DNA of 64,000 nucleotides. It comes from Actinokineospora auranticolor (lineage in GTDB: Bacteria; Actinomycetota; Actinomycetes; Mycobacteriales; Pseudonocardiaceae). The stretch lies in contig NZ_PTIX01000001.1 in assembly GCF_002934265.1 (NCBI RefSeq), positions 620,001 to 684,000 of the forward strand, given 5' to 3'. A program made the translations under genes and the position numbers. Under the pieces are notes generated by a model. That model had not been told where the DNA came from, made no database searches, and saw only the letters and a list, made by a program, of their open reading frames with translations. Position 1 is the first letter of the stretch. Each line of letters opens with the position of its first letter. This document shows, piece after piece, positions 1 to 64,000 of the stretch.

Positions 1-2
1 CG

Positions 3-902
3 GTGGAGGAGGTCGACCTGCACACCGACCTCGCCGACCTGGGCAAGCTGTCCCCGGCCGAACGGCACCTGGTCAACCGGCTCGTCGCGTTCTTCGCCAC
101 CGGCGACACCATCGTCGCCAACAACCTGGTGCTCAACCTCTACGAGCACGTCAACGCGCCGGAAGCCCGGCTCTACCTGTCCCGGCAGCTGTTCGAGGAG
201 GCCGTGCACGTCCAGTTCTACCTGACGCTGCTCGACACCTACCTCCCCGACGAGGACGACCGCGCCGAGGCGTTCGCCGCCGTCGAGACCATCCCGTCGA
301 TCCGGGCCAAGGCCGAGTTCTGCTACAAGTGGATCGACTCGATCTCCGCGTTGACCCGCCTGGAGACCCGCGCGGACCGCCGGTCGTTCCTGCTGAACCT
401 GATCTGCTTCGCCGCCTGCATCGAGGGCCTGTTCTTCTACGGGGCCTTCGCCTACGTGTACTTCCTGCGCTCGCGCGGCCTGCTCAACGGCCTGGCCTCC
501 GGCACCAACTGGGTGTTCCGCGACGAGTCGATGCACATGGCGTTCGCGTTCGACGTGGTGGACACCGTCCGCCGCGAGGAACCGGACCTGTTCGACGACG
601 ACCTGCGCGACCAGGTCCGCGAGATGCTCCGCGAGGCCGTGGAGGCCGAGACGCAGTTCGCCCACGACCTGCTCGACCTCGGCGTCGCGGGCATGTCGGT
701 GACGGACATGCGGGCCTACCTGGAACACGTCGCCGACCGGCGGTTGCAGGTACTCGGCATCGAACCGATCTACGGCAGCAAGAACCCGTTCCCGTTCATG
801 GAGTTGCAGGACGTGCAGGAACTGTCCAACTTCTTCGAACGCCGCGTCTCGGCTTACCAGGTCGCGGTCAGCGGCACGGTCACCTTCGACGAGGACTTCT
901 GA
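3..902 (+). CDS. Class I ribonucleotide reductase small (beta) subunit, 5' end outside window
   Basis: This is the radical-generating subunit that lets the alpha subunit reduce ribonucleotides to deoxyribonucleotides in the cytoplasm. The ferritin-like di-iron ligands are visible: Glu-x-x-His at residues 66-69 of the readable part, Glu141, and Glu175/His178 in the FRDESMH motif. Tyr73, four residues after the first His, aligns with the radical tyrosine of the E. coli enzyme (H118 and Y122). The GTG at position 3 is simply the first available codon; the family normally has about 20-40 more residues, so the true start is probably upstream of the window. The C-terminal tail ends in acidic residues with FDEDF, as expected for docking to the large subunit. 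Family assignment is firm; class Ia versus another tyrosyl-radical subclass is less certain. Confidence 0.93.
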   Translation: MEEVDLHTDLADLGKLSPAERHLVNRLVAFFATGDTIVANNLVLNLYEHVNAPEARLYLSRQLFEEAVHVQFYLTLLDTYLPDEDDRAEAFAAVETIPSIRAKAEFCYKWIDSISALTRLETRADRRSFLLNLICFAACIEGLFFYGAFAYVYFLRSRGLLNGLASGTNWVFRDESMHMAFAFDVVDTVRREEPDLFDDDLRDQVREMLREAVEAETQFAHDLLDLGVAGMSVTDMRAYLEHVADRRLQVLGIEPIYGSKNPFPFMELQDVQELSNFFERRVSAYQVAVSGTVTFDEDF

Positions 903-956
903 GGACACGGCGCGGTCGCTCGGATTCCCTGGCGACCGCGCCGTAGTTTGTGCGCC

Positions 957-1919
957 ATGCGCGTGATGTTCGTGAGCCTTGCGTCGGTCGGGCACGCCTA
1001 CCCGATGGTCCCGTTCGCCGCGGCGGTGCGGGCGGCTGGGCACGAGGTGCGGTTCGCGGTGGGGGAGGAAGTGCACGCGCCGCTGGCCTCGGTCGGGCTG
1101 CGGCCGTTCCGACCGGCGGACGTGTTCTACGAGGTGTACGCGGAGGACCTGGAACCGGAACTCGACCGGTGGCGACCGGACGCGGTGGTGCACGGGTGGG
1201 GTGTGCCGGAGGCCGGGGTCGCCGCGCGTCGGGCCGGGGTGCCTGGCCTGTGGCACGGGTTCGGGCGGATGTTTCCCGAGGGGATCGGGCTGGTGCGCCC
1301 GGTCGGTGGCACGCACCTTGACATTTGTCCGCCTTCATTGCAGGACAAGGGTTTTGAGGCGGAGCGGGTGTTGGTGCGGCCGGTGCCGTTCGCGCCGGGG
1401 GAGTTCTCGGTCGAGGTGCCCGGTCGGCCGCTGGTGTACGTGACGTTGGGGACGGCGTTCGGGACGGCCGATGTGCTTCGGGTGGTTGTGGCGGGGTTGG
1501 GGCGGGTTGACGCTCAGGTCGTGGTCGCTACGGGGCGGGTGCCGGTCGCGGAGGTGGGGCCGTTGCCGGGGAACGTGATCGCGCGGTCGTGGGTGGGGCA
1601 GGCTGAGGTGCTTCGGCACGCGTCGGCGGTGGTTCACCACGCGGGTAGTGGCACGACTTTGGGGGCGCTGGCGGTGGGGGTACCGCAGGTGGTGCTTCCG
1701 CAGGGGGCGGACCAGTTCGCCAACGCGGAGGCCTTGGTGGCCGCGGGGGTGGCGGTGCGACCTGGTGAGGTGACCGCGGAAGCTGTTGCGGATGCGGTGG
1801 CCGCGGTGTTGACCAGTCCGGATCTTCGTGCGGCCGCGGGTGGGATCGCGGAAGAGATCCGCCGGATGCCGGGGCCGGAGGAGATCGCCCGACGGCTCCC
1901 GGACCTCATCGCCGACTAG
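957..1919 (+). CDS. Macrolide-type (GT1, GT-B fold) glycosyltransferase
   Basis: A 320-residue nucleotide-sugar glycosyltransferase of the family that decorates small molecules such as macrolides. The N-terminal half opens with a Rossmann strand and the usual Gly-His segment (SVGHAYPM, near residue 10). The C-terminal half has the donor-binding signature from about residue 226 (HHAGSGTT, then GVPQVVLP and a D-Q pair). It is somewhat short for the family (380-430), mainly through a compact acceptor domain. ATG957 was chosen over TTG948 because the family starts directly at the first beta strand. The TAG stop lies inside the 4-bp target site of the adjacent insertion sequence, so the reading frame was not altered by the insertion. 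No antibiotic cluster adjoins it, so the acceptor is unknown. Confidence 0.85.
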   Translation: MRVMFVSLASVGHAYPMVPFAAAVRAAGHEVRFAVGEEVHAPLASVGLRPFRPADVFYEVYAEDLEPELDRWRPDAVVHGWGVPEAGVAARRAGVPGLWHGFGRMFPEGIGLVRPVGGTHLDICPPSLQDKGFEAERVLVRPVPFAPGEFSVEVPGRPLVYVTLGTAFGTADVLRVVVAGLGRVDAQVVVATGRVPVAEVGPLPGNVIARSWVGQAEVLRHASAVVHHAGSGTTLGALAVGVPQVVLPQGADQFANAEALVAAGVAVRPGEVTAEAVADAVAAVLTSPDLRAAAGGIAEEIRRMPGPEEIARRLPDLIAD

Positions 1920-1932
1920 CTTGAGTTTTAAC
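1920..1932. repeat. Left terminal inverted repeat of the insertion sequence
   Basis: CTTGAGTTTTAAC, the exact reverse complement of 3490-3502. It contains the transposase stop codon (TAA on the minus strand at 1930-1928). Confidence 0.9.
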
Positions 1933-3427
1933 CTGTGCGGCGGGGTCGTGGGGTGTTGGACTGGGTCTTGCTGTTGCGGGTCTTGTGTGTGTCGGCGCTG
2001 GTGGCGGTGTGGACGTCGTGGCGTGGGGCTGGTCGTTGGTTGGGTTGTCCGGTGGGGCGTCCTGGACCTGGTCGGGTGGGTTTCGGTGCGCTGGCTGGTG
2101 TATCGATTGTTGCGTGGAGGTGCCGAAATCCGCGGCGGACCCGAGCCGGGGTCAGTCGGCCAGGGCGTGCGGTTTTCTCCCAGGGACGGCGCAGGTCGGT
2201 GGCGAGGTCGCGGGCGAGGCGGAGTTGGGTGTAAGCGGTCAGAATGAGCCAGGTCCACCGATCCGCCTGGTCGGGCGTGCGGAGTTTCGGGGTGGTCCAG
2301 CCGAGGGTTTGTTTGAGCATGCGGAAGGTGTGCTCGATGTCGAACCGCCGCAGAAACGCCTGCCAGAGAAGGTCGACCCTCGTGGCGTCGAGATCGGTGG
2401 CGGAATGCCAGAGCCAGACCGGTTTTGGGATCGCTCCGGAGGGCAGTCGGTCGACCTCGAGGCGGATCACGGTGCCCTCGATAACCGGGAGCTTCCCGAA
2501 GTGGTTTGCCCAGGCGGTGCGGTGGGTCAGACGAGGATGCAGCCGGTTCCAAGCGCGAGCCAGTGCTGGACCGTAAAGCCGGGTTTCCGTGCGTGTGGTG
2601 ACCTCCGGCTCGCTCCAGGTGGCGGGGTCACCGAAGACGAACTCGTCGCCGTGGCGGCGGGGCCGCCCCAGGGTGCCGGGCAGGTGAGCAGGCGCGGGGC
2701 GGCGCAGCACCCGGTCCGAGCGCATTCGAACCAGCACGACCACCGGCAGATCCTGGAGCAGGAACGCAAGCCGAGGACCGTCGTAACCGGCGTCGGCCAC
2801 CAGCATGATCGCCGGGTCGCCGGGCTGCCAGTGGCCTGCCTCGATCAGGCGGGTCACGACCTGGCGCACTTGCCGGGCGGTCACCGTTGCCGCGTCGTCT
2901 CCCGGCGCCAGCCTGACCGCGTCCAAAGGGGCGGTCCAGGAGCCGCGCCCTGTCTCCAACGCCACCACGATCGAGTAGGGCCAGCCAGGCACCATGATGT
3001 GCGTGTCTTTGCCGCGTCCGTAAGTGTAGCACAGGATCCGCTCCGGCGAGGTATGCGCTTCCGGCCGCAGCCAGCAGGTCACATCGACCGCCAACACCAA
3101 CCGGCCGTCCGCCGCCCGCGGTAACGGGCAGGCAGCCAGAGCACATCGCAGCCGATCAACGTCCACCCGACCATGCGCCAAGCCGGCATAGAGGCTGCCG
3201 TGACCGCGACGATGTTCGCCTACCAGGGACAACTCAGGCAACGACCGCACCGGCCCGTCCGCGCACAACATCGCGTCGACCAGCTCGAACAACGCATCTC
3301 CCCGCTTGGACAAGCTCTGGTAGAACGCCTGACGGAACCGGGCGAGGTGCCCGGACACGCCGGCCGAACCGGCGTCGTGCACACTGATCAACTGAAGCCC
3401 TTGGTTGTGGTCGTCCTTCTGTCGCAA
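1928..3427 (-). CDS. DDE transposase of the insertion sequence
   Basis: A transposase of about 500 residues that would cut and join the element ends. Candidate catalytic acidic residues are Asp115 in AVDVT, Asp212 in ADAGYDG and Glu365 in FDIEHTFRMLKQ, the last matching the Y-(2)-R-type Glu helix of IS4-superfamily DDE enzymes. The C-terminal 80 residues are basic and proline rich. The coordinates use the TTG at 3427; homologues I know begin about 12 residues later, near LISVHD, so TTG at 3391 is an attractive alternative start, although no good ribosome site precedes either. The TAA stop is embedded in the left inverted repeat. The frame is uninterrupted, so the element may be active. Confidence 0.92.
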   Translation of the reverse strand: MRQKDDHNQGLQLISVHDAGSAGVSGHLARFRQAFYQSLSKRGDALFELVDAMLCADGPVRSLPELSLVGEHRRGHGSLYAGLAHGRVDVDRLRCALAACPLPRAADGRLVLAVDVTCWLRPEAHTSPERILCYTYGRGKDTHIMVPGWPYSIVVALETGRGSWTAPLDAVRLAPGDDAATVTARQVRQVVTRLIEAGHWQPGDPAIMLVADAGYDGPRLAFLLQDLPVVVLVRMRSDRVLRRPAPAHLPGTLGRPRRHGDEFVFGDPATWSEPEVTTRTETRLYGPALARAWNRLHPRLTHRTAWANHFGKLPVIEGTVIRLEVDRLPSGAIPKPVWLWHSATDLDATRVDLLWQAFLRRFDIEHTFRMLKQTLGWTTPKLRTPDQADRWTWLILTAYTQLRLARDLATDLRRPWEKTARPGRLTPARVRRGFRHLHATIDTPASAPKPTRPGPGRPTGQPNQRPAPRHDVHTATSADTHKTRNSKTQSNTPRPRRTG

Positions 3428-3489
3428 GAGGAATGATCAACCAAGGGCTTCGTTCATGATCGACAGGGGGCAGCCACCAAGCCCAGCAC

Positions 3490-3502
3490 GTTAAAACTCA
3501 AG
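3490..3502. repeat. Right terminal inverted repeat of the insertion sequence
   Basis: GTTAAAACTCAAG, exact partner of 1920-1932, followed at once by the CTAG copy at 3503-3506. Confidence 0.9.
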
Positions 3503-3506
3503 CTAG

Positions 3507-4088
3507 GCCATCCCGAGACCAGACACGTTGAGCGGTTGCTCTCTTGGTGGAAGGCAGCGCTTTATGGGTCTCATTATTGACTAGTCACTATCAAGATAAT
3601 GAGCGTTTGAGAGGGGCGGGTGGTGGTGGGCGGGAGAGCGAGAGGGGGAGTTGGAGAGGTGGAGTGGGTGAGGTGGCAGCCGCAGGTCCAGGTGGCAGCG
3701 GGGTGTCTTGCGAAGGCATGGATGGGCGGAATCAGCGGGCATGGGGGCGGTTGCCTCGGAGTGGCTTCCAGGTCGCGGGAGCGGGGGATGGCTGGCGGGC
3801 AGGGGATCGGATGGGTGCGGCGGGTAGGTGGGGTGTGCGGAAGGGACCGTCGCGGGTCCAGGTGGCAAGGGGATGTCTTGTGAAGACATGGAGTGCGAAC
3901 CAGGAGGGCAAACCGGCGGGCATGGCCTGGATGGGTGCGGTGGGCGGGCAGAGAGGGTTGTGGGTAGCCGCAGGTCTGAGTGGCGGTGGTTGTCTTCGAG
4001 GCAGGGATGGCGCGCCCAGTGGGTGTGCCGTGGAGGTGGTTGCCTCGGGGTGGTGGATCAGCGCGGTCGCGGCGCGTGGGGCTGGTGG
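3507..4088. repeat. Non-coding stretch with repeated short hairpins in a GGTGG-rich background
   Basis: No convincing gene is seen here. From about 3600 to 4050 a degenerate unit recurs, built of GGTCCAGGTGGCA or GGTGGTTG followed by a small stem-loop. The three clear hairpins are at 3704-3718 (stem TGTCTT/AAGGCA), 3873-3889 (ATGTCTT/AAGACAT) and 3991-4003 (TGTCT/AGGCA), each with a 3-base loop. Related units lacking a good stem lie near 3751 and 4041. The first 100 bases are unusually AT-rich and carry the palindrome TGACTAGTCA at 3578-3587. All open frames in this stretch are proline/arginine-rich shadows. Confidence 0.6.
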
Positions 4089-4982
4089 TCAGGCCAGGGT
4101 CGTGGCGAGGGTGTCGACTACCGCTGTGACTCGGGTTGGTTCGTTGAGCTGCCTCGACCATAGCGCGGACTCGGTGGCCCTGGCCTGGGTCCAGCGGCGG
4201 AGGCGGTCGATCTCCAGTTCGGCCGCCTCCGTGAACTCGGCGATTCGGCGGTCGATCGCTCGGGCGGGGTCGGGCTCCGCCGCGATGGCCTGCCAGTCGC
4301 CGCGGAGGAGGGGGAGGAGTTCATAGGCGGGGTCGCCGGTGAAGCCGTTGGGGTCGATGGCGCGTAGGGCGTTGGTCGGGGTGTTGGTGCGGAGGATGTT
4401 GCCGAAGTGGAGGTCGCCGTGGACGAGCAGGGCCGGTTGGTCGGTGGCGAGGTCGCGGGCGTTGGCCACGCAGGCATCGATCACATGGCGCGGCAGCGGG
4501 TTTCCGAGTCGTTCCGCGTGCGCGGGTACGTCGACCGTCCACGCGCGGGCTTTGTCGGCCAGGGACGGGATGCCGGGTGGGGCCGGGATGGCCAAGTGGT
4601 GGGCCAGGCGGCCGATGGTGGTGAACGGGGTGGGCTCCGGGCGGTCCAGGGGCTGGAGGCGCTCCAGGAGCATGGCGAAACGGCTGTCGTCGCGGTCCAG
4701 GAGTCGGACGGCGCCGTTGCCGTTCCACGCGGCCAAGGCGAGCGGTTCAGCGGTGTTGTAGGTGAGTGGGAAACCCAGCTTGAGGACGACTTCGAAGCCG
4801 TCCGCGCGGGTGGCCGGGATCGCCACGCCCACGAAGCCGTGCAGCACGGGGCCGGACGCGACGCACGCCCACCGGTCGAGGAAGTCGGCGGCCAAGGCGG
4901 GCAGCGAGTCGATCCACCGCCTGCCCGCCTCGCCCTCGCGGGCGATCGTGGACTCGGCGAATCCCGGTGGGACGGTCAGCAT
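4089..4982 (-). CDS. APH(6)/hydroxyurea-type aminoglycoside phosphotransferase family kinase
   Basis: A 297-residue kinase of the streptomycin 6-phosphotransferase group, which transfers phosphate from ATP to a hydroxyl of an aminoglycoside or related small molecule in the cytoplasm. The Brenner-type catalytic loop is intact: HGDLHFGN at residues 188-195, with the catalytic Asp190 and Asn195, then the metal-binding Asp210 in AIDPNG followed by GDPAYEL. ATG4982 gives a family-typical length. A long perfect hairpin separates it from the hydrolase upstream, so it probably has its own promoter. The real substrate cannot be read from sequence; resistance to streptomycin is a family expectation, not shown here. 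Confidence 0.86.
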   Translation of the reverse strand: MLTVPPGFAESTIAREGEAGRRWIDSLPALAADFLDRWACVASGPVLHGFVGVAIPATRADGFEVVLKLGFPLTYNTAEPLALAAWNGNGAVRLLDRDDSRFAMLLERLQPLDRPEPTPFTTIGRLAHHLAIPAPPGIPSLADKARAWTVDVPAHAERLGNPLPRHVIDACVANARDLATDQPALLVHGDLHFGNILRTNTPTNALRAIDPNGFTGDPAYELLPLLRGDWQAIAAEPDPARAIDRRIAEFTEAAELEIDRLRRWTQARATESALWSRQLNEPTRVTAVVDTLATTLA

Positions 4983-5000
4983 GCGAACCCCGCGTTCGGC

Positions 5001-5037
5001 GAATGGACCTGGCACGGGGATTGTGCCAGGTCCATTC
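5001..5037 (-). terminator. Perfect 15-bp stem-loop after the SGNH hydrolase
   Basis: Left arm 5001-5015 and right arm 5023-5037 pair perfectly around a 7-base loop. It begins 8 bases after the stop of the hydrolase gene at 5045 and lies just ahead of the kinase start at 4982. There is no U-run, common for actinobacterial terminators. Confidence 0.7.
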
Positions 5038-5044
5038 CGCACGG

Positions 5045-6274
5045 TTACAGCGTCGACAGGTCCACCGCGGCGGCCATGGCCCGGTAGCCCGCGTCGCTGG
5101 GGTGGAGGTGGTCGCCGCTGTCGTAGGCGGGCAGCAGGCTGTCCCGATCCGCCGGGTCGGCCGTCACGCGGTCGAAGTCGACCACCGCGTCGAACTCGCC
5201 GGAGGTGCGGATCCAGGCGTTCACCTCGTCGCGGACGCCCTCGCCGCGGTCGGAGAAGTACATCGCCCCCTTGTACGGCAGCAGCGTCGCGCCGACGACC
5301 CGGACGTGCTTGGCGTGGGCCTTGCGGATCAGCTCGCGGTAGCCCGCGATCAGGTCGGCGGCGGTGACCGCCGGGTTCGGCTTCGCGCAGACGAAGTCGA
5401 AGTCGCTGAAGCCGATGTCGTTGATGCCCTCCAGCAGGATCACCGTGCGGACACCGGGCTGCGCCAGCGCGTCCCGGTCGAACCGGGCGGTGGCCCGCTC
5501 CCCGAAGCACGGGGAGTCGTTGGTCACCCGGTTGCCGCCGATGCCCGCGTTGACCACGGGCCGCTTCCCGCGCAGGCGCTCGGCCAACTCGTCCGGGTAC
5601 CGGTTGTCGCCGTTCATCGTGGACCCGGCGCCGTCGGTGATCGAGTCGCCGAAGGCCACCACGACGTCGCGCCGCGGTGCGGGGTCGACGGTCTCGACGC
5701 CGCTGAGGTAGTACCAGGCCTCGGTGGTCTCGCCGAACGCGGCCGCCGCGGTGTCCGACCGGTGGTCGCCCGCCGCGCGGTAGCTCGTCGCCGCGGCGAA
5801 CGTGTGGCCGGTGGCGGGACCGGTCTTCTCCGGCAGGTACAGCGTGACGGTCAGCTTCTCCAGCGGCGACACCGGGAGTACCGCCAGGTCCGTCACGACG
5901 TCCCGGCCCGCGGGCACCACAACGGACCGTTTCCCGTCGAACGCCAGGTTCCGCACGGTCCCGGGCCGGACCGCCGCGCCGTCACCGGCCCGCGCCACGG
6001 TCGCGCCGCCCACCCTGAGCGGGGTCGACCCGTACGCGTTCGACAGCCGGACGCGGAGCGCGGGTCCGCCCGCGCTGACGCGCACGACCTGCCGCACGGT
6101 GTGGTTGTCGAACCCGTCGACTCCCCAGTTCGGCCCCAGGTCCGCGCTCTGCCGGTGCGGGGAGGCCGACCACGTGGCCGTCGTCCATCCCCGCGCCTGC
6201 CCGGCACCGGCGGTGCCGGGCACGAACGCGGGTACGACCGCAGCGACGAGCACAAGCGCCGCGAGTCTCTTCAT
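5045..6274 (-). CDS. Secreted SGNH/GDSL-type hydrolase
   Basis: A 409-residue exported esterase/lipase-like enzyme. Residues 1-25 form a classical signal peptide (basic MKR, hydrophobic core, A-x-A cleavage site). After an N-terminal beta-rich region of about 170 residues, block I reads GDSITDG with nucleophile Ser211. GGNRV supplies the block II Gly, GIND the block III Asn, and DHLHPSDAGY near the C-terminus the Asp-His pair. The architecture matches actinobacterial GDSL family proteins annotated as acylhydrolases of plant or bacterial polymers. It stands alone on the minus strand and is followed by its own terminator. Substrate unknown. Confidence 0.9.
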   Translation of the reverse strand: MKRLAALVLVAAVVPAFVPGTAGAGQARGWTTATWSASPHRQSADLGPNWGVDGFDNHTVRQVVRVSAGGPALRVRLSNAYGSTPLRVGGATVARAGDGAAVRPGTVRNLAFDGKRSVVVPAGRDVVTDLAVLPVSPLEKLTVTLYLPEKTGPATGHTFAAATSYRAAGDHRSDTAAAAFGETTEAWYYLSGVETVDPAPRRDVVVAFGDSITDGAGSTMNGDNRYPDELAERLRGKRPVVNAGIGGNRVTNDSPCFGERATARFDRDALAQPGVRTVILLEGINDIGFSDFDFVCAKPNPAVTAADLIAGYRELIRKAHAKHVRVVGATLLPYKGAMYFSDRGEGVRDEVNAWIRTSGEFDAVVDFDRVTADPADRDSLLPAYDSGDHLHPSDAGYRAMAAAVDLSTL

Positions 6275-6379
6275 TGCCTTACCCCCAACAGTTTTTTGTG
6301 CGGTGGTCCCAGGTCACCCGACCACCACTGGCACCAACCTACGGCCGACCCCCGACAATTCCCGGCGGCGCCGACGGGA

Positions 6380-7570
6380 TCAAGGCGTGGACAGCGCGGC
6401 CGTGGGGGAGAGGTTGGCGGCGCGCACGGCCGGGTACAGGCCCGCGGCCACGCCGATCAGCAGCGTCGCGGCCACCCCGCCCGCCGTGGCCCAGGCCGGG
6501 ACGACCGTCCCCCAGGACCGCGTGCTCGAATACAGGGCCGTCGCCGCCACGCCGAGCACCACGCCACCGGTGCCGCCCAGCGCCGAGAGCAGCAGCGACT
6601 CCGCCAGGAACTGCGTGCGGACCTGCCCCCGGGTGGCGCCGAGCGCCCGCCGCAGGCCGATCTCGTGCCTGCGCTCCAGCACCGAGATCACCATGGTGTT
6701 CGCCACCCCGACCCCGCCCACCAGCAGCGCGACCGCGCCCAGCCCGAGCAGCAGCCCGGTGAACGCCTCGTCCGTGGCGTGCCGGGCGGCCAACGCGTCG
6801 GAGGGCCGGGACACCCGGACTTCGTTGGGCGCCTCCGGGTTCGCCGTCGCCGCCAACACCGCGCGGACGGCCTCGACGGCGTTGTCCGCGCTGCGGGCGT
6901 ACACCGTGGTCGGTTTACCGTCGAAACCCAGGTGCGCCACGGCCTCCGGCCACCCGACCAGCACTGACGAGTCCAACTCCGGGGCCAGCGGGACCGGCTC
7001 AAGAATGCCCAGCACGGTGAACCAGGAGCCGCCCACGTACACCCGCTCGCCGACCGTGCCGAGACCCAGCAGGCGCGCCGTGTCCGCCCCGAGCACGGCG
7101 GTCGGGTACCGCTCGGTGGCCGCGTTCAGCCAGGTGCCGGACGCCAGCCGGGCGCCCACGGTCGCCGGGAGGTCGAGGTGCGCGGCCCGCACCGAGATCC
7201 CGCCGGTCTCGATCGAGGGAATCCGGTCCGTGCGGTACGCGCGCGTGTCCGGCACCTTCCCCGTGGCGGCGACCTGCCGGACCGGCCCGATGCGGGCGAT
7301 CATCGCCACCGACTCCGGCGGCAGGCTCGCGCTGTCCCCGGCCAGCGTGCTGCCCGGTGCCGCGGTCAGCAGGTTCGTGCCCAGCGCGGCCAGTTCGCGG
7401 TCGACCTGCGCGCGGCTGGAGCTGGAGATGCCGACGACGGCGGTCATCGCCGCGATGCCGATGGCGATGCCCAGTGCGGAGAGGAACACCCGCAGCGGCC
7501 GCGCGCGCAGCCCGGCGCCGCCGACGCGCACGACGTCGCGGGGACCCAGGCGGGCGGGGGTCAGGTCCAT
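6380..7570 (-). CDS. MacB/FtsX-type ABC transporter permease
   Basis: A 396-residue membrane protein: one N-terminal helix, a large extracytoplasmic MacB-like domain (about residues 45-250) and three C-terminal helices, as in MacB permeases. The typical ERRHEIGLRRALGATRGQV coupling segment precedes helix 3. ATG7570 shares one base with the TGA of the ATPase gene (TGATG), so the two are translationally coupled. With the ATPase, the adaptor and the lipoprotein it would form a tripartite mechanotransmission-type system acting at the cell envelope. Its substrate may be an antimicrobial peptide or an envelope component; this is inferred from the divergent two-component system, not seen. Confidence 0.93.
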   Translation of the reverse strand: MDLTPARLGPRDVVRVGGAGLRARPLRVFLSALGIAIGIAAMTAVVGISSSSRAQVDRELAALGTNLLTAAPGSTLAGDSASLPPESVAMIARIGPVRQVAATGKVPDTRAYRTDRIPSIETGGISVRAAHLDLPATVGARLASGTWLNAATERYPTAVLGADTARLLGLGTVGERVYVGGSWFTVLGILEPVPLAPELDSSVLVGWPEAVAHLGFDGKPTTVYARSADNAVEAVRAVLAATANPEAPNEVRVSRPSDALAARHATDEAFTGLLLGLGAVALLVGGVGVANTMVISVLERRHEIGLRRALGATRGQVRTQFLAESLLLSALGGTGGVVLGVAATALYSSTRSWGTVVPAWATAGGVAATLLIGVAAGLYPAVRAANLSPTAALSTP

Positions 7571-8232
7571 CAGGCCACCACCCGTCCGTCGCGCATGGTG
7601 ATCCGCCGCGGCAGGGTCGCGGCGAGCTCCCGGTCGTGGGTGATGACCAGGACCGTCGCGCCCGCCGCGTGCAGGGTGGCCAGCACGGCCAGCACGCGGG
7701 CGCCCGCGGCGGAGTCGAGGTTGCCGGTCGGTTCGTCGGCGAGCAGCAACGGCGGGTCGCCGATCACCGCGCGGGCGATCGCGACTCGTTGCCGCTCGCC
7801 GCCGGACAGCTCGTTCGGCAGGTGCGACATCCGATCCGCCAAGCCCACCCGGTCGAGCGCGGTCTCGGCGCGGCGCTGACGCTCCCGGAGGGAGACTCCC
7901 GCGTACAGCAGGCCGTCGGCGACGTTGTCCACCGCTGACTGGCCCGGGGTGAGGTGGAACTGCTGGAACACGAACCCGATCCGGCGCGCCCGCAGCGCCG
8001 ACACCCGCCGGTCGGACAGCGCGGCGACGTCGTGCCCGTCGACGCGCACCACGCCGGCCGACGGCCGGTCCAGCGCGCCGATCAGGTGCAGCACCGTGGA
8101 CTTCCCCGAGCCCGACGGCCCCACGATCGCGGCCATTTCCCCGTAGTCGACCGACAACGTCACCCCGTGGACCGCGGTGACGCCGCCGGGGTAGACCTTG
8201 CTGACCGCGTCCAACTCCACGACCGCGCTCAT
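7570..8232 (-). CDS. MacB/LolD-type ABC transporter ATP-binding protein
   Basis: A 220-residue ATPase that powers the adjacent permease. Walker A is GPSGSGKST (near residue 40), the signature is LSGGERQR, Walker B LLLADEPT and the H-loop ITHD, all intact; the A-loop Tyr (VYPGG) and the Q-loop in FVFQQF are also present. The start ATG8232 overlaps the adaptor stop by four bases (ATGA), which settles the start even though the open frame runs further upstream. It is central in a four-gene minus-strand operon with 1-4 base overlaps throughout. Confidence 0.95.
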
Positions 8233-9302
8233 CCCGGCACCCCCACGGACTGCCCCTCCGACACCCCGGTGACCTCGACCCGGCCGTTGGCGAACATGCC
8301 CGTGCGCACCGCGACGGTCCGCGTGGTCCCCGCGTCGACGACCTGCACCCCGTAGCCGCCCTCGGCCAAGGCCAGCAGCGCCGAGACCGGCACCGTGAGC
8401 ACGTCCGCGCGGCGCGACGAGGTGAACTCGACGCCGACCGACGCCTGGTCCAGGCCCACCAGCGACCCCTCGTCCGCGGGTGCGACCGTCACCTTGAGCT
8501 TGGTCTCCGGTTCGGCGTCCGGTGCGCCGTTGCCCTCGTCGACGACGGTCTCCGCCGCGGTGACCTTGCCGGGCACGGTCTTGCCGTCGGGCAGCCGCAC
8601 GGTCACCTCCGCGCCGACCGGCGCCATCCGCTGGTCGTCCATGGTCAGCTCGACCGTGACCAGCCGGGCGGATCCGGTGTACTCCACCACCGAACCGCCC
8701 GGCTGGACCCCCTGCCCCACGGTCGTCTTGTGCGAGTCGACCCGGATGGACCCGGCCGCGTACACGACGCGCCCGAGTTCGACGGCCCCGGTTTCCGGCA
8801 GACCGAGGTCCTCCTGCCAGTCCTCGACCGCTTTCGCGGTCGACCGCGTGTACTTCTCGTCGACGGTGAAACCCTTGTAGCCCAACGCCGCCAGGTTCTC
8901 CTCGAACTGCCGCACGTCCGCGCCTTCCGCGCCCGTGTCCAGCGCGCGGTAGGCGGGCAGCGACCCGTACAGCAACACGACCGGCGCGTTGTCGATCCGG
9001 CACAGCGCTTGTCCGCGCTGGACGGTGCTGCCCACTGCGGGTGCGGCGGTCAGCGTCCCGGGCAGTCTTGCCTGCACCGCCGTCGTGGCGCCGAAGCCCA
9101 ACCTGCCGTCCTCCTTGTGCGTGTCGATGAGCGTTTCCCGCGTGACTTTCACTGTTCCCTGCGGACTCCGCTCCCGGCGTGGCTCATCCCGCGTCGAACC
9201 GTTGTCGAAACCGACCCCGGCCGCCGCCGCGGCCGCGCCGCTGACGGCCAGCACGACCGTGAGCCCGACGGCGACCCGGCCGCGCTTCGACGACCCGCTC
9301 AT
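8229..9302 (-). CDS. Efflux adaptor with peptidoglycan-binding domain (HlyD/RND-adaptor type)
   Basis: A 357-residue membrane-anchored adaptor. An N-terminal signal/anchor helix (residues 8-30) is followed by a beta-barrel/lipoyl-like half ([30 protein letters not shown]). A peptidoglycan-binding domain 1 repeat comes next ([14 protein letters not shown] to [11 protein letters not shown], about residues 130-180), then C-terminal barrel segments. Such adaptor/peptidoglycan-binding fusions are typical partners of MacB-like transporters in actinobacteria. It overlaps the ATPase and the lipoprotein genes by four bases on both sides. Confidence 0.88.
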
Positions 9303-9859
9303 CCGCCGTCCTTGTCGGTCCGGGGCTCGCCCGCGCCCTTGGGGCCGAACTCCTGGCACGCCTGTTCGGCGGCCTTGAACTCGGCGCTCCCCGGGTCGAG
9401 GCCCTGGCCGCTCTCGATCCGGATGCCGCCGGACTCGTCCGGGTCGGGGAACCGGGGGAGTCCGTGCTCCCGCATGCACCGGGACATCTTCCTGGCCTGT
9501 TCCAGCATCCCCGGCGAAGCCTTCGGCAGTTCGCCGCCGTCGGGCGCGTACCGGCGGCACGCCTCGCGGGCCGCGTCGACCTCGCCCCGGTCGGCGCCGC
9601 GCGGGATGACCATCTCCACGCCGCCGCCGTCGCCGATCTCCGGGTCCGGCATGTCCACGCCGTGGTCGCGCATGCACTTCGCGAAGGCCAGCATGTTCTC
9701 CTCGGTGCCCCGGTTGTCGCCGGGGGTACCGCTCGGGGGCGCGGCGGCACCGGCGCCGTTCGCCGACGCGACCCTGTCGCCGTCGTCCGACCCGCCAACC
9801 CCGCACCCGGCCAGGGCGAACACCGCCAAGGCGACGACCGGGCCGTTCCGCAGACGCAT
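9299..9859 (-). CDS. Lipoprotein with duplicated CMR-(D/E)-HG motif
   Basis: A 186-residue exported lipoprotein and first gene of the efflux operon. The start ATG9859 is preceded by GGGAG; residues 1-19 form a signal peptide ending in lipobox LAGC. The mature part has two related segments: KCMRDHGVDMPDP followed by a C-R-R-Y, and RCMREHGLPRFPDP followed by a Q-A-C. Thus a Cys-Met-Arg-acidic-His-Gly block is present twice, each followed 30-50 residues later by another Cys. I recognise this arrangement from uncharacterised actinobacterial proteins next to MacB-like systems; no biochemical role is known to me. The paired Cys/His could be disulfide or metal sites. Confidence 0.8.
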   Translation of the reverse strand: MRLRNGPVVALAVFALAGCGVGGSDDGDRVASANGAGAAAPPSGTPGDNRGTEENMLAFAKCMRDHGVDMPDPEIGDGGGVEMVIPRGADRGEVDAAREACRRYAPDGGELPKASPGMLEQARKMSRCMREHGLPRFPDPDESGGIRIESGQGLDPGSAEFKAAEQACQEFGPKGAGEPRTDKDGG

Positions 9860-9981
9860 CTCGCTCCCTCCCGCCCCGGGGCCGTCCCGGTGGCGGGGGC
9901 CAGTGAAGCCAGGTCGGGATTTCCCGGGCGTCACCGCGGGTGTTGACGCCGGGGAAACGCGGTCACCGGTCACCATGGGGA

Positions 9982-10638
9982 ATGCGGATCCTGGTGGTCG
10001 AGGACGAGCCGCTGCTGGCCGACGCGGTGGCGCGGTGGTTGCGCGGCGACGCGCACGCGGTGGACGTGGTGCACGACGGCGGCGCGGCCGTGGAGCGGAT
10101 CGGTGTGCACGACTACGACGTGGTGGTGCTCGACCGGGACCTGCCCGTGCTGCACGGCGACGAGGTGTGCAGGCGGGTCGTCGACACCGGCACCCCGACC
10201 CGGGTGCTGATGCTCACCGCCGCCACCGAGGTCGACGACCGGGTCGCGGGCCTGGTCCTGGGCGCGGACGACTACCTGACCAAGCCGTTCGCCTTCGCCG
10301 AACTCGGCGCCCGGGTGGCCGCGCTCGGCAGGCGGGCCCGGCCCGCGGTGCCGCCGGTGCTGCGCCGTGCGGGCATCCGGCTCGACCCGCACCGCCGGGA
10401 GGTGTTCCGCGACGGCCGCTACGTCCCGTTGTCCCGCAAGGAGTTCGCGGTGCTGGCCGAGCTGCTGCGGGCGGACGGCGCGGCGGTGTCGGCCGAGGTG
10501 CTGCTGGAGAAGGCGTGGGACGAGCACGCCGACCCGTTCACCAACGCGGTGCGGATGACGGTGCTGAAGCTGCGGCGCAAGCTCGGTGACCCGCCGGTGG
10601 TGCTGACCGAACCGGGAGTGGGGTACCGCATCCCATGA
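9982..10638 (+). CDS. OmpR/PhoB-family response regulator
   Basis: A 218-residue DNA-binding regulator. The receiver domain has the acidic pair VVEDE, the phospho-acceptor Asp in VVLDRDLP (about residue 51), the conserved Thr in MLTA and Lys in LTKPF. The C-terminal winged helix (residues 125-217) contains SRKEFAVLAELL and RMTVLKLRRKLG, and ends in GVGYRI. ATG9982 is used rather than the upstream in-frame start because the protein then begins directly at the first receiver strand. It is divergent from the lipoprotein-ABC operon, which is its likely target, and overlaps the kinase gene by four bases. Confidence 0.95.
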   Translation: MRILVVEDEPLLADAVARWLRGDAHAVDVVHDGGAAVERIGVHDYDVVVLDRDLPVLHGDEVCRRVVDTGTPTRVLMLTAATEVDDRVAGLVLGADDYLTKPFAFAELGARVAALGRRARPAVPPVLRRAGIRLDPHRREVFRDGRYVPLSRKEFAVLAELLRADGAAVSAEVLLEKAWDEHADPFTNAVRMTVLKLRRKLGDPPVVLTEPGVGYRIP

Positions 10639-11804
10639 CCCGACCGTCGCTGCGCGTCCGCCTCACCCTGGTCTACGGCGGCCTGTTCTTCGCCGCGGGC
10701 ATCCTGCTGATCGCCCTCACCTACACCCTCGTCGCGCAGCGCATCCCGCACGGGGACAAGCTCATCGTGTCGGGGACGGGGCCGAAGCTCGACCCGGCGC
10801 CCGACCCCGAGCCGACCTTCATGGTGGGCTCGCTCAACCGGGTCATCGCCCAGACCGGCGATGACGCGCTGGACGCGCTGCTCACCCAGGGCGGGATCGC
10901 GCTGCTGCTGGTCGGTGCCGTCGCGGTCGCGTTCGGCTGGCTGCTGGCGGGGCGCGTGCTGCACCCGCTGAACCGGGTCACCGAGACGGCCGGGCGGATC
11001 GCCCGCTCCGCCGACCGGGGCCTGCACGAGCGCATCGGCCTGCGTGGCCCGCGCGACGAGGTGAAGGAACTGGCGGACACCTTCGACGCGATGCTGGAGC
11101 ACCTCGACCGCGCCTTCGACAGCCAGCGCCGGTTCATCGCGAACGCCTCCCACGAGCTGCGCACACCGCTGACGCTCAACCGCGCGTTGCTGGAGGTCGC
11201 CGTCTACCGCGAACCGGCGTCGCCGCAGGTGCGGCAACTGGGGTTGGCGCTGCTGGAGATCAACGCCCGCAACGAGCGGCTGATCGACGGGCTGCTGCTG
11301 CTCGCGCGCGCCGAACGCGAACCGCTTGAGCGGTCCTATGTGGACCTGGCGGACATCGCCGAGCACGTCGTCCACCAGACCCCGCGCGACGGGGTGGACG
11401 TCCAGGTGGCCGCGGCGGAGGCCGCGACGGCGGGCAACCCGGTGCTGCTGGAGCGGTTGGTGCAGAACCTCGTGGACAACGGGATCCGGCACAACGTCGA
11501 GGAAGGCGGCTGGGTGCGGGTCGAGACGCGGCGGGTCGACGGGTACGCCGAGGTCGCGGTGACCAACACCGGGCCGGTCGTGCCGCCCTACGAGGTGCCC
11601 GCGCTGTTCGAGCCGTTCCGGCGACTGGGGCGGGAGCGGCTCTCCGCCGCGGGCGCCGGGTTGGGGCTCTCGATCGTCCAGGCGATCGCCCGGGCGCACG
11701 GCGGCGAGGCGCGCGCCGAGGCCCGGCCCGGGGGCGGGCTGGTGGTGACGGTGCGTGCGCCCGCGGCCGAGGCCCGATCACTCGGGGGCCTCGACCGCGG
11801 GTGA
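10635..11804 (+). CDS. Membrane sensor histidine kinase partner of the OmpR-type regulator
   Basis: A 389-residue kinase with two membrane helices (about residues 10-32 and 86-106) bracketing a short extracytoplasmic loop. A HAMP linker follows, then the HisKA box NASHELRTPL with the phospho-His (near residue 175). The ATPase domain shows the N-box NLVDNGIRHN, with a G1-like and a G2-like block (GAGLGLSIVQAIA). The short sensor loop of about 50 residues resembles kinases that sense envelope stress or peptides within the membrane. It is coupled to the regulator by ATGA. The pair probably controls the divergent efflux operon. Confidence 0.93.
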   Translation: MTRPSLRVRLTLVYGGLFFAAGILLIALTYTLVAQRIPHGDKLIVSGTGPKLDPAPDPEPTFMVGSLNRVIAQTGDDALDALLTQGGIALLLVGAVAVAFGWLLAGRVLHPLNRVTETAGRIARSADRGLHERIGLRGPRDEVKELADTFDAMLEHLDRAFDSQRRFIANASHELRTPLTLNRALLEVAVYREPASPQVRQLGLALLEINARNERLIDGLLLLARAEREPLERSYVDLADIAEHVVHQTPRDGVDVQVAAAEAATAGNPVLLERLVQNLVDNGIRHNVEEGGWVRVETRRVDGYAEVAVTNTGPVVPPYEVPALFEPFRRLGRERLSAAGAGLGLSIVQAIARAHGGEARAEARPGGGLVVTVRAPAAEARSLGGLDRG

Positions 11805-11931
11805 GGTGCTGCGGGCGCGTCCGGTTGCCCCATGAGGCCGGATGGTTGCCCTGGCGGGCGGCACATCGGGTGGGGTGCGCCCGCCGAGTCGGGAGCGATG
11901 CCGGGTGGGGAAGTGGGGAGCGGGAGGAGTG

Positions 11932-12147
11932 TTACTGCTCGTTCTCCATGGCGTCGATGAGGCTCTTGGGGCGCATGTCGGTCCAGTTCTTCTCGACGTA
12001 GTCCAGGCACGCCTGGCGGGTGTCCTCGGGGTGCGCCACCGTCCAACCCTCGGGGACCTCCTTGAAGCCCGGCCAGAGCGAGTGCTGGCCCTCGGCGTTG
12101 ACCAGCACCAGGAAACGGCCGTCGGGGTCGTCGAACGGATTGGTCAC
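11932..12147 (-). CDS. MbtH-like NRPS adenylation-domain chaperone (orphan)
   Basis: A 71-residue protein with the full MbtH signature: [10 protein letters not shown] at residues 17-26, GW at 34-35, C at 46, and the C-terminal W-T-D-M-R-P block at 54-59. MbtH proteins bind and activate adenylation domains of nonribosomal peptide synthetases, often in siderophore pathways. GTG12147 is preceded by GGAGGTAGG. No NRPS gene lies within this window, so it is orphan here. The nearest related genes are siderophore-uptake remnants and an ABC exporter at 15.6-19.7 kb, suggesting the leftover of a siderophore cluster. Confidence 0.96.
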
Positions 12148-12338
12148 GTCGCCCTACCTCCAAGCTTTCAGCGGGTGCCGCCGGAGCGCGGCGGCGGAGT
12201 CCAGTCTGGCCGCCCCGCGATCTTCGCGGCAAGCGCGTCCGACTTTCGTCGGTAGACGCGGTCCGCCGTTCGTTGGTTGACGATGTGCCCGGGATCTGGG
12301 TGACTGACGGGGAACGGGCGCTGACACAGGGGGAAACA

Positions 12339-13292
12339 GTGTTCGACAGCCGATTCGACACAGTGATCGCGGACAAAACCGACAGCAACACCGAGTACAA
12401 GACCCAGATCAGACACGACGCGAACGACAACCACCGGATCACCTTCACCGACGCGGACCTGGCCCGCACGCGGGTGGCGCCGACCCTGGGGAGGGCGGCG
12501 GAGACGGTGTTCGCGCTGGAGGCCTACACGCAGACCCGGACCCGCACCGGGTTCGAGGCGTGGCGCCGCACGGCGCACAACGCCCTGGCGCAGCGCTCGC
12601 CCGCGCTGCTGGGGCACCTGCAGGGCCTGGGCCGCTCCCGGGCGGCGCGCCAGGCGCTGCTCAGCGGCGACCCGGCCGAGCAGCGCACGGTGGCGCTGCT
12701 GCGCGAGTTCCACGCGGTGGCGGTGGCGCCGTACTGGGCGTCCATCACCGCCGAACTGGAAGCGGAACGGGAGTGCCGCGGCCGGGCGCTGCTCGCGGGC
12801 GGCATCGAGGAGCTGTTCGGCACCCTGCACCCGCGCGTGCGGTGGCAGACGCCGAACCTGGTGGTCGCCGGTCGCGGCGACCAGGTGGCGCTGCGCGGGC
12901 GCGGGCTGGTGCTCGCGCCGTCGCTGTTCCTGTCCGGCCCGCCGCGCACGATCGTGCCGGTGGCCCCGGACCGGCCGGTGACCCTGGCCTACCCGATCAG
13001 CCTCGACCGGGCGGCGCTGACCACCGTGTGGTCGGGCGGGCGGCAGGACGCCCGCGCGCTGGGGCCGCTGCTCGGCCGCACCCGCGCGGCCATGCTGGTC
13101 GCGCTGACCGACAGCCGGGCGTCGGTCGAGCTGAGCCGGTCGCTGGAGATCTCCTCGGCCGCGGTCAGCCAGCACACGTCGATCCTGCGGGCGGCGGGGC
13201 TGATCTTCTCCCGCCGGGACGTGAACTCGCTCTGCCACACCCTCACCCCGCTGGGTGAGGCGCTGCTGCGCGGCACCTGCCGCGCAGGCTGA
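12339..13292 (+). CDS. Winged-helix (ArsR-like) transcriptional regulator
   Basis: A protein of 317 residues whose last 80 contain an ArsR-type winged helix. AAMLVALTDSRASVELSRSLEISSA is the first part of the helix-turn-helix and VSQHTSILRAAGLI the recognition helix. The preceding 200 residues match the uncharacterised N-terminal region of actinobacterial ArsR-like regulators (start of homology near ITFTDADLARTR). GTG12339 is preferred because a G-rich site (AGGGGGAAAC) precedes it; a TTG at 12273 would add 22 residues. It is divergent from the MbtH gene. Ligand and targets unknown. Confidence 0.78.
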   Translation: MFDSRFDTVIADKTDSNTEYKTQIRHDANDNHRITFTDADLARTRVAPTLGRAAETVFALEAYTQTRTRTGFEAWRRTAHNALAQRSPALLGHLQGLGRSRAARQALLSGDPAEQRTVALLREFHAVAVAPYWASITAELEAERECRGRALLAGGIEELFGTLHPRVRWQTPNLVVAGRGDQVALRGRGLVLAPSLFLSGPPRTIVPVAPDRPVTLAYPISLDRAALTTVWSGGRQDARALGPLLGRTRAAMLVALTDSRASVELSRSLEISSAAVSQHTSILRAAGLIFSRRDVNSLCHTLTPLGEALLRGTCRAG

Positions 13293-13517
13293 ACGAACTA
13301 GGAACCGACCGAAGCGACCGATCCACGGGCGGCGGTCCACCGAGGCGACTCGGCGGACCGCCGCCCGTTCGCGTGGGCCGCGTCCGGTTCCCGGGTGTCA
13401 TCACGCACCCGATGACCCACCACCGGGCGTTCTCACGCCGGGCAGGCGTCTCGGACCTCGTGGCGAACCCCGGCGACCGTGATCGGTGCCGGACTTGGAT
13501 ACCCGAGGAAGTCAGCA

Positions 13518-13848
13518 ATGGATCAAGGTGCGCGTGGCGAACTCATCGGTCGACTGTCCGAGGTGATCGGGTCCGTCACGACCGCGCACCCGCTGCGGGT
13601 CGACGTCGACGGGCCACCCGCCGCGGGCAAGACCACGCTGGCCGACGAACTCGCCGTCGTCCTGCGCGCGCAGGGTCGCGTCGTTGTCCGCGCGACCGTC
13701 GACGACTTCGTCGTTCCCCTCCCGCGGCGCTACCGGCGCGGCCGGTACTCGGCCGAAGGTTGCCGACGTTGTCGTGCACAACGAGAACCCCCACCGGCCG
13801 ACCTGGGAGGTCCGCGCTCATCGACGCGCGGGACCCGACTCGGCTTGA
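13518..13848 (+). pseudogene. Uridine kinase-family gene with large internal deletion and frameshift
   Basis: ATG13518, with GAGGAAG just upstream, opens a normal uridine-kinase-like start. It has a P-loop GPPAAGKTTLADEL (about residues 31-44), then VDDF and RRYRRGRYSAEG. Directly after this point, at 13760-13762, the sequence continues in another frame as ADVVVHNENPHRPTWEVR, which is the normal C-terminus of this family, ending at TGA 13846. Roughly 100 codons between the YSAEG and DVVVHN blocks are therefore missing, along with a frame change. The product cannot be a working kinase. The family matches are from memory of actinobacterial uridine kinase-like proteins. Confidence 0.75.
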
Positions 13849-13864
13849 CAAGAAAGTTTGTCAA
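13845..13864 (+). promoter_or_regulatory. Inverted-repeat operator TTGACAA-N6-TTGTCAA over a -35 box
   Basis: A perfect 7-bp inverted repeat (13845-13851 and 13858-13864). Its left arm doubles as a consensus -35 hexamer TTGACA. It lies 10-25 bases before the candidate GTG starts of the ArsR-like regulator, which fits autorepression. The same segment overlaps the stop codon of the broken kinase gene. Confidence 0.7.
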
Positions 13865-13873
13865 TGCGACGGT

Positions 13874-14473
13874 GTGCGGGTGCGCGAGGTGGCGGTGATC
13901 GAGGACCCGGCGGTGGCCGGGGTGTCGCTCGACCCGGTGCGGGCCGGTTTGCTGGCCGCGCTGGTCGAGCCGGGGTCGGCGACCACCTTGGCGCGTCAGG
14001 TGGGGTTGACCAGGCAGAAGGTGAACTACCACCTGCGCGAGCTGGAGCGGCACGGGCTGGTCGAGCTGGTCGAGGAGCGGCGCAAGGGCAACCTGACCGA
14101 ACGGGTGCTGCGGGCGACCGCGGCCTCGTACGTCATCTCGCCGAGCGTGTTGGCCGCTGTCCAGCCGGACCCGGCCCGCGATCCCGATCGGCTGTCCGCG
14201 CGGTGGCTGTTGGCCGTGGCCGCGCGGATGGTGCGGGAGGTGGGGGAGTTGGTCACCGGTGCGACCAAGGCCCGCAAGCGGCTGGCCACCTTCGCCATCG
14301 ACGGGGAGGTGCGGTTCGCCTCGGCGGCCGACCGGGCCGGGTTCGCCGAGGAGCTGACCCGGGCGGTGACCTCGTTGGTGGCCAAGTACCACGACGAGTC
14401 CGCCGAGGGCGGGCGGGCGCACCGGATCGTGGTCGCCGTGCACCCGAAGGTCAAACGAGAAGAGCAGGAGTGA
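13874..14473 (+). CDS. ArsR-like winged-helix regulator
   Basis: A regulator of about 199 residues. The N-terminal helix-turn-helix runs over residues 20-75: RAGLLAALVEPGSATTLA, then the recognition helix QKVNYHLRELERHGLVEL. The rest, with RWLLAVAARMVREVGEL, resembles the C-terminal half of actinobacterial helix-turn-helix proteins paired with glyoxalase and SRPBCC genes. Start choice is uncertain: GTG13874, 13880 and 13889 are all in frame, and a promoter inferred from the TTGACA box would place transcription start almost on them, suggesting a leaderless message. It heads an operon with the glyoxalase (2-base gap) and SRPBCC genes and likely represses it through the palindrome upstream. Confidence 0.82.
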   Translation: MRVREVAVIEDPAVAGVSLDPVRAGLLAALVEPGSATTLARQVGLTRQKVNYHLRELERHGLVELVEERRKGNLTERVLRATAASYVISPSVLAAVQPDPARDPDRLSARWLLAVAARMVREVGELVTGATKARKRLATFAIDGEVRFASAADRAGFAEELTRAVTSLVAKYHDESAEGGRAHRIVVAVHPKVKREEQE

Positions 14474-14475
14474 CG

Positions 14476-14889
14476 ATGCACATCCCGGTGACCAGCATCC
14501 TGGTCGACGACCAGGCCAAGGCCCTGGCGTTCTACACCGAGGTGCTGGGGTTCGTGAAGAAGACCGACATCGACCTCGGCGGCGGCGCCAAGTGGCTGAC
14601 CGTCGTCTCGCCCGACGCGCCCGACGGGGTGGAGCTGCTGCTCGAACCCGACGGCAACCCCGGCATCCGGATCGACGACAAGCCCGCCGCGCAGGTGTGG
14701 AAGAAGACCCTCTACGACGCGGGTATCCCGTTCACCATGCTCGGCACCAAGGAACTGGACAAGGACCACGCGCGCATGGTGGAGCACGGCGTCCGCTTCA
14801 CGCAGGAGCCGACCAAGACCGGGTTCGGGGCACAGGCGGTCTTCGACGACACCTGCGGCAACCTCATCCTCCTCGCCCAGCAGGACTGA
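14476..14889 (+). CDS. VOC (glyoxalase/bleomycin-resistance fold) protein
   Basis: A 137-residue single-domain VOC protein: MHIPVTSILVDDQAKALAFY is the first beta-alpha unit, with LGF after it, and FDDTCGNLILLAQ the last metal-site strand carrying a candidate Glu/Asp ligand region. Such proteins act in the cytoplasm as isomerases, dioxygenases or drug-binding proteins. A ribosome site (CAGGAG) overlaps the regulator stop. It sits between the ArsR-like regulator and an AHSA1-type protein, a common actinobacterial trio. Reaction unknown. Confidence 0.88.
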   Translation: MHIPVTSILVDDQAKALAFYTEVLGFVKKTDIDLGGGAKWLTVVSPDAPDGVELLLEPDGNPGIRIDDKPAAQVWKKTLYDAGIPFTMLGTKELDKDHARMVEHGVRFTQEPTKTGFGAQAVFDDTCGNLILLAQQD

Positions 14890-14891
14890 CC

Positions 14892-15632
14892 GTGGCGGAT
14901 GAGCGCCGGAGCCTGGCGAAGCGGATCGAGCTGGCCGCGACGCCCGAGCAGGTCTGGCAGGCGGTGTCCACACCGGACGGTCTGTCGCTGTGGTTCGTGC
15001 CGCACGAGAACGCGGGCGGTGAGATCGAAGGCGACTTCGGCGGTGGCAACAGCCAAGCGGGCCAAACCCTGGAGCTCGAGCCCGGCCGACGGGTCGTCTT
15101 CGGCGCGCCCGGCCCGGACGGCGTCCCCCCGATGACCTTCGAGTTCCTCGTCGAGGGCCGCGCGGGCACCACCGAACTCCGCCTCATCCAGAACGGCTTC
15201 TTCGGCGACGACTGGGAAACCGAGTTCGACGGCTTCGGTCGCGGCTGGGACATGTTCCTGCACAACCTCGCCGAGTACTTCCGGCACTTCCCTGGCCTTC
15301 CCGTCACCAACGTGGTCGCCACCGCGTTCACCGCGCGCCCCGGTGGCGAGGTGTGGACCGACCTCACCACCCGACTCGGCGCGGACCCGGCCCTGAGCCT
15401 TGACGACCAGGTGCGCCTCACCCCCGACGGCCTTGACCCCATCGAGGGCGTCGTCGACCTGCGCGGTGACCGCCTCCTCGGCATCCGCACCGAGAACGGC
15501 TTCTACCGCTTCATGTCCGACGACATCCACCACATGGTGAACACGTCGCAGTACTTCTACGGCGTCACCGTGGACCGCGCCACCCGCACCGCCGCCTGGC
15601 AGACCTGGATCGACGGCCTCGCCGGGGTGTGA
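14892..15632 (+). CDS. SRPBCC (AHSA1/START-like) domain protein
   Basis: A 246-residue protein with a helix-grip fold. The opening LAKRIELAATPEQVWQAVS and the WFVPHE block near residue 37 are typical of AHSA1-type domains, as is GRGWDMFLHNLAEYF in the middle. The last 110 residues look like a second, more divergent helix-grip unit. GTG14892 follows the glyoxalase stop by two bases, so the genes are co-transcribed. Members bind hydrophobic ligands; no reaction can be assigned. Confidence 0.85.
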   Translation: MADERRSLAKRIELAATPEQVWQAVSTPDGLSLWFVPHENAGGEIEGDFGGGNSQAGQTLELEPGRRVVFGAPGPDGVPPMTFEFLVEGRAGTTELRLIQNGFFGDDWETEFDGFGRGWDMFLHNLAEYFRHFPGLPVTNVVATAFTARPGGEVWTDLTTRLGADPALSLDDQVRLTPDGLDPIEGVVDLRGDRLLGIRTENGFYRFMSDDIHHMVNTSQYFYGVTVDRATRTAAWQTWIDGLAGV

Positions 15633-15659
15633 AAGCGGTCAGGGGGCGTTGGCTACCGG

Positions 15660-15855
15660 CGATCGTCACCGGCAGTGAGGGGGCGGCCGTGCCCGGTGCG
15701 GGCAGGAACAGCCGCGCCAGGTGGTCCGGGCCGTCGTGGCCGAAGTCGGCCAACCCCGGGCCCGCCAGGGTGACGCGGGCCATCCGGGCGGAGATCAGCC
15801 GTTTCGCGATCACCTCCACCGGGATCGCGTAGTGCGTCCGAACCGGTGCCCCCAC
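15660..15855 (-). pseudogene. N-terminal remnant of a siderophore-interacting (FAD-binding) protein
   Basis: From GTG15855 the minus strand encodes a start very like siderophore-interacting reductases: THYAIPVEVIAKRLIS, MARVTLAGPGL, DHLARLFLPAPG. These are the first beta strands of the FAD-binding domain. Similarity stops after about 60 residues, just before the R-x-Y-T/S FAD motif, and the remaining frame is meaningless and runs into the convergent SRPBCC gene. The gene is therefore a 5' fragment of a family that is normally about 260-280 residues. Confidence 0.72.
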
Positions 15856-15879
15856 CGCCGAGCCTGTTGCCAGCCCGGT

Positions 15880-16128
15880 CCAACCCGGGAATATTCCCTC
15901 GAACAGATCACCGTGCTGGACGAGACTGACGTCCTGCTGGATCCGCCTGCTCCCGACGGCGTGACGCCGTCACCGGACAACGCGCCACTGACCTGGGAAC
16001 GCCCTGGGGCAGAGGCTGCCCGCCGTCCAGGCGGGTCGGTCCACCCGGTGCCCGCGTCGCCGAGCGCCGCGCTGGAGCGGATCAGTGGCTTCGACAGGGG
16101 TGTTGGCCGAGCTGGGAGGGTGATCCGG
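15880..16128 (+). pseudogene. C-terminal remnant of a siderophore ABC substrate-binding protein
   Basis: The plus-strand frame reads REYSLEQITVLDETDVLLD, then DNAPLTWERP, GSVHPVPASP and SAALERISGFDRGVG. The order matches the end of FecB/FhuD-like binding proteins (E-Q-l-x-x-l-D-A-D-V-l-l, N-p-L-W-x-x-l-p-A-v, G-r-V-h-x-v, S-A-L-x-x-l). Both the start of the gene and several positions within the segment are lost or altered. It directly precedes the ABC exporter genes and faces the reductase remnant, so together they look like the ruins of a siderophore uptake locus. Similarity is by eye only. Confidence 0.55.
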
Positions 16129-16130
16129 GC

Positions 16131-17837
16131 ATGTCGGGGGCGATGGGTGCGCGGGGTGTGCTGGTCCGGGCAGTACGGCGGCACCTGTCCCGGTTGGTCG
16201 CCGGGGCGCTGCTGCTGTCGGTCCACCAGGCCGCCGAGGTCGCCGTACCGGTGGCCATCGGCCTGGTGATCGACCGCGCGGTCGCGACCGGTGACCGCAC
16301 CGCGCTCGCCTGGTCGGTGGTCGCGCTCGCCGCGCTGTTCGCGGTCCTGTTCTTCGCCTGGCAGTTCGGGGCGCGGCAGACCCTGGTGGCGCTGGAACGC
16401 GAGACGCACCTGCTGCGGGTGGCGGTGGCCGCGCGGGTACTCGACCCGCGCGGCCACCGCACCGGCCTGCGCACGGGGGAGTTGCTCTCCATCGCCGCTT
16501 TCGACGCCCAGCGCACCGGCGTCGTGCTGCGCGCCTTCGTGGTCGCCGTCGGCTCGGTGGTCGCCCTGGTGTCCGCCGCGGTGATCCTGCTGACCATCGA
16601 CCTGTGGCTCGGGATCGGCGTGCTCGTGGGTGTCCCCGGGCTCGCGTTCGCCACCCAGGCCATCGCGCCGCTGATGACCCGCCGCAGCGGTGCGCAGCAG
16701 GAGGCCGCGGGCCGGACCGCCGCGCTGGCCACCGACCTGGTCGGCGGGCTGCGGGTGCTGCGCGGCATCGGCGCCCAACACGCCGCGGCCGCGCGCTACC
16801 GCCGCTCCAGCGAGACCGCGCTGGCCGCGAGCCTGCGCGCGGCGGGCACGAGCGGGCTCTACGAAGGTGTCACCACGGCTGCGGGCGGTCTGTTCCTGGC
16901 GGCAGTCGCCGGGTTCGCGGGCTGGTTCGCCCTCACCGGCAGGCTGACCGTCGGGGAGCTGATCACGGTCGTGGGGCTCGCCCAGTTCATCGCTGAACCG
17001 CTGCGCGCCCTGGGCTGGTGCGGTGGTCAGGTGGCGAGCGCGCGGGCCTCGGCGGCGCGCCTGGCCGAGGTGTTCGACGCCGACCCGGACGCCGCGGGCG
17101 GCACGCGCGACGTCGACACCGCCGACGGGATCACCGTGGCGCTCAAGGGCGTTTCCTACCGCACGCTCCAAGACGTCGACCTCGACCTACGCCCCGGCGA
17201 ACTCGTCGGCGTGCTCGCGAGCGACCCCCGCGACGCGGACGCGCTCGTCGCCGTCCTCGCCGGACGCGCGGCCGAGCGCACCGGCGACCTGCTCATCGGC
17301 GACGTCCCCGATGGTGAACTCCACCTCGACGCCCGGCGCCGCGCGGTGCTCGTCGAGCAGCACGACACCGCCCTGTTCGCGGGCACGCTGCGCGGCAACC
17401 TCACCGCCGGTGTCCACAACGGACAGCTCGCCGACCCCGAGGAGGAAGTCCTGCGCGCCGTCGAGGCGGCGGCGGCCCGGGATGTCGTCGACGCGCACCC
17501 GTCGGGGCTCGACCACCCGGTCACCGACCGGGGCCGCTCGCTGTCCGGCGGGCAGCGGCAGCGGATCGGCCTGGCCCGGGCCCTGCTCTCCGCCGCGCCC
17601 GTCCTGGTGCTGCACGAACCGACCACCGCCGTCGACGCGGTCACCGAGGAACGCATCGCCGAACGGCTATCCGGCCGCCGCACCGGGTTGACCACGCTGA
17701 TCGTGACCAGCAGCCCCGCGCTGCTCGCCCGCGCCGACCGCGTGGTGGTGATCGAGGGCGGTCGCGTCACCCGCACCGGCACCCACGACGAACTCCGCGC
17801 CGCCGACGAGACCTACCGCCAGGTGGTGACCCGATGA
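16131..17837 (+). CDS. ABC exporter half-transporter with degenerate nucleotide site
   Basis: A 568-residue type IV ABC half-transporter: six membrane helices (about 15-310) and a C-terminal nucleotide-binding domain. The P-loop is lost: near residue 360 GVLASDPRDADAL stands where GxxGxGKST should be. Walker B reads VLVLHEPT, with His495 replacing the Asp, and the H-loop His is replaced by Ser (TLIVTSSP). The signature LSGGQRQR (from residue 471) is perfect. It can therefore contribute only its signature to an ATP site, and must work with the next gene. Overlap with that gene is four bases (ATGA). The substrate may be a siderophore, judging from neighbouring remnants. Confidence 0.92.
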   Translation: MSGAMGARGVLVRAVRRHLSRLVAGALLLSVHQAAEVAVPVAIGLVIDRAVATGDRTALAWSVVALAALFAVLFFAWQFGARQTLVALERETHLLRVAVAARVLDPRGHRTGLRTGELLSIAAFDAQRTGVVLRAFVVAVGSVVALVSAAVILLTIDLWLGIGVLVGVPGLAFATQAIAPLMTRRSGAQQEAAGRTAALATDLVGGLRVLRGIGAQHAAAARYRRSSETALAASLRAAGTSGLYEGVTTAAGGLFLAAVAGFAGWFALTGRLTVGELITVVGLAQFIAEPLRALGWCGGQVASARASAARLAEVFDADPDAAGGTRDVDTADGITVALKGVSYRTLQDVDLDLRPGELVGVLASDPRDADALVAVLAGRAAERTGDLLIGDVPDGELHLDARRRAVLVEQHDTALFAGTLRGNLTAGVHNGQLADPEEEVLRAVEAAAARDVVDAHPSGLDHPVTDRGRSLSGGQRQRIGLARALLSAAPVLVLHEPTTAVDAVTEERIAERLSGRRTGLTTLIVTSSPALLARADRVVVIEGGRVTRTGTHDELRAADETYRQVVTR

Positions 17838-19651
17838 CCGCACCAGTAGGTGGTGACGTGGTGGCAGCGCCCATCCTCCCGGTCGCCGACGCCCGTCGAA
17901 CCTGGTTGCTGCTGCGCGACGAACTCCTCGCGCACCGCCGGTCCGCCGCCGCCGTGCTGGTGGTCATGCTCGCCGCGAGCGCCGCCGGGCTCGTCGCGCC
18001 CTGGGTGCTTGGCCTGCTGGTGGACGACGCCGGTGCGGGCGCGGGCACCGACCGCCTCGTCCCGCTCGTGGTGGTCATGGTGGTCGCCGCGCTGGTCACC
18101 GGTGTGCTGGCCGCCTTCGGTGCCACGCTGGTGGCACGGCTGGGGGAGACCGTGCTGGCGCGCGTGCGGGAACGGGTCATGGACCGCGCGTTGCACCTGC
18201 CGTCGGCCACCCTCGAACGGGTCGGGGTCGGCGACCTGCTGTCCCGGGTCGGTGACGACGTGTCGGTGGTGACCGGCGCGATCACCACCACCGTCCCCGA
18301 GATCGTGCGCGCGTCGTTCACCATCGTCCTCACCGCGGCGGGCCTGTTCGGCCTGGACTGGCGCCTCGGCCTGGCCGGTCTGCTCTCCGCGCCCGCCTAC
18401 CACCTCGCGCTGCGCTGGTACCTGCCGCGCTCGAAACCCTTCTACGCCGAGGAACGCCTCGCCGTGGGGGAGCGGACCGAGGCCATGGCCTGCTCCCTGT
18501 GGGGCGGCGAGACCGTGCGCGCCTACCGGCTGGAGCACCGGCACACCGCCGTCATCGAGGAGAAGTCGCAGGCGGCAATGGACCTGTCGATCGGTGTGTT
18601 CCGGGTCTTCACCTGGTTCGCGGGCAGGCTCAACCGCGCCGAGTTCGTCGGCCTGACCGCCGTGCTGGTCGTCGGGTTCTTCCTGGTGCGCGGCGACCTG
18701 GCCGCGTCCGGCACGGTCACGGTCGGCACGGTCACCGCCGCCGCGCTGTACTTCCACCGGCTGTTCAACCCCATCGGCTTCCTGGTGATCGAGGTCGACC
18801 AGATCCAGCAGGCCGGTGCGGGCCTCGCCCGGCTCGCGGGTGTCGCGAACCTGCCCGGCGCGGAAACGCCCGAGAACCCACCCGTGCCCGCCGACAGCGG
18901 TATCGAGTTGGAGGGCATCAGCCACCACTACGAACTCCAGGACGGCAAGGCCGGTTCCGAGGTCGTGCGCGCGGTGACGCTGCGGATCGCACCGGGGGAG
19001 CGGGTCGCGCTCGTGGGGGCCAGTGGCGCCGGGAAGTCGACGCTCGCCGGGATCGCGGCGGGCATTCTCCGGCCGACCACCGGGACCGTCCGGCTCGGCG
19101 GTGTCGACCTCGACGCGCTCGGCGAGGCCGCGACGCGCAGGCACATCGCGCTGGTGAGCCAAGAGGCGCACGTGTTCGCGGGCACCCTCGCCGACGACGT
19201 CCGACTGGCCCGCGAGTCCGCGACCGACGCGGAGGTCACCGCCGCGCTCGACCGCGTCGGCGCCCTGCCCTGGGTCGAGGCGCTGCCCGACGGCATCACC
19301 ACCGTCGTCGGGGAGGGCGCGCACGGGCTGACCGCGGCCCAGACCCAGCACCTCGCGCTCGCCCGGGTCCTGCTCGCCGACCCCGCCGCGGTCATCCTCG
19401 ACGAGGCCACCGCCGAGGCGGGCAGCGCGGGCGCCCGGACCCTGGACCGGGCGGCGGAGGCGGTCACCGAGAGCCGCACCGCGCTGGTCGTGGCGCACCG
19501 GCTCAGCCAGGCCGTGGCCGCCGACCGGGTCGTGGTGATGGACCGGGGCGCCGTGGTGGAATCCGGCTCGCACGCCGAACTGCTGGCCGCGGGCGGGGCC
19601 TACGCGGCGCTCTGGCGCGGGTGGACCGGGCCGATCACGCACACGGGGTGA
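17834..19651 (+). CDS. ABC exporter half-transporter with intact Walker motifs and degenerate signature
   Basis: A 605-residue partner of the preceding half-transporter. The first 310 residues hold six helices. The nucleotide domain has Walker A GASGAGKST (Lys401), Walker B VILDEAT (Asp523, Glu524) and H-loop His555, all intact, but the signature LSGGQ is degraded to LTAAQ (from residue 499). In the heterodimer this gives one competent ATP site (its Walker motifs plus the partner's LSGGQ) and one dead site, as in TM287/288-like exporters. Expressed as an operon with the partner; the AI-2E-type gene follows 36 bases later. Confidence 0.93.
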   Translation: MTAPVGGDVVAAPILPVADARRTWLLLRDELLAHRRSAAAVLVVMLAASAAGLVAPWVLGLLVDDAGAGAGTDRLVPLVVVMVVAALVTGVLAAFGATLVARLGETVLARVRERVMDRALHLPSATLERVGVGDLLSRVGDDVSVVTGAITTTVPEIVRASFTIVLTAAGLFGLDWRLGLAGLLSAPAYHLALRWYLPRSKPFYAEERLAVGERTEAMACSLWGGETVRAYRLEHRHTAVIEEKSQAAMDLSIGVFRVFTWFAGRLNRAEFVGLTAVLVVGFFLVRGDLAASGTVTVGTVTAAALYFHRLFNPIGFLVIEVDQIQQAGAGLARLAGVANLPGAETPENPPVPADSGIELEGISHHYELQDGKAGSEVVRAVTLRIAPGERVALVGASGAGKSTLAGIAAGILRPTTGTVRLGGVDLDALGEAATRRHIALVSQEAHVFAGTLADDVRLARESATDAEVTAALDRVGALPWVEALPDGITTVVGEGAHGLTAAQTQHLALARVLLADPAAVILDEATAEAGSAGARTLDRAAEAVTESRTALVVAHRLSQAVAADRVVVMDRGAVVESGSHAELLAAGGAYAALWRGWTGPITHTG

Positions 19652-19686
19652 AGTCGGGGCGCGGGACTTGCTCCTAGCGTCGGCGC

Positions 19687-20814
19687 GTGACACTTCCCCC
19701 CATACCGCGCGCCGTGCAGATCCTGGTCGGCCTGGCGTCGGTGGCCGTTGTCCTGCAAGGGATCTCGTACGCGTCCTGGCTGCTCGGACCGCTCGCGCTG
19801 GCCATGATGATCGTGGTCGCCGTGTCCCCCATCCCGCAGTGGTTGCGGGACCGGGGATTACCCTCCTGGCTCGCCACGACGGTCCTCGTCCTCCTCGTCT
19901 ACGCGGTCATCGCCGTGCTCGTCCTGGTGGTGGTCGTCTCCATAGCCCAACTGGCGACCCTGTTGCCCGCCTACGCCGAGCGCGCCGACGCGCTCGTCGC
20001 GGAACTGGCCTCGGCCCTGGCCCGCTTCGGCGTCGGCGCGGACGAGGTGCGCGCCGCCGTCCACGGCCTGGACTTCGGTCGGGTCGTCGGCTACCTGCTC
20101 GACATCGTCGGCGCCGTCGGCACGATCGGCGGCGGCCTGGTGTTCCTGCTGTCGCTGCTGCTGTTCCTCAGCATCGACGCCGCCACCGTCCGGCTGCGCC
20201 AGCGCTCCGTCGCCGCCGACCGGCCGGAACTGGCGGCGGCGCTCTCCGGGTTCGCCCACGACACCCGCCGCTACCTGTGGGTGACCACGGTGTTCGGGTT
20301 CCTGGTCGCGGTGCTCGACGCGATCGGGTTGCTGCTGCTCGACATCCCGCTGCCGCTGCTGTGGGGCGTGCTGTCGTTCGTCACCAACTACGTGCCCAAC
20401 ATCGGGTTCATCCTCGGCGTGGCGCCGCCCGCGCTGCTGGCCCTGCTGCAGGGCGACTGGCAGCTGATGATCGCGGTGATCGTCCTGTACGTCGTGGTGA
20501 ACTTCGTGCTCCAGTCGGTCATCCAGCCGCGGGTCATCGGCGACACCGTGGGCCTGTCGTCCACCGCCACGTTCCTGTCGCTGATCGTCTGGAGCGCGGT
20601 GCTCGGCCCGCTCGGCTCGGTGCTCGCCGTGCCGCTCACCCTGCTGGTCAAGGCGGTGCTGGTGGACGTCGACCCGCGTGCCCGCTGGGTCGACGCGCTC
20701 GCGGGCGCGCCGTCGCGGGTACCCACGGCCGCACCCGCTGACGCCGCCGAACCCCACACCGAACCCCCTGCCGAATCCGCGGAACCCGCCGAGGAGAAAG
20801 GGACGACCGACTGA
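19687..20814 (+). CDS. AI-2E family (TqsA/YhhT-like) membrane permease
   Basis: A 375-residue multi-pass membrane protein of the AI-2E transporter family. It has N-terminal hydrophobic helices (residues 8-75), a soluble-like middle section, then helices at 155-175, 205-235, 255-330. The family motif region YVPNIGFILGVAPPALLALL and QPRVIGDTVGLSS is clear. The last 40 residues are Pro/Ala/Glu-rich and probably disordered. GTG19687 is the only start upstream of the first helix. Members export small molecules or ions (some Na+/H+ antiport); substrate unknown. A strong hairpin follows. Confidence 0.9.
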   Translation: MTLPPIPRAVQILVGLASVAVVLQGISYASWLLGPLALAMMIVVAVSPIPQWLRDRGLPSWLATTVLVLLVYAVIAVLVLVVVVSIAQLATLLPAYAERADALVAELASALARFGVGADEVRAAVHGLDFGRVVGYLLDIVGAVGTIGGGLVFLLSLLLFLSIDAATVRLRQRSVAADRPELAAALSGFAHDTRRYLWVTTVFGFLVAVLDAIGLLLLDIPLPLLWGVLSFVTNYVPNIGFILGVAPPALLALLQGDWQLMIAVIVLYVVVNFVLQSVIQPRVIGDTVGLSSTATFLSLIVWSAVLGPLGSVLAVPLTLLVKAVLVDVDPRARWVDALAGAPSRVPTAAPADAAEPHTEPPAESAEPAEEKGTTD

Positions 20815-20828
20815 CCCCGCGCACGCCG

Positions 20829-20859
20829 AAGGGGCCCGGCCGCGATGGCCAGGCCCCTT
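20829..20859 (+). terminator. Stem-loop terminator between convergent genes
   Basis: Arms 20829-20841 and 20847-20859 (AAGGGGCC...GGCCCCTT with one mismatch) around GCGAT. It lies 15 bases after the permease stop and before the end of the minus-strand gene at 20891, so it may serve both directions. Confidence 0.75.
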
Positions 20860-20890
20860 CGTCCTTCGGTGACGTTCCGGTACCGCCCGC

Positions 20891-21319
20891 TCAGTCGCCC
20901 AGTTCGCGGCCGTGCACCACGATCGCCCACATCACCAGCACGTCCAGCGCGATGGCGATCAGCGACCACACCGGGTACGCGGGCAGGAAGGCGAACTGGC
21001 TGATGGCGTTGAGCGCGGCCAGCACCACGGCGGTGACCCGCGCCCACGCCGCCCCGGAGAACAGCGCGAACCCGGCCGCAGTCGCCAGGGCGCCCAGGAT
21101 CAGGTGGATCCAGCCCCAGCCGGTGAGGTCGAAGACGAGCAGCCCCTCCGGGCCGACCACGTAGTAGTTCTCCTGGAACAGCGCGACCAGGCCGAAGATG
21201 ACGGTGAACAGGCCGAGCAGCACCAGCATCACGGCGCCGAACCAGATCCAGCCGATCCACGCCGACCGCTCCCGTTCCCGGTGCCGGGCGGCCGCGTACT
21301 CCTCCGTGCGCTCACTCAT
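20891..21319 (-). CDS. DUF7144-like four-helix membrane protein (copy 1)
   Basis: A 142-residue membrane protein with four hydrophobic segments (about 22-48, 66-88, 90-112, 115-135). The FLPAYPVWSLIAIALDVLVMWA end and the GWGWIHLILG middle are hallmarks of a small actinobacterial membrane family. A charged 18-residue N-terminus precedes helix 1. It is a paralogue of the gene at 22230-22646: both have LLVFDxTxWGWIxLxxG and FLPAYPxWSxxAI. It ends the minus-strand group containing a formylglycine-enzyme homologue. Function unknown. Confidence 0.85.
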   Translation of the reverse strand: MSERTEEYAAARHRERERSAWIGWIWFGAVMLVLLGLFTVIFGLVALFQENYYVVGPEGLLVFDLTGWGWIHLILGALATAAGFALFSGAAWARVTAVVLAALNAISQFAFLPAYPVWSLIAIALDVLVMWAIVVHGRELGD

Positions 21320-21360
21320 GACATGTCCTTCTCTCCAATAGGTCCACGGGTGCACGCCGG

Positions 21361-22233
21361 TCACCCCGGGTACACGCAGCGGAAGCCGATGTCGCCCGCG
21401 GAACCGTCCTGGGTGTTCGCGCCGCGCGCGGCCACCCGGTAGCGGTCGCAGTGCGACTCGTGGCTCAGGTACGACCCGCCGCGCAGCACCCGGTGGCTGC
21501 CCGAGCGCGGCCCGGTCGGGTCGTCGATCCGGCTGGTGGCGTAGGCGGTCGGGTTGAACCAGTCCGCGCACCACTCCCAGACGTTGCCGGTCATGTTGGA
21601 CAGCCCGAACCCGTTGGGCTCGTAGGTGTCCACCGGCGCCGTGCCGACCCAGCCGTCCAGGCCCAGGTCGCCGTCCGGGAACTCGCCCTGCCAGATGTTC
21701 ATCCGGTGCGCGCCGCCGGGCTCCCGCAGGTCGCCCCACGGGTACCGGCGGCCGACCAGACCGCCCCGGGCCGCGTACTCCCACTCGGCCTCGGTGGGCA
21801 GCCGGGCGCCCGCCCAGCGGCAGAACGCGCGCGCGTCCCGCCAGCTCACCTGGGTCACCGGGTGGTCGCCGCGGTCCAGCACGGTGGACCCCGGTCCCTC
21901 GGGGCTGCGCCAGGTGGCGCCGTGCACCTGGCGCCACCACGGCGCCCGCACCGAGCGGGCCACCGGGTGCCGGTCGGCGAGCAGGCCCGCGAACACGTAC
22001 GACCAGCCGTAGTGCTCGGCCTCGGTGGTGAAGCCGGTCGCCGCGACGAATTCGGCGAACCGGTCGTTGGTCACGGTGAACCGGTCGATGCGGAACGGGC
22101 TGAGCCGCACCACGTGCGCGGGTCCCTCGCCGTCGGCCGGGTGGCCCTCGCCGCTGTCGGTGCCCATCAGGAACTCCCCGCCGGGCAGCGCGACCGCGTC
22201 CCCGGCCAGCGGTGCCGTCCTCGTGCGGTTCAC
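21361..22233 (-). CDS. Formylglycine-generating enzyme (SUMF1) family protein with one active-site Cys replaced
   Basis: A 290-residue protein of the FGE-sulfatase fold: PGGEFLMGTD at the start, then RIDRFTVTN, GARLPTEAEWEYAARGG, SNMTGNVWEW and RGGSYLSHES. True FGEs convert a sulfatase Cys to formylglycine with two Cu-binding Cys spaced five residues apart; here the first is Ser257 and only Cys262 remains. This casts doubt on classical FGE activity. GTG22233 overlaps the previous gene (GTGA). Two copies of a small membrane protein flank it in the same operon, and no sulfatase is nearby. It may act in another SUMF1-type reaction or be non-catalytic. Confidence 0.86.
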   Translation of the reverse strand: MNRTRTAPLAGDAVALPGGEFLMGTDSGEGHPADGEGPAHVVRLSPFRIDRFTVTNDRFAEFVAATGFTTEAEHYGWSYVFAGLLADRHPVARSVRAPWWRQVHGATWRSPEGPGSTVLDRGDHPVTQVSWRDARAFCRWAGARLPTEAEWEYAARGGLVGRRYPWGDLREPGGAHRMNIWQGEFPDGDLGLDGWVGTAPVDTYEPNGFGLSNMTGNVWEWCADWFNPTAYATSRIDDPTGPRSGSHRVLRGGSYLSHESHCDRYRVAARGANTQDGSAGDIGFRCVYPG

Positions 22234-22646
22234 GCGCCCACCGCCTCCAACGGCGGCACCACGACCGCGTACACGACCAGCACGCTCAGGGTGATCGCCA
22301 CGATCGACCAGAGCGGGTACGCGGGCAGGAACAGCAGGTGCCCCACCACCGACAGCAGCGCCAGCGCGAGCGCGCCGACCCTGGCCCACAGCGCGCCGAA
22401 CTGCACGCCGATCCCGGACACAACTCCGATCAGGCCGAACACCAGCCAGATCCAGCCCCACGCGGTGTAGTCGAACACCAGCAGGTCGCCGTCCGGGGTG
22501 CGGTAGAAACCGCTCCGGGTGAGGGCGACCAGCCCGACGCCGACGTCGATCGCGCCGACCAGGAACACCACCAGCCCGCCGAAGGTCAGCCAGCCGGACA
22601 CCCGCTTGCGCTCGCGCGGGGAGGTCCACTGCGGACCGCTGAGCAT
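22230..22646 (-). CDS. DUF7144-like four-helix membrane protein (copy 2)
   Basis: A 138-residue paralogue of the gene at 20891-21319 with four membrane segments and the same LLVFDYTAWGWIWL and FLPAYPLWSIVAI blocks. ATG22646 is used, with a purine-rich GGAGGAGGCGGCG leader. It is translationally coupled to the downstream SUMF1-like gene through a 4-base GTGA overlap, implying equal expression and possibly a complex. Function unknown. Confidence 0.85.
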   Translation of the reverse strand: MLSGPQWTSPRERKRVSGWLTFGGLVVFLVGAIDVGVGLVALTRSGFYRTPDGDLLVFDYTAWGWIWLVFGLIGVVSGIGVQFGALWARVGALALALLSVVGHLLFLPAYPLWSIVAITLSVLVVYAVVVPPLEAVGA

Positions 22647-22664
22647 CGCCGCCTCCTCCCGCGC

Positions 22665-23150
22665 TCAGGCGAACGCCGTTCGCAGCGCCTGTTCCTGCCG
22701 GTCGTCGAGGTTGGTGTGCACCAGTTCCGCGCGCCCGCCCGGGAAGGCGTCGTGGATCCGGTCCAGCACCACGTCCTCGGTCAGCAGGAACAGCGCCGAC
22801 GTGCCGGGCACGACCTTGGCCCGCACGTCGGAGATGAACCCGTCGTCGATGCCGATGTCGGTGAACTTCCCGCCCAGCGCCCCGGACGCGGCGCCGATGG
22901 CCGCGCCGATGAGCGGCATGAAGAACAGGATGCCGAACAGCAGCCCCCAGAACGTCCCGGTCAGCGCGCCCGCGCCGACCATGCCGTGCAGCTGCTTGGT
23001 GCGCGGTTTCGACTCGCCTTCCGGCCAGCTCACCACCGCCGCGTCCACCAGGGTGAGCGCGCCCTCGCGACGCAGCGACTCGACCGTGTCCCGTGCCTGC
23101 TCCGCGCCTTCCGCCGTGGGGAACTTCCATACCGTCAACGTGGCCGACAT
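22665..23150 (-). CDS. DUF1269-type membrane protein
   Basis: A 161-residue protein of the DUF1269 family. A ferredoxin-like soluble start (SATLTVWKFPTAEGAEQA) leads to a glycine-rich double membrane segment (residues 55-95, with GALTGTFWGLLFGILFF and IGAAIGAASGALGG). A second soluble part follows, with SALFLLTEDVVLDRI. ATG23150 has a good upstream GAGAGGGA. It precedes the small membrane-protein genes by 18 bases and likely shares their promoter. Proteins like this are common stress-associated membrane proteins of unknown role. Confidence 0.88.
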   Translation of the reverse strand: MSATLTVWKFPTAEGAEQARDTVESLRREGALTLVDAAVVSWPEGESKPRTKQLHGMVGAGALTGTFWGLLFGILFFMPLIGAAIGAASGALGGKFTDIGIDDGFISDVRAKVVPGTSALFLLTEDVVLDRIHDAFPGGRAELVHTNLDDRQEQALRTAFA

Positions 23151-23294
23151 GCGTCGTCCCTCTCGTCCGTGGCCGCTGTGGCCGTCGGTGGAGCCCGGGC
23201 CAGCGCCGGGCAGACCCAGCATTTCGGCACGCCCCGCGCCGCCGCCTCCCCTCGGGGAGGTGAAGCCCGGTGCTCCACAGTGGACGAATCCGAC

Positions 23295-23483
23295 CTACTT
23301 CGCCGCGGTCAGCAGCCTGCTGGGCCAGTCGACCGAGCGCAGCAGGTCGAACACCCCGATGACGGTGGTGACCACCGGGCCCGGTTGCTCACCGGGGCTC
23401 GCCGACCGCTTGGCCGAGGCCAGCAGCACCAGCACGAACAGCACCGTGAGCAGCGACCGCGGCCGCCGTCGCCGCCCGATCAC
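23295..23483 (-). CDS. Small single-helix membrane protein, unrecognised
   Basis: A possible 62-residue protein: a basic N-terminus (IGRRRRPRS), one hydrophobic helix LLTVLFVLVLLASA, then a soluble tail ending in DLLRSVDWPSRLLTAAK. It lies in the minus-strand direction between the LuxR-type regulator and the DUF1269 gene. Support is only its amphipathic composition and position; GTG23483 has a weak G-rich leader. A GC-rich hairpin (23245-23260) follows it. It could be a spurious frame. Confidence 0.35.
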   Translation of the reverse strand: MIGRRRRPRSLLTVLFVLVLLASAKRSASPGEQPGPVVTTVIGVFDLLRSVDWPSRLLTAAK

Positions 23484-23540
23484 CGCCGCCGCCCCGGCCG
23501 GGGAACAGTCCCTTGTGCCCGCATCCCGCGCTCCTCCCGA

Positions 23541-26165
23541 CTAGAGCAACCCTTGTCTGCGCGCGGCCACCACGGCGTCCCGGCGCTGCCGGACGCCGAG
23601 CTTGCGGTAGATCCCGCGCAGGTGCGTCTTGACCGTGTTGGCCGAGACGAACATCGACTCCGCTATCTCGTCCACCGTCCGCATCGACGGCAGTTCCAGC
23701 AGCAGCTCCAGCTCCCGACTCGTGAGCGGGTCCGCGGTGGTGGCGTCCGCGGGCAGCGCGGACAGGGTGTCCACGGCGAACCGGTCCAGCCTGCCGAAGC
23801 GGCCCGCGCCCTCGGCGAGGATGTCCCGGACGGACCGGCGCGCGGTGAGGAAGGGCCGAATGGCCCGGATCGGCTCCGCGGCGCGCAGCGCGCGGGTGAC
23901 CGCCTCGTGCGCGCGTTGCGGGTTCTCGCCTCGGTCGACCAGCGTGGCCTCCAGCAGCCACGCCTCCACCGCCGTCGTGCCCGCCAGCGGGCTCAGGTCC
24001 CCGGCCAGCACGGGACCGAGCAGCCGTCGCGCCTGGATGACCCGGCCGTGGTGCGCGTGCGTTATCGCGTGCAGCACGGGTAGTTCCGCGTGCCCGCCCA
24101 GCGCGGACCCGGCCGCGTCGACCAGTTCCGCGGCCCGGCCCGGTTCGCCCACCCGCAGCGTCATGCGGACCAGGGTGGGCATCAGCATCGCGACCAGCTG
24201 CGGGCTCACCCGCCGCGCGGTCAGCCCGCGCCAGTGCTGCAGCGCGGTGCGGACCACGGTGTGCGGGTCGGCCGCGCCGTCGAACTCCGCGAACGCGGCC
24301 ATCGTGCGGCGGGCCAGCTCGATCGTCGGTTCCTGGTGCGCGGGCGCGGTCTCCGCGGCCAGCCTCGCCCACCGCCTCGCCTCGGCCGAGTCGCCCTGCT
24401 GGTAGGCGTACGCACCCAGTAGGACGTACGCCGTCGAGCACGGCCACTCCCGCTCCCAGTGGTGCGCCGCGGCCAGGTGCACCGCGCGGCCCGCCCGGCG
24501 GTCCATCTCCGGCAGGTCGCCGCGCAACGCCGCGGCGACCGCGAACTGCACCTTGGCCTGCAACGCCAGCCAGGGCAGGTTCTCCCGCAGGCACGACTGC
24601 ACCACCCGGCTCAGCTCGGACTCCGCGGCCTCCGGGTCGCCCGCCCACAGCGCCGTGGCACCGCGCGCCTGCCGGGTGAGCGTGTCGGCCGCGGCGTCCC
24701 CGGTGGGCGTCGCGCGGGCCTGCGGCAGCACGCCCGTGGCGTCCAGGTGGGCCCGTCGCGAGAGCACGGTCTCGTACACCGCACGCACGCGGTCCGTCCA
24801 CGGTGCCGCGTCGGTGTCGTCGATGCGGCCGAGGAAACCGTCCGCCGCCGCGGGATCGGGCGCCTCCAGCGCCGCGAACGCCGCCGTCACCGCGAAGGTC
24901 GGCTCCGCCAGCCGCTCGTCCGGCAGGGTGGCCAGCGCCGCGCGCAGCGGCGCGCCGTGTCCACGCAGGATCTGCCCGACCCCGTCGCCCGCCACCAGTT
25001 CCGCCACGAGTTCGGTGTCCTGGGCTTGAGCGGCGTGGTGCAGGGCGCTGGTCACGTCGCCCTCGGCGCGGAACCAGCGCGCCGCGCTCTGGTGCAGCCG
25101 CTGCGCCGCGCCGGGCCGGGTCCTGGCCAGCTCGGCGCGCAGGTGCTCGCGCAGCAGCGGGTGGTACCGGTACCACTCGCCCGGCACGTCGTCGCAGCGC
25201 GTCACCAGGAAGTTCGTGCGCGCCAAGCCGTGCAGCACGGTGCCCGCGTGCCGCTGTCCGGACAGCACCGAGGCCAGTTCCACCCCGACCCGGTCGCACA
25301 CGCTGGTGGACAACAGGAACTGCCTGGTCTGCGGCGGGTGCGCGCCGAGGACCTCCTCGGCGAAGTAGTCCCCGGCCAGCGGGTCCTCGGCCGGGAACGC
25401 CGTCAGCGAGCGGTTTTCGGCCGGTTGCCCGGCCAGCCAGAGCGCGGCCAGCCGGGTGCCCGCGACCCAGCCCCTGGTCAGGTCGAGCAGGTCCGCGAGC
25501 TCCGCCTCGGACAGCGCCACGTGGTGCTCGGCCAGCAGCGCCTCGGCTTCCGGTGCGGTGAGCGCGAGTTCGCGGCCGTCGATCTCGCGCAACCGCCCGT
25601 CCAGGCTCAGCTTGGACAGGTGCACCGGGGGCGTGCGGCCCGCCAGGACCAGTCGCAGGTGGTCCGGTGCGTGCCGGACCAGGGTGGTGAGCACGCCGAG
25701 GACCTGCTGGTCGGACAGCTCGTGCACGTCGTCGAGCACCAGGCAGGTCTGGTCGGCGAGGCCGTCCATGGCGCGCGTCAGGTCGCCGAACGGGTCGGCG
25801 GACTCCGGCGGCGGGCACTCGTCGCGGTCGTCCGCGCCCGCGAGCGCGGCGTGGATGGTCGTCCACAACCGCGTCGGGTCGTTGTCGTGCCGGTCCAGCG
25901 TGGCCCACCGCACCGGCCGGTCCGCGGGGCGGGTAGCCGCCCACGCGGCCAGCGCGGTGGTCTTGCCCGACCCGGCCGGACCGTGCACAACGGTCACCGC
26001 GGGCGGTGTGCCGGGGTCGGTCACGTGGGCGTCGAGCGCGGCGGCCAGGCGCTCGCGCCACGGCCGGGTCGCGGCGCTGGTGGGCACGCGGACCTTCCCG
26101 GCGGGCACGGTCGGCCGGTGCCCGGTTGTGTCGGAATGGGCGCGCATGTCGTTCAGGTCCCGCAT
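23541..26165 (-). CDS. Large MalT-like (LAL) ATP-binding LuxR-family regulator
   Basis: An 874-residue STAND-type transcription activator. A P-loop lies at about residues 67-74 (GPAGSGKT) and a Walker B LVLDDVHEL near residue 150; an arm of helical repeats follows to about residue 800. A C-terminal LuxR helix-turn-helix (TSRELELLLELP to NTVKTHLRGIYRKLGV) occupies the last 60 residues. ATG26165 is used, with AGAGGAG upstream; a start at 26213 is possible. Such proteins bind an inducer in the TPR-like region, hydrolyse ATP, oligomerise and switch on neighbouring genes. The downstream small membrane-protein operon is a plausible target. Confidence 0.9.
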   Translation of the reverse strand: MRDLNDMRAHSDTTGHRPTVPAGKVRVPTSAATRPWRERLAAALDAHVTDPGTPPAVTVVHGPAGSGKTTALAAWAATRPADRPVRWATLDRHDNDPTRLWTTIHAALAGADDRDECPPPESADPFGDLTRAMDGLADQTCLVLDDVHELSDQQVLGVLTTLVRHAPDHLRLVLAGRTPPVHLSKLSLDGRLREIDGRELALTAPEAEALLAEHHVALSEAELADLLDLTRGWVAGTRLAALWLAGQPAENRSLTAFPAEDPLAGDYFAEEVLGAHPPQTRQFLLSTSVCDRVGVELASVLSGQRHAGTVLHGLARTNFLVTRCDDVPGEWYRYHPLLREHLRAELARTRPGAAQRLHQSAARWFRAEGDVTSALHHAAQAQDTELVAELVAGDGVGQILRGHGAPLRAALATLPDERLAEPTFAVTAAFAALEAPDPAAADGFLGRIDDTDAAPWTDRVRAVYETVLSRRAHLDATGVLPQARATPTGDAAADTLTRQARGATALWAGDPEAAESELSRVVQSCLRENLPWLALQAKVQFAVAAALRGDLPEMDRRAGRAVHLAAAHHWEREWPCSTAYVLLGAYAYQQGDSAEARRWARLAAETAPAHQEPTIELARRTMAAFAEFDGAADPHTVVRTALQHWRGLTARRVSPQLVAMLMPTLVRMTLRVGEPGRAAELVDAAGSALGGHAELPVLHAITHAHHGRVIQARRLLGPVLAGDLSPLAGTTAVEAWLLEATLVDRGENPQRAHEAVTRALRAAEPIRAIRPFLTARRSVRDILAEGAGRFGRLDRFAVDTLSALPADATTADPLTSRELELLLELPSMRTVDEIAESMFVSANTVKTHLRGIYRKLGVRQRRDAVVAARRQGLL

Positions 26166-26470
26166 CGTGCGTTCTGCTCCTCTTCCGCTGTTCGTTGGCC
26201 GGGGTTCGCGCACATTCCGGTTTGCCCCATGCGATACCCGCGGCCACCTATATCCCCTTCTTTCGGCGAGTAGATCGTCGGTTCTTGATGACCGGCGTCA
26301 CCTCATGTGGGCGAAACGGCTCACAAAATGAGGCCGCGTGCTGAAATCATTGCGGCGTATGCCGGTGCGTAACCGCGATTGGAACCGCATTCACAGTTTC
26401 CCCGTGGAAAGTGGTAATGGTCTGCGCTCACCCGCCACGGGTGATGATCATGACCGCCGAACAGCGAAAA
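26166..26470. other. Intergenic region upstream of the LuxR-family gene, no gene seen
   Basis: About 300 bases, less GC-rich than surroundings, with no supported gene. It contains a perfect hairpin TCACCCG-CCA-CGGGTGA at 26428-26444. It lies between the start of the regulator (26165) and the terminator of the small membrane-protein gene, so it probably holds the regulator promoter; no confident -10/-35 pair could be picked. Confidence 0.5.
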
Positions 26471-26496
26471 CGCCCCGAGGCGCGGGCCTCGGGGCG
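26471..26496 (-). terminator. Intrinsic terminator of the NP-repeat small gene
   Basis: Perfect 10-bp stem CGCCCCGAGG/CCTCGGGGCG with a 6-base loop. On the minus strand it is followed by TTTTCGCTG, a short U-tract, 55 bases beyond the stop of the gene at 26551. Confidence 0.8.
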
Positions 26497-26550
26497 GTGT
26501 CGGGTGGTTCGGTCGGTCGTGCTCGGTCGGTTGTCGGTCCCGGTGTCGGT

Positions 26551-26766
26551 TCAGGTGAGGATGCGGGCGGCGCTCGCCGCGGCGGGCAGGGCCGCGGCGG
26601 CGACGGCCAGGCCGATGGCGCAGCACAGCACCACCAGCCTGGCCGCGGCGGGCATCCGCCGCCCGCGCCGCCCGGGCCGGTGGGGCTGCCCGGCACCAGG
26701 GGGGTTCAGAGGGTTGAGTGGGTTGAAGGGGTCGGCCGCCGCCAGTGCGTTCGTCAGGTTGGTCAT
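26551..26766 (-). CDS. Small membrane protein with Asn-Pro repeats
   Basis: A 71-residue protein starting at ATG26766 with a strong ribosome site (GAGAGG). Its N-terminus reads MTNLTNALAAADP followed by F-N-P-L-N-P-L-N-P-P, then a very basic stretch (RPGRRGRRM) and a single hydrophobic helix (residues 41-68, RLVVLCCAIGLAVAAAALP). The layout suggests an inner-membrane peptide with a cytoplasmic proline-rich head. A clean intrinsic terminator follows, so it is a monocistronic transcription unit. I do not recognise the family. Confidence 0.65.
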   Translation of the reverse strand: MTNLTNALAAADPFNPLNPLNPPGAGQPHRPGRRGRRMPAAARLVVLCCAIGLAVAAAALPAAASAARILT

Positions 26767-26962
26767 GTCGGACCTCTCGTCGGACCGGTGCGGACACCGG
26801 TGCCGGACCCGGCCGTAACGAGCGCCTCCGCGCGGCCCCGACTCCGCTTGGGGGCGCGCCGGGTCCGGCACCGGCGGACGGGCGCGGGGACCGTGGTGGC
26901 CCGGTGGTGGCCCCGGCTGCTCCGTCTGCGTCGATCATGTCGCCCCGCGCCGGGCCGGTTCG

Positions 26963-27706
26963 TCACCCGAACAGGAGGAGATCGGCACCGACGGTCAGCA
27001 CCCGCACTGCCGCGGCGTGCAGCCCGGGGGCCGCGACCAGGAAGTCCGCCGCGCCGGGCGTCCACGGCGCGCCTGCCGCGGTGCTGACCACCGCGCCCGC
27101 CTCGGCGGCGACCAGGCTCGCGCCGAGCAGGTTCTCGCTGTCGCGGCCGTACTGCCAGAACAGGTCCACCCGGCCCGCCGCCACGTCCGCCACCTGCCAC
27201 GACGTCGGCCCGAGGTTGCGCACGGCGGCCACGGTGTCCAGCACCCGGGGCAGCGCGAGCCCGGCCAGCCGGTTCGCGTCGGGCTGCCGGACGTGCGGGT
27301 GGCTCGTGGCGGCGAGCGCGGCGGCCGGGTCGGTCTTGGTCGACGGCCGGATCGGCGCGCCGTCGCGGTGCGCGCCGCCCCCGGCCACGGCGGTGTAGGT
27401 CTCGCCGAGGTGGGGGGAGTGCAGGACGGTGAGGGTCGGGACCTCGTCGACGAGGAGGGCGACGGACACGCACCACTGGGGGAGACCCTGCAGGTACTGC
27501 ACGGCGCCGTCCAGCGCGTCGACGACCCAGCAGCCGCCTGCGGGGGTGAGCGGGTCGAGCCGCCCGCGCAGCGCCGCGCACAGGGCGTCGTCGAGCTCGG
27601 TGAACTCGCGGTGCAGGGCGTCGAGGGTGTCCGGGGCGGTGGTGCCGCGGCGGTCGGGGATGGTCGCGGCGACCGTGCGGACGATCTTGGTCACGGTGTG
27701 CAACAT
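26963..27706 (-). CDS. Inositol monophosphatase-family protein with altered metal motif
   Basis: A 247-residue protein of the IMPase/FIG superfamily. The motif that is normally D-P-x-D-G-T reads VVDALDGAVQY (about residues 62-72), so the first Pro and the Thr are changed although both Asp are kept. The downstream W-Q-V-A-D-V-A-A-G-R-V-D motif (about 170-181), with its metal-binding Asp, is normal. The E-E metal loop upstream is replaced by a shortened segment (FTELDDAL). Closely similar short IMPase-like proteins occur in streptomycetes. Phosphatase activity is uncertain. It is divergent from the Lrp-type regulator, which may control it. Confidence 0.8.
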   Translation of the reverse strand: MLHTVTKIVRTVAATIPDRRGTTAPDTLDALHREFTELDDALCAALRGRLDPLTPAGGCWVVDALDGAVQYLQGLPQWCVSVALLVDEVPTLTVLHSPHLGETYTAVAGGGAHRDGAPIRPSTKTDPAAALAATSHPHVRQPDANRLAGLALPRVLDTVAAVRNLGPTSWQVADVAAGRVDLFWQYGRDSENLLGASLVAAEAGAVVSTAAGAPWTPGAADFLVAAPGLHAAAVRVLTVGADLLLFG

Positions 27707-27776
27707 GGGACAAGCGTGGTCGCGGGTGCTCGGTTATGGTGCCTGTGAGCGTCGCAGTGAGCGGAAGTGGACACCC

Positions 27777-28685
27777 GTGGTCGAGGAGTTGGGTGATTTC
27801 GATCAGCGCGTTGCCTCGGCCCTGCAGGTCGACGGCCGCGCCGCGCCCGGCCGCCTGGCCGAGGTGCTCGGCGTCTCGCCGCGCACGGTCACCCGGTCGC
27901 TGACCCGCCTGGCGGACCGGATCCGGGTCGTGCGGGTGCCGGACCCGCGCCACGGCCTGCCCGCGGTCACTCTGCTGCGGGTGCGGGTGTTGCGCGGTCG
28001 GGTGGAGCGCTTCGCGGACGCGCTGTCCCAGCATCCGGAAACCCTCTTCGTCGACATCCTCGAAGGCGGGGAGGAAATTAGCGCCGTCGTGGTCGGACCT
28101 AAACCGCATCTGCCGACCGCGGGCGCCATTACCAATGTCCAGGTGCTGTCGGTGCTGCACGTATTCTCCGATGCCGCGGACTGGCGCACGGGCCGCTTGT
28201 CGAAAGCGGAAGTCGAGGCGTTGACCCCGCCGCCCGCGACCGGGGCGCACGCCCCGGACGAACAGGACCGGCGATTGCTGGAACTGTTGACAAAGGACGC
28301 TCGAACGGGACCGTCCGCGTTGTCCGTCGCGTTGGGCGTGCCGGAATCCACGCTGCGCAGGCGAATGGACCGGCTCACTTCGGCCGGATTGGTCCGGACC
28401 TGCGTGGTGGCCGATCCGCGACTGTTCGGTCTCCAAGTGGACGCCAACCTCTGGCTGACCGTCCCACCCGGACGGTTGGCCGAGATCGGCGGCAGGCTCG
28501 CCCGCGACCCGATGGTGCACGGCGTGCTCGCCACGACCGGGCCGACCAACCTGATGGCGGCCGTGTTCTGCCGCGACTTACCCGCGCTCTACGACTTCGT
28601 CACCCGGCTCGACGGCGTGCCCGCCGCGGAGGTGACGGTGGTGGGCGGCGCGGTGAAGCGCGCGGGGCACCGGCACCCGGTCTGA
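27777..28685 (+). CDS. Lrp/AsnC-family regulator with two helix-turn-helix/ligand modules
   Basis: A 302-residue protein made of two tandem AsnC units. Each has a winged helix (FDQRVASALQVDGRAAPGRL with VSPRTVTRSLTRL; EQDRRLLELLTKDARTGPSA with VPESTLRRRMDRL) followed by a RAM-like ligand domain. Tandem AsnC regulators are frequent in actinobacteria and usually answer amino acids or related effectors. GTG27777 was chosen because it sits just before the first helix; upstream in-frame starts would only add unrelated residues. A strong hairpin follows the gene, and it is divergent from the IMPase-like gene across 70 bases. Confidence 0.88.
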   Translation: MVEELGDFDQRVASALQVDGRAAPGRLAEVLGVSPRTVTRSLTRLADRIRVVRVPDPRHGLPAVTLLRVRVLRGRVERFADALSQHPETLFVDILEGGEEISAVVVGPKPHLPTAGAITNVQVLSVLHVFSDAADWRTGRLSKAEVEALTPPPATGAHAPDEQDRRLLELLTKDARTGPSALSVALGVPESTLRRRMDRLTSAGLVRTCVVADPRLFGLQVDANLWLTVPPGRLAEIGGRLARDPMVHGVLATTGPTNLMAAVFCRDLPALYDFVTRLDGVPAAEVTVVGGAVKRAGHRHPV

Positions 28686-28720
28686 GGTGCCCGGTACGGA
28701 CCCGGGTCCGGGTCGGACAA

Positions 28721-28751
28721 GTCATCCCCGGGGGTCCTCCCCGGGGATGAC
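28721..28751 (+). terminator. Perfect 13-bp stem-loop after the Lrp-type gene
   Basis: Arms 28721-28733 and 28739-28751 (GTCATCCCCGGGG/CCCCGGGGATGAC) with loop GTCCT. A 14-bp palindrome CGGACCCGGGTCCG at 28697-28710 stands just before it. Either could also act as an operator of the following hydrolase gene. Confidence 0.65.
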
Positions 28752-28787
28752 GTCGGCTCAGCGCCGGGCGGCTTAGCGTCCGGGGGT

Positions 28788-30028
28788 GTGGGGATGATGG
28801 TGTTCAGGCGCGTGAGCGCGGTTCTCGTCGTGGCGGTCGGGCTCGTGGTCGCGGCGGCGGCGGGGTTGACCGGGGCGGTGGTCGTCGCGGCGGTGACCGA
28901 CCGGCTGTGGCTGATCGCGGCCGCGGGTTTCGCGGCGTTCGCGGTGGTGATGGCCGCCGCCGGGTGGGCCGGGTTCGCGGTCGGCGGGGCGGGGCGGGCG
29001 TGGCGCGACGGGAGCGTGCTGGCCGGGGTCGTCACGGTCGCGGTGACGGTGGTCTGCGCCGTGCTGCTCAACGCGCCCGCGGTGCCGCCCGACGCGGCCG
29101 TGCCCGGGGACGTCCGGTTCTGGCAGCTGCCCACCGGGTCGCGCCTCGCCTACGTGTACGAGCCCGCGCAGGGGACCAAGCGCGCGAACCCGTGGTGCTG
29201 CTGCACGGCGGGCCCGGCACGCCCGCCGAGGGGATCTCGGCCACGGGGCGGGCGCTGGCCGCGGCGGGCTTCGACGTCTACTCCTACGACCAGCTCGGCT
29301 CCGGCCGCTCGACCCGCCTCGACGACCCGTCCGGCTACACCGTCGCCCGGCACGTCGCCGACCTGGAGGCCGTCCGCGACCGGCTCGGCGCCGGGAAGCT
29401 CGTGCTGGTCGGGCAGTCGTGGGGCGGGTCGCTGGCCGCCCAGTACCTCGCGGCGCACCCGGACCGCGTGGCGCGCGCGGTGTTCGCGTCACCGGGCGAG
29501 CTGTGGCCGCGCGCGTGGCGGGACGGGGTGGGCGAGCCCAGGCTCAACCGGGCGCAGCGGGACCGCCGGGACGACCTGGTGACCTCGCCGCGGTTGCTGC
29601 TGGCCTCGGCGCTGCTGTCGGTCAACCCCCGGGCCGCGCACGACTTCCTCGGCGACGCGGAGGCCGACCGGCGGATGCGGGAGATCGGCGTGGCGATCAA
29701 GGACGCGACCGGCTGCCCCGGCGCGCCACCGGCGGCCGTGCACGACAACCCGCCCGGCTTCTACGCCAACCAGCGGACCGTCGCCGACTTCGACGACGTC
29801 CCCGACCCGCGCCCGGCGCTGCGCGCGGTCCGGGTGCCCGCGCTGGTGCTGCGCGGGGAGTGCGACTACATCAAGGAAGCGGTCACGGCCGAGTACACCG
29901 CTGTCCTCGCCGGCGCCACGCTGGTCACCGTTCCCGGCGCGGGCCACAACATCGCCGCGGCCCGCCCGGACGCCCACCGCGACCTGATCACCGCCTTCCT
30001 CCTGGACGAACCGCTTCCCCAGCCGTGA
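28788..30028 (+). pseudogene. Membrane-anchored alpha/beta hydrolase interrupted by a one-base deletion
   Basis: The frame beginning at GTG28788 (ATG28794) encodes three to four membrane helices and runs up to YEPAQGTKRA. At 29183-29186 the coding sense moves to another frame (EPVVLLHGGPGTPAEG), which continues with GQSWGGSLA (nucleophile Ser) and VPGAGHNIAAARPDAH (catalytic His) to a stop at 30028. Adding one base near 29184 would restore a single protein of about 410 residues. So the gene is either a recent single-base-deletion pseudogene or a sequence error in a GCGCGCG run. The catalytic half is otherwise intact. Its 3' end overlaps the convergent FkbM gene by 41 bases. Confidence 0.82.
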
Positions 30029-30746
30029 ACAGGTAGTTGCGGTGACCGTCGACCAGCCCCGGTACCGGCTGCCAGGCGCCGCGCCAGACCCGCGGTCGGT
30101 AGCCGAACTCGCCGAGCCACGCGAGGAACTCCGGTGGGGCGAGGCCGTAGCGGGCCAGGTGGCGGGGCTCGACCTCCAGCAGCAACGCCGGGCGGTCGCG
30201 GCCCAGCAGGTCCGCGCCGCCGCGCAGGACCGACCACTCGGAACCCTCGGTGTCCGCCTTGACGAAGTGGACCCGCGGCAGGCCGAGCCGGGCGGCGAAG
30301 TCGTCGAGGCGCTCGGTCGGGGTGCGCACCTCGACCTGCGCGTCGAACTCCCGGTTGGCGCCCAGCGCGGCGGTGCCGCCGGTGAGGAAGGCCCGGCCGG
30401 TGACGAACCGGGGACCGCGCAGGGGCACGCTCAGGTGGGACCGACCGGTCACCTCGGCCAGCGCCAGGGCGTGCGCCCGGACCGCGGGGCCGCGCCGCAG
30501 CGCCAGCAGCTCGGAAACCGCGCGGTGGGCGAAGACCAGCGGTTCGATGCTGTGCACCTGACCGCCCGGACCGACGAGGCGGGCCAGCTCCGCGGTGTAG
30601 ATCCCCGCTCCCGCGCCGATGTCGAGGCACACGTCACCCGGTCGCACCAGCGCCGAGAGGCCCAGCACCTCGCTCTCCACCCACGGCGTCAGCCGGGCCA
30701 GCGCCCGGGTCGTCAGGGAAACCGCTTGGTCCACAAGGGAAGTCAC
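29988..30746 (-). CDS. FkbM-family SAM-dependent methyltransferase
   Basis: A 252-residue methyltransferase. Motif I is VCLDIGAGAGIYT (about residues 40-52), and a FkbM-type core follows: VHFVKADTEGSEWSVLRG (about 165-182), with the E-S/T-E region preserved as D-T-E-G. FkbM enzymes O-methylate sugars or secondary metabolites. GTG30746 gives the usual start just before the first helix. It is monocistronic and convergent with the broken hydrolase. No biosynthetic cluster adjoins it; acceptor unknown. Confidence 0.88.
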   Translation of the reverse strand: MTSLVDQAVSLTTRALARLTPWVESEVLGLSALVRPGDVCLDIGAGAGIYTAELARLVGPGGQVHSIEPLVFAHRAVSELLALRRGPAVRAHALALAEVTGRSHLSVPLRGPRFVTGRAFLTGGTAALGANREFDAQVEVRTPTERLDDFAARLGLPRVHFVKADTEGSEWSVLRGGADLLGRDRPALLLEVEPRHLARYGLAPPEFLAWLGEFGYRPRVWRGAWQPVPGLVDGHRNYLFTAGEAVRPGGRR

Positions 30747-30908
30747 GGCACCGACGCTAGGCGCCGGTGGGCGCCGTGCCGTCCCGCGCGGGAGCCCGGC
30801 CCCGGCCCCCGCCAAGGGGTGCCCGACGGGTGGTGTGGCTCCCAAGAGTGATGATCACGAACCCCATCGGGGGACCGCACCCGGCGCGCGGCGCCCTACC
30901 GTGGGGGT

Positions 30909-32021
30909 ATGCACACGCGGAACGGACAGCGGGCGACCGTGGTGGCGGCGACCGCGGTGTTCGTGGCGGCCGCCGCCTCGGCCGGTGGGGTGATCTCGGG
31001 GCGGTTGTGGGACTGGGCCGTGTGGCCGGTCGCGGTGGCGCTCGGCGCGGCCGTCGCGGGGCCGCTGCCGTGGTGGCGGACAAGACCCTTCCCGGCGTGG
31101 CTGGTGGCCTGCGCCGCGACGGTGGCGACGCGGCTGCTGGAGGTCTGGCTCGCGGTCCCGCCCGGCCTGCTGACCACCGCCGCGGTCTTCGCGCTGACCC
31201 CGCTGCTGGTCGGCGTCGGCATGGCCCTGCGCCGCCCCCGCGCGCTGGCGGTCGCGGCGATCACGGTGGTGGTCATGGCGTTCACCCAGCCCGGCGCCGA
31301 CTTCGGCGTCGTGCTGCTCGCCGCCGTGACCGCGACCCTGCTGGGCATGGCCACCGCCGCGCGGAGCCGGGCGGAGGCCGAACTGGACCGGGAACGGCTG
31401 CGCCAGGAGACCCTCGCCGCCCGGGCCCGGATCGCCCGGGAACTGCACGACGTCGTGGCGCACCACATGTCGCTCGTCGCCGTCCGCGCGGAAACCGCGC
31501 CGTACCGGCTCGCCGAGGTGCCCGACGCGACCGCCGCCGAGTTCGCCGACATCGCCGCCGCGTCCCGGTCCGCGCTGGCCGAGATGCGGGTGCTGCTCGG
31601 CGTCCTGCGCGCCGACACCGAGGCCGACCGCGCGCCCCAGCCCACCGTCGCCGACCTGCCCGACCTGGTCGACCGCGCCCGCGCGTTGGGCGCCGAGGTC
31701 CACCTGGCGCTCGACGAGCCGAGTCGCGGGCTGTCCGGTGTCCGCGCGCTCGCCGTGCACCGGATCGCGCAGGAGGCGTTGAGCAACGCCGTCGCGCACG
31801 CGCCCGGGCAGGCCGTCGACCTCTCGATCACCACGGCGGGCGGGGTGGTGGTCGTCGAGTCGCGCAACCGGCTCACCAGCACCGCGCACGGCACCGGGCT
31901 CGGGGTGCTCGGGATGCGGGAACGGGCCGAACTCCTCGGCGGCACCCTGGTGGTGGACCGGACCGGCGACGAGTTCCTGGTCCGCGCGGAGATCCCCGTC
32001 CCCCGCGCGGAGACCGCGTGA
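30909..32021 (+). CDS. NarL-type membrane sensor histidine kinase (HisKA_3)
   Basis: A 370-residue kinase. The first 150 residues contain about five membrane helices and almost no sensor loop. A coiled segment (RAEAELDRERLRQETLAAR) leads to the HisKA_3 box IARELHDVVAHHMS, whose His is the phosphorylation site. The ATPase part has an N-box (QEALSNAVAHAP) and GLGVLGMRERAELLGG. It is followed by its response regulator with a 4-base GTGA overlap. Intramembrane sensing of envelope or antibiotic stress is usual for this architecture; the signal is unknown. Confidence 0.93.
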   Translation: MHTRNGQRATVVAATAVFVAAAASAGGVISGRLWDWAVWPVAVALGAAVAGPLPWWRTRPFPAWLVACAATVATRLLEVWLAVPPGLLTTAAVFALTPLLVGVGMALRRPRALAVAAITVVVMAFTQPGADFGVVLLAAVTATLLGMATAARSRAEAELDRERLRQETLAARARIARELHDVVAHHMSLVAVRAETAPYRLAEVPDATAAEFADIAAASRSALAEMRVLLGVLRADTEADRAPQPTVADLPDLVDRARALGAEVHLALDEPSRGLSGVRALAVHRIAQEALSNAVAHAPGQAVDLSITTAGGVVVVESRNRLTSTAHGTGLGVLGMRERAELLGGTLVVDRTGDEFLVRAEIPVPRAETA

Positions 32022-32728
32022 TCACCGTGGTCGTGGTGGACGACCAACCGGTGGTGCGCGAGGGGTTCGCCGCGCTGCTGGACCGCCAGGACGACATCTG
32101 CGTCGCGGGCACCGCGGGCGACGGCGAACACGCCTTGGCGCTGTGCGGGCGGGAACGGCCGGACGTGGTGCTCATGGATGTCCGGATGCCCGTCCTCGAC
32201 GGGGTCGCCGCGACCGGCAGGCTGGTGGCGGACCACCCGGACACCCGGGTCCTGATGCTCACCACCTTCGACATCGACGAGTACGTCTACGCGGCGCTGC
32301 GCGCGGGCGCGAGCGGCTTCCTGCTCAAGGACGCGACCGCGGCCGACCTCGTCGCCGCCGTCCGCGCGGTCGCCTCGGGCGGCGCACTCCTGGCCCCGAC
32401 CGTCACCCGCCGCCTCGTCGAGCGGTTCGTGGCGCAGGACCCGCTGCCACCGGACAGCACCGCGATATCCCGGCTGACACCCCGCGAACGGGAAGTCCTC
32501 ACCCTGGTGGCGCGTGGGCTGTCGAACGCGGAGGTGGCCCGCGCGCTGCACCTGGCCGAGGAGACGATCAAGACCCACGTCGGCCGGGTCCTCGGCAAGC
32601 TGGGGCTGCGGGACCGCGTGCAGGCCGTGGTCTTCGCCTACGAGAACGGCGTCGTCACGCCGCGGGCGGGCGGCTACGGTCGACCGCGTGCCCCGACTCG
32701 CCATGGTGAACCTCAAAGCCCGGGATGA
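32018..32728 (+). CDS. NarL/FixJ-family response regulator
   Basis: A 236-residue regulator. The receiver domain has DDQ at the N-terminus, phospho-acceptor Asp in DVVLMDVRMP (about residue 54), Thr in MLTTF and Lys in FLLKD. A LuxR-type DNA-binding domain occupies residues 150-210 (LTPREREVLTLVARGLSNAEVA, then ETIKTHVGRVLGKLGL). The start GTG32018 overlaps the kinase stop. The last 20 residues overlap the next gene, which begins inside this frame, implying co-transcription. Confidence 0.94.
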   Translation: MITVVVVDDQPVVREGFAALLDRQDDICVAGTAGDGEHALALCGRERPDVVLMDVRMPVLDGVAATGRLVADHPDTRVLMLTTFDIDEYVYAALRAGASGFLLKDATAADLVAAVRAVASGGALLAPTVTRRLVERFVAQDPLPPDSTAISRLTPREREVLTLVARGLSNAEVARALHLAEETIKTHVGRVLGKLGLRDRVQAVVFAYENGVVTPRAGGYGRPRAPTRHGEPQSPG

Positions 32729-33401
32729 CGCGGCGCTCGGCCGGTTCTGGGCCGCGGTGCTCGACTGGGTCGTGTTCCACGAGGGGCCCGGTTCGACCGC
32801 GCTCGGACCGGCGGGCTTCGCCTGGCCGGACCCGGACGCCCTCTGCCTCGACGTCGTCGCGGTCCCGGACCCCGAGGCGGTGCGCGGCCGCGTGCGCCTC
32901 GACCTCGCCGCCGCCTCCGCGACCCACCAGGCGGAGTTGGTGGCGCGCCTGGTGGCGTCGGGGGCGAAGCGCGTCGGCGGTGGTGACGAGCCGTGGACCA
33001 CCCTGACCGACCCGGAGGGCAACGTCTTCCGCGTGCGGCGGGAGACCGACCGGGACACCGGGCCGATCGCCGCGGTGGTGGTCGGCTGCGCGGATCCCCG
33101 TGCCATGGCCCGGTTCTGGGGCACGGCGATGGCGTGGACCACGCACGAGGCGCGCGACGACCGCGCGAGACTGCGCGCGGCCACGGGGATCGGCCCCTAC
33201 CTGGAGTTCGTCCCCGACCCGCTCGTCACCCGGAACCGCTTCCACCTCGACCTCACCCCGAGTCCGCGCGCGGACCACCCGGCCGAAGTGGCCCGGCTGC
33301 GGACCCTCGGCGCCGCCGACGCCGACATCGGTCAGGGCGCGGTGCCGTGGGCCGTCCTGGCGGACCCGGAGGGCAACCGGTTCTGCGTCCTCACCCGCTA
33401 G
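32688..33401 (+). CDS. Two-domain VOC (glyoxalase-fold) protein
   Basis: A 237-residue protein of two tandem VOC-like halves. Each starts with a D-P-x-A/A-L-x-R-F-W element ([26 protein letters not shown]) and ends with W-x-x-L-x-D-P-E-G-N. The two DPEGN blocks hold the usual last-strand acidic residue. GTG32688 overlaps the preceding regulator gene by 41 bases; ATG32703 is an alternative start. Such proteins are common in actinobacteria, and their reaction is generally not known. It ends convergent with the P450 gene (4-base overlap). Confidence 0.88.
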
Positions 33402-34576
33402 CGGGTGAGGCGCACCGGGAGGCTCGTCAGGCCGCGGTTGCGGAACGACGGCAGCCACCGGGGTTCGAAGTCGGGGGTGGCGGGTGCGCAGCCGCGCGCC
33501 AGCAGGGCCGCGATCGCGATGCCCGCCTCCACCTGGCTCAGCCGCGAGCCGAAGCTGCGGTGCGGGCCGTGCCCGTAGCTCAGGTGGGGGTTGGGGTCGC
33601 GCCGGAGGTCGAGGGTGTTCGGGTCCGCGAAGACCGCCGGGTCGCGGTTCGCCGCCGCGATGCCCAGCAGCACGGTGTCGCCCGCCGGGATCACGGTTCC
33701 CGCGATCTCCACGTCCGTCCGCGGGAACCGGCGGATGGCGAACTGGAGCGGCTGGTCGTAGCGGGTCAGCTCCTCGACCGCCGACGGCAGCACATCCGGG
33801 TGGGCACGCAGGTCCGCCAGCTGCTCCGGCGCGGCGAACAGCGCCCACACGCCGTTGCCGATGAGGTTGACCAGGTTCTCGTAGCCCGCCCACAGCCCCA
33901 GGAACGCCAGCGACACCAACTCGGCCTCGCTGAGCCGGTCCTCCTCGTCGCGCACCGCGATCAGGGCGGACAGCAGGTCGTCGGCCGGCGCCGCGCGCTT
34001 GGCCGCGACCAGGTCGACCAGGAACCCGTACATGGCGGCCACCGCGTCCCGGGCGGCCGTCGGCGGCTGGTCCGGGCGCGGGGTGAGCAGCACGCTCGTC
34101 CACGAGCGGAACCGGTCCCGGTCGGCGGCGGGTACGCCGAGCAGGTCGCCGATCACCCGCACCGGCAGCGGCGCGGCGAACGCGGCGATCAGGTCGACGG
34201 GCTCGCCGACCGGTACCGCGTCGAGCAGTTCGGTCGCGGCCGCCTCGATCGCCGGTGCCAGCGCCGCCACCCGCTTCGGGGTGAACGCGCCCGCGATCAG
34301 GGCGCGCAGGCGGGTGTGGTCCGGCGGGTCGAGGTTGAGCAGGTTGGCGTCGAGCGCGGGCGGCAGCGCGAAGCCCCGGTAGCCCGCGCCCGCGTTGGCC
34401 CGGTCCAGGGACAGCCGCGGATCGGCGAGCCCGGCCCGCACGTCGGCGTACCCGGTCACCACCCACGCCTTGGCACCGTCCGGTGTGGACACGTGGTGCG
34501 CGCCGCCGTCGGCGCGCAGGCGCGCGTAGGTGGGGTGCGGGTCGGCGAAGAACTCGGCGTCGAAAAGTTCGCTCAT
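33398..34576 (-). CDS. Cytochrome P450 homologue with Ser at the heme-ligand Cys position
   Basis: A 392-residue soluble bacterial P450-like protein. The I-helix GLWAGYEN (about residue 236), the ExxR element in [10 protein letters not shown] (about 285) and the N-terminal DPPDHTRLR block are in place. The heme-binding loop reads [13 protein letters not shown] where F-G-x-G-x-H-x-C-x-G is expected, so the proximal Cys is Ser341 (codon AGC, one base from TGC). The Thr after AGxE is also changed to Asn. Everything else is well kept and there is no stop or frameshift. It is coupled by ATGA to the membrane-protein gene. Function could be a Ser-ligated heme enzyme, or a non-heme helper like EryCII/DesVIII. 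Confidence 0.9.
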
Positions 34577-35727
34577 CGGTTCCCCACCTTAGCGCGGCCG
34601 TCCGCGGTGAAGGCCCGCGATACCCGGACCAGCCAGTCGGTGCCGGTGTCGTGCGGCGGCGCCTCGGATTCCGGGCGCGTGACCGCGTCGGGGCCGTCGC
34701 GCAGCGCGGCGGCGATGGCGGCGGCCTCGACCGACGCCCGAAGGTCCGCGCCCGCCAACCCGGCTTCCCGCCCCCGCGCCGTCGCCGCCTCCACCACCGA
34801 GGGGTCCTGGTACGGCTGGAGCCACCGGATGCCGTCGCGGATCTCCACGACCCGCCGGTGCAGGCGGAAGTCCAGGTCCCGCACCGCGCGTCGCGGCGCC
34901 TGCCGGTCGAGCACGAGGTCCGGGTTCGCCTCGCTCAACGCCGCCCACAGCGGGTAGAGGTCGTTGTGGCGCCGGTAATCGCGCATCCGCACGCGCAGGG
35001 CGCTCACCTGCGGCCCCCACCCCGGCACGCTCCACCCGATCAACGTGAGGATGCCGCCCAACCCGGCACCCAACCGCGCCACGAACTCCCACCGCTGCGG
35101 GTCCAACCCCAGCGGCGCGGCGATGACGTCCGCGTAGCGGGCCGCCGAGTACAGCAGGCCACCGGTGGCCCCGATGGCCGCCATGCGCAGCCCACGGCGC
35201 AGCCAGGGGCCTTCCAGGGCCCGCGCGTGCCGCACGCACCGCGACACCAGCACCGCCTCGGTCACCGCGAACGCGGTCACGTAGAGCATCAGGTAGACCG
35301 AATACAGCCCTTTACCGGCAAACCGGATCGCGGCCGTCGTCGTGTCTTCTTCTGTGAGGTCGGCCAAGGCGAACAGCACGGCCATCGCCACTACTACGGC
35401 GCCGAAACCCACCACCTGCCGACGCACCATGGGACGGGCGTGTTCGGCGTCGTGCGCCCAGAACGTCAACGCGGCCAACTGCGTCGCGGCCACCCCGATC
35501 ACGCTGCCCTGCGACAGCAGCAGCGACAGGTTGGGCACACCGGCCGACCGGTCGACCAGCGCCCACACGCGCGGGTCGCTGATGGTGAACGTCAACCCCA
35601 TGAACAGGAAGAACAACGCCACCGCGACCGCGGCCGGACCGCGACCCGGGCGGGACAGCGCGGGCAGCTTGAACAGCAGGCTGACCCACGCCACCCCCGC
35701 GCACAGCGGGTAGAGGACCGCGTTCAC
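34573..35727 (-). CDS. Seven-helix membrane protein of the MAB_1171c/DUF6545 type
   Basis: A 384-residue protein. About seven membrane segments occupy residues 1-245; a soluble C-terminal region carries [19 protein letters not shown] and [18 protein letters not shown], typical of the MAB_1171c family of putative transporters. It lies between an ImmA/IrrE-type peptidase gene (6 bases upstream) and the Ser-P450 gene (4-base overlap). The XRE/ImmA/MAB_1171c order recurs in actinomycetes as far as I know. The biochemical role is not established; signal transduction across the membrane is an inference. Confidence 0.85.
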
Positions 35728-35733
35728 CGGCCG

Positions 35734-36252
35734 CTACACCGCTTCGGGGTGCGTCGAGTGGTTGAGCGAGCCCGCGATCCGCGCCGCCACGTCGTCACCC
35801 GGCGGGGGAGCGCCGCGCAGCACCTCGCCGAGCAGGTACGCCAGCACCTCGGCCTGCTGCTCCTGCTCGTCGCTGTAGGTGGTGCGGCCCAGCATGTCGC
35901 GCACCAGCGCCGGGTCGATGTCCGGGAAGAACACCGCCGCCGTGTCCGCGTCGAGGTGGCCGCCGCCGCGGTGGCAGCAGATCATGTGCCCGATCTCGTG
36001 CAGGATGATGTGCTCCTGGTGCGCCGCCGGGGCGGCCTCGTCGAAGAAGATCCAGTCCGCGTCGCCGGTGGCGACCCAGATGCCGCACGGCTGCGACGCG
36101 AGCATCGCCACCGGGACCACGTGCAGCGGCCGCCCGCGCGCCCGCGCCAGGTGCGCGCACAGCCCGGCCAGGTCGGTGTGCGGTGGCAGTTCGAGCCCGG
36201 CCAGCAGGGCGGCGCAGTCGCGGCGCACCCGGCGCAGTCCCCGACGCGGCAC
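35734..36252 (-). CDS. ImmA/IrrE-type zinc metallopeptidase
   Basis: A 172-residue protein with the gluzincin-like motif HEIGH at about residues 84-88 in IILHEIGHMICCH, as in ImmA and IrrE. Such peptidases cleave a cognate XRE repressor to relieve repression after a signal. Upstream residues (VPVAMLASQPCGIWVATGDADWIFFDE) match the usual domain entry. GTG36252 starts five bases after the XRE regulator stop, so the pair is co-translated and most likely a repressor/antirepressor switch. The C-terminal 60 residues are acidic and may carry the sensor. Confidence 0.9.
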   Translation of the reverse strand: MPRRGLRRVRRDCAALLAGLELPPHTDLAGLCAHLARARGRPLHVVPVAMLASQPCGIWVATGDADWIFFDEAAPAAHQEHIILHEIGHMICCHRGGGHLDADTAAVFFPDIDPALVRDMLGRTTYSDEQEQQAEVLAYLLGEVLRGAPPPGDDVAARIAGSLNHSTHPEAV

Positions 36253-36257
36253 GGCTT

Positions 36258-36746
36258 TCAGTCCTCGGGCCGGTCGGTGTCGGTGTCTGTGACGGGCGGC
36301 AGGCCGCGCTGCCTGCGGGCCTGGTCGAGCAGGGCCGTGATCAGGTCCAGGTTCGACCGCGGCAGGCCGACCGCGCGCTGCGCGATGCCGACGACGCCGC
36401 GCTCGCGCAGCATCGCCAGCTGCTCGAGCTGCGCGCGCACCCGCTCGCCGTGGCCGTCCTCGTCGTCGAAGAAGTAGCTCGGGTTGACCCCGAAGAACCG
36501 CGCCAGCGCCACCAGCAGGTCCATCGACGGGCTCGTCCGGCGGCCGGTGCGCAGCATGGACAGGTACGGGCCGCTGACCCGCAGGTCCGGGTTCGCCTTC
36601 TTGACCTCGGCGGCCACCTCGGCGTTGGACCACTGCCTGCCGCGCGGGAGGCTCACCCGGAACAGCCGGTCCAGCCGGGCGCCCAGCGAGGTCCCGGGCC
36701 GCTCGGCGGATGTCCCCGCCGCACCACCGGTTTCGGGATCCCCCAC
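36258..36746 (-). CDS. XRE-family DNA-binding regulator
   Basis: A 162-residue regulator. The lambda-repressor-like helix-turn-helix lies at residues 30-95: WSNAEVAAEVKKANPDLRVSGPYLSMLRTGRR, followed by PSMDLLVALARFFGVNPSYFF. GTG36746 follows an AAAGGGTGG ribosome site; an in-frame start further up (36845) would place the operator palindrome inside the gene and is less likely. It heads a minus-strand operon with the ImmA-like peptidase, membrane protein and P450. The C-terminal third is rich in charged residues and could be the cleavage target. Confidence 0.85.
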   Translation of the reverse strand: MGDPETGGAAGTSAERPGTSLGARLDRLFRVSLPRGRQWSNAEVAAEVKKANPDLRVSGPYLSMLRTGRRTSPSMDLLVALARFFGVNPSYFFDDEDGHGERVRAQLEQLAMLRERGVVGIAQRAVGLPRSNLDLITALLDQARRQRGLPPVTDTDTDRPED

Positions 36747-36794
36747 GGTTGGCCACCCTTTCGTGACTGTGACTCCCCCACAAGTCTCGCAGGG

Positions 36795-36862
36795 TAACTG
36801 TGAGTTGACAACGGGCCCGCACCGCTGCGTACCATGGCCACGCATGGGTTAACTGCCAGTTA
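36795..36862. promoter_or_regulatory. Two operator-like palindromes upstream of the XRE cassette
   Basis: TAACTG-C-CAGTTA at 36850-36862 is a perfect 13-base palindrome. TAACTG-T-GAGTTG at 36795-36807 is a weaker copy, centre to centre about 55 bases. They lie 49-117 bases before GTG36746 and are the best candidates for the XRE regulator's own binding sites. Confidence 0.55.
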
Positions 36863-36914
36863 GTGGTGGTGACCGGACTCGACGCGCGGCGCTCGGCCGC
36901 GGCTGATCGGGGAG

Positions 36915-36968
36915 AAAAAAAGGAGTTCCGCGCTCAACCGGCCTGGGGGTTACCGGGAGCGCGGAACT
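36915..36968 (-). terminator. Strong intrinsic terminator facing the minus strand
   Basis: A perfect 12-bp stem (36924-36935 with 36957-36968) closes a 21-base loop that itself contains an AACC/GGTT mini-stem. On the minus strand it is followed by CC and seven U. It sits 200 bases beyond the diguanylate cyclase stop and just before the XRE promoter region. The remaining 36863-37169 interval holds no supported gene. Confidence 0.75.
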
Positions 36969-37169
36969 TCATCAAGCGTAGTACGAACTCGGCGATTGTG
37001 CACACCGACCCCCCGAATTCGTGTCCTCGGCGTGTCCTCGCGCCGGTCAGAGCCGGTAATCGAGGGTCGCTCACGAGCGCCGGGACCGGTCGCGCCCCGG
37101 GGTGAGGGGTCCGGGGGCGCGGCCGATCCCGGGTCGGATCGTCGGATGACCGGGCGTCGCCGCCGCGGG

Positions 37170-38603
37170 TCAGGGGTGGGACTGCTCCCGGTCCTGCGGC
37201 CCCGGTTGGGTGGGGACGTGCGGGCCCGCGGCGCCCACCACGGCGACCTGGTTGCGGCCGTTCTGCTTGGCGACGTCGAGCGCCTGGTCCGCCAGCTCCT
37301 GCAGGTCCGCCAGGGTCGTGGCGTGCTGCGGCGCGCAGGCCACGCCGATCGAGATCGTCACCCGCGGCACCTCGCGTCCCAAGTGGACGGACGGGCCGTC
37401 CGCCGGGGTGGTGATCGTCGTGCCCAGGGCCTCGACACCCGCCCGGATCCGCTCGGCGATCTTCAGCGTCTCGGCCGGGTGGGTGTCGGGCAGCACCGCG
37501 GTCAGCTCCTCGCCGCCCCACCGGGCCACGAGGTCACCCGCCCGGGTGTTCTGCCGCAGCGCGCGGGCCACGGCCTGCAGCACCTGGTCACCGCCGAAGT
37601 GGCCGAGGCGGTCGTTCCACCGCTTGAAGTGGTCGAGGTCGAGCATCAGCACGCCGGTCGGCCTGCCGTTGAGGCGGTCCAGCCGGATCGCGGCGGTGGC
37701 CAGGGGCAGGAAGCCGCGGCGGTTGCTCAACCCCGTCAACGGGTCGGTCGTGGCGTCGGCCTCGAGCCGGTCGCGGTCGGCCGTGCGCATCGCCAGGCTG
37801 CCCAGCAGGCGGGTTTCCATGACCGCCACCGCCAGCACGCCGAACAGCGCCACCGGGGTGATGGCGGCGGCCCCCACGGCCCCGAGGCCGACGAGCAGGG
37901 TGTGCAGCAGCAGGAGGTTGTCCTCCCGGCTGCCCCAGGTCTCGCCCAACCGCCAGGTGCGGAAGCGGACCGCGCGGTACACGCCGACGATCGTCCCCTC
38001 CACCAGGAAGTACACCAGGGCCGCCAGCACGAACAGCGCGGTGATCCGCAGCCCGCCCGCGTCGGGTTCGGTCAACCCGTCGTAGGGGCGGCCGGAGCCC
38101 ACCATGAGACCCCGCAGCAGGCTCACGAACGCCACCGACAGCAGCACCGCGGCGGTGTTGCTCACCCACAGGGTCAACGGCCGCATCGCGATGCGCCAGC
38201 GGCGCACCCGCACCATGACGACCAGCGCCCCGGCCAGCATCGGCGGCAGCAGCAGGGCCGAGCTGAAGAACCAGATCGAGGCCTGGTCGATGAACTCGAC
38301 GGTGCCGCGCTGCCTGCGCATGCTCCGGCGGCGCTTCTCGCTCGCCGCGGTGACCTCGGTGTAGGCCAGCGCGCACGCGCACAGCATCGCGAACAGACCC
38401 CAGTCCGCCGTCGTGATCCCCGGCGCCCGCGTCACGGCGTAGGCCAGCCCGACCACGCCGACCAGGTTGGTGATCAGCAGCACGACGCCCGTCGGCACGC
38501 CGAACTGCCAGAGGCCCCACCGGGTCGGGTGCAGTGCCGACCGCGCGCGCTCGGGCCCGCGCACCCCCGCGAAGGGGCACTCCGGGCCGTCGTTTCCCCC
38601 CAT
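37170..38603 (-). CDS. Membrane-bound diguanylate cyclase (GGDEF)
   Basis: A 477-residue enzyme that makes cyclic di-GMP from two GTP. The first 290 residues contain seven or more membrane helices in a MASE-like arrangement without a recognisable extracytoplasmic sensor. The catalytic domain begins at DATTDPLTGLSNRRGF; the active loop is WGGEEL, a standard variant of GGDEF. An inhibitory I-site R-x-x-D (RAGD) lies five residues before it, so feedback inhibition is expected. ATG38603 has AGGGGAGG upstream. An 18-bp palindrome lies about 250 bases before the start. Confidence 0.92.
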   Translation of the reverse strand: MGGNDGPECPFAGVRGPERARSALHPTRWGLWQFGVPTGVVLLITNLVGVVGLAYAVTRAPGITTADWGLFAMLCACALAYTEVTAASEKRRRSMRRQRGTVEFIDQASIWFFSSALLLPPMLAGALVVMVRVRRWRIAMRPLTLWVSNTAAVLLSVAFVSLLRGLMVGSGRPYDGLTEPDAGGLRITALFVLAALVYFLVEGTIVGVYRAVRFRTWRLGETWGSREDNLLLLHTLLVGLGAVGAAAITPVALFGVLAVAVMETRLLGSLAMRTADRDRLEADATTDPLTGLSNRRGFLPLATAAIRLDRLNGRPTGVLMLDLDHFKRWNDRLGHFGGDQVLQAVARALRQNTRAGDLVARWGGEELTAVLPDTHPAETLKIAERIRAGVEALGTTITTPADGPSVHLGREVPRVTISIGVACAPQHATTLADLQELADQALDVAKQNGRNQVAVVGAAGPHVPTQPGPQDREQSHP

Positions 38604-39280
38604 ACCGCATGCCTCCCCTGAGCCGCCCACCCGTGCCGGGGTGGGCGCGCGCATCACGCGAGGCTGACCTGGCGCGGGCGGGCTCGGGTCGGCGCGACTG
38701 CGAACGCGCCCCGGAGCGACCGGACTCCTGGGCGGGTGCACGGGCGCGGCGCGGGCGGCTCGTCGGTCGTTCCCCTGGACCTGACGAGCCACCGGGGTGC
38801 GCCCCCGGCTCCCGGCGTCGCGCGATCGTCCCCCCGCGTCCCCCCGCTTGAGTTTCCTCGCGAGGAAACCATAGGGCAGTTCGCATCCCGGACAACCGAA
38901 TTGGGCTGAACCACTCATTCGGCGGAGCGGGTGATCGCGACCGGGCCAGCGAGGTGAGGCCGATAGGGGGACGCGCCGTCACACTCGCGGCGTAGCGCGC
39001 GGCGGCCGTTCGCGGGAGGGGGGCCACCCTGAGCTGTCGGGTGAACGCGAACAGCGCCCGCGTCGGGCGTGGGGCACCCGGTCCGCCGGTAGGGCCGTTC
39101 GACCCTCCCGTTTCCCGTTGTGGACCGGACCATTTCCTCTTGTGTCCACTGTTGACGGTGTGCGGTTCTCGTTGGCCCGCAGGGGATCGGGGCCGAAACG
39201 CGCTGCCGCCGTTCAGCGGAGCGTCACCCCCCGGTACGCGGATAACATCGAGAATCCCCCGATTCCCCAGGAGGACGGGC
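38604..39280. other. Long intergenic region between divergent cyclase and P450 genes
   Basis: About 680 bases without a supported gene. It contains a perfect palindrome at 38852-38869 (listed separately) and, on the minus strand just before it, a possible promoter TTGTCC-16-TATGGT. Towards the P450 gene AGGAGG at 39269-39274 is the ribosome site. Frames in this stretch are Arg/Pro-rich shadows. Confidence 0.5.
38852..38869. promoter_or_regulatory. Perfect 18-bp palindrome upstream of the diguanylate cyclase gene
   Basis: GTTTCCTCGCGAGGAAAC, an uninterrupted palindrome, unusually AT-containing for this genome. It overlaps the inferred -10/+1 area of a minus-strand promoter. Candidate binding site of an unknown dimeric regulator. 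Confidence 0.55.
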
Positions 39281-40504
39281 ATGACGCAGACCGCGCCGGT
39301 GGTTCCCGACCGTGGCGGGTTCCCTTTCCTCGACATCACCGCACCGGACTTCACCTACGACGCACCGGAAGTCGCCGCCGCGCGCGACCGCAGCTGGTGC
39401 GCCGAGAGTCCGATCGGCCTCCTGGTGCTTCGGCACGCCGAGGCCCAGCAGCTGGTGCGCGATCCGCGCCTGACCCACGACGGCGCCCGGTTCATGGCGA
39501 TGAGCGGCGTCGCCGACGGGCCCGTGTACGACTGGTGGGTCCCGATGATGGTCAACCACGACGGCGTCGACCACCGCAGGCTGCGCGGCCTGGTGCAGAA
39601 GGCGTTCACCCCGCGCACCCTCGACCGGCTGCGCCCCTTCACCCGGGCGCGGGCCCGGCAGTTGGCGGGTGACCTGGTCGGCGCGGGCACGACGGACTTC
39701 TACGCCGCGTGCGCCGACCCGCTGCCGCTGGCGGTCATGTCGGCGCTGCTCGGCGTGCCGTCGGAGGACGTCGGCGTGTTCGGCACCTGGACGACCGACC
39801 TCGGGCTGGTGCTCAGCCTGATCCACGAGCGGTCGTTCCTGGACCGGGTGGTCGCCGCGGTGGTCGGGCTCGACGGCTACGTCGACCACCTGATGGACCT
39901 GCGCGCCGCCGAGCCCGGCGAGGACGTGGTGTCCGCGCTGGTCTCCGAGCGCGTGGCCGAGGGCGTGGTCACCCGGGAGGAACTGCGGAACCTGTTGGTG
40001 ACGCTGGTGTTCGCCGCGCACGACACCACGCGCCACCAGCTCGCCAACGCCATGGTCGTCTTCGCCGAGCACCCCGACCAGTGGCGGCTGCTGACCCGGC
40101 GGCCCGAACTGGTGCCGGACGCGGTGCAGGAGCTGATGCGGTGGGCGCCCTCGGCGGCCAGCGTGTTCCGCTTCGCGGGCGAGGACTTCGAGTTCGGCGG
40201 TCGCCTGATCGAGCGGGACGAGTTCCTGCTCGTCCTGGCCCCGATCGTGCAGCGCGACCCGCTGGCGTACCGCGACGGCGACGCCTTCGACATCACCGCG
40301 ACCGGCCGCGCCCCGCTGATCCAGTTCGGCGGCGGACCGCACCACTGCCTCGGTGCCGCGCTGGCCCGGATCGAACTGGAGGAGGCGCTGGCCGCGATGA
40401 CGGCCGTGCTCGGTCCGCCGGTCGTCACCGAACCGGTCACCTGGCGGCCGCCGATCGGCATCCTGGGACCGACGGCCCTGTCCGTCCGGTTCGAAAGCCC
40501 CTAG
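39281..40504 (+). CDS. Cytochrome P450 with intact heme motif
   Basis: A 407-residue bacterial class I P450. The I-helix motif AAHDTTRHQ (near residue 247), the ExxR pair in QELMRWAP (about 287) and the heme loop FGGGPHHCLGAAL with the proximal Cys (about 356) are all present. ATG39281 has AGGAGG seven bases upstream. The electron-transfer partners are not in the window. It is followed by a long terminator hairpin, so it is monocistronic. Substrate unknown; neighbouring 4-hydroxybenzoate catabolism may be coincidental. Confidence 0.94.
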   Translation: MTQTAPVVPDRGGFPFLDITAPDFTYDAPEVAAARDRSWCAESPIGLLVLRHAEAQQLVRDPRLTHDGARFMAMSGVADGPVYDWWVPMMVNHDGVDHRRLRGLVQKAFTPRTLDRLRPFTRARARQLAGDLVGAGTTDFYAACADPLPLAVMSALLGVPSEDVGVFGTWTTDLGLVLSLIHERSFLDRVVAAVVGLDGYVDHLMDLRAAEPGEDVVSALVSERVAEGVVTREELRNLLVTLVFAAHDTTRHQLANAMVVFAEHPDQWRLLTRRPELVPDAVQELMRWAPSAASVFRFAGEDFEFGGRLIERDEFLLVLAPIVQRDPLAYRDGDAFDITATGRAPLIQFGGGPHHCLGAALARIELEEALAAMTAVLGPPVVTEPVTWRPPIGILGPTALSVRFESP

Positions 40505-40510
40505 CGGCGA

Positions 40511-40550
40511 ACCCGGTCACGGGCGCGCAATCCCGTGCCCGTGACCGGGT
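40511..40550 (+). terminator. 14-bp stem-loop after the P450 gene
   Basis: Arms 40511-40524 (ACCCGGTCACGGGC) and 40537-40550 pair perfectly around a 12-base loop, 7 bases after the stop codon and 42 bases before pobA. Confidence 0.75.
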
Positions 40551-40591
40551 CGACGTGGCGGGAACCGGCCCCGGTGTACTTCTATGGGGGA

Positions 40592-41761
40592 ATGCGTACC
40601 CAGGTCGCCATCATCGGGGCGGGCCCCGCCGGTTTGCTGCTGTCCCACCTGCTCGGCGCCGCGGGCGTCGAGTCCGTCGTGCTGGAGACCCGGTCCCAGG
40701 AGTACGTCCTGGCCCGGATCCGCGCGGGCATCCTGGAGGACACGTCGGTCCGGTTGCTGGAGTCGGTCGGCCTGGCCGACCGGCTGCGCCGCGAGTCGAT
40801 GCCGCACCGGGGGATCTACCTGCAGTGGCCGGGGGAGCGCCACCACCTGGACTTCGTCGACCTGGTCGGCCGGGGCATCCACGTCTACGGCCAGACCGAC
40901 CTCACCCGCGATCTCGTCGACGCTCGCGAACGCGCCGGGCAGGCGCTGGTCTACGAGGTCACGGGAACCGCGCCGCACGACATCGACACCGACCGCCCGT
41001 CGGTGACCTATGTCGATCGCGACGGCAACCCCGGGCGCGTCGAGGCCGACGTCGTGGTCGGCTGCGACGGGTCGTTCGGCCCCAGCAGGCAGGCCATCCC
41101 CGAGGACCGGCGGCGGACCTGGGAACGCGCCTACCCGTACGCCTGGCTCGGCGTGCTCGCCGACGTCGCGCCGTCCACCGACGAGCTCATCTACGCCCGC
41201 CACCCCGACGGGTTCGCCATGCACTCCATGCGCTCGGACACCGTCAGCAGGCTCTACCTGCAGGTGCCGCCGGGGGAGGACATCGCGGCGTGGTCCGACG
41301 ACCGGATCTGGACGGCGCTCGGCACCCGCCTCGACGTCGACGGCTGGACGCTCACCCCGGGCCCGATCACCGAGAAGTCCGTGCTGCCCATGCGCGCCGC
41401 CGTCACCGGCCCGATGCGCCACGGCAGGCTGTTCCTGGCGGGCGACGCCGCGCACATCGTGCCGCCGACCGGCGCCAAGGGCCTGAACCTGGCCATCGCC
41501 GACGTGGCCGTGCTCGCCCCCGCGGTGACCGCGCTGCTGCGCGGCGACGAGCGGCTCGCCGCCGAGTACGCCACGACGGCCGCCCGCCGGGTGTGGCGGT
41601 GCCAGCACTTCTCGTGGTGGATGACCACCATGCTGCACACCGGCGACGACCCGTTCGACGAACAGGTCCAGCTCGCCCAACTGCGCTGGGTCGTCGAGAG
41701 CGAAGCGGGCGCGCGGGGCCTGGCCGAGAACTACACCGGGTTGACGTTGGACGGCGCGTAG
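40592..41761 (+). CDS. pobA: 4-Hydroxybenzoate 3-monooxygenase
   Basis: A 389-residue FAD-dependent hydroxylase that converts 4-hydroxybenzoate to protocatechuate with NAD(P)H and O2. The N-terminal dinucleotide fold is VAIIGAGPAGLLL (residues 5-17), the middle DG motif VVVGCDGSFGPSR (about 150), and the GD motif RLFLAGDAAHIVPPTGAKGLNLAI (about 283). The substrate-side segments (RIRAGILE, YTGLTL near the end) match PobA. ATG40592 begins right at the first strand. It runs toward, and functionally feeds, the protocatechuate dioxygenase genes at 42-44 kb. Confidence 0.92.
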   Translation: MRTQVAIIGAGPAGLLLSHLLGAAGVESVVLETRSQEYVLARIRAGILEDTSVRLLESVGLADRLRRESMPHRGIYLQWPGERHHLDFVDLVGRGIHVYGQTDLTRDLVDARERAGQALVYEVTGTAPHDIDTDRPSVTYVDRDGNPGRVEADVVVGCDGSFGPSRQAIPEDRRRTWERAYPYAWLGVLADVAPSTDELIYARHPDGFAMHSMRSDTVSRLYLQVPPGEDIAAWSDDRIWTALGTRLDVDGWTLTPGPITEKSVLPMRAAVTGPMRHGRLFLAGDAAHIVPPTGAKGLNLAIADVAVLAPAVTALLRGDERLAAEYATTAARRVWRCQHFSWWMTTMLHTGDDPFDEQVQLAQLRWVVESEAGARGLAENYTGLTLDGA

Positions 41762-41812
41762 CAGGCACCGGATGTCCACAATGGTCCGCGATCCCCGGCG
41801 GGCCCGGATCGC

Positions 41813-42232
41813 CTACGTCAGGCAGAGTTCGTTGCCCTCCGGGTCGGCGATGGTGATCCAGGCGAACGGTCCCTGCTGGGCGCGGTGCAGCAGGGTGGCG
41901 CCCTTGGCCGTCAACCGCGCCAGCTCGGCTTCCTGGTTCTCCTTGCCCACGCGGACGTCGAGGTGGACGCGGTTCTTGACCGCCTTGGACTCCGGCACGA
42001 CCTGGAACAGGATGCGCCTGCCGTCGGGGTGGCGGATCGCGGCGCCGACGCGCCACACCAGGACGCCGTTGTGCGTCTTGGTGTCGGACTCGGCGGCGTG
42101 CCCCTTGGCCACCAGGTCCCGGATCATGGCCTCGTCGCTGGGCTCGACCGCCCAGCCCAGCGCGTCGGCCCACCAGTCGGCGAGGGTGTGCGGGTCGGCG
42201 CTGTCGAAGGTCACTTGCACGTCATAAGCCAT
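41813..42232 (-). CDS. VOC (glyoxalase-fold) protein
   Basis: A 139-residue single VOC-type protein: VQVTFDSADPHTLADWWADALGW at the start, NRVHLDVRVG in the middle and TIADPEGNELCLT at the end. It carries the D-P-E-G-N block typical of this group. It resembles the halves of the protein at 32688-33401. It lies between pobA and the pca genes, on the pca strand and 37 bases after pcaG, so it may be co-transcribed, though nothing links its chemistry to the pathway. Confidence 0.85.
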   Translation of the reverse strand: MAYDVQVTFDSADPHTLADWWADALGWAVEPSDEAMIRDLVAKGHAAESDTKTHNGVLVWRVGAAIRHPDGRRILFQVVPESKAVKNRVHLDVRVGKENQEAELARLTAKGATLLHRAQQGPFAWITIADPEGNELCLT

Positions 42233-42269
42233 GCGCCGCAGTGTAGGGGCGGGCACCGACAACGACCGG

Positions 42270-42848
42270 TCAGCGGAACTCGAAGAACACCGTTTCCCCT
42301 GGTCCTTGCAACCGGATGTCGAACCGGTACCGGCGGTCCGTCTCGCGGGTGGCGACCAGCGTGGACAGTCGGTCGGACAGCGCCGCGAGCGCCGGGTCCG
42401 CGCTCAGCAGCGAAGAGTGCTCGGGTAGGTAGATCCGGGTGTACAGGTGGTGCAGCAGACCCCGCGCGAAGACGGCCACGGCGAGGTAAGGGGTCGCACC
42501 GGGATGGTGAGGGCCCGGTGGCACGGTGTGCACCGCCCAGTGACCGTCGGCGTCGGTGGGGATACGGGCGAACCCGGTGAAGGCGGTGCCGTCGCGGCCC
42601 AGGACCGCGTCGGTGACGGGGTCCCGGCGGATGGTGCCGACCGCCGTGGAGCGCGCGCCTTCGGCGTCGGTCTGCCAGATCTCCACCAACGCGTCCGGGA
42701 TGGGCTGGTCGGCGCCGTCGAGCACCCGGCCGTGGACGGTGATCGCGCCTTCCGCGTCGCGCGACACGATCTCGGCGCCACGGGTGAACGGTAGGGCGTA
42801 ACCGAAGAAGGGACCGATGGTCTGCGCGGGGGTGGGTGGTAGGTCCAT
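42270..42848 (-). CDS. pcaG: Protocatechuate 3,4-dioxygenase alpha subunit
   Basis: A 192-residue subunit of the intradiol ring-cleavage enzyme that opens protocatechuate to 3-carboxy-cis,cis-muconate. TPAQTIGPFFGYALPF at residues 6-21 and ALVEIWQTDAEG are characteristic of PcaG. It lacks the iron ligands, as expected: the catalytic Fe(III) site is in the beta subunit. ATG42848 shares one base with the pcaH stop (TGATG). PcaG and PcaH assemble as alpha-beta protomers. Confidence 0.94.
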   Translation of the reverse strand: MDLPPTPAQTIGPFFGYALPFTRGAEIVSRDAEGAITVHGRVLDGADQPIPDALVEIWQTDAEGARSTAVGTIRRDPVTDAVLGRDGTAFTGFARIPTDADGHWAVHTVPPGPHHPGATPYLAVAVFARGLLHHLYTRIYLPEHSSLLSADPALAALSDRLSTLVATRETDRRYRFDIRLQGPGETVFFEFR

Positions 42849-43594
42849 CACAGGTCCTCGTCCTCGAACAGTGTCGCCGATGGACCGTCGAGCACGATGT
42901 CCCACCGGTAGCCGAGCGACCACTCCGGCACCGAGAGGTCGTGGTCGTAGGTCGCCACCAGGCGTTCCCTCGCCGACTGGTCGGTGACCGCCTGGAGGAT
43001 GGGGTCGTAGGGGAACAGCGGGTCGCCGGGGAAGTACATCTGCGTCACCATGCGCTGGGTGAACGCGGTGCCGAACAGCGAGAAGTGGATGTGCGCGGGG
43101 CGCCAGGCGTTGTCGTGGTTGCGCCACGGGTAGGCGCCGGGGCGGATCGTGGTGAAGGCGTAGCGGCCGTCGTCGTCGGTCAGGCAGCGGCCGAAACCGG
43201 TGAAGTACGGGTCCAGCGGCGCCGGGTGCTGGTCGACCTGGTGGGCGTACCGACCGGCCGCGTTGGCCTGCCACACCTCGACGAGCTGCCCGCGCACGGG
43301 TTTGCCGGAGCGGTCCGTCACGACCCCGGTCACGGTGATCCGCTGCCCTTGGGGCTCACCGGGTCCGCCCCGGGTCAGGTCACTGTCCAGTGCGGTCACA
43401 TCGGTCACGCCGAAGACCGGGCCGCTCAGCTCCACGGCCTCCGGGTCGCGCACGACGGCCAGGGCCTGCTCGGGGTGCCGCAGGACGCTGCTGCGGTACG
43501 GGCCGTAGTCGCGGTGCGGGTGGAAACCGCCGGGCAGCGCGGACAGCCGGGCGATCGCGGCGTCGATCTCGCGCTGCGTGGGGAGTTCGGTCAT
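42848..43594 (-). CDS. pcaH: Protocatechuate 3,4-dioxygenase beta subunit
   Basis: A 248-residue catalytic subunit. The iron ligands are in place: Tyr in GRYAHQ, Tyr in GAYPW and His-x-His in [11 protein letters not shown]. The N-terminal [16 protein letters not shown] and the C-terminal [10 protein letters not shown] are typical of PcaH. ATG43594 overlaps the upstream pcaJ gene by four bases. It forms the Fe(III)-dependent active site with PcaG. Confidence 0.95.
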
Positions 43595-44232
43595 GGGTGC
43601 TCCGGTGTGCGCACGGGCGCGGCGGTGTTCGCCGCGATGTCGGCCTCGATGGTGCCGGGCGCGAGTTCGACCAGCGCCAACCCGGATCCGGTGATGTCGA
43701 AGACGCCCAGGTCGGTGATGACGCGGTCCACGCACGCGCGGCCGGTCAGCGGCAGCGTGCACTCGGGTACCAGCTTGGCGGTGCCGTCCTTGGCGGTGTG
43801 CGTCATGACGACCACGACCCGGCGGGCGCCGTGCACCAGGTCCATGGCGCCGCCGATGCCGGTGACGAGCTTGCCGGGCACCGCCCAGTTGGCGAGGTCG
43901 CCGCGCGCGGAGACCTGCATGGCGCCCAGCACCGCGGTGTCGATGTGCCCGCCGCGGATCATCCCGAAGGACAGCGCCGAGTCGAAGTAGCTCGCCCCGG
44001 GCAGGACGGTCACGGTTTGCTTGCCCGCGTTGATGAGGTCGGGGTCCACCGCGTCCTCGGTGGGGAACGGCCCGGTGCCGAGCACGCCGTTCTCCGAGTG
44101 CAGCACGACCCGCACGCCGTCGGGCAGGAAGTCCGGGATGAGCGTGGGCAGGCCGATGCCGAGGTTGACGTGCTCGCCGTCGCCGAGCTCACGAGCCGCG
44201 CGGGCGGCCATCTCGTCGCGTGTCCAGGGCAT
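43591..44232 (-). CDS. pcaJ: 3-Oxoadipate CoA-transferase subunit B
   Basis: A 213-residue beta subunit of the succinyl-CoA:3-oxoadipate CoA-transferase, which activates beta-ketoadipate for thiolysis. The catalytic Glu sits in [14 protein letters not shown] (about residue 47). [14 protein letters not shown] precedes it and the CoA-binding glycine segment ([14 protein letters not shown]) follows. It overlaps pcaI by one base and pcaH by four, giving a tightly coupled operon. Confidence 0.93.
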
Positions 44233-44993
44233 CAGGGCTCCCGCCGCACGGTGCGCTGCTCGATCTTCTTGTCCGCCGCCTGCTCGGCGGTCAACTCGAC
44301 CACGCGCTGCACGAAGACGCCGGGCAGGTGCACGTGGTCCGGGTCGATGTCACCGGGCTCGACCAGCTCCTCGACCTCGGCGATCGTGACCCGGCCCGCC
44401 ATCGCGGCCAGCGGGTTGAAGTTGCGCGCGGACTTGGCGAACACCAGGTTGCCGTGCCGGTCCCCGCGCGCGGCCCGGACCAGGGCGAAGTCGGTGGTGA
44501 TGCCGCGTTCCAGCAGGTACTCGACCCCGTCGAAGACCCGGGTCTCCTTGGCCGGGGAGGCCAGCGCGACACCGCCGTCACCTGCGTAGCGCCACGGGAG
44601 CCCGCCCTCGGCGACCTGCGTGCCCACCCCCGCGGGGGTGTAGAACGCCGGGATGCCGCAGCCGCCCGCGCGCAGCCGCTCGGCGAGCGTGCCCTGCGGG
44701 ATCAGCTCGACCTCCAGCTCACCGGCCAGGTACTGGCGGGCGAACTCGGCGTTGGTGCCGATGTAGGACCCCGTCACCCGGGCGATGCGGCCCGCCGCGA
44801 GCAGCACCGCCAGCCCGGACTCCATCGCGCCGCAGTTGTTCGACACCACGCGCAGGTCACGGGTACCGGCCGCGTGCAGCGCCGTGATCAGCGCGGTCGG
44901 CACGCCCGCCAGCCCGAAGCCCCCAACCGCCAGGCTGGCGCCGTCGGCCACGTCCGCCACCGCGTCCGCCGCGGTGGCCACCACCTTGTCCAT
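44232..44993 (-). CDS. pcaI: 3-Oxoadipate CoA-transferase subunit A
   Basis: A 253-residue alpha subunit. It shows the [13 protein letters not shown] glycine loop (about residues 24-36), SNNCG, and a C-terminal [20 protein letters not shown] block with the oxyanion region. It is the first gene of the pcaIJHG operon; ATG44993 follows a leader with an inverted repeat that may bind the IclR-type regulator encoded just upstream on the same strand. Confidence 0.93.
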
Positions 44994-45011
44994 CCGACTC
45001 CTGTTCGTCAG

Positions 45012-45027
45012 GTGAACATTGTTTCAC
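45012..45027. promoter_or_regulatory. Inverted repeat GTGAA-N6-TTCAC upstream of pcaI
   Basis: Perfect 5-bp arms at 45012-45016 and 45023-45027, 20-35 bases before the pcaI start. The right half CATTGTTTCAC resembles CATTGATTCAG at 46883-46893 upstream of the IclR gene, suggesting a shared operator. Confidence 0.5.
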
Positions 45028-45096
45028 TCGACAGCCATGAGTCTTGTCCGGCCGGGAGCGTGTGTCAACGCCCCGCCCCGGACAACCGAGGACGGC

Positions 45097-46746
45097 TCAG
45101 TTGTGGTGCACCGCGGTGAACCGCGACGTGACGTGCAGGTCCGCCTCGATCCGCGCGGCGGTCTCCCGCAGGTGGGGCAGCACCTCGGCGAGGAACTCCG
45201 CCGGGGTCCGGCCGCCGCTGTGGGAGGCGACGTTGACCGCTGCCACCACCTTGCCCGCCCGGTCGCGCACCGGCACGGCGACCGAGCGCAGGCCGACCTC
45301 CAGCTCGGCGTCCACCAGCGCGTACCCGTCCCGCGCGACGGCGTCGAGCACGGCGTCCAACCGCTCCGGGTCGGTGATCGTGTGCGGGGTGAGCGCGGCG
45401 GGCGGCGCCGCGGCCAGCCGCGCGCGGTACTCGTCGACGGGCAGGTGGGCCAGCAGTGCGCGGCCCATGGCGGTGGCGTGCGCGGGCAGCCGGGTGCCGA
45501 CGGCGATCTCCACGGACATGATCCGGCTGACCGAGGCGCGCGCGGTGTAGCGCACCTCCGCCCCGGACAGCACCGCCAGCGACGACGAGTCGCGCACCCG
45601 CTCGGCCAGCGCCTTCAGGTGCGGCGCGGCGATGACGGGCAGCGTGGTGCGCGACAGCGGCGGGAAGCCGAGGCCCAGCACGCGCGGGGTCAGGCTGAAC
45701 CGGCGGCCGTCGGTGGTGACGTAACCGAGGTGCTCGAGGGTGATCAGCGCGCGCCGCGCGGTGGCGCGGGCCAGGCCGGTGGTCGCGGCGACGGCGGTGA
45801 GGGGCAGTTCCGCGCGACCGTCGCCGAACGCGGTCAGCACGGTCAGGCCCCGGGCCAGCGACTCCACGAAGCCCCGCCCCAGCTCCTGCTTGGTGGTCCC
45901 GGTCCAGGCGGCGAGGCCCAGCGCGTGCGGCGCGGGCGCGGGGGCGATCCGGCCGACGAGCGCGGCCTCCATCTCGGCCACCGCCGCGCACAGCCGGGGC
46001 AGCAGCTCGCGCTCCATCGAGGCCGTGCTGTGCCTGCTGGAGTGGCTGACCACGCTCGCCGCGCACGCCGTCTCGCCGGAGGGGTACCGCACCGGCACCG
46101 CGACGGCGAGCAGGCCGGGCTCGATCAGCTGGTCGTCGAGGGACCAGCCGTGCGCGCGGGCGAACCGCGCGCGCTCGTCGAAGTCGAGGTCGCCGCCGGT
46201 GCGCGGGGCCATCGGCGGGAAGCCGCGGTCGTCCGGGTCGGCGGCGCGCCGGGCGCGCCAGCGCGTCCAGTCCTCGTCGGTCCAGGACGCGGCGATCACG
46301 GTGCCCGCGGCGGTGCGCTCGGCGGGCAGCAGGTCGCCGAGCCGGAAGGTCACCGACATGGCGCGGCGGCGGGTCACCTGGTAGACGAACCGGATGCCGT
46401 CGCCGTCGCCGACCGCGAGCGACACGGACTCGTCCACCTCGTCGGCCAACGCGCGCATATAGTCGCCGAGGCGGCCCGGTAGGCCCGTCGCGGCGAGGTA
46501 GGCGTTGCCGAGGGCCATCAGTGCGGGGGCGAGCGTGACCGTGCGGCCCTCCAGGCGCACGAAACCCATCTGCGCGAGGGTCGCCACCAGGCGGTCGACG
46601 GTGGCCCGGGCCAAACCGGTGGCCCGTTGCAGGTCGCCCAGGGTGGGCGTGTGCTCGGCCGCGGTCAGCGCCCGGAGCACGGCGAGACCGCGGACCAGGG
46701 GGGCGACCGCCTCCGCGGGCTCCTCGATGTCCTCGGCTGCCGACAT
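45097..46746 (-). CDS. Tandem IclR-type regulator, probable pca regulator
   Basis: A 549-residue protein made of two IclR units. Each has a winged helix (VRGLAVLRALTAAEHTPTL with ARATVDRLVATL; LARGLTVLTAFGDGRAELPL with ARATARRALITL) followed by an IclR effector-binding domain of about 170 residues. PcaR/PobR-type IclR proteins respond to beta-ketoadipate pathway intermediates; a tandem form is the usual one next to pca genes in several actinobacteria. ATG46746 is chosen over the far upstream start because the first helix begins 18 residues later. Confidence 0.9.
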   Translation of the reverse strand: MSAAEDIEEPAEAVAPLVRGLAVLRALTAAEHTPTLGDLQRATGLARATVDRLVATLAQMGFVRLEGRTVTLAPALMALGNAYLAATGLPGRLGDYMRALADEVDESVSLAVGDGDGIRFVYQVTRRRAMSVTFRLGDLLPAERTAAGTVIAASWTDEDWTRWRARRAADPDDRGFPPMAPRTGGDLDFDERARFARAHGWSLDDQLIEPGLLAVAVPVRYPSGETACAASVVSHSSRHSTASMERELLPRLCAAVAEMEAALVGRIAPAPAPHALGLAAWTGTTKQELGRGFVESLARGLTVLTAFGDGRAELPLTAVAATTGLARATARRALITLEHLGYVTTDGRRFSLTPRVLGLGFPPLSRTTLPVIAAPHLKALAERVRDSSSLAVLSGAEVRYTARASVSRIMSVEIAVGTRLPAHATAMGRALLAHLPVDEYRARLAAAPPAALTPHTITDPERLDAVLDAVARDGYALVDAELEVGLRSVAVPVRDRAGKVVAAVNVASHSGGRTPAEFLAEVLPHLRETAARIEADLHVTSRFTAVHHN

Positions 46747-47307
46747 GCGCGCACTCCGTCTGCTCGGTCCTCGATCGCGAACCACCACAGTGAACACCGC
46801 CCGTCGCGACCCGGCCGACCCGCCCTCGGTCGGGTGATCTTCCCCCGGCGCGTCGGGGCGCGTCGCCCGCATCCTATAGGTGCATTGATTCAGTCAAGCA
46901 GGAATGGCGGGACGGGGCTTTCTCGTGGACGACTCGCGCTCGCGGGCCGGTGTTCTCGGCGCGGGTCGGTACGGGTGATCGCCGCCGGACCGATCGTCCG
47001 GTGGTGGCGCGGCAGGCAGGCGGCGGGGCGGTACTCGGGTGCGGTGGTTCGGCGGACTTTGGCTTGGCCAAGCCGAGTTCGCGGTCGCCCGCATGGCAGA
47101 TCCGATGGTCTCCCGGTGTCGGCCGATGCGGATCCGGGGGTTTCCGCGCGCCTCTCCCGGGCTCCCCGGATATGGTCGGCCGCGCTCGACAACCCACCGG
47201 GGGAGCGGTGCGGATTTCCCATTCCGCGGGCGGCCGTGCGGCGCGCCGCGGCAGTCGGCACAGCCAGGGCCCCGGGCCGTGCCCGCTCGCGACCCGCGTG
47301 CGGCACC
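46747..47307. other. Intergenic region between the IclR gene and an alpha/beta hydrolase
   Basis: About 560 bases with no supported gene. At 46883-46893 CATTGATTCAG resembles half of the inverted repeat ahead of pcaI. The rest is GC-rich and its frames are shadows of low complexity. Confidence 0.45.
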
Positions 47308-48120
47308 ATGGATCATGGAAGGGTGACCGCCCACGCCGTCTTGTCCCTCCCCGACGGTCGCCGGATATCCTATGTGGACAAGGGCGCCGGATCGCCCCTG
47401 GTGGCCCTGCACGGCACCTTCGGCCGAGGCGCCGTCTTCGACCGCCTCGCCCACGACCTGGGCGCCGCCGTCCGCGTCCTGGCCCCCGACCAGCGCGGCC
47501 ACGGCCTCAGCGATCCCGCCGACGACTTCTCCCGCGCGGCGTTCGTGGCCGATGTCGCCCGCTTCATCGAGGCCTTGGACGTCGGCCCGGTGGCACTGCT
47601 GGGCCACTCCCTCGGCGGCGTCACGGCCTACCAGGTCGCTGCTCGCCACCCACACCTGGTGGCCGCCCTCGTCATCGAGGACGTCGGCGCCGTCACGGAC
47701 AGCTCGGTGGTCGACACCCCCGTCCTCGACACCCGCGGGTGGCCGCGATCCGCCCCCACCCGCGCCGCACTGGCCGCCGCCCTCATCGACCGCGGCATCC
47801 CCGACCCGACGTACTTCCTGCTCAGCGCCGTCGCCGAGAACGGCCAGTGGCGGTTCCTGTTCGACTGGGAACAGATGATGGCCGTCCAACGGGCGGGCGC
47901 GGGCTCCTGGTGGTCCGACTGGACCGCCGCCACCTGCCCCACCCTGCTCCTGCGCGCCACCCAGAGCCCGTTCCTACCCGCACCCCTGGCCGACGAGATG
48001 GCGGACCGCCGCCCCGGCACCGAGGTACTCACCTTCCCCACCGGCCACTGGATCCACGACGACGACCCGACGGGCTTCGCCACAGCCGTGGCGGACTTCC
48101 TGGACACCGTCAGCGGGTGA
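47308..48120 (+). CDS. Alpha/beta-fold hydrolase
   Basis: A hydrolase of about 270 residues. The oxyanion loop LHGTFGRG, the nucleophile elbow GHSLGG (Ser, about residue 103), and the C-terminal PTGHWIHDDDP with the catalytic His are seen. Start choice is unclear: ATG47308 and GTG47323 are in frame, and the GGAAGG box is too close to the second. It sits beside the pca locus but lacks features that would mark it as 3-oxoadipate enol-lactonase, so only the fold is assigned. It ends convergent to the HD-domain remnant. Confidence 0.85.
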   Translation: MDHGRVTAHAVLSLPDGRRISYVDKGAGSPLVALHGTFGRGAVFDRLAHDLGAAVRVLAPDQRGHGLSDPADDFSRAAFVADVARFIEALDVGPVALLGHSLGGVTAYQVAARHPHLVAALVIEDVGAVTDSSVVDTPVLDTRGWPRSAPTRAALAAALIDRGIPDPTYFLLSAVAENGQWRFLFDWEQMMAVQRAGAGSWWSDWTAATCPTLLLRATQSPFLPAPLADEMADRRPGTEVLTFPTGHWIHDDDPTGFATAVADFLDTVSG

Positions 48121-48437
48121 CGGGATAGCCCGCCTGGAAGGCCGGTCGGCGTGGCGCGTCGGCGGTGACGCGATCGAGTTCGTCGTCCAACTCCATGAAG
48201 ACCTCCCAGTCCGGCTTCCCGCTCGCCGCGGCCAGGCGGGCGACGACCAACCGCTCCAGATCGGTTACCCGTTTTCCCTTCCACACCTTGTCCGCCAAGC
48301 TCACCAGCAGCCCCTCGAAGTCCGCCGCCGTCCACGACGCGTGGTCGCGGGCGAACCGCGCCAGCCGCTCCTCGACCCCGCGCGCCAGCAGGAGTTCGTA
48401 GCCCGCCCGCTCGTGCTCGCTCCCCGACCCGCTCCGG
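48110..48437 (-). pseudogene. C-terminal fragment of an HD-domain phosphohydrolase-like protein
   Basis: The minus-strand frame from about 48437 to the stop at 48110 reads GSEHERAGYELLLARG, FARDHASW, LLVSLADKVWKGKRV, DLERLVVARLA and a C-terminal AFQAGYPV. This matches, by memory, the last 100 residues of actinobacterial HD-type hydrolases. The preceding part with the HD metal site is absent; the frame is closed by a stop at 48482-48484. The shorter 64-residue start at GTG48304 could still be translated. Family assignment is tentative. Confidence 0.45.
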
Positions 48438-48622
48438 CAGCGGTCGCATCCCCGGCTCGGTCCGCCCGGACACCGCCTGCCTCAACAGTCCCTCGATCAC
48501 CTCGGCGACCGTACCCGCGCCGGCCCGCCGGTGGGGTGAACCCGGGCGGCTGTTCGGTGGACACCCCGACACGAGTGGTAGACCGGGAATGGCTCCTGCC
48601 CGTCGAAACCCTGGTGGTGCAC

Positions 48623-51292
48623 ATGAGCGTGGTTCCCCCACCCACCGGCGAGCCGAACCGCGACCCGGTCGGCGGCCACCCCACCGACTACCCGACGCAC
48701 CAGACGATCGTCACGTTCGACGTGGAGGGCTACAGCGCGCCCCACCGCGACGACCGGGCGCGGGCGGTGGTCCGGGCGACCGCGTACCGCGTGGTGGAAC
48801 AGGCTTTCCTGGCGGCGGGTGTGCCATGGGGCATATGTTTTCTGGAGAACACGGGGGATGGTGCGATCGTGATCGTGCCGCCCCAGGTGTCCAAGGTGCT
48901 CCTGCTGGACCCGATGCCGGGCTGCCTGCTGGCCGCGCTCGCCGAGCACAACCGCGGCGCGGAGTTGGGCCACCGGGTCCGGATGCGGCTCGCCGTGCAC
49001 GCGGGGGAGGTGTCGGAGGACGAGCACGGCCGCTCCGGTGACGACCTCGTGCACGCGTGCAGGCTGCTCGACTCCGCGGACCTGCGCACCGCGCTCGCGC
49101 ACGCCGGGGTGCCGCTCGCGGTCATCGTGTCCGACGCGATCTACGACGGCATCGTGCGCCACCGCTACCGGGGCATCGACCCGACCACCTACCACCCGGT
49201 GTCGGCTCGGATCAAGAACGGCCGCGCGCACGGCTGGATCCACCTGCCCGGCACCACCGAGATCCCGGTCACCGGCGCCCCCGCGGCCCCCGAACCATCC
49301 ACATCGGACTCGCCGACGCCGCGCCAGCTGCTGCCCGCGCCCGCGTCGTTCGTGTGCCGCGAAACCGAGATCGACGCCCTGGACGCGGCCTCCCGCGAAC
49401 ACCGGCTGCTGATGGTCGTCGGCCCGCCCGGCGTCGGCAAGACGGCGCTCGGGCTGCGGTGGGCGCACCGGGTCCGCGAACGCTTCGACGGCGGCCAGCT
49501 CTACGCCGACCTCGGCGGTCCGCACGACGAGGTGTCCCCGCAGGACGTCCTCGGCCGGTTCCTGCGGGCGCTCGGCGTCGCCGCGGCCAAGGTCCCCGTC
49601 GACCTCGCCGAACAGGCCGCCCTGTTCCGCTCCCTCACCGCGCGGGCGCGGCTGCTCGTCGTCCTCGACAACGCGGTGACCACCGCGCAGGTGCGGTACC
49701 TGCTCCCCGCGTCACCGGACGCGGTCACCCTGGTCACCAGTCGATCCCGGCTCGGCGGTCTGGTCGCGCACGGCGCGCGCACCGTCGAGCTGGCCCCGCT
49801 GTCCACAGCGGACGGTACGGCCCTGCTCGGCCGCCTGGTTGGACCAGCCAGGGTGGCGGCGGAGCCGGACTGGGCGCGACGGCTCGCCGCCCTGTGCGCG
49901 GGGCTGCCGATCGCGTTGTGCGTGGTGGGCGCCCGACTCGCGACCCGGGTCCGGTGCTCGCTGGAACGCGCGGTGCGCGACCTGCTCGACGAACGACGCA
50001 GGCTCGCCCGGCTCACCTTCGGACCAGACCTCAGCGTAGAGGTGGTTTTCGCCATGTCCTACCAAGCGCTCTCCGCACCCGCCGCCCGGCTCTACCGGCT
50101 CGTCGGCCTGCACCCCGGCGCCGACTTCACCCTCGGCGTCGCCGCCGCGGCCGTCGGCGACTCGCCCGGCCACGCGCAGGCGTGGCTCGACGAGCTGATG
50201 GAGGCCAACCTCGTCGACGAACCGCTCGCCGACCGGTACCGCTTCCACGACCTCATCCGCCTGCACGCCGCCGACCGCGCCCGCGCCGAGGAGGGCGAGC
50301 GGGCGAGCGCGGCGGCGGTCCGGCGCATGGCCGACTGGTACCTGCACTCCGCGGCCGCCGCCACCGCGAAGACCACGCCCCACCGCACGGGCTTCCACGT
50401 CGACGTGGCGCAGGAGCCGGTCGACCCCACCGAGTTCACCGGCCACGGCGACGCGCTCGACTGGCTCGACACCGAGCGGACGAACCTGCTCGCCGTCGCG
50501 GGCGAGGCCATGGACCGCGGCTGGGCGCCCACCACCTGGCAGATCGCCGACGCCATGTGGGGCCTGTTCCTCTACCGCCAGCACTACGGCGACTGGCTGC
50601 GGTTCGACACGCTCGCCATCCAGGCCGCCCAGAGCGCCGCCGACCGGGCCGCCGAGGCGCTCGCGTCCGACCGCGTCGCCCTGCTGCACCACGCGCTGCG
50701 CCGCAACGACGAGGCACTGACCCACATGGCGCGAGCCCGCAGCTGGTGGCAGGAGTCCGGCGACCGGCACCGCGCGGCCGGGTCGCTGGAGCGCTTCGGG
50801 TTCGTCTACCTCGACCAGGGCGAGGTCGAGCTGGCGCTGCGGCACTTCCGCGGCGCGCTGGCCGGGTACCGCGAACTCGACCAGTCCCGCAGCGTCGGTC
50901 TGGCGCTGATCAGCGTGGGCCGGGCCCTGCTGGCCGCCGACCGCCCCGGGGAAGCCGCCGGGTACCTGCGCGAGGCGGTCACCACCCTGGGCACGCTCGC
51001 GGTGCCGGACGAGTACAACCGGCCGCGGGCCCTGATCGCCCTCGGCCGCGCCGAGACGGCACTGGGGGACGTCGACGAGGCGGGGGAGCGGCTGCGGGCC
51101 GCGCTGGCCGCGATGGAGTCCGCCGACTCCCCGCTGGGCCAGGCCGACGCCTACTTCGCGCTCGGGGAACTCCACGAACGCCTGGGCAACCGTGTCGAGG
51201 CACGGCGCCACTACGAACGCACAGCGGCGCTCTTCGACGACCTGGGCAACCCAGGCGCGAATGAGGTCCGCGAGCGGGTACGGGCGTTGTAG
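48623..51292 (+). CDS. Class III nucleotide-cyclase-like domain fused to NB-ARC ATPase and TPR repeats
   Basis: An 889-residue multi-domain protein. Residues 25-200 resemble a class III cyclase homology domain: TIVTFDVEGYSAP with Asp33, ENTGDGAIVIVPP with the GDG turn at 78-80, VRMRLAVHAGEV and an H-A-C-R-L-L-D segment. Residues 255-560 are an NB-ARC/STAND ATPase: P-loop GPPGVGKTAL from 267, LLVVLDNA as Walker B and GLPIAL as the GLPL motif. Residues 600-889 are TPR-like helical repeats. No DNA-binding domain is evident. The second metal Asp and substrate residues of the cyclase part are not certain, so it may be catalytically silent. It converges on the lasso operon with a 5-base gap. Confidence 0.82.
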   Translation: MSVVPPPTGEPNRDPVGGHPTDYPTHQTIVTFDVEGYSAPHRDDRARAVVRATAYRVVEQAFLAAGVPWGICFLENTGDGAIVIVPPQVSKVLLLDPMPGCLLAALAEHNRGAELGHRVRMRLAVHAGEVSEDEHGRSGDDLVHACRLLDSADLRTALAHAGVPLAVIVSDAIYDGIVRHRYRGIDPTTYHPVSARIKNGRAHGWIHLPGTTEIPVTGAPAAPEPSTSDSPTPRQLLPAPASFVCRETEIDALDAASREHRLLMVVGPPGVGKTALGLRWAHRVRERFDGGQLYADLGGPHDEVSPQDVLGRFLRALGVAAAKVPVDLAEQAALFRSLTARARLLVVLDNAVTTAQVRYLLPASPDAVTLVTSRSRLGGLVAHGARTVELAPLSTADGTALLGRLVGPARVAAEPDWARRLAALCAGLPIALCVVGARLATRVRCSLERAVRDLLDERRRLARLTFGPDLSVEVVFAMSYQALSAPAARLYRLVGLHPGADFTLGVAAAAVGDSPGHAQAWLDELMEANLVDEPLADRYRFHDLIRLHAADRARAEEGERASAAAVRRMADWYLHSAAAATAKTTPHRTGFHVDVAQEPVDPTEFTGHGDALDWLDTERTNLLAVAGEAMDRGWAPTTWQIADAMWGLFLYRQHYGDWLRFDTLAIQAAQSAADRAAEALASDRVALLHHALRRNDEALTHMARARSWWQESGDRHRAAGSLERFGFVYLDQGEVELALRHFRGALAGYRELDQSRSVGLALISVGRALLAADRPGEAAGYLREAVTTLGTLAVPDEYNRPRALIALGRAETALGDVDEAGERLRAALAAMESADSPLGQADAYFALGELHERLGNRVEARRHYERTAALFDDLGNPGANEVRERVRAL

Positions 51293-51297
51293 CGCGT

Positions 51298-52005
51298 TCA
51301 GACCAGGAACACCCGGTGGTAGGTGGCCGCGACCGGATCGTCGGCCGCCTCCACTACGGGTTCACCCGACACCTCGACCCACGCGTGGAAAGTCTGCGGG
51401 TCGACCGCGAAGCCGAAGCACCAGTCCACACCGCGCTGGAGGACCGCGCCGATCAGGACCGCCGTGAGCGACAGCTCCAGGCACGCCACCCGCCCCGGGT
51501 AGTGCCTGCTCACCCACCTCGCCGCGGCGAGCCAGGCGACCACCTGCGCGGGCGTGGCCGTCTCCCGTACCCGGCCGCGCTTGACGCGGCTCACGGCAGT
51601 CGTGGAGAGGCGGAACGGTAGGCGTAGGAGAAGCAGGGCGACGGGAAACGCCACTACGGCGGCGAGGCGCTCGGTGAGACCGCTCGGGCGTTGCACCGGC
51701 GGTAAGGCCATCAGCACGCCGTGCGCCTCGCGGCGCTCGGTCGGCTCCACCAAGCCGAAGCGGACCAACTCGGCCACGAGCGCCTCCACGTCGTGCCGGA
51801 TGCGGTCGGCCGGTACGCCGGGGAACCGGTCGACCAAGGCGGTGACCGCGGCGTCGACGTCGTGGTGGGCCTTGAGGTGCGCGAAGAACTCGGCGCCGGT
51901 CGCGTTGAGCCGGTGCCAGTGCCCGGTGGTCGCGTTGAGCAGCACGAGGTGCCCGTTGCCGTCGTCCCGGGAGTGCACGGTCTCCGGCACGGTGAACCAG
52001 CTCAC
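51298..52005 (-). CDS. Lasso peptide leader-binding/leader-peptidase fusion (B1-B2 type)
   Basis: A 235-residue protein combining the two lasso maturation functions. Residues 1-85 form a PqqD-like RiPP recognition element (VPETVHSRDDGNGHLVLLNATTG, then EFFAHL and LVAELVRFGLVE). Residues 140-235 form the transglutaminase-like Cys protease (ARWVSRHYPG, Cys in VACLELSL, His in TFHAWVEV). The third catalytic residue, usually Asp about 12 after the His, appears to be Glu. It would remove the leader after Thr-Phe. Two hydrophobic segments (about 115-125) link the domains. It is coupled to the cyclase gene by ATGA. Confidence 0.9.
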   Translation of the reverse strand: MSWFTVPETVHSRDDGNGHLVLLNATTGHWHRLNATGAEFFAHLKAHHDVDAAVTALVDRFPGVPADRIRHDVEALVAELVRFGLVEPTERREAHGVLMALPPVQRPSGLTERLAAVVAFPVALLLLRLPFRLSTTAVSRVKRGRVRETATPAQVVAWLAAARWVSRHYPGRVACLELSLTAVLIGAVLQRGVDWCFGFAVDPQTFHAWVEVSGEPVVEAADDPVAATYHRVFLV

Positions 52006-53744
52006 GGGGAACCCCTCTCACGCAACCACAACTCGACCGCGAACACCTGGTTGAGCGCGCTCCACGGCACCGGCAGCCCGTCGATCGCGCCTTCGAGCAC
52101 CGGCCGGACCCGCGCGGCGTCGAGCAGCCCGTGGTCGGCGGCGGCGGACTCGGCGAGCAGCGCCCGCAGTCGCGGCGCGGCCCGGCGGACCCCGGCGTAG
52201 GCGTCGCGGGAGTAGGCGCCCTTGGTGGGTCTGGTCAGCACCGCGTCCGGGACCAGCCCGGTCAGGGCCGCGCGGAGCAGCGGCTTGGGCGCGCTCGGGT
52301 CGGCGCGCCGGGCCGCGGTCAGGGAGAGGCAGGCGCGCACGACCGCGGCGTCGAGGAAGGGCGCGTGCACGGCGATGCCGTACCGCTCGCCCTCCACCCG
52401 CAGCGCGCGCTGGGTGAGGTTCTGCAGCCGCAACCAGCCCCGGGTGACGAGGTCGCCCAGGTGCTCGTCCCGGTCCGGCTCGTCGGCGAGCGCGGCGAGC
52501 CGGTCGGCGAGGCCCGCCGCGGCGGCCCGGGTCAGCCAGTGCGCCTGCGGGGTGCCGACGAGGGTGACCTGGTCGTCGGCCCAGTCGGTCGGCCCGCGCT
52601 CGCAGCCCCGCCGCAGGTGCGCGGCGAGGTCGAGGAGGGCGCGTCGGCGGCCGGTGGTGCCGACCTGGACGGCGCGGCGGAAGAGGCGGGTGGGGGACAG
52701 GGTGCGCAGGCGGGCCCAGGCGCGGCAGTGCCGCCAGAGGGTGGTGAGGTCGCCGTGCCTGGCGAGGTCCGCGAGGTAGGCGGCGGGCGGGCTGAGCAGC
52801 ACGTCGCCCGCCTCGCCGACCAGGTGGGCGCGCGCGCCGAGCGCGGCGGCGTGCGCCAGCCGGGCCCGGAAGCTGCCGAGCGAAATCGGGGTCACGTGCG
52901 GTTCCCCGGTCGCGGCGACCAGCCTTTGGTAGGGCAGGTGTTCGCCCGATGTGGTCACGACGTGGTGCCGCAGGACCGGGGAAAGTGCCACGTATCGCGC
53001 CGCCCGGTCCACGTCATCGGCAACGGGGGCGTCGGGGTTGCGGAAAGTGATGACCGGTAACTCATCGGTGTACTCCGCCGCGAGGAATGCCAGCGACGTG
53101 GAATCCAGCCCTCCGCTGAAATCGGACACGACCCGCGGGGTATCCGCGACCCGGAGCCGAATCGATTCGAGCAGCGCCGATCGCAGTCGATAGGCGGCGT
53201 CGGCGATCGTCGCCGCGGAATCGACTCGTATCGGGTCGAGATTGTCCACCCGCGTACCCTCGGCGGCCATTCGGATCGTCGCGCCGCCGGGCACTTGACA
53301 GACGCCGGTGAACATGGTGGCCGACGCGAAGAGATCGGCGATCGAGGGGCAGGCCAGGCAGGCCGCCGCGGTGCCGGTGTCGAGGGGCGCGCGGACGGCC
53401 GCGGCGACCGCCCCGGGGTCGTCACCGACCACCGCGCGGGTGGGGGAGCGCGCGGTGTAGAGCGGGAACTGGCCGGTCGGGTCGGTCCGGAGCAGGATCT
53501 CGCCCGGCCGCTCGACGGCGACCGCGAAGGCGCCCGGGGCCCGGGCGAGCGCGTCGAGCCGGTCGGCCGCCGTCCGCCCCGCCGTCGGGTCGGCGATTTC
53601 TCGGAGCCCGAGGCAATTCCCCACCACGAATGCGCGGCAGCTCTCGTCCTTGAATTGAAGCGAATCGGAATTCGAGACGGTGAACCGCCATTTTTCGCGG
53701 CGGTCCGGCCCGTCGTGGTCGGTGGCGTCAGCGACCAGTAACAC
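52002..53744 (-). CDS. Lasso peptide macrolactam synthetase (asparagine synthetase-like, C protein)
   Basis: A 580-residue ATP-dependent cyclase that adenylates the side-chain carboxylate of an Asp/Glu in the core peptide and closes the ring onto Gly1. The N-terminal half is a degenerate glutaminase-like domain without the catalytic Cys. The C-terminal half has the PP-loop SDFSGGLDSTS (about residues 208-218), the HLVGEAGDVLLS loop, and RPTKGAYSRDAY near residue 510, as in lasso cyclases. GTG53744 lies 18 bases after the precursor stop; it overlaps the protease gene by four bases. The gene order is A-C-B. Confidence 0.93.
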   Translation of the reverse strand: MLLVADATDHDGPDRREKWRFTVSNSDSLQFKDESCRAFVVGNCLGLREIADPTAGRTAADRLDALARAPGAFAVAVERPGEILLRTDPTGQFPLYTARSPTRAVVGDDPGAVAAAVRAPLDTGTAAACLACPSIADLFASATMFTGVCQVPGGATIRMAAEGTRVDNLDPIRVDSAATIADAAYRLRSALLESIRLRVADTPRVVSDFSGGLDSTSLAFLAAEYTDELPVITFRNPDAPVADDVDRAARYVALSPVLRHHVVTTSGEHLPYQRLVAATGEPHVTPISLGSFRARLAHAAALGARAHLVGEAGDVLLSPPAAYLADLARHGDLTTLWRHCRAWARLRTLSPTRLFRRAVQVGTTGRRRALLDLAAHLRRGCERGPTDWADDQVTLVGTPQAHWLTRAAAAGLADRLAALADEPDRDEHLGDLVTRGWLRLQNLTQRALRVEGERYGIAVHAPFLDAAVVRACLSLTAARRADPSAPKPLLRAALTGLVPDAVLTRPTKGAYSRDAYAGVRRAAPRLRALLAESAAADHGLLDAARVRPVLEGAIDGLPVPWSALNQVFAVELWLRERGSP

Positions 53745-53761
53745 GCGGTTTCACTATCGGC

Positions 53762-53914
53762 TCAGCCGTACTCCTGGCCATTGGCATCCGGCGTTCCCGA
53801 GCCACTGCCGAACGTTACCTCGAAAGCGGGTCCGAGGTCGATCACGACCGGTGGCTGATAGTTGGGCTCAGGTGTGCGGGGCTGGACTTCAGCCGTAGCG
53901 GCGCTGTCGCTCAA
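53762..53914 (-). CDS. Lasso peptide precursor (A), predicted core GSGSGTPDANGQEYG
   Basis: A 50-residue precursor missed by length-based gene calling. TTG53914 is preceded by a perfect GGAGG five bases away. The leader fits the actinobacterial lasso recognition pattern YxxPxLxxxGxxxxxTxG: Tyr19, Pro22, Val24 for Leu, Gly28, Thr34 and Gly36. Thr34 is the invariant -2 residue, so cleavage after Phe35 leaves a 15-residue core starting with Gly. Asp8 of the core gives an eight-member macrolactam ring, and residues 9-15 form the tail with Tyr14 as a candidate steric plug. The stop lies 18 bases before the cyclase start. No similar sequence was available to compare, so the product is a prediction. 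Confidence 0.88.
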   Translation of the reverse strand: MSDSAATAEVQPRTPEPNYQPPVVIDLGPAFEVTFGSGSGTPDANGQEYG

Positions 53915-54163
53915 ATTCGCCTCCGAACGTTCTACTTCGGACCGTCAAGACCCAATTACCAGGAGTTAATGGTAGCGGCGCGTGTCACCACCCGCCAGGG
54001 GTGATCCTTCACGCGTATTGACGGAACTTGGACACGCGGCGAGAACCGAGAGTTCCTTAGGTTGGAGGTTGATGTCGGGTCGAACTGAACACAATCTCGT
54101 GTTCACGCCGCGGTGCATTGGGCGACCCGACTACCATCTCGCGTAGGGTCTACGGTAGGCAGT

Positions 54164-54176
54164 CTTCAAGTAGAAG
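54164..54176. promoter_or_regulatory. Palindromic site CTTCAAGTAGAAG upstream of the ROK gene
   Basis: Inverted repeat with arms CTTC/GAAG (extended to GTCTTC/GAAGAC at 54162-54178), ending 16-18 bases before the start region of the ROK regulator. It matches 9 of 13 positions of the palindrome at 55453-55465. Confidence 0.6.
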
Positions 54177-54193
54177 ACAACGGGGAGGGCGTG

Positions 54194-55420
54194 GTGAGCG
54201 CAAGTACATCCGAGGGAACGGTCCCCAGCGCGCGCGCGTTGCTGTGGACGCCGTCGGACTCCGTCCGCGACGCGAACCGCCGGAAGATCATCCGAGCGGT
54301 GATGGCCGGTCCGGGCACGCAGGTCAGCATCGCCCGGCAGGCCGACCTGTCCCAGGCCACGGTCTCCACCGTCATCACCGAGTTGCAGGGCGAGGGGATC
54401 GTCCGGGTCGACAACACCGAGGGCGAGCGCGGCAAGCGGGTGCGGCTCGGCGCGGTCCGCGGTGTCGCGGTGGGCGTGGAGGTCAACCACAACGGGCTGA
54501 CCGTCGCGGCCCGGCGCGTCGACACCTCGACCGTCGAGCACGAGTCCGTCGACTTCGGGTCGGACCAGGGCGGCGCGATGTGGGTGCGCGAGGCGGCCCG
54601 GCTGATCCGGGAACTGGCCGCGCAGACCGGGCTCGACGAGGAGCACATCGTCTCCATCGGGATCGGGCTGCCCGCCGCCGTCGACCCGCGCAGCGGCGCC
54701 ATCGCCCAGGTCGCCGCGTCGCTGTCGTGGGACCTGTCCGGCAACCCGCAGAGCCGGTTCCAGGACCACTTCCCCAACGTACCGGTCATCGTGGACAACG
54801 AAGCGAACCTCGCCGCGTACGGCGAGCAGGTCTACGGTGCCGGGCGCGGTCGGGAGACCATGCTGTTCGTCAAGGCGTCCACCGGCATCGGGTCCGGCCT
54901 GATCATCGGCCGCCGGATCTACCGCGGCAGGCACGGCCTGGCGGGCGAGGTCGGGCACCTGACCATGGACCCGCAGGGCATCGTCTGCCGCTGCGGCAAC
55001 CGGGGCTGCCTGGAGACCGTCGTGGGCGGCACCCGGCTGCTCGACCAGGTCCGGCAGGCCTACGCCGGGTACCGGATGGACCTGCCGACCAGCCTGGAGA
55101 GCATGATCGAGCGGGCCAAGAGCGGCGACGTGGTGTGCAGGCGGATCCTGCAGGACGCGGCCCGCACCATCGGGGTCGCGCTGGCCAGGGTGTGCAACGT
55201 GGTGAACCCCGAGATCGTGGTGCTCGGCGGCGAGCTCGGCCGGGCGGCGGACTTCCTGGTCGACCCGCTGCAGTCCTCGATCCGGCTCTACGCCCTGCGC
55301 GGGATGTTCGACAGCGGTGTCGAGCCCATGGTGGTGGCGGGTTCCGAGCTGGGACTGCTGGCCGGGGCGCGCGGTGCGCTGGCATTCGCCCTGCAGATCG
55401 ATCGGACGGTCGAATTGTAG
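54194..55420 (+). CDS. ROK-family transcriptional regulator
   Basis: A 408-residue protein: N-terminal winged helix (RRKIIRAVMAGPGTQVSIA with LSQATVSTVITEL, residues 25-70) fused to a sugar-kinase-like ROK domain. The domain has the phosphate-binding glycines (KASTGIGSGLI), the GHLTMDP segment and the ROK zinc signature C-R-C-G-N-R-G-C-L-E. ROK regulators sense sugars or sugar phosphates. GTG54194 is favoured over GTG54191 for spacing from GGGGAGGG. It is followed by a GT-B-like gene with the same palindrome in its promoter, which is probably its regulatory target. Confidence 0.92.
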   Translation: MSASTSEGTVPSARALLWTPSDSVRDANRRKIIRAVMAGPGTQVSIARQADLSQATVSTVITELQGEGIVRVDNTEGERGKRVRLGAVRGVAVGVEVNHNGLTVAARRVDTSTVEHESVDFGSDQGGAMWVREAARLIRELAAQTGLDEEHIVSIGIGLPAAVDPRSGAIAQVAASLSWDLSGNPQSRFQDHFPNVPVIVDNEANLAAYGEQVYGAGRGRETMLFVKASTGIGSGLIIGRRIYRGRHGLAGEVGHLTMDPQGIVCRCGNRGCLETVVGGTRLLDQVRQAYAGYRMDLPTSLESMIERAKSGDVVCRRILQDAARTIGVALARVCNVVNPEIVVLGGELGRAADFLVDPLQSSIRLYALRGMFDSGVEPMVVAGSELGLLAGARGALAFALQIDRTVEL

Positions 55421-55452
55421 ACAACTTGGCTCGCGCTCTGACTTTGCCTTGA

Positions 55453-55465
55453 CTTCGAATCGAAG
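55453..55465. promoter_or_regulatory. Palindromic site CTTCGAATCGAAG within a promoter spacer
   Basis: A perfect 13-base palindrome placed between TTGACT (55449-55454) and TACGCT (55471-55476), an adequate -35/-10 pair with 16-base spacing. Bound protein would block RNA polymerase for the gene at 55635. Confidence 0.6.
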
Positions 55466-55634
55466 AGTCGTACGCTTTCGGTAGCGGACCCGAGGTTCGC
55501 GTTCGGGGGTGGGGAGAGCGGGGTGGCGGCCGGTTCGGTGCGTCGGACGTGGTGGTGGCTGAGGGGCGACCACCACGGCGGGCGCGCGCGGCAGTAGCGC
55601 GGTCTTCGGCCCTTTCCCCTGAGATGGAGGAAGG

Positions 55635-56987
55635 GTGAGTGCCATGACGACTCCTGCGCCGTCCCCAGGGGGCGAGAACCAGCGGTCCCCGATGTCGCGG
55701 CTGAGCGAGCGGTACCCGGCGATCCGCCGCGTGCCGTCCGCGCTGCGGCGCCGGATCCGGGTCGTGGAGCGTCCGGACGAGACCGTGGCCCGGGTGGTGG
55801 AGGCGCGGCCCGAGCAGGCCCGCTGGGGCAGCACCGGCTACCGGCGGACGGTCCTGCTCGGCGCCCACACCGTGACCAGCTTGATGCGGTTGGAGGACAT
55901 CTGCGTTCTCCTCGAAGACGACCCCCGCGTGCAGCTGGTCTACACCCAGGTGCCCGACCGGCTCGGCACCGGCGTGGCGAAGCGGCTGGGCGAGCTGGAG
56001 GTGCGGGTGGTGCCGTGGGAGGAGGCCGTCGACACCCGGTACGACCTGGCCATCTCCGCCAGCCTGCACCGCATGGAGGACGTCCCGGCGCTGCGCCGGT
56101 TCGCGGCCCCGCACGGCGCGGGCTACAACAAGCTGTGGCCCCGCTGGTCGCACCCGGGCGCGGAACGGCCGGTCTACGGCCTCGACCGGGAATCCCTGCT
56201 GGACCGCGATGGCTCGCTCGTCTTCGATTCGCTGGTCCTGCCGCACCCGGACCACCTGCGCACCCTCGCCCGCCAGTGCCCGGAGGCGGTGCCCGCGGCG
56301 ATCGTCGCGGGCGACCCGTGCTTCGACCGGCTGGTCGCCTGCCAGGCCGACCGCGAGCGGTTCCGCGCGGGGCTGGGCGTGCGCACCGGTCAGACACTGG
56401 TCGCGGTCGCCTCCACCTGGGGTCAGGAGTCGCTGCTGTGCAGGCAGTTCGACCTGCTGGCCGCGCTGCCCGCCGCCCTCCCGGCCGACCACCGGGTGAT
56501 CGCGACGCTGCACCCGGCGGTGTGGTCGGAGCACGGCTCCCGACAGGTGCGCACGTGGCTGCGCAAGGCGCGCGAGGCCGGGGTGGACCTGGTCGACGTC
56601 GGCGAGGACTGGCGGGCCCTGGTCGCCGCGGCCGACGTGCTGATCGCCGACCACAGCTCGCTGACCGCGTACGCCGCCGGGGTGGGCGTCCCGGTGCTGC
56701 TGAGCCACTTCCCCGACCTGGACATCGACCCGGACTCCGTGCTGGCCGAGCTGGCGGCGTGCAGCCCCCGGCTCGACTCGACGGTGCCGCTGCCCGTCCA
56801 GCTGGGCGCGGCCCGGGCCGCGCGGGCCGAGCAGTGGGAGATCGCCCGCCGCCGGGTGGCGACGGCCCACGGCCTGTCGGCCGACCTGATCCGCCAGACC
56901 CTCTACCGGCTCCTCGACCTGACCGAGCCCACCACCTCCGCGGCGTGGCCGGTGGTCCCGGTCCCGCGCCTGGTGGTCAACATGTGA
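55635..56987 (+). CDS. GT-B-like glycosyl/glycerophosphotransferase-type protein
   Basis: A 450-residue cytoplasmic protein without membrane segments. The second half looks like the CDP-glycerol glycerophosphotransferase / GT-B group: LVAVASTWGQESLL, VIATLHPAVWSEHG, and an ADHSSLTAYAAGVGVPVLL acceptor-phosphate loop (about residues 334-352). The first half has a Rossmann-like VLLGAHTVTSLMRLED. GTG55635 follows GGAGGAAGG. Similar proteins of unknown role are common in actinomycetes. Its promoter bears the ROK-type palindrome, so a sugar-linked role in envelope polymer synthesis is plausible. Confidence 0.65.
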   Translation: MSAMTTPAPSPGGENQRSPMSRLSERYPAIRRVPSALRRRIRVVERPDETVARVVEARPEQARWGSTGYRRTVLLGAHTVTSLMRLEDICVLLEDDPRVQLVYTQVPDRLGTGVAKRLGELEVRVVPWEEAVDTRYDLAISASLHRMEDVPALRRFAAPHGAGYNKLWPRWSHPGAERPVYGLDRESLLDRDGSLVFDSLVLPHPDHLRTLARQCPEAVPAAIVAGDPCFDRLVACQADRERFRAGLGVRTGQTLVAVASTWGQESLLCRQFDLLAALPAALPADHRVIATLHPAVWSEHGSRQVRTWLRKAREAGVDLVDVGEDWRALVAAADVLIADHSSLTAYAAGVGVPVLLSHFPDLDIDPDSVLAELAACSPRLDSTVPLPVQLGAARAARAEQWEIARRRVATAHGLSADLIRQTLYRLLDLTEPTTSAAWPVVPVPRLVVNM

Positions 56988-57440
56988 CTACCGGATCGCC
57001 GCGGGCCGGGCCCGGAAGGCACCACGCGCCAAGGCGATCAGCAGGACGGTGGTGAGGAGCAGGGCGCCGCCATCGGTGACGAGGGAAGGGAGGAGACCCG
57101 CCGGGCCGTAGCGGTCGGCGGTGGCGTCGGAGACCTCGAACGGGATCATGAACACCCCGGCGGCCTGGCAGGCGTTGACGGCCAGGGCGACCCAGAGCGG
57201 CCACCGGTGCGAGGTCAGGGCGGATACACCCAGGGCGTTGCCGACGATGAAGACGCAGCCCACCAAACGGAAGGCGGACAAGAACCCCGGCGCGTCCGCG
57301 GCGGCCTGGTCCGGGGTGTTGCCCGCCAGGACCATGGTCCGCTCGATGAGCGGCAGGTCGACTATGCCGAAGTTCTGCACCGCGGTGCCGATGGTGAACA
57401 CCAGTGAGCACACCGCGACGGTCCAACGGAATCCGGTCAC
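56988..57440 (-). CDS. Small four-helix membrane protein, unrecognised
   Basis: A 150-residue protein with four hydrophobic segments (about 7-27, 56-76, 80-100, 118-140) and a conserved-looking GFLSAFRLVGC between helix 1 and 2. GTG57440 follows GGGGG at a suitable distance. It lies convergent to the GT-B-like gene with a zero-base gap and is separated from the acyl-CoA ligase gene by 70 bases. I do not recognise a family. Confidence 0.72.
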   Translation of the reverse strand: MTGFRWTVAVCSLVFTIGTAVQNFGIVDLPLIERTMVLAGNTPDQAAADAPGFLSAFRLVGCVFIVGNALGVSALTSHRWPLWVALAVNACQAAGVFMIPFEVSDATADRYGPAGLLPSLVTDGGALLLTTVLLIALARGAFRARPAAIR

Positions 57441-57509
57441 CTCGAACCCCCTTTTCTTGGTGATAAGGAGATTCTGGCACCGATGGGGTGCCTCGGGTGG
57501 CGTTCGGGA

Positions 57510-58952
57510 CTACCGGTCCCGGCGGACCTCGGTCCGCAGCGTGGGCTTGTGGACCTTGCCCGATGCCGTGCGGGGCAACGAGGTCACGAAGGTGAAGCGG
57601 GTGGGGACCTTGTAGCCCGCCAGCCGCTCCCGCAGGTACGCGCGCAGGGCGTCGGCCTCGGGTGCCGCGGCGGCGCCCACGACGAACGCGTGGCCGGTCT
57701 CGCCCCACTTGGTGTCCGGTACGCCGATCACCGCCGCCTCGGCCACGTCCGGGTGCCCGGTCAACGCGTTCTCCACCTCGGCCGGGTAGACGTTCTCGCC
57801 GCCCGAGATGTACATGTCCTTCACCCGCCCCACTATGTGGTGGTGGCCAGCGTCGTCGACGCGGGCCAGGTCGCCGGTGCGGAACCAGCCGTCCGGGGTG
57901 AAGGCCGCCGCGGTCGCGTCGGGGGCGTTCCAGTAGCCCGGGGTCACGTTCGGGCCGCTGACCTCCAGCTCCCCGAGGTCTGACAGGCGGACGTCGGTGA
58001 AGAACACCGGCAGGCCCGCGGACCCGATGTGGGTGGCCGTCCGGCTCGCCTCCAGGTACGTCACCCCCGGCGCCGTCTCCGTCATCCCGTAGCCCTGGCT
58101 CAGCACCAACCCGCGGTCGAGGTACGTCCGGATCAGCGACTCCGGCACCGGCGCGCCCCCGCACATCAGCTCCCGCAACGAGGACAGGTCCGCCGACGCC
58201 CACCTCGGCGACGCCGCGAGCGTGGCGTACATCGTCGCCACGCCGAACATCCAGGTCACACGGAACCGCTCCACGAGGTCCAGGCAGTGGTCCGGGTCGA
58301 AGCCGGGGGTGAGCACCGCGCAGCCGCCCTTGGCCAGGGTCGGGAGCAGGGTCTGGGCGAGGGCGGCGATGTGGAACAGGGGCGCCGACACCAGGGTGAC
58401 CTCGTCGGCCGAGACGTCGACGCCGACGAGCACGTTGGCCGTGTTCCAGATCAGGTTGGCGTGGCTGAGCACCGCCCCCTTCGGCCGCCCGGTCGTCCCC
58501 GAGGTGTAGAGGATCATCGCGGGGGCGTCCACCGGCACCGGGGGAGCGGCGGGCGCGTCGCCGCCGCCCCCGGGCCAGTCCGCGTCGACCTCGATCGTCC
58601 GTGTGGCGCCAGGCGCCGGGTGCGCGGGGTCGTGGACCAGGACCGCAGGGGCGGCGTCGGTCAGCTGGTAGGCCAGTTCGGGTCCGGTCAGCCGGAAGTT
58701 CAGGGGGACGAAGATCGCGCCGACCAGTGTGGTCGCGAACAGCGTGTCGACGAACGCCGGGTGGTTCTGGCCGAGGTAGGCCACCCGGTCACCGGCCGCC
58801 ACCCCCGCCGCGACCAGCCGGGACGCCAGCGCGTTCACCCGGCGGGACAGCTCCGCGTAGGTCGTGGACCTCCCCTCGAAGACCAGTGCCGTGCGGTCCG
58901 GCGTCATCAGCGCGCGCCGGGCGGGCCAGCCGCCGATTCCGTTGCCCCACAC
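57510..58952 (-). CDS. Acyl-CoA synthetase (AMP-forming)
   Basis: A 480-residue ANL-superfamily ligase that activates a carboxylic acid as acyl-AMP and then acyl-CoA. The phosphate loop YTSGTTGRPKG (about residues 151-161), YGMTET, the GWFRTGD hinge region and the C-terminal PRTASGKVHK lysine motif (catalytic Lys near 467) are all intact. It is the last gene of a PaaX-flanked operon, 2 bases after the transporter stop, with GGAGGGGAG upstream of GTG58952. The substrate is probably the acid taken up by the neighbouring MHS transporter. Confidence 0.93.
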   Translation of the reverse strand: MWGNGIGGWPARRALMTPDRTALVFEGRSTTYAELSRRVNALASRLVAAGVAAGDRVAYLGQNHPAFVDTLFATTLVGAIFVPLNFRLTGPELAYQLTDAAPAVLVHDPAHPAPGATRTIEVDADWPGGGGDAPAAPPVPVDAPAMILYTSGTTGRPKGAVLSHANLIWNTANVLVGVDVSADEVTLVSAPLFHIAALAQTLLPTLAKGGCAVLTPGFDPDHCLDLVERFRVTWMFGVATMYATLAASPRWASADLSSLRELMCGGAPVPESLIRTYLDRGLVLSQGYGMTETAPGVTYLEASRTATHIGSAGLPVFFTDVRLSDLGELEVSGPNVTPGYWNAPDATAAAFTPDGWFRTGDLARVDDAGHHHIVGRVKDMYISGGENVYPAEVENALTGHPDVAEAAVIGVPDTKWGETGHAFVVGAAAAPEADALRAYLRERLAGYKVPTRFTFVTSLPRTASGKVHKPTLRTEVRRDR

Positions 58953-58953
58953 C

Positions 58954-60225
58954 TCAACTCCCCTCCGCCGGAAGCTCTCCGCGACCGGTCTCCCGCAGCG
59001 CCAGCACGCACGCCGCGGACACGGCGCAGAACACCGCGATCGTCACCGACACCGGGACCGTCGACGCGCCGGACCCCCGCTGGAGTTCCGCGAAGATCAG
59101 TGGTGCGAACCCGGCGCCCAGCCCGGCGACCTGGTAGCCGAGCGACGCCCCGGTGTACCGGCTGCCGGTGGCGAACAGCTCCGCGTACAGCGCCGCCAGC
59201 GGTCCGAACAACATCGGGTGCAGTATTCCCTGTCCCACCACCAAAGCGAGCACGAGTGGCGCGTCCCCGCCCGCACGGACCAGTGGGAACAGCCCGAACC
59301 CGAACAGCGCGATCAGCACGGCCCCGGCGAACATGACCGGCCGCCTGCCGACCCGGTCCGAGAACGCCGACCAGGCGAGGACCCCGACCACCGCGGTCGC
59401 CGACGAGATCGTGAGCGCGTCCAGCACGTCCTGCCGCCCGTGTCCGACCCGCACCCCGTAGGACAGCACGAACGTGGTCAGCGTCGCCTGGAAGACGAAG
59501 GCCGCCAACCCGGTCCCGATTCCCAGCAGCAGCGCCCGCGGGTGTTCGCGCAGCACCGCCACGACCGGGATCCGGTGCCGCTTCGCGGAAACGAACGCGG
59601 GCGGTTCCTCGACCCGGGACCGCACGAACATCCCGACCGCCAGCAGCACGATGCTGAACAGGAAGGGGATCCGCCAACCCCAGGCGAGGAAATCCGCCTC
59701 GGAGGTCAGCCCGGCGGTCACCGACAGCGCCACGGTCGACAGCAGGCTGCCCGCCGGGCCGCCCGCGTTGGTGAACCCGGCCCACAGCCCGCGTCGAGAC
59801 TTCGCGTGCTCGACGGAGAGCAAGACCGATCCGCCCCACTCGCCGCCCACCGAGATACCCTGCACGACCCGTAGCAGCACCAGCAGAACCGGGGCCGCCA
59901 CGCCGACTTGCGCGTAGCCGGGCAGTAAGCCGATCAGGAAGCTGGACCCGCCCATCAGGATCATGGTCAGCACCAGCATCCGCTTGCGCCCCAGCCGGTC
60001 CCCGAAGTGGCCGAACACCAACCCGCCCAGCGGCCGGGCCAGGTAGCCGGTCGCGAACGTCCCGAAACTGGCCACGGTCGCCAGACCCGGTTCCAGGCCG
60101 GGGAAGAAGACCTTGCCGAAGACCACCGCCGATGCCGTGGCGTAGAGCAGGAAGTCGTAATACTCGATCGCGCTGCCGAGGAAGCTGGACGCGACCGCGC
60201 GCCGCAGCACCGGGGAAGTGGTCAT
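58954..60225 (-). CDS. MHS-type major facilitator transporter
   Basis: A 423-residue, 12-helix transporter of the metabolite:H+ symporter group (KgtP/ShiA/ProP-like). The signature between helices 2 and 3 is GHFGDRLGRKRML, with the repeat in helix 8-9, SDRVGRRPV. The SAIEYYDF start and RVVQGISVGGEWGG in helix 4 fit MHS symporters that import organic acids. ATG60225 is used; the gene follows MaoC by 37 bases in the catabolic operon. Confidence 0.92.
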   Translation of the reverse strand: MTTSPVLRRAVASSFLGSAIEYYDFLLYATASAVVFGKVFFPGLEPGLATVASFGTFATGYLARPLGGLVFGHFGDRLGRKRMLVLTMILMGGSSFLIGLLPGYAQVGVAAPVLLVLLRVVQGISVGGEWGGSVLLSVEHAKSRRGLWAGFTNAGGPAGSLLSTVALSVTAGLTSEADFLAWGWRIPFLFSIVLLAVGMFVRSRVEEPPAFVSAKRHRIPVVAVLREHPRALLLGIGTGLAAFVFQATLTTFVLSYGVRVGHGRQDVLDALTISSATAVVGVLAWSAFSDRVGRRPVMFAGAVLIALFGFGLFPLVRAGGDAPLVLALVVGQGILHPMLFGPLAALYAELFATGSRYTGASLGYQVAGLGAGFAPLIFAELQRGSGASTVPVSVTIAVFCAVSAACVLALRETGRGELPAEGS

Positions 60226-60262
60226 GGCGGGCCCCTCGTCATTGAGGTACCGGATGGGGGAG

Positions 60263-60721
60263 TCAGGCGTAGTGGCGGTAAACCGCGCGCGCGACGCAGG
60301 CGGGCTTGACCGAGCCCGCGATCTCGATGGTGAAATCGCAGGACAGCTGCACGCCGTCGCCGGGCACGTCGAGCACCTCGACGACCTTGCCGGACAGGCG
60401 GATCTTGGCTCCCGACGGCACCGGCGCGGGGAAGCGGACCTTGTCCAGCCCGTAGTTCACGCTCATCCGCACGTCCTCGACCACCAGCAGGTCGCTGAAC
60501 AGCGGGATGAGCAGCGACAGCGTGAGGTAGCCGTGCGCGATGGTCCCGCCGAACGGGCCCGCGGCGGCCCGCTCGGGGTCGGTGTGGATCCACTGGTGGT
60601 CGTCGGCGGCGTCGGCGAACCCGTCGATCCGCTCCTGCGTGACCTGCATCCACGCACCGGGGCCGAGGTCGACGCCGGTCAGCCCGCGCAAGCCGGGCAG
60701 TCCCTTGGCGGTGGTGGTCAT
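60263..60721 (-). CDS. MaoC-family (hot-dog) enoyl-CoA hydratase
   Basis: A 152-residue hot-dog-fold hydratase. The R-hydratase motif is seen as DDHQWIHTDPERAAAGPFGG (about residues 40-59), with Asp/His active residues, and AHGYLTLSL follows. Such enzymes hydrate enoyl-CoA in fatty-acid or aromatic side-chain degradation. ATG60721 overlaps the amidohydrolase stop by four bases. With the SDR, ligase and amidohydrolase it suggests a beta-oxidation-like route. Confidence 0.92.
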   Translation of the reverse strand: MTTTAKGLPGLRGLTGVDLGPGAWMQVTQERIDGFADAADDHQWIHTDPERAAAGPFGGTIAHGYLTLSLLIPLFSDLLVVEDVRMSVNYGLDKVRFPAPVPSGAKIRLSGKVVEVLDVPGDGVQLSCDFTIEIAGSVKPACVARAVYRHYA

Positions 60722-61608
60722 CGCGGGTCTCCTTCCGTGGTCAGGCCGAGCAACCGGGCCGCGTTGTCCTTGAGCACGCGGGGTCGCACCTGGGGGTCGA
60801 TGTCGAGCTTGGCGAAGTCCGCCAGCCAGCGGTCCGGTGTGAGCACCGGGTAGTCCGAGCCGAACAGGACCTTGTCCTTGAGCAGCGTGTTGGTGTAGCG
60901 CACCAGCTGCGGCGGGAAGTACTTGGGGGACCAGCCGGAGAGATCGATGTGCACGTGTGGTTTGTGCGTGGCTACCGCCAAAGCCTCGTCCTGCCAGGGA
61001 AAGGAAGGGTGGGCGAGGATCACGCGCAATTCCGGGAAATCGACGGTGACGTCATCGACGAGCATCGGGTTGGAATACCGCAGGCGGATTCCGCCGCCGC
61101 CCGGGACGCCTGCGCCGATTCCCGTCTGTCCGGTGTGGAACAGCGCGGAGACGCCCAATTCCTCGATGGCCTCGTACAGGGGGTAGGCCATCCGGTCGTT
61201 GGGCGCGAAACCCTGAAGGCTGGGGTGGAACTTGAACCCGCGCACGCCGTGCTCGGTCGCCAGCCGTCGAGCCTCGCGCACCCCCGCTTTCCCGCGCCAG
61301 GGATCGATGCTGGCGAACGGGATGAGCACGTCCGGGTGTTCGGCGCAGTCCTCCGCGATCTCCTCGTTGGAGAGCCGCGGGTGGCCGGTGGCGTGCTCGG
61401 CGTCCACTGTGAACACCACCGCCGCCATCCGGCGTTCCCGGTAGTGCGCGGCGATCTCGGGGATCGTCGGCTGCCGGTGGTCGTGAGCCTTGAAGTACCC
61501 GGCGGACGCGGCCAGCAGCTCCGGGCTCAGCGAGCCGCGGCCGTCCCGGGAGACCTCGGCGTGGGTGTGCACGTCGATGGCCACCAGGTCGTCGAGGGCG
61601 ATCCCCAT
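60718..61608 (-). CDS. Amidohydrolase 2 family (ACMSD-like) metal-dependent enzyme
   Basis: A 296-residue TIM-barrel enzyme of the ACMSD/gamma-resorcylate decarboxylase group. The first-strand metal pair IDVHTH (about residues 11-16), the third-strand GFKFHPS, H-P-S-F-P-W and the C-terminal LFGSDYP Asp are present. Members decarboxylate or hydrolyse ring compounds. ATG61608 is just after the SDR stop. Its position with acyl-CoA genes suggests a ring-opening or decarboxylation step, but the substrate is unknown. Confidence 0.9.
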   Translation of the reverse strand: MGIALDDLVAIDVHTHAEVSRDGRGSLSPELLAASAGYFKAHDHRQPTIPEIAAHYRERRMAAVVFTVDAEHATGHPRLSNEEIAEDCAEHPDVLIPFASIDPWRGKAGVREARRLATEHGVRGFKFHPSLQGFAPNDRMAYPLYEAIEELGVSALFHTGQTGIGAGVPGGGGIRLRYSNPMLVDDVTVDFPELRVILAHPSFPWQDEALAVATHKPHVHIDLSGWSPKYFPPQLVRYTNTLLKDKVLFGSDYPVLTPDRWLADFAKLDIDPQVRPRVLKDNAARLLGLTTEGDPR

Positions 61609-61609
61609 G

Positions 61610-62515
61610 TCAGGAAACCCTCTGCGGGGCGGGGATCCCGTAGGTCTCGGGTTCCGCGCCGATCCCGGTGGCCCAGGAATCGGCGATCTCGTCGGCGATC
61701 CAGCCGCCTTCGGAGTAGGCGACGGTCTTCTCCGAAGGGTGCGACCACAGGGAGAGCTTGTCCCCGCCGATTCCGATCGCCTGCCCCGTAACGCCTTCTG
61801 CGGCATCCGAGGCCAGGTAGACCACGAGCGCCGCAGCGTCCTCGGGGGTGCCGAAGCCCTCGTCGTGGCGCAGCCAGGCGGGTAACGGCGCGCCGGTGCG
61901 CTCGGCCTCGCCGATGGCCTCGGTGAACGCGGGGATCGTCTTCGTCATCTCGGTCGCCGCGATCGGCACGATGGCGTTGACGGTGATCCGCGACCGGGCC
62001 AGTTCCATGGCCCAGGTCCGCGCCATGGCGGCGATCCCGGCCTTGGCGGCGGCGTAGTTGGTCTGCCCGAAGTTGCCGCGCTGCCCGGCCGGTGAGCCCA
62101 CCAGGACCAGGCGCCCGCCGCCCTGCTCGCGCATCCGGATCGCCGCGGCCCTGGCGCAGGTGAACGTGCCGCGCAGGTGCACCCGGACCACGTCGTCGAA
62201 GTCCTCATCGGACATCTTCCACAGCACGCGGTCGCGCAGGATGCCCGCGTTGGTGACCATGACGTCCAGCCGCCCGAACTCGGCCACCGCGGTGTCCACG
62301 AGGCGCTGGGCGACCTCGCTCGTGCCGACCGGCGCGACGACCACCGCGGCCCGCTCGCCCTCGGCGGTGATCGCCGCCGCGACCTCGTGCGCGGCGTCGG
62401 CGTCCACGTCGTTGACCACGACCGCCGCCCCCGCCGCGGCCAGCGCCGTGGCGTACGCGCGGCCGAGCCCGCGTCCGCCGCCGGTGACCACCGCGACCTT
62501 GCCTGACAGATCCAT
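61610..62515 (-). CDS. Short-chain dehydrogenase/reductase
   Basis: A 301-residue SDR: cofactor motif TGGGRGLGRA (residues 11-20), NDVDAD, NAGI, catalytic Ser in VGSPAG and Y-x-x-x-K in TNYAAAKAG. The length and the C-terminal extension (VTGQAIGIGGDKLSLW) match the 17-beta-hydroxyacyl/FabG-like type used with MaoC hydratases. ATG62515 is the first gene of the operon, divergent from the PaaX-type gene over 92 bases. Confidence 0.93.
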   Translation of the reverse strand: MDLSGKVAVVTGGGRGLGRAYATALAAAGAAVVVNDVDADAAHEVAAAITAEGERAAVVVAPVGTSEVAQRLVDTAVAEFGRLDVMVTNAGILRDRVLWKMSDEDFDDVVRVHLRGTFTCARAAAIRMREQGGGRLVLVGSPAGQRGNFGQTNYAAAKAGIAAMARTWAMELARSRITVNAIVPIAATEMTKTIPAFTEAIGEAERTGAPLPAWLRHDEGFGTPEDAAALVVYLASDAAEGVTGQAIGIGGDKLSLWSHPSEKTVAYSEGGWIADEIADSWATGIGAEPETYGIPAPQRVS

Positions 62516-62540
62516 CTCCGCCTCCCGTGCTCGTCGACCC

Positions 62541-62600
62541 AAAGTACGGCACTCTCGTTACGGCCGTCAATGAAGTGCCCAACGTTGGCGGCGGTTACGC
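62541..62600. promoter_or_regulatory. Divergent promoter region of the SDR operon and PaaX-type gene
   Basis: The 92 bases between the divergent starts carry ACGGCCGT (62559-62566), an 8-base palindrome inside GTTACGGCCGTCAA, and a second GTTACG at 62594-62599. They are likely operators for the PaaX-type repressor. No clear -10/-35 pair could be fixed. Confidence 0.4.
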
Positions 62601-62607
62601 TGCGGCC

Positions 62608-63426
62608 ATGACCGACGCACCGCGGCCCCAGGCCCTGATGCTCAACTTCCTGGGCCTGCACGTGCTCGGCCGGGACGTGGCCGTCTACTCCGGCAGCGTG
62701 ATCGAGGTGTTCGCGCGGGTCGGCGTGTCCGAGGAGGCCGTGCGCTCGACGCTGACCCGGATGGCGGGCCGCGGCCTGCTGGCCCGCCACCGCAGCGGTC
62801 GGAAGGTCTACTTCGGACTCACCGCGCGGTCGGCCGCGGTGCTCGAGGACGGCAGGAAGCGGATCTGGGAGACCGGCGCGGTCAACCACGACACCGGCGG
62901 CGACTGGACGCTGGTCGGGTTCTCGCTGCCCGACAGCCGCCGCGGCGACCGGCACGACCTGCGCACCCAGCTGAGCTGGGCGGGTTTCGGGCCGCTGCAG
63001 AACGGGCTGTGGATCGCCCCCGGCCGCCGGGACGTTGACGCGATCGTCGACCACCTGGGCCTGGCCGACCACGTGACGGTGCTGACCGCGCGCCCCACCG
63101 ACACGACCGGGTCGGCCGACCTGGTGCGCAAGGCCTTCGACACCGCGACCATCGCCGCCCGGTACACCGGGTTCCTGACCACATGGGACGTGCCCGAACC
63201 GCTGCCTGCGGTCCCCGACCACCTGGCCAGGCAACTGCTCCTGCACACCGACTGGCTCCAGGTCGTCCGCCAGGACCCGCACCTGCCCGCCGAACACCTG
63301 CCCGCCGACTGGCCCGCCAGCCCGGCCGAGCAGGTGTTCCGCCGCCTCGACGCGGACTTGCGCGGCGAGGCGGCGGACCTGGCGGCGGCGATCCTGGACG
63401 AACTCCCGGACCGCCCGCCCGCCTAG
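62608..63426 (+). CDS. PaaX-family transcriptional repressor
   Basis: A 272-residue regulator. The N-terminal winged helix includes VSEEAVRSTLTRMAGRGLL (about residues 38-56). A middle ferredoxin-like domain follows (WTLVGFSLPDSRRGDRHDLR, then GFGPLQNGLWIAP), and the C-terminal PaaX domain carries DWLQVVRQDPHLPAEHLPADWP. PaaX repressors bind aryl- or acyl-CoA and release catabolic operons. It is divergent from the SDR-amidohydrolase-MaoC-transporter-ligase operon, which is its obvious target. Confidence 0.92.
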   Translation: MTDAPRPQALMLNFLGLHVLGRDVAVYSGSVIEVFARVGVSEEAVRSTLTRMAGRGLLARHRSGRKVYFGLTARSAAVLEDGRKRIWETGAVNHDTGGDWTLVGFSLPDSRRGDRHDLRTQLSWAGFGPLQNGLWIAPGRRDVDAIVDHLGLADHVTVLTARPTDTTGSADLVRKAFDTATIAARYTGFLTTWDVPEPLPAVPDHLARQLLLHTDWLQVVRQDPHLPAEHLPADWPASPAEQVFRRLDADLRGEAADLAAAILDELPDRPPA

Positions 63427-64000
63427 CCCCTGGTCAGGGGCACGGGCCGGAAGGTGGCGTACGGGGAGAACGCGCCCAGGTCGGCGGCCTTCGCGGCCGC
63501 GTTGAGGGACGCGGGGGTGGTGCGGTCGGCCCAGGAACCGGTGTCCAGCCGGTACTCCAGGGCGCGCAGCGCAGCGAGGTAACCCGCGGGCTGGAAGGCG
63601 CAGTGGCCGCTGCCCTGCACGAAGGCCTGGCGCAGGAGGTCCTGGGAGCCCGCGCGGCGCACGCGCGTGGCGTAGGACTCCTCGTGCTCGACCGGGATCA
63701 GCTGGTCGGCCACGGTGTGGATGTTCAACTCCGGCACGGCGAGCTTGCCGGTGGCGGTCGACGTCGCGGTCAACGTCCGCACGGCGCCCGGGTCGGCCTT
63801 GATGTCGGCGCGCCGGGTGAGCCGGGTCAGGTCCGCGCGCAGGTCGAGGCCCGCCTGCCGGTACAGGGCCGTGACCTGCGCGTACTGGGGGCTGCGGGTG
63901 ATCAGTGCCGAGTAGTCGACGCCCGCGGTGGCCGCGCTGTTGCCGCCCGCGGCCAGCTCGACCTGGTAGCGGCCGGTGACGGTGAACGGCAGGACCAGTT
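63423..64000 (-). CDS. Alpha/beta hydrolase, C-terminal part (5' end outside window)
   Basis: The minus-strand frame is open from the window edge to the stop at 63423 (at least 192 residues). It contains LNIHTVADQLIPVEHEESYATRV (the acidic catalytic residue is probably in this segment) and QGSGHCAFQPAG (candidate catalytic His), as in secreted S9/alpha-beta hydrolase proteins of actinobacteria. The nucleophile region must lie upstream. The ORF does not begin at GTG63782; sense sequence continues to 63998. It is convergent with, and overlaps by four bases, the PaaX-type gene. Confidence 0.72.
   Translation of the reverse strand, partial: LVLPFTVTGRYQVELAAGGNSAATAGVDYSALITRSPQYAQVTALYRQAGLDLRADLTRLTRRADIKADPGAVRTLTATSTATGKLAVPELNIHTVADQLIPVEHEESYATRVRRAGSQDLLRQAFVQGSGHCAFQPAGYLAALRALEYRLDTGSWADRTTPASLNAAAKAADLGAFSPYATFRPVPLTRG

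Follow-up and report, generated by a model that had tools for sequence, protein, structure and literature searches.

The P411 enzymes are P450s in which the cysteine that ligates the heme has been changed to serine in the laboratory. These engineered proteins have a higher reduction potential and a weaker push for O-O cleavage, and in Cys-to-Ser mutants the activation of O2 is crippled by the loss of the thiolate. A second group of proteins, the activators of the EryCII/DesVIII type, have the P450 fold without the cysteine, as is the case for the protein described here. One P411 enzyme is named in PMC10755850.

Among the structures in the PDB, the sequence closest to our protein is 9CJG (released 2025-03-12), whose title describes it as P450-G9 from Actinokineospora terrae, a non-canonical, serine-ligated cytochrome P450, ligand-free and in closed conformation. 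By this title, natural serine ligation in this group of orthologues is already on record, and the novelty of the present observation is reduced because the orthologue had already been solved. The closest structure of a Cys P450 is that of CYP107X1 from Streptomyces avermitilis (PDB 7WEX), with 54-55% identity and the same AGYEN motif in the I helix, which differs by its normal Cys loop, HYCLGAPLAR. In the open-access literature, among the matches listed, no title dealt with P450-G9 or its structure 9CJG, or with serine ligation in natural P450s; subscription papers are mostly outside that collection, so one may well exist. The locus reported here lies in a window of 64,000 nucleotides of Actinokineospora auranticolor, by which we mean the whole stretch of DNA that was analysed. 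It very probably shares with the P411 enzymes the serine as heme ligand, but in them the serine is a laboratory mutation, while in the window the serine and the remodelled loop around it are natural and conserved.

Serine at the heme-ligand position

The open reading frame of the P450 is intact, with its ATG at 34576 and a stop codon that ends at 33398. The features of the gene are the following.

33398..34576, minus strand: Ser-type cytochrome P450 of 392 aa, at the downstream end of the row XRE-ImmA-MAB_1171c-P450; best PDB match 9CJG
33554..33556, minus strand: codon AGC of Ser341, at the heme-thiolate Cys position; Ser in 9/9 orthologues
33533..33577, minus strand: remodelled heme loop, residues 334-348, with Y334, R340, S341, F342, S344, R345, S347 and Q348 specific to the Ser clade
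33875..33877, minus strand: I-helix Asn234 replacing Thr, also in close Cys relatives
33761..33772, minus strand: ExxR motif E269-R272, intact

The Pfam p450 profile (PF00067) matched the protein with 51.1 bits, over a cut-off of 22.8. It has the P450 fold, the ExxR motif and 54-55% identity to CYP107X1, which places it in CYP107 under the naming rule that we take to apply (a CYP107 match above 40% identity). The cysteine heme-thiolate ligand that defines a canonical monooxygenase is replaced by Ser341. The preliminary description of this DNA had located this serine (AGC, 33556-33554) where catalytic P450s have cysteine, and a second reading of the sequence agrees.

Across 390 aligned residues there was no difference between 9CJG and the orthologue of A. 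terrae. The window P450 is orthologous to it, with 75-76% identity and a position in the same clade (SH-aLRT 100); a 10-residue stretch is identical in both and the gene row is the same. An AlphaFold2 model of the window P450 (mean pLDDT 92.4) was superimposable on 9CJG with a Z of 53.7 and an rmsd of 1.6 over 381 residues, at 75% identity. Considering that the window protein is an orthologue of a structure titled as serine-ligated, Ser341 is very probably the proximal ligand of its heme. It is also likely, with somewhat less assurance, that the protein as a whole is a natural, functional, serine-ligated P450 and not a standard monooxygenase. By analogy with the chemistry of the P411 enzymes, an oxygen ligand would make it a poor canonical O2-activating monooxygenase.

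The search of 100 related genomes gave 8 Ser P450 orthologues besides that of the window, with 72-78% identity to it. The hosts, window included, are 8 Actinokineospora genomes and Haloechinothrix halophila; A. fastidiosa, A. terrae, A. globicatena, A. enzanensis and A. inagensis are among them. The ligand position is serine in all nine, encoded by AGC in 6 and by AGT in 3, and the gene is present in 8 of the 16 Actinokineospora genomes. The top score band contained 10 Ser rows and 1 gap since it includes cut copies of the same genes, the genomes being 9; in the next band (360-500 bits) cysteine was found in 51 of 51 distinct sequences. Over 186 distinct P450 sequences the ligand column had 173 Cys, 9 Ser (the orthologues themselves) and 4 gaps, and among 80 named loci kept from 290 relatives there were 6 Ser, 73 Cys and 1 gap (L067).

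At the level of the family, 42 of 390 genomes matched with an E value no higher than 1e-112: the 9 Ser orthologues and 33 with 52-59% identity. The residue was read in 30 of these 33 (G163, G411 and G421 were left out) and it was always cysteine. In G288, which is among the 30, the matched stretch contains a stop. Class-wide and order-wide searches gave no further Ser member. The P450 also matched 42 plasmid records, every one with less than 60% identity. A plasmid-borne copy was considered and rejected; the plasmid of Streptomyces sp. NBC_01298, the one of the 42 in which the residue was read, encodes a Cys P450; in that record none of the 9 annotated features is named MAB_1171c.

Remodelling of the heme loop

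A tree of 64 rows was built by a quick method with the heme-loop columns left out. The nine Ser rows formed one clade (SH-aLRT 100), and the Cys/Ser difference needs one change on the tree, which by itself does not give the direction. Since all the other rows have cysteine, we infer that cysteine is the older state.

Nineteen residues were invariant in the Ser clade and yet present in less than 10% of the 55 Cys rows. Taking the heme loop as residues 333-351, 8 of the 19 fall in it, at positions 334, 340, 341, 342, 344, 345, 347 and 348. Repeating the count with eight control sets drawn from the Cys rows (some nested within others) gave 0 for six sets and 1 for the other two, and when Haloechinothrix was omitted from the Ser clade 8 of 21 clade-specific residues were located in the loop. 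Three residues after the ligand there is alanine in 55/55 Cys rows and serine in 9/9 Ser rows. Seven residues after it, arginine in 52/55 Cys rows is replaced by glutamine (Q348) in 9/9 Ser rows. R340 and R345 occur in none of the 55 Cys relatives and, together with the exchange of arginine for Q348, they indicate that the proximal face has changed. In P450cam the equivalent of this arginine is part of the surface for the redox partner; its replacement by glutamine is the reason why the redox partner of the Ser P450 may differ too.

Meanwhile, residues H87, R91, E269, R272, R283, G335, G337 and H339 remained unchanged in 9/9 Ser rows. The pairwise dN/dS of the P450 genes, calculated with our own script from Nei-Gojobori counts, had a median of 0.24 and a range of 0.09-0.43 over 36 pairs, and the medians for the neighbouring genes were 0.30 (MAB_1171c) and 0.37 (ImmA). 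The gene is under purifying selection, and the loop is remodelled as a block, beyond the mere mutation of the ligand. Taking into account this remodelling, the heme-pocket residues that were kept and the dN/dS values, we read the pattern as a probable adaptation to serine rather than decay. The protein would descend from an ordinary Cys P450 by one change of ligand, with the loop around it remodelled as a block, and the serine and the remodelled loop are now fixed in the Actinokineospora/Haloechinothrix clade.

The asparagine of the I helix (AGYEN, N at 234) had been pointed out beforehand alongside the serine. The residue was read correctly, but it does not count as an oddity because, of the 55 Cys rows that lie closest to the clade, 51 share it with the 9/9 Ser rows; in a wider set of 173 Cys sequences this position had 58 Asn and 111 Thr. 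A second, linked peculiarity is thus ruled out, asparagine being ordinary among the close Cys relatives.

The gene row with XRE, ImmA and MAB_1171c

The genes upstream of the P450 are listed below.

34573..35727, minus strand: MAB_1171c-family membrane protein with C-terminal DUF6545, in ATGA overlap with the P450 gene; seven-helix GPCR-like domain in the model
35734..36255, minus strand: putative metallopeptidase of ImmA/IrrE-like type, HEIGH motif in its translation, start codon uncertain; PF06114 with 14.1 bits, cut-off 22
36258..36845, minus strand: XRE-type helix-turn-helix regulator, kept in the gene row; HTH_3 with 25.2 bits, cut-off 23
37170-38918, minus strand: gene for a diguanylate cyclase (GGDEF), lying upstream of XRE

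The order and orientation XRE, ImmA, MAB_1171c, P450 are common to the 9/9 Ser loci. Of the 8 Ser loci outside the window, 5 have a GGDEF gene too within the stretch examined. In the window the start ATG of the P450 (34576-34574) overlaps the stop TGA of MAB_1171c (34575-34573) as ATGA. The preliminary description held that the gene is intact and translationally coupled to its neighbour; both points stand for the window, but tight coupling is not universal among the Ser orthologues. In A. terrae (L113), the species of P450-G9, and in L116 there are about 526 and 382 bp from the end of the MAB_1171c match to the start of the P450 match, distances that were measured between matches, which can stop short of the end of a gene.

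MAB_1171c orthologues (67% identity or more) were found in exactly the 8 of 16 Actinokineospora genomes that have the Ser P450. Of the other 8 genomes, 3 had distant forms only (33-35%) and 5 had none at E 1e-20. Distant MAB_1171c genes of Actinokineospora adjoin an ImmA-like gene in 7 of 8 cases, and within short flanks a P450 was beside none of the 8. The complete row was also found in 4 of 35 Cys loci, and ImmA-MAB_1171c-P450 in 2 more, the neighbours being recognised by their similarity to the proteins of the window, by which distant forms can be missed. The row is therefore not bound to serine, considering that 6 of the 35 Cys loci have the P450 beside ImmA and MAB_1171c. These six Cys P450s (L148, L149, L162, L120, L165 and L056) belong to other actinobacteria; at L022, outside the 35 Cys loci, a MAB_1171c match adjoins a Cys P450.

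The neighbour protein belongs to the MAB_1171c family, since it scored 252.2 bits with NF042915 (cut-off 100). Its model was of moderate confidence (mean pLDDT 79.4, pTM 0.64, from 8 sequences) and showed a seven-helix domain followed by a long helix and then the helical DUF6545 part. Among the best 1000 Foldseek chains that domain came closest to GPCR-like folds, one of them designed (Z 18.4, rmsd 3.7, 210 residues) and others from natural GPCRs (Z 14.7-16.4, 6-13% identity), values to be read against the Z of about 13 that helical bundles reach by their common arrangement alone. According to PMC8707978, the one paper among the matches listed that mentions MAB_1171c, a Mycobacterium abscessus knockout of this gene, like two others, had about half the biofilm mass, and the gene was counted there among transporter genes. 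The likeness of our model to these chains concerns the fold, and it speaks somewhat more for a receptor than for the transporter implied by the family name.

A role in anti-phage defence was considered and rejected: neither the GGDEF protein nor any of the four proteins encoded by the row, five in all, had a PADLOC match. Further along the window there is a second P450 gene (39284-40504, plus strand) with a normal Cys loop, GGGPHHCLGAALAR, and it is followed by the gene of a FAD_binding_3 protein (40535-41761).

Possible functions of the serine P450

Among the matches listed in the open-access literature there was no paper on the biological role of a Ser P450. Considering the gene neighbourhood and the MAB_1171c model of moderate confidence, it is possible, as a tentative proposal, that the P450 works on, or detects, a small molecule within an XRE-ImmA-MAB_1171c signalling operon. 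The seven-helix membrane protein MAB_1171c would serve as receptor, ImmA as protease and XRE as the repressor removed by ImmA, and the P450 would make, remove or sense the ligand of this receptor-protease-repressor operon. A more specific version assigns to a naturally evolved alkoxide-heme P450 the synthesis, breakdown or sensing of the ligand of a GPCR-like MAB_1171c, which would control the ImmA-type protease and the XRE repressor, the serine and the loop having been selected for a chemistry beyond that of thiolate P450s; stated in such detail, we consider it rather speculative. The proposal leaves room for a catalytic role on some substrate unrelated to signalling.

The P450 could instead be a heme-based sensor, which would bind a gas or a small molecule and signal to the receptor, protease and repressor genes with no catalysis. 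Its fixed linkage to XRE, ImmA and MAB_1171c, and the exact co-occurrence with the MAB_1171c orthologues in the 16 Actinokineospora genomes, are consistent with this role; yet Cys P450s hold the same place elsewhere, and we regard a sensor as doubtful.

Ordinary P450 monooxygenation despite the serine is improbable. The standard fold and pocket would allow it, and so would the nearest Cys structure, CYP107X1 at 54-55% identity, but the proximal face has changed (Q348 for the arginine of 52/55 Cys rows, R340 and R345 in 0/55) and the loss of the thiolate would be expected to impair O2 activation as it does in Cys-to-Ser mutants.

Still less probable, and indeed very unlikely, is that the protein is a heme-free, P450-derived helper of the EryCII/DesVIII type which stabilises a partner, perhaps MAB_1171c, ImmA or XRE instead of a glycosyltransferase. 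The cysteine is lost as in those helpers, the gene is tightly coupled to another one, and the profile TIGR04515 (P450-derived glycosyltransferase activator), which we take to be the family of the EryCII-type helpers, does match. However, the score of 156 bits was far under the cut-off of 343, outside the family, and the window P450 differs from EryCII/DesVIII in keeping the heme-pocket residues: H87, R91, R283, H339 and ExxR are unchanged in 9/9 orthologues. None of the 8 window proteins that were scanned (chosen from 29988-38918, the P450 included) matched a glycosyltransferase family. The choice between a serine-ligated heme and a heme-free helper, left open in the preliminary description, is largely settled in favour of the former by the title of 9CJG.

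One base (TGC to AGC) would suffice for an error in the sequencing or for a recent inactivation of the gene, but both are negligible alternatives in view of the serine in 9 different genomes, the open frames and the purifying selection; lone mutation and decay are ruled out by the same nine orthologues, as the earlier argument against simple decay had held.

It is surprising that a natural P450 has serine chemistry, but this much is on record. What is added beyond 9CJG is the evolutionary origin, the remodelling of the loop and the fixed operon with a membrane protein modelled as a GPCR-like seven-helix fold. The conserved natural clade in nine genomes means that evolution took the same step as the laboratory design of the P411 enzymes, and the consistent changes R340, F342, S344, R345, S347 and Q348 show what accompanied the serine. 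Thanks to the origin, the remodelled loop and the gene row, the function is accessible to testing, and the fixed gene row is a direct route to the biological role of the Ser P450.
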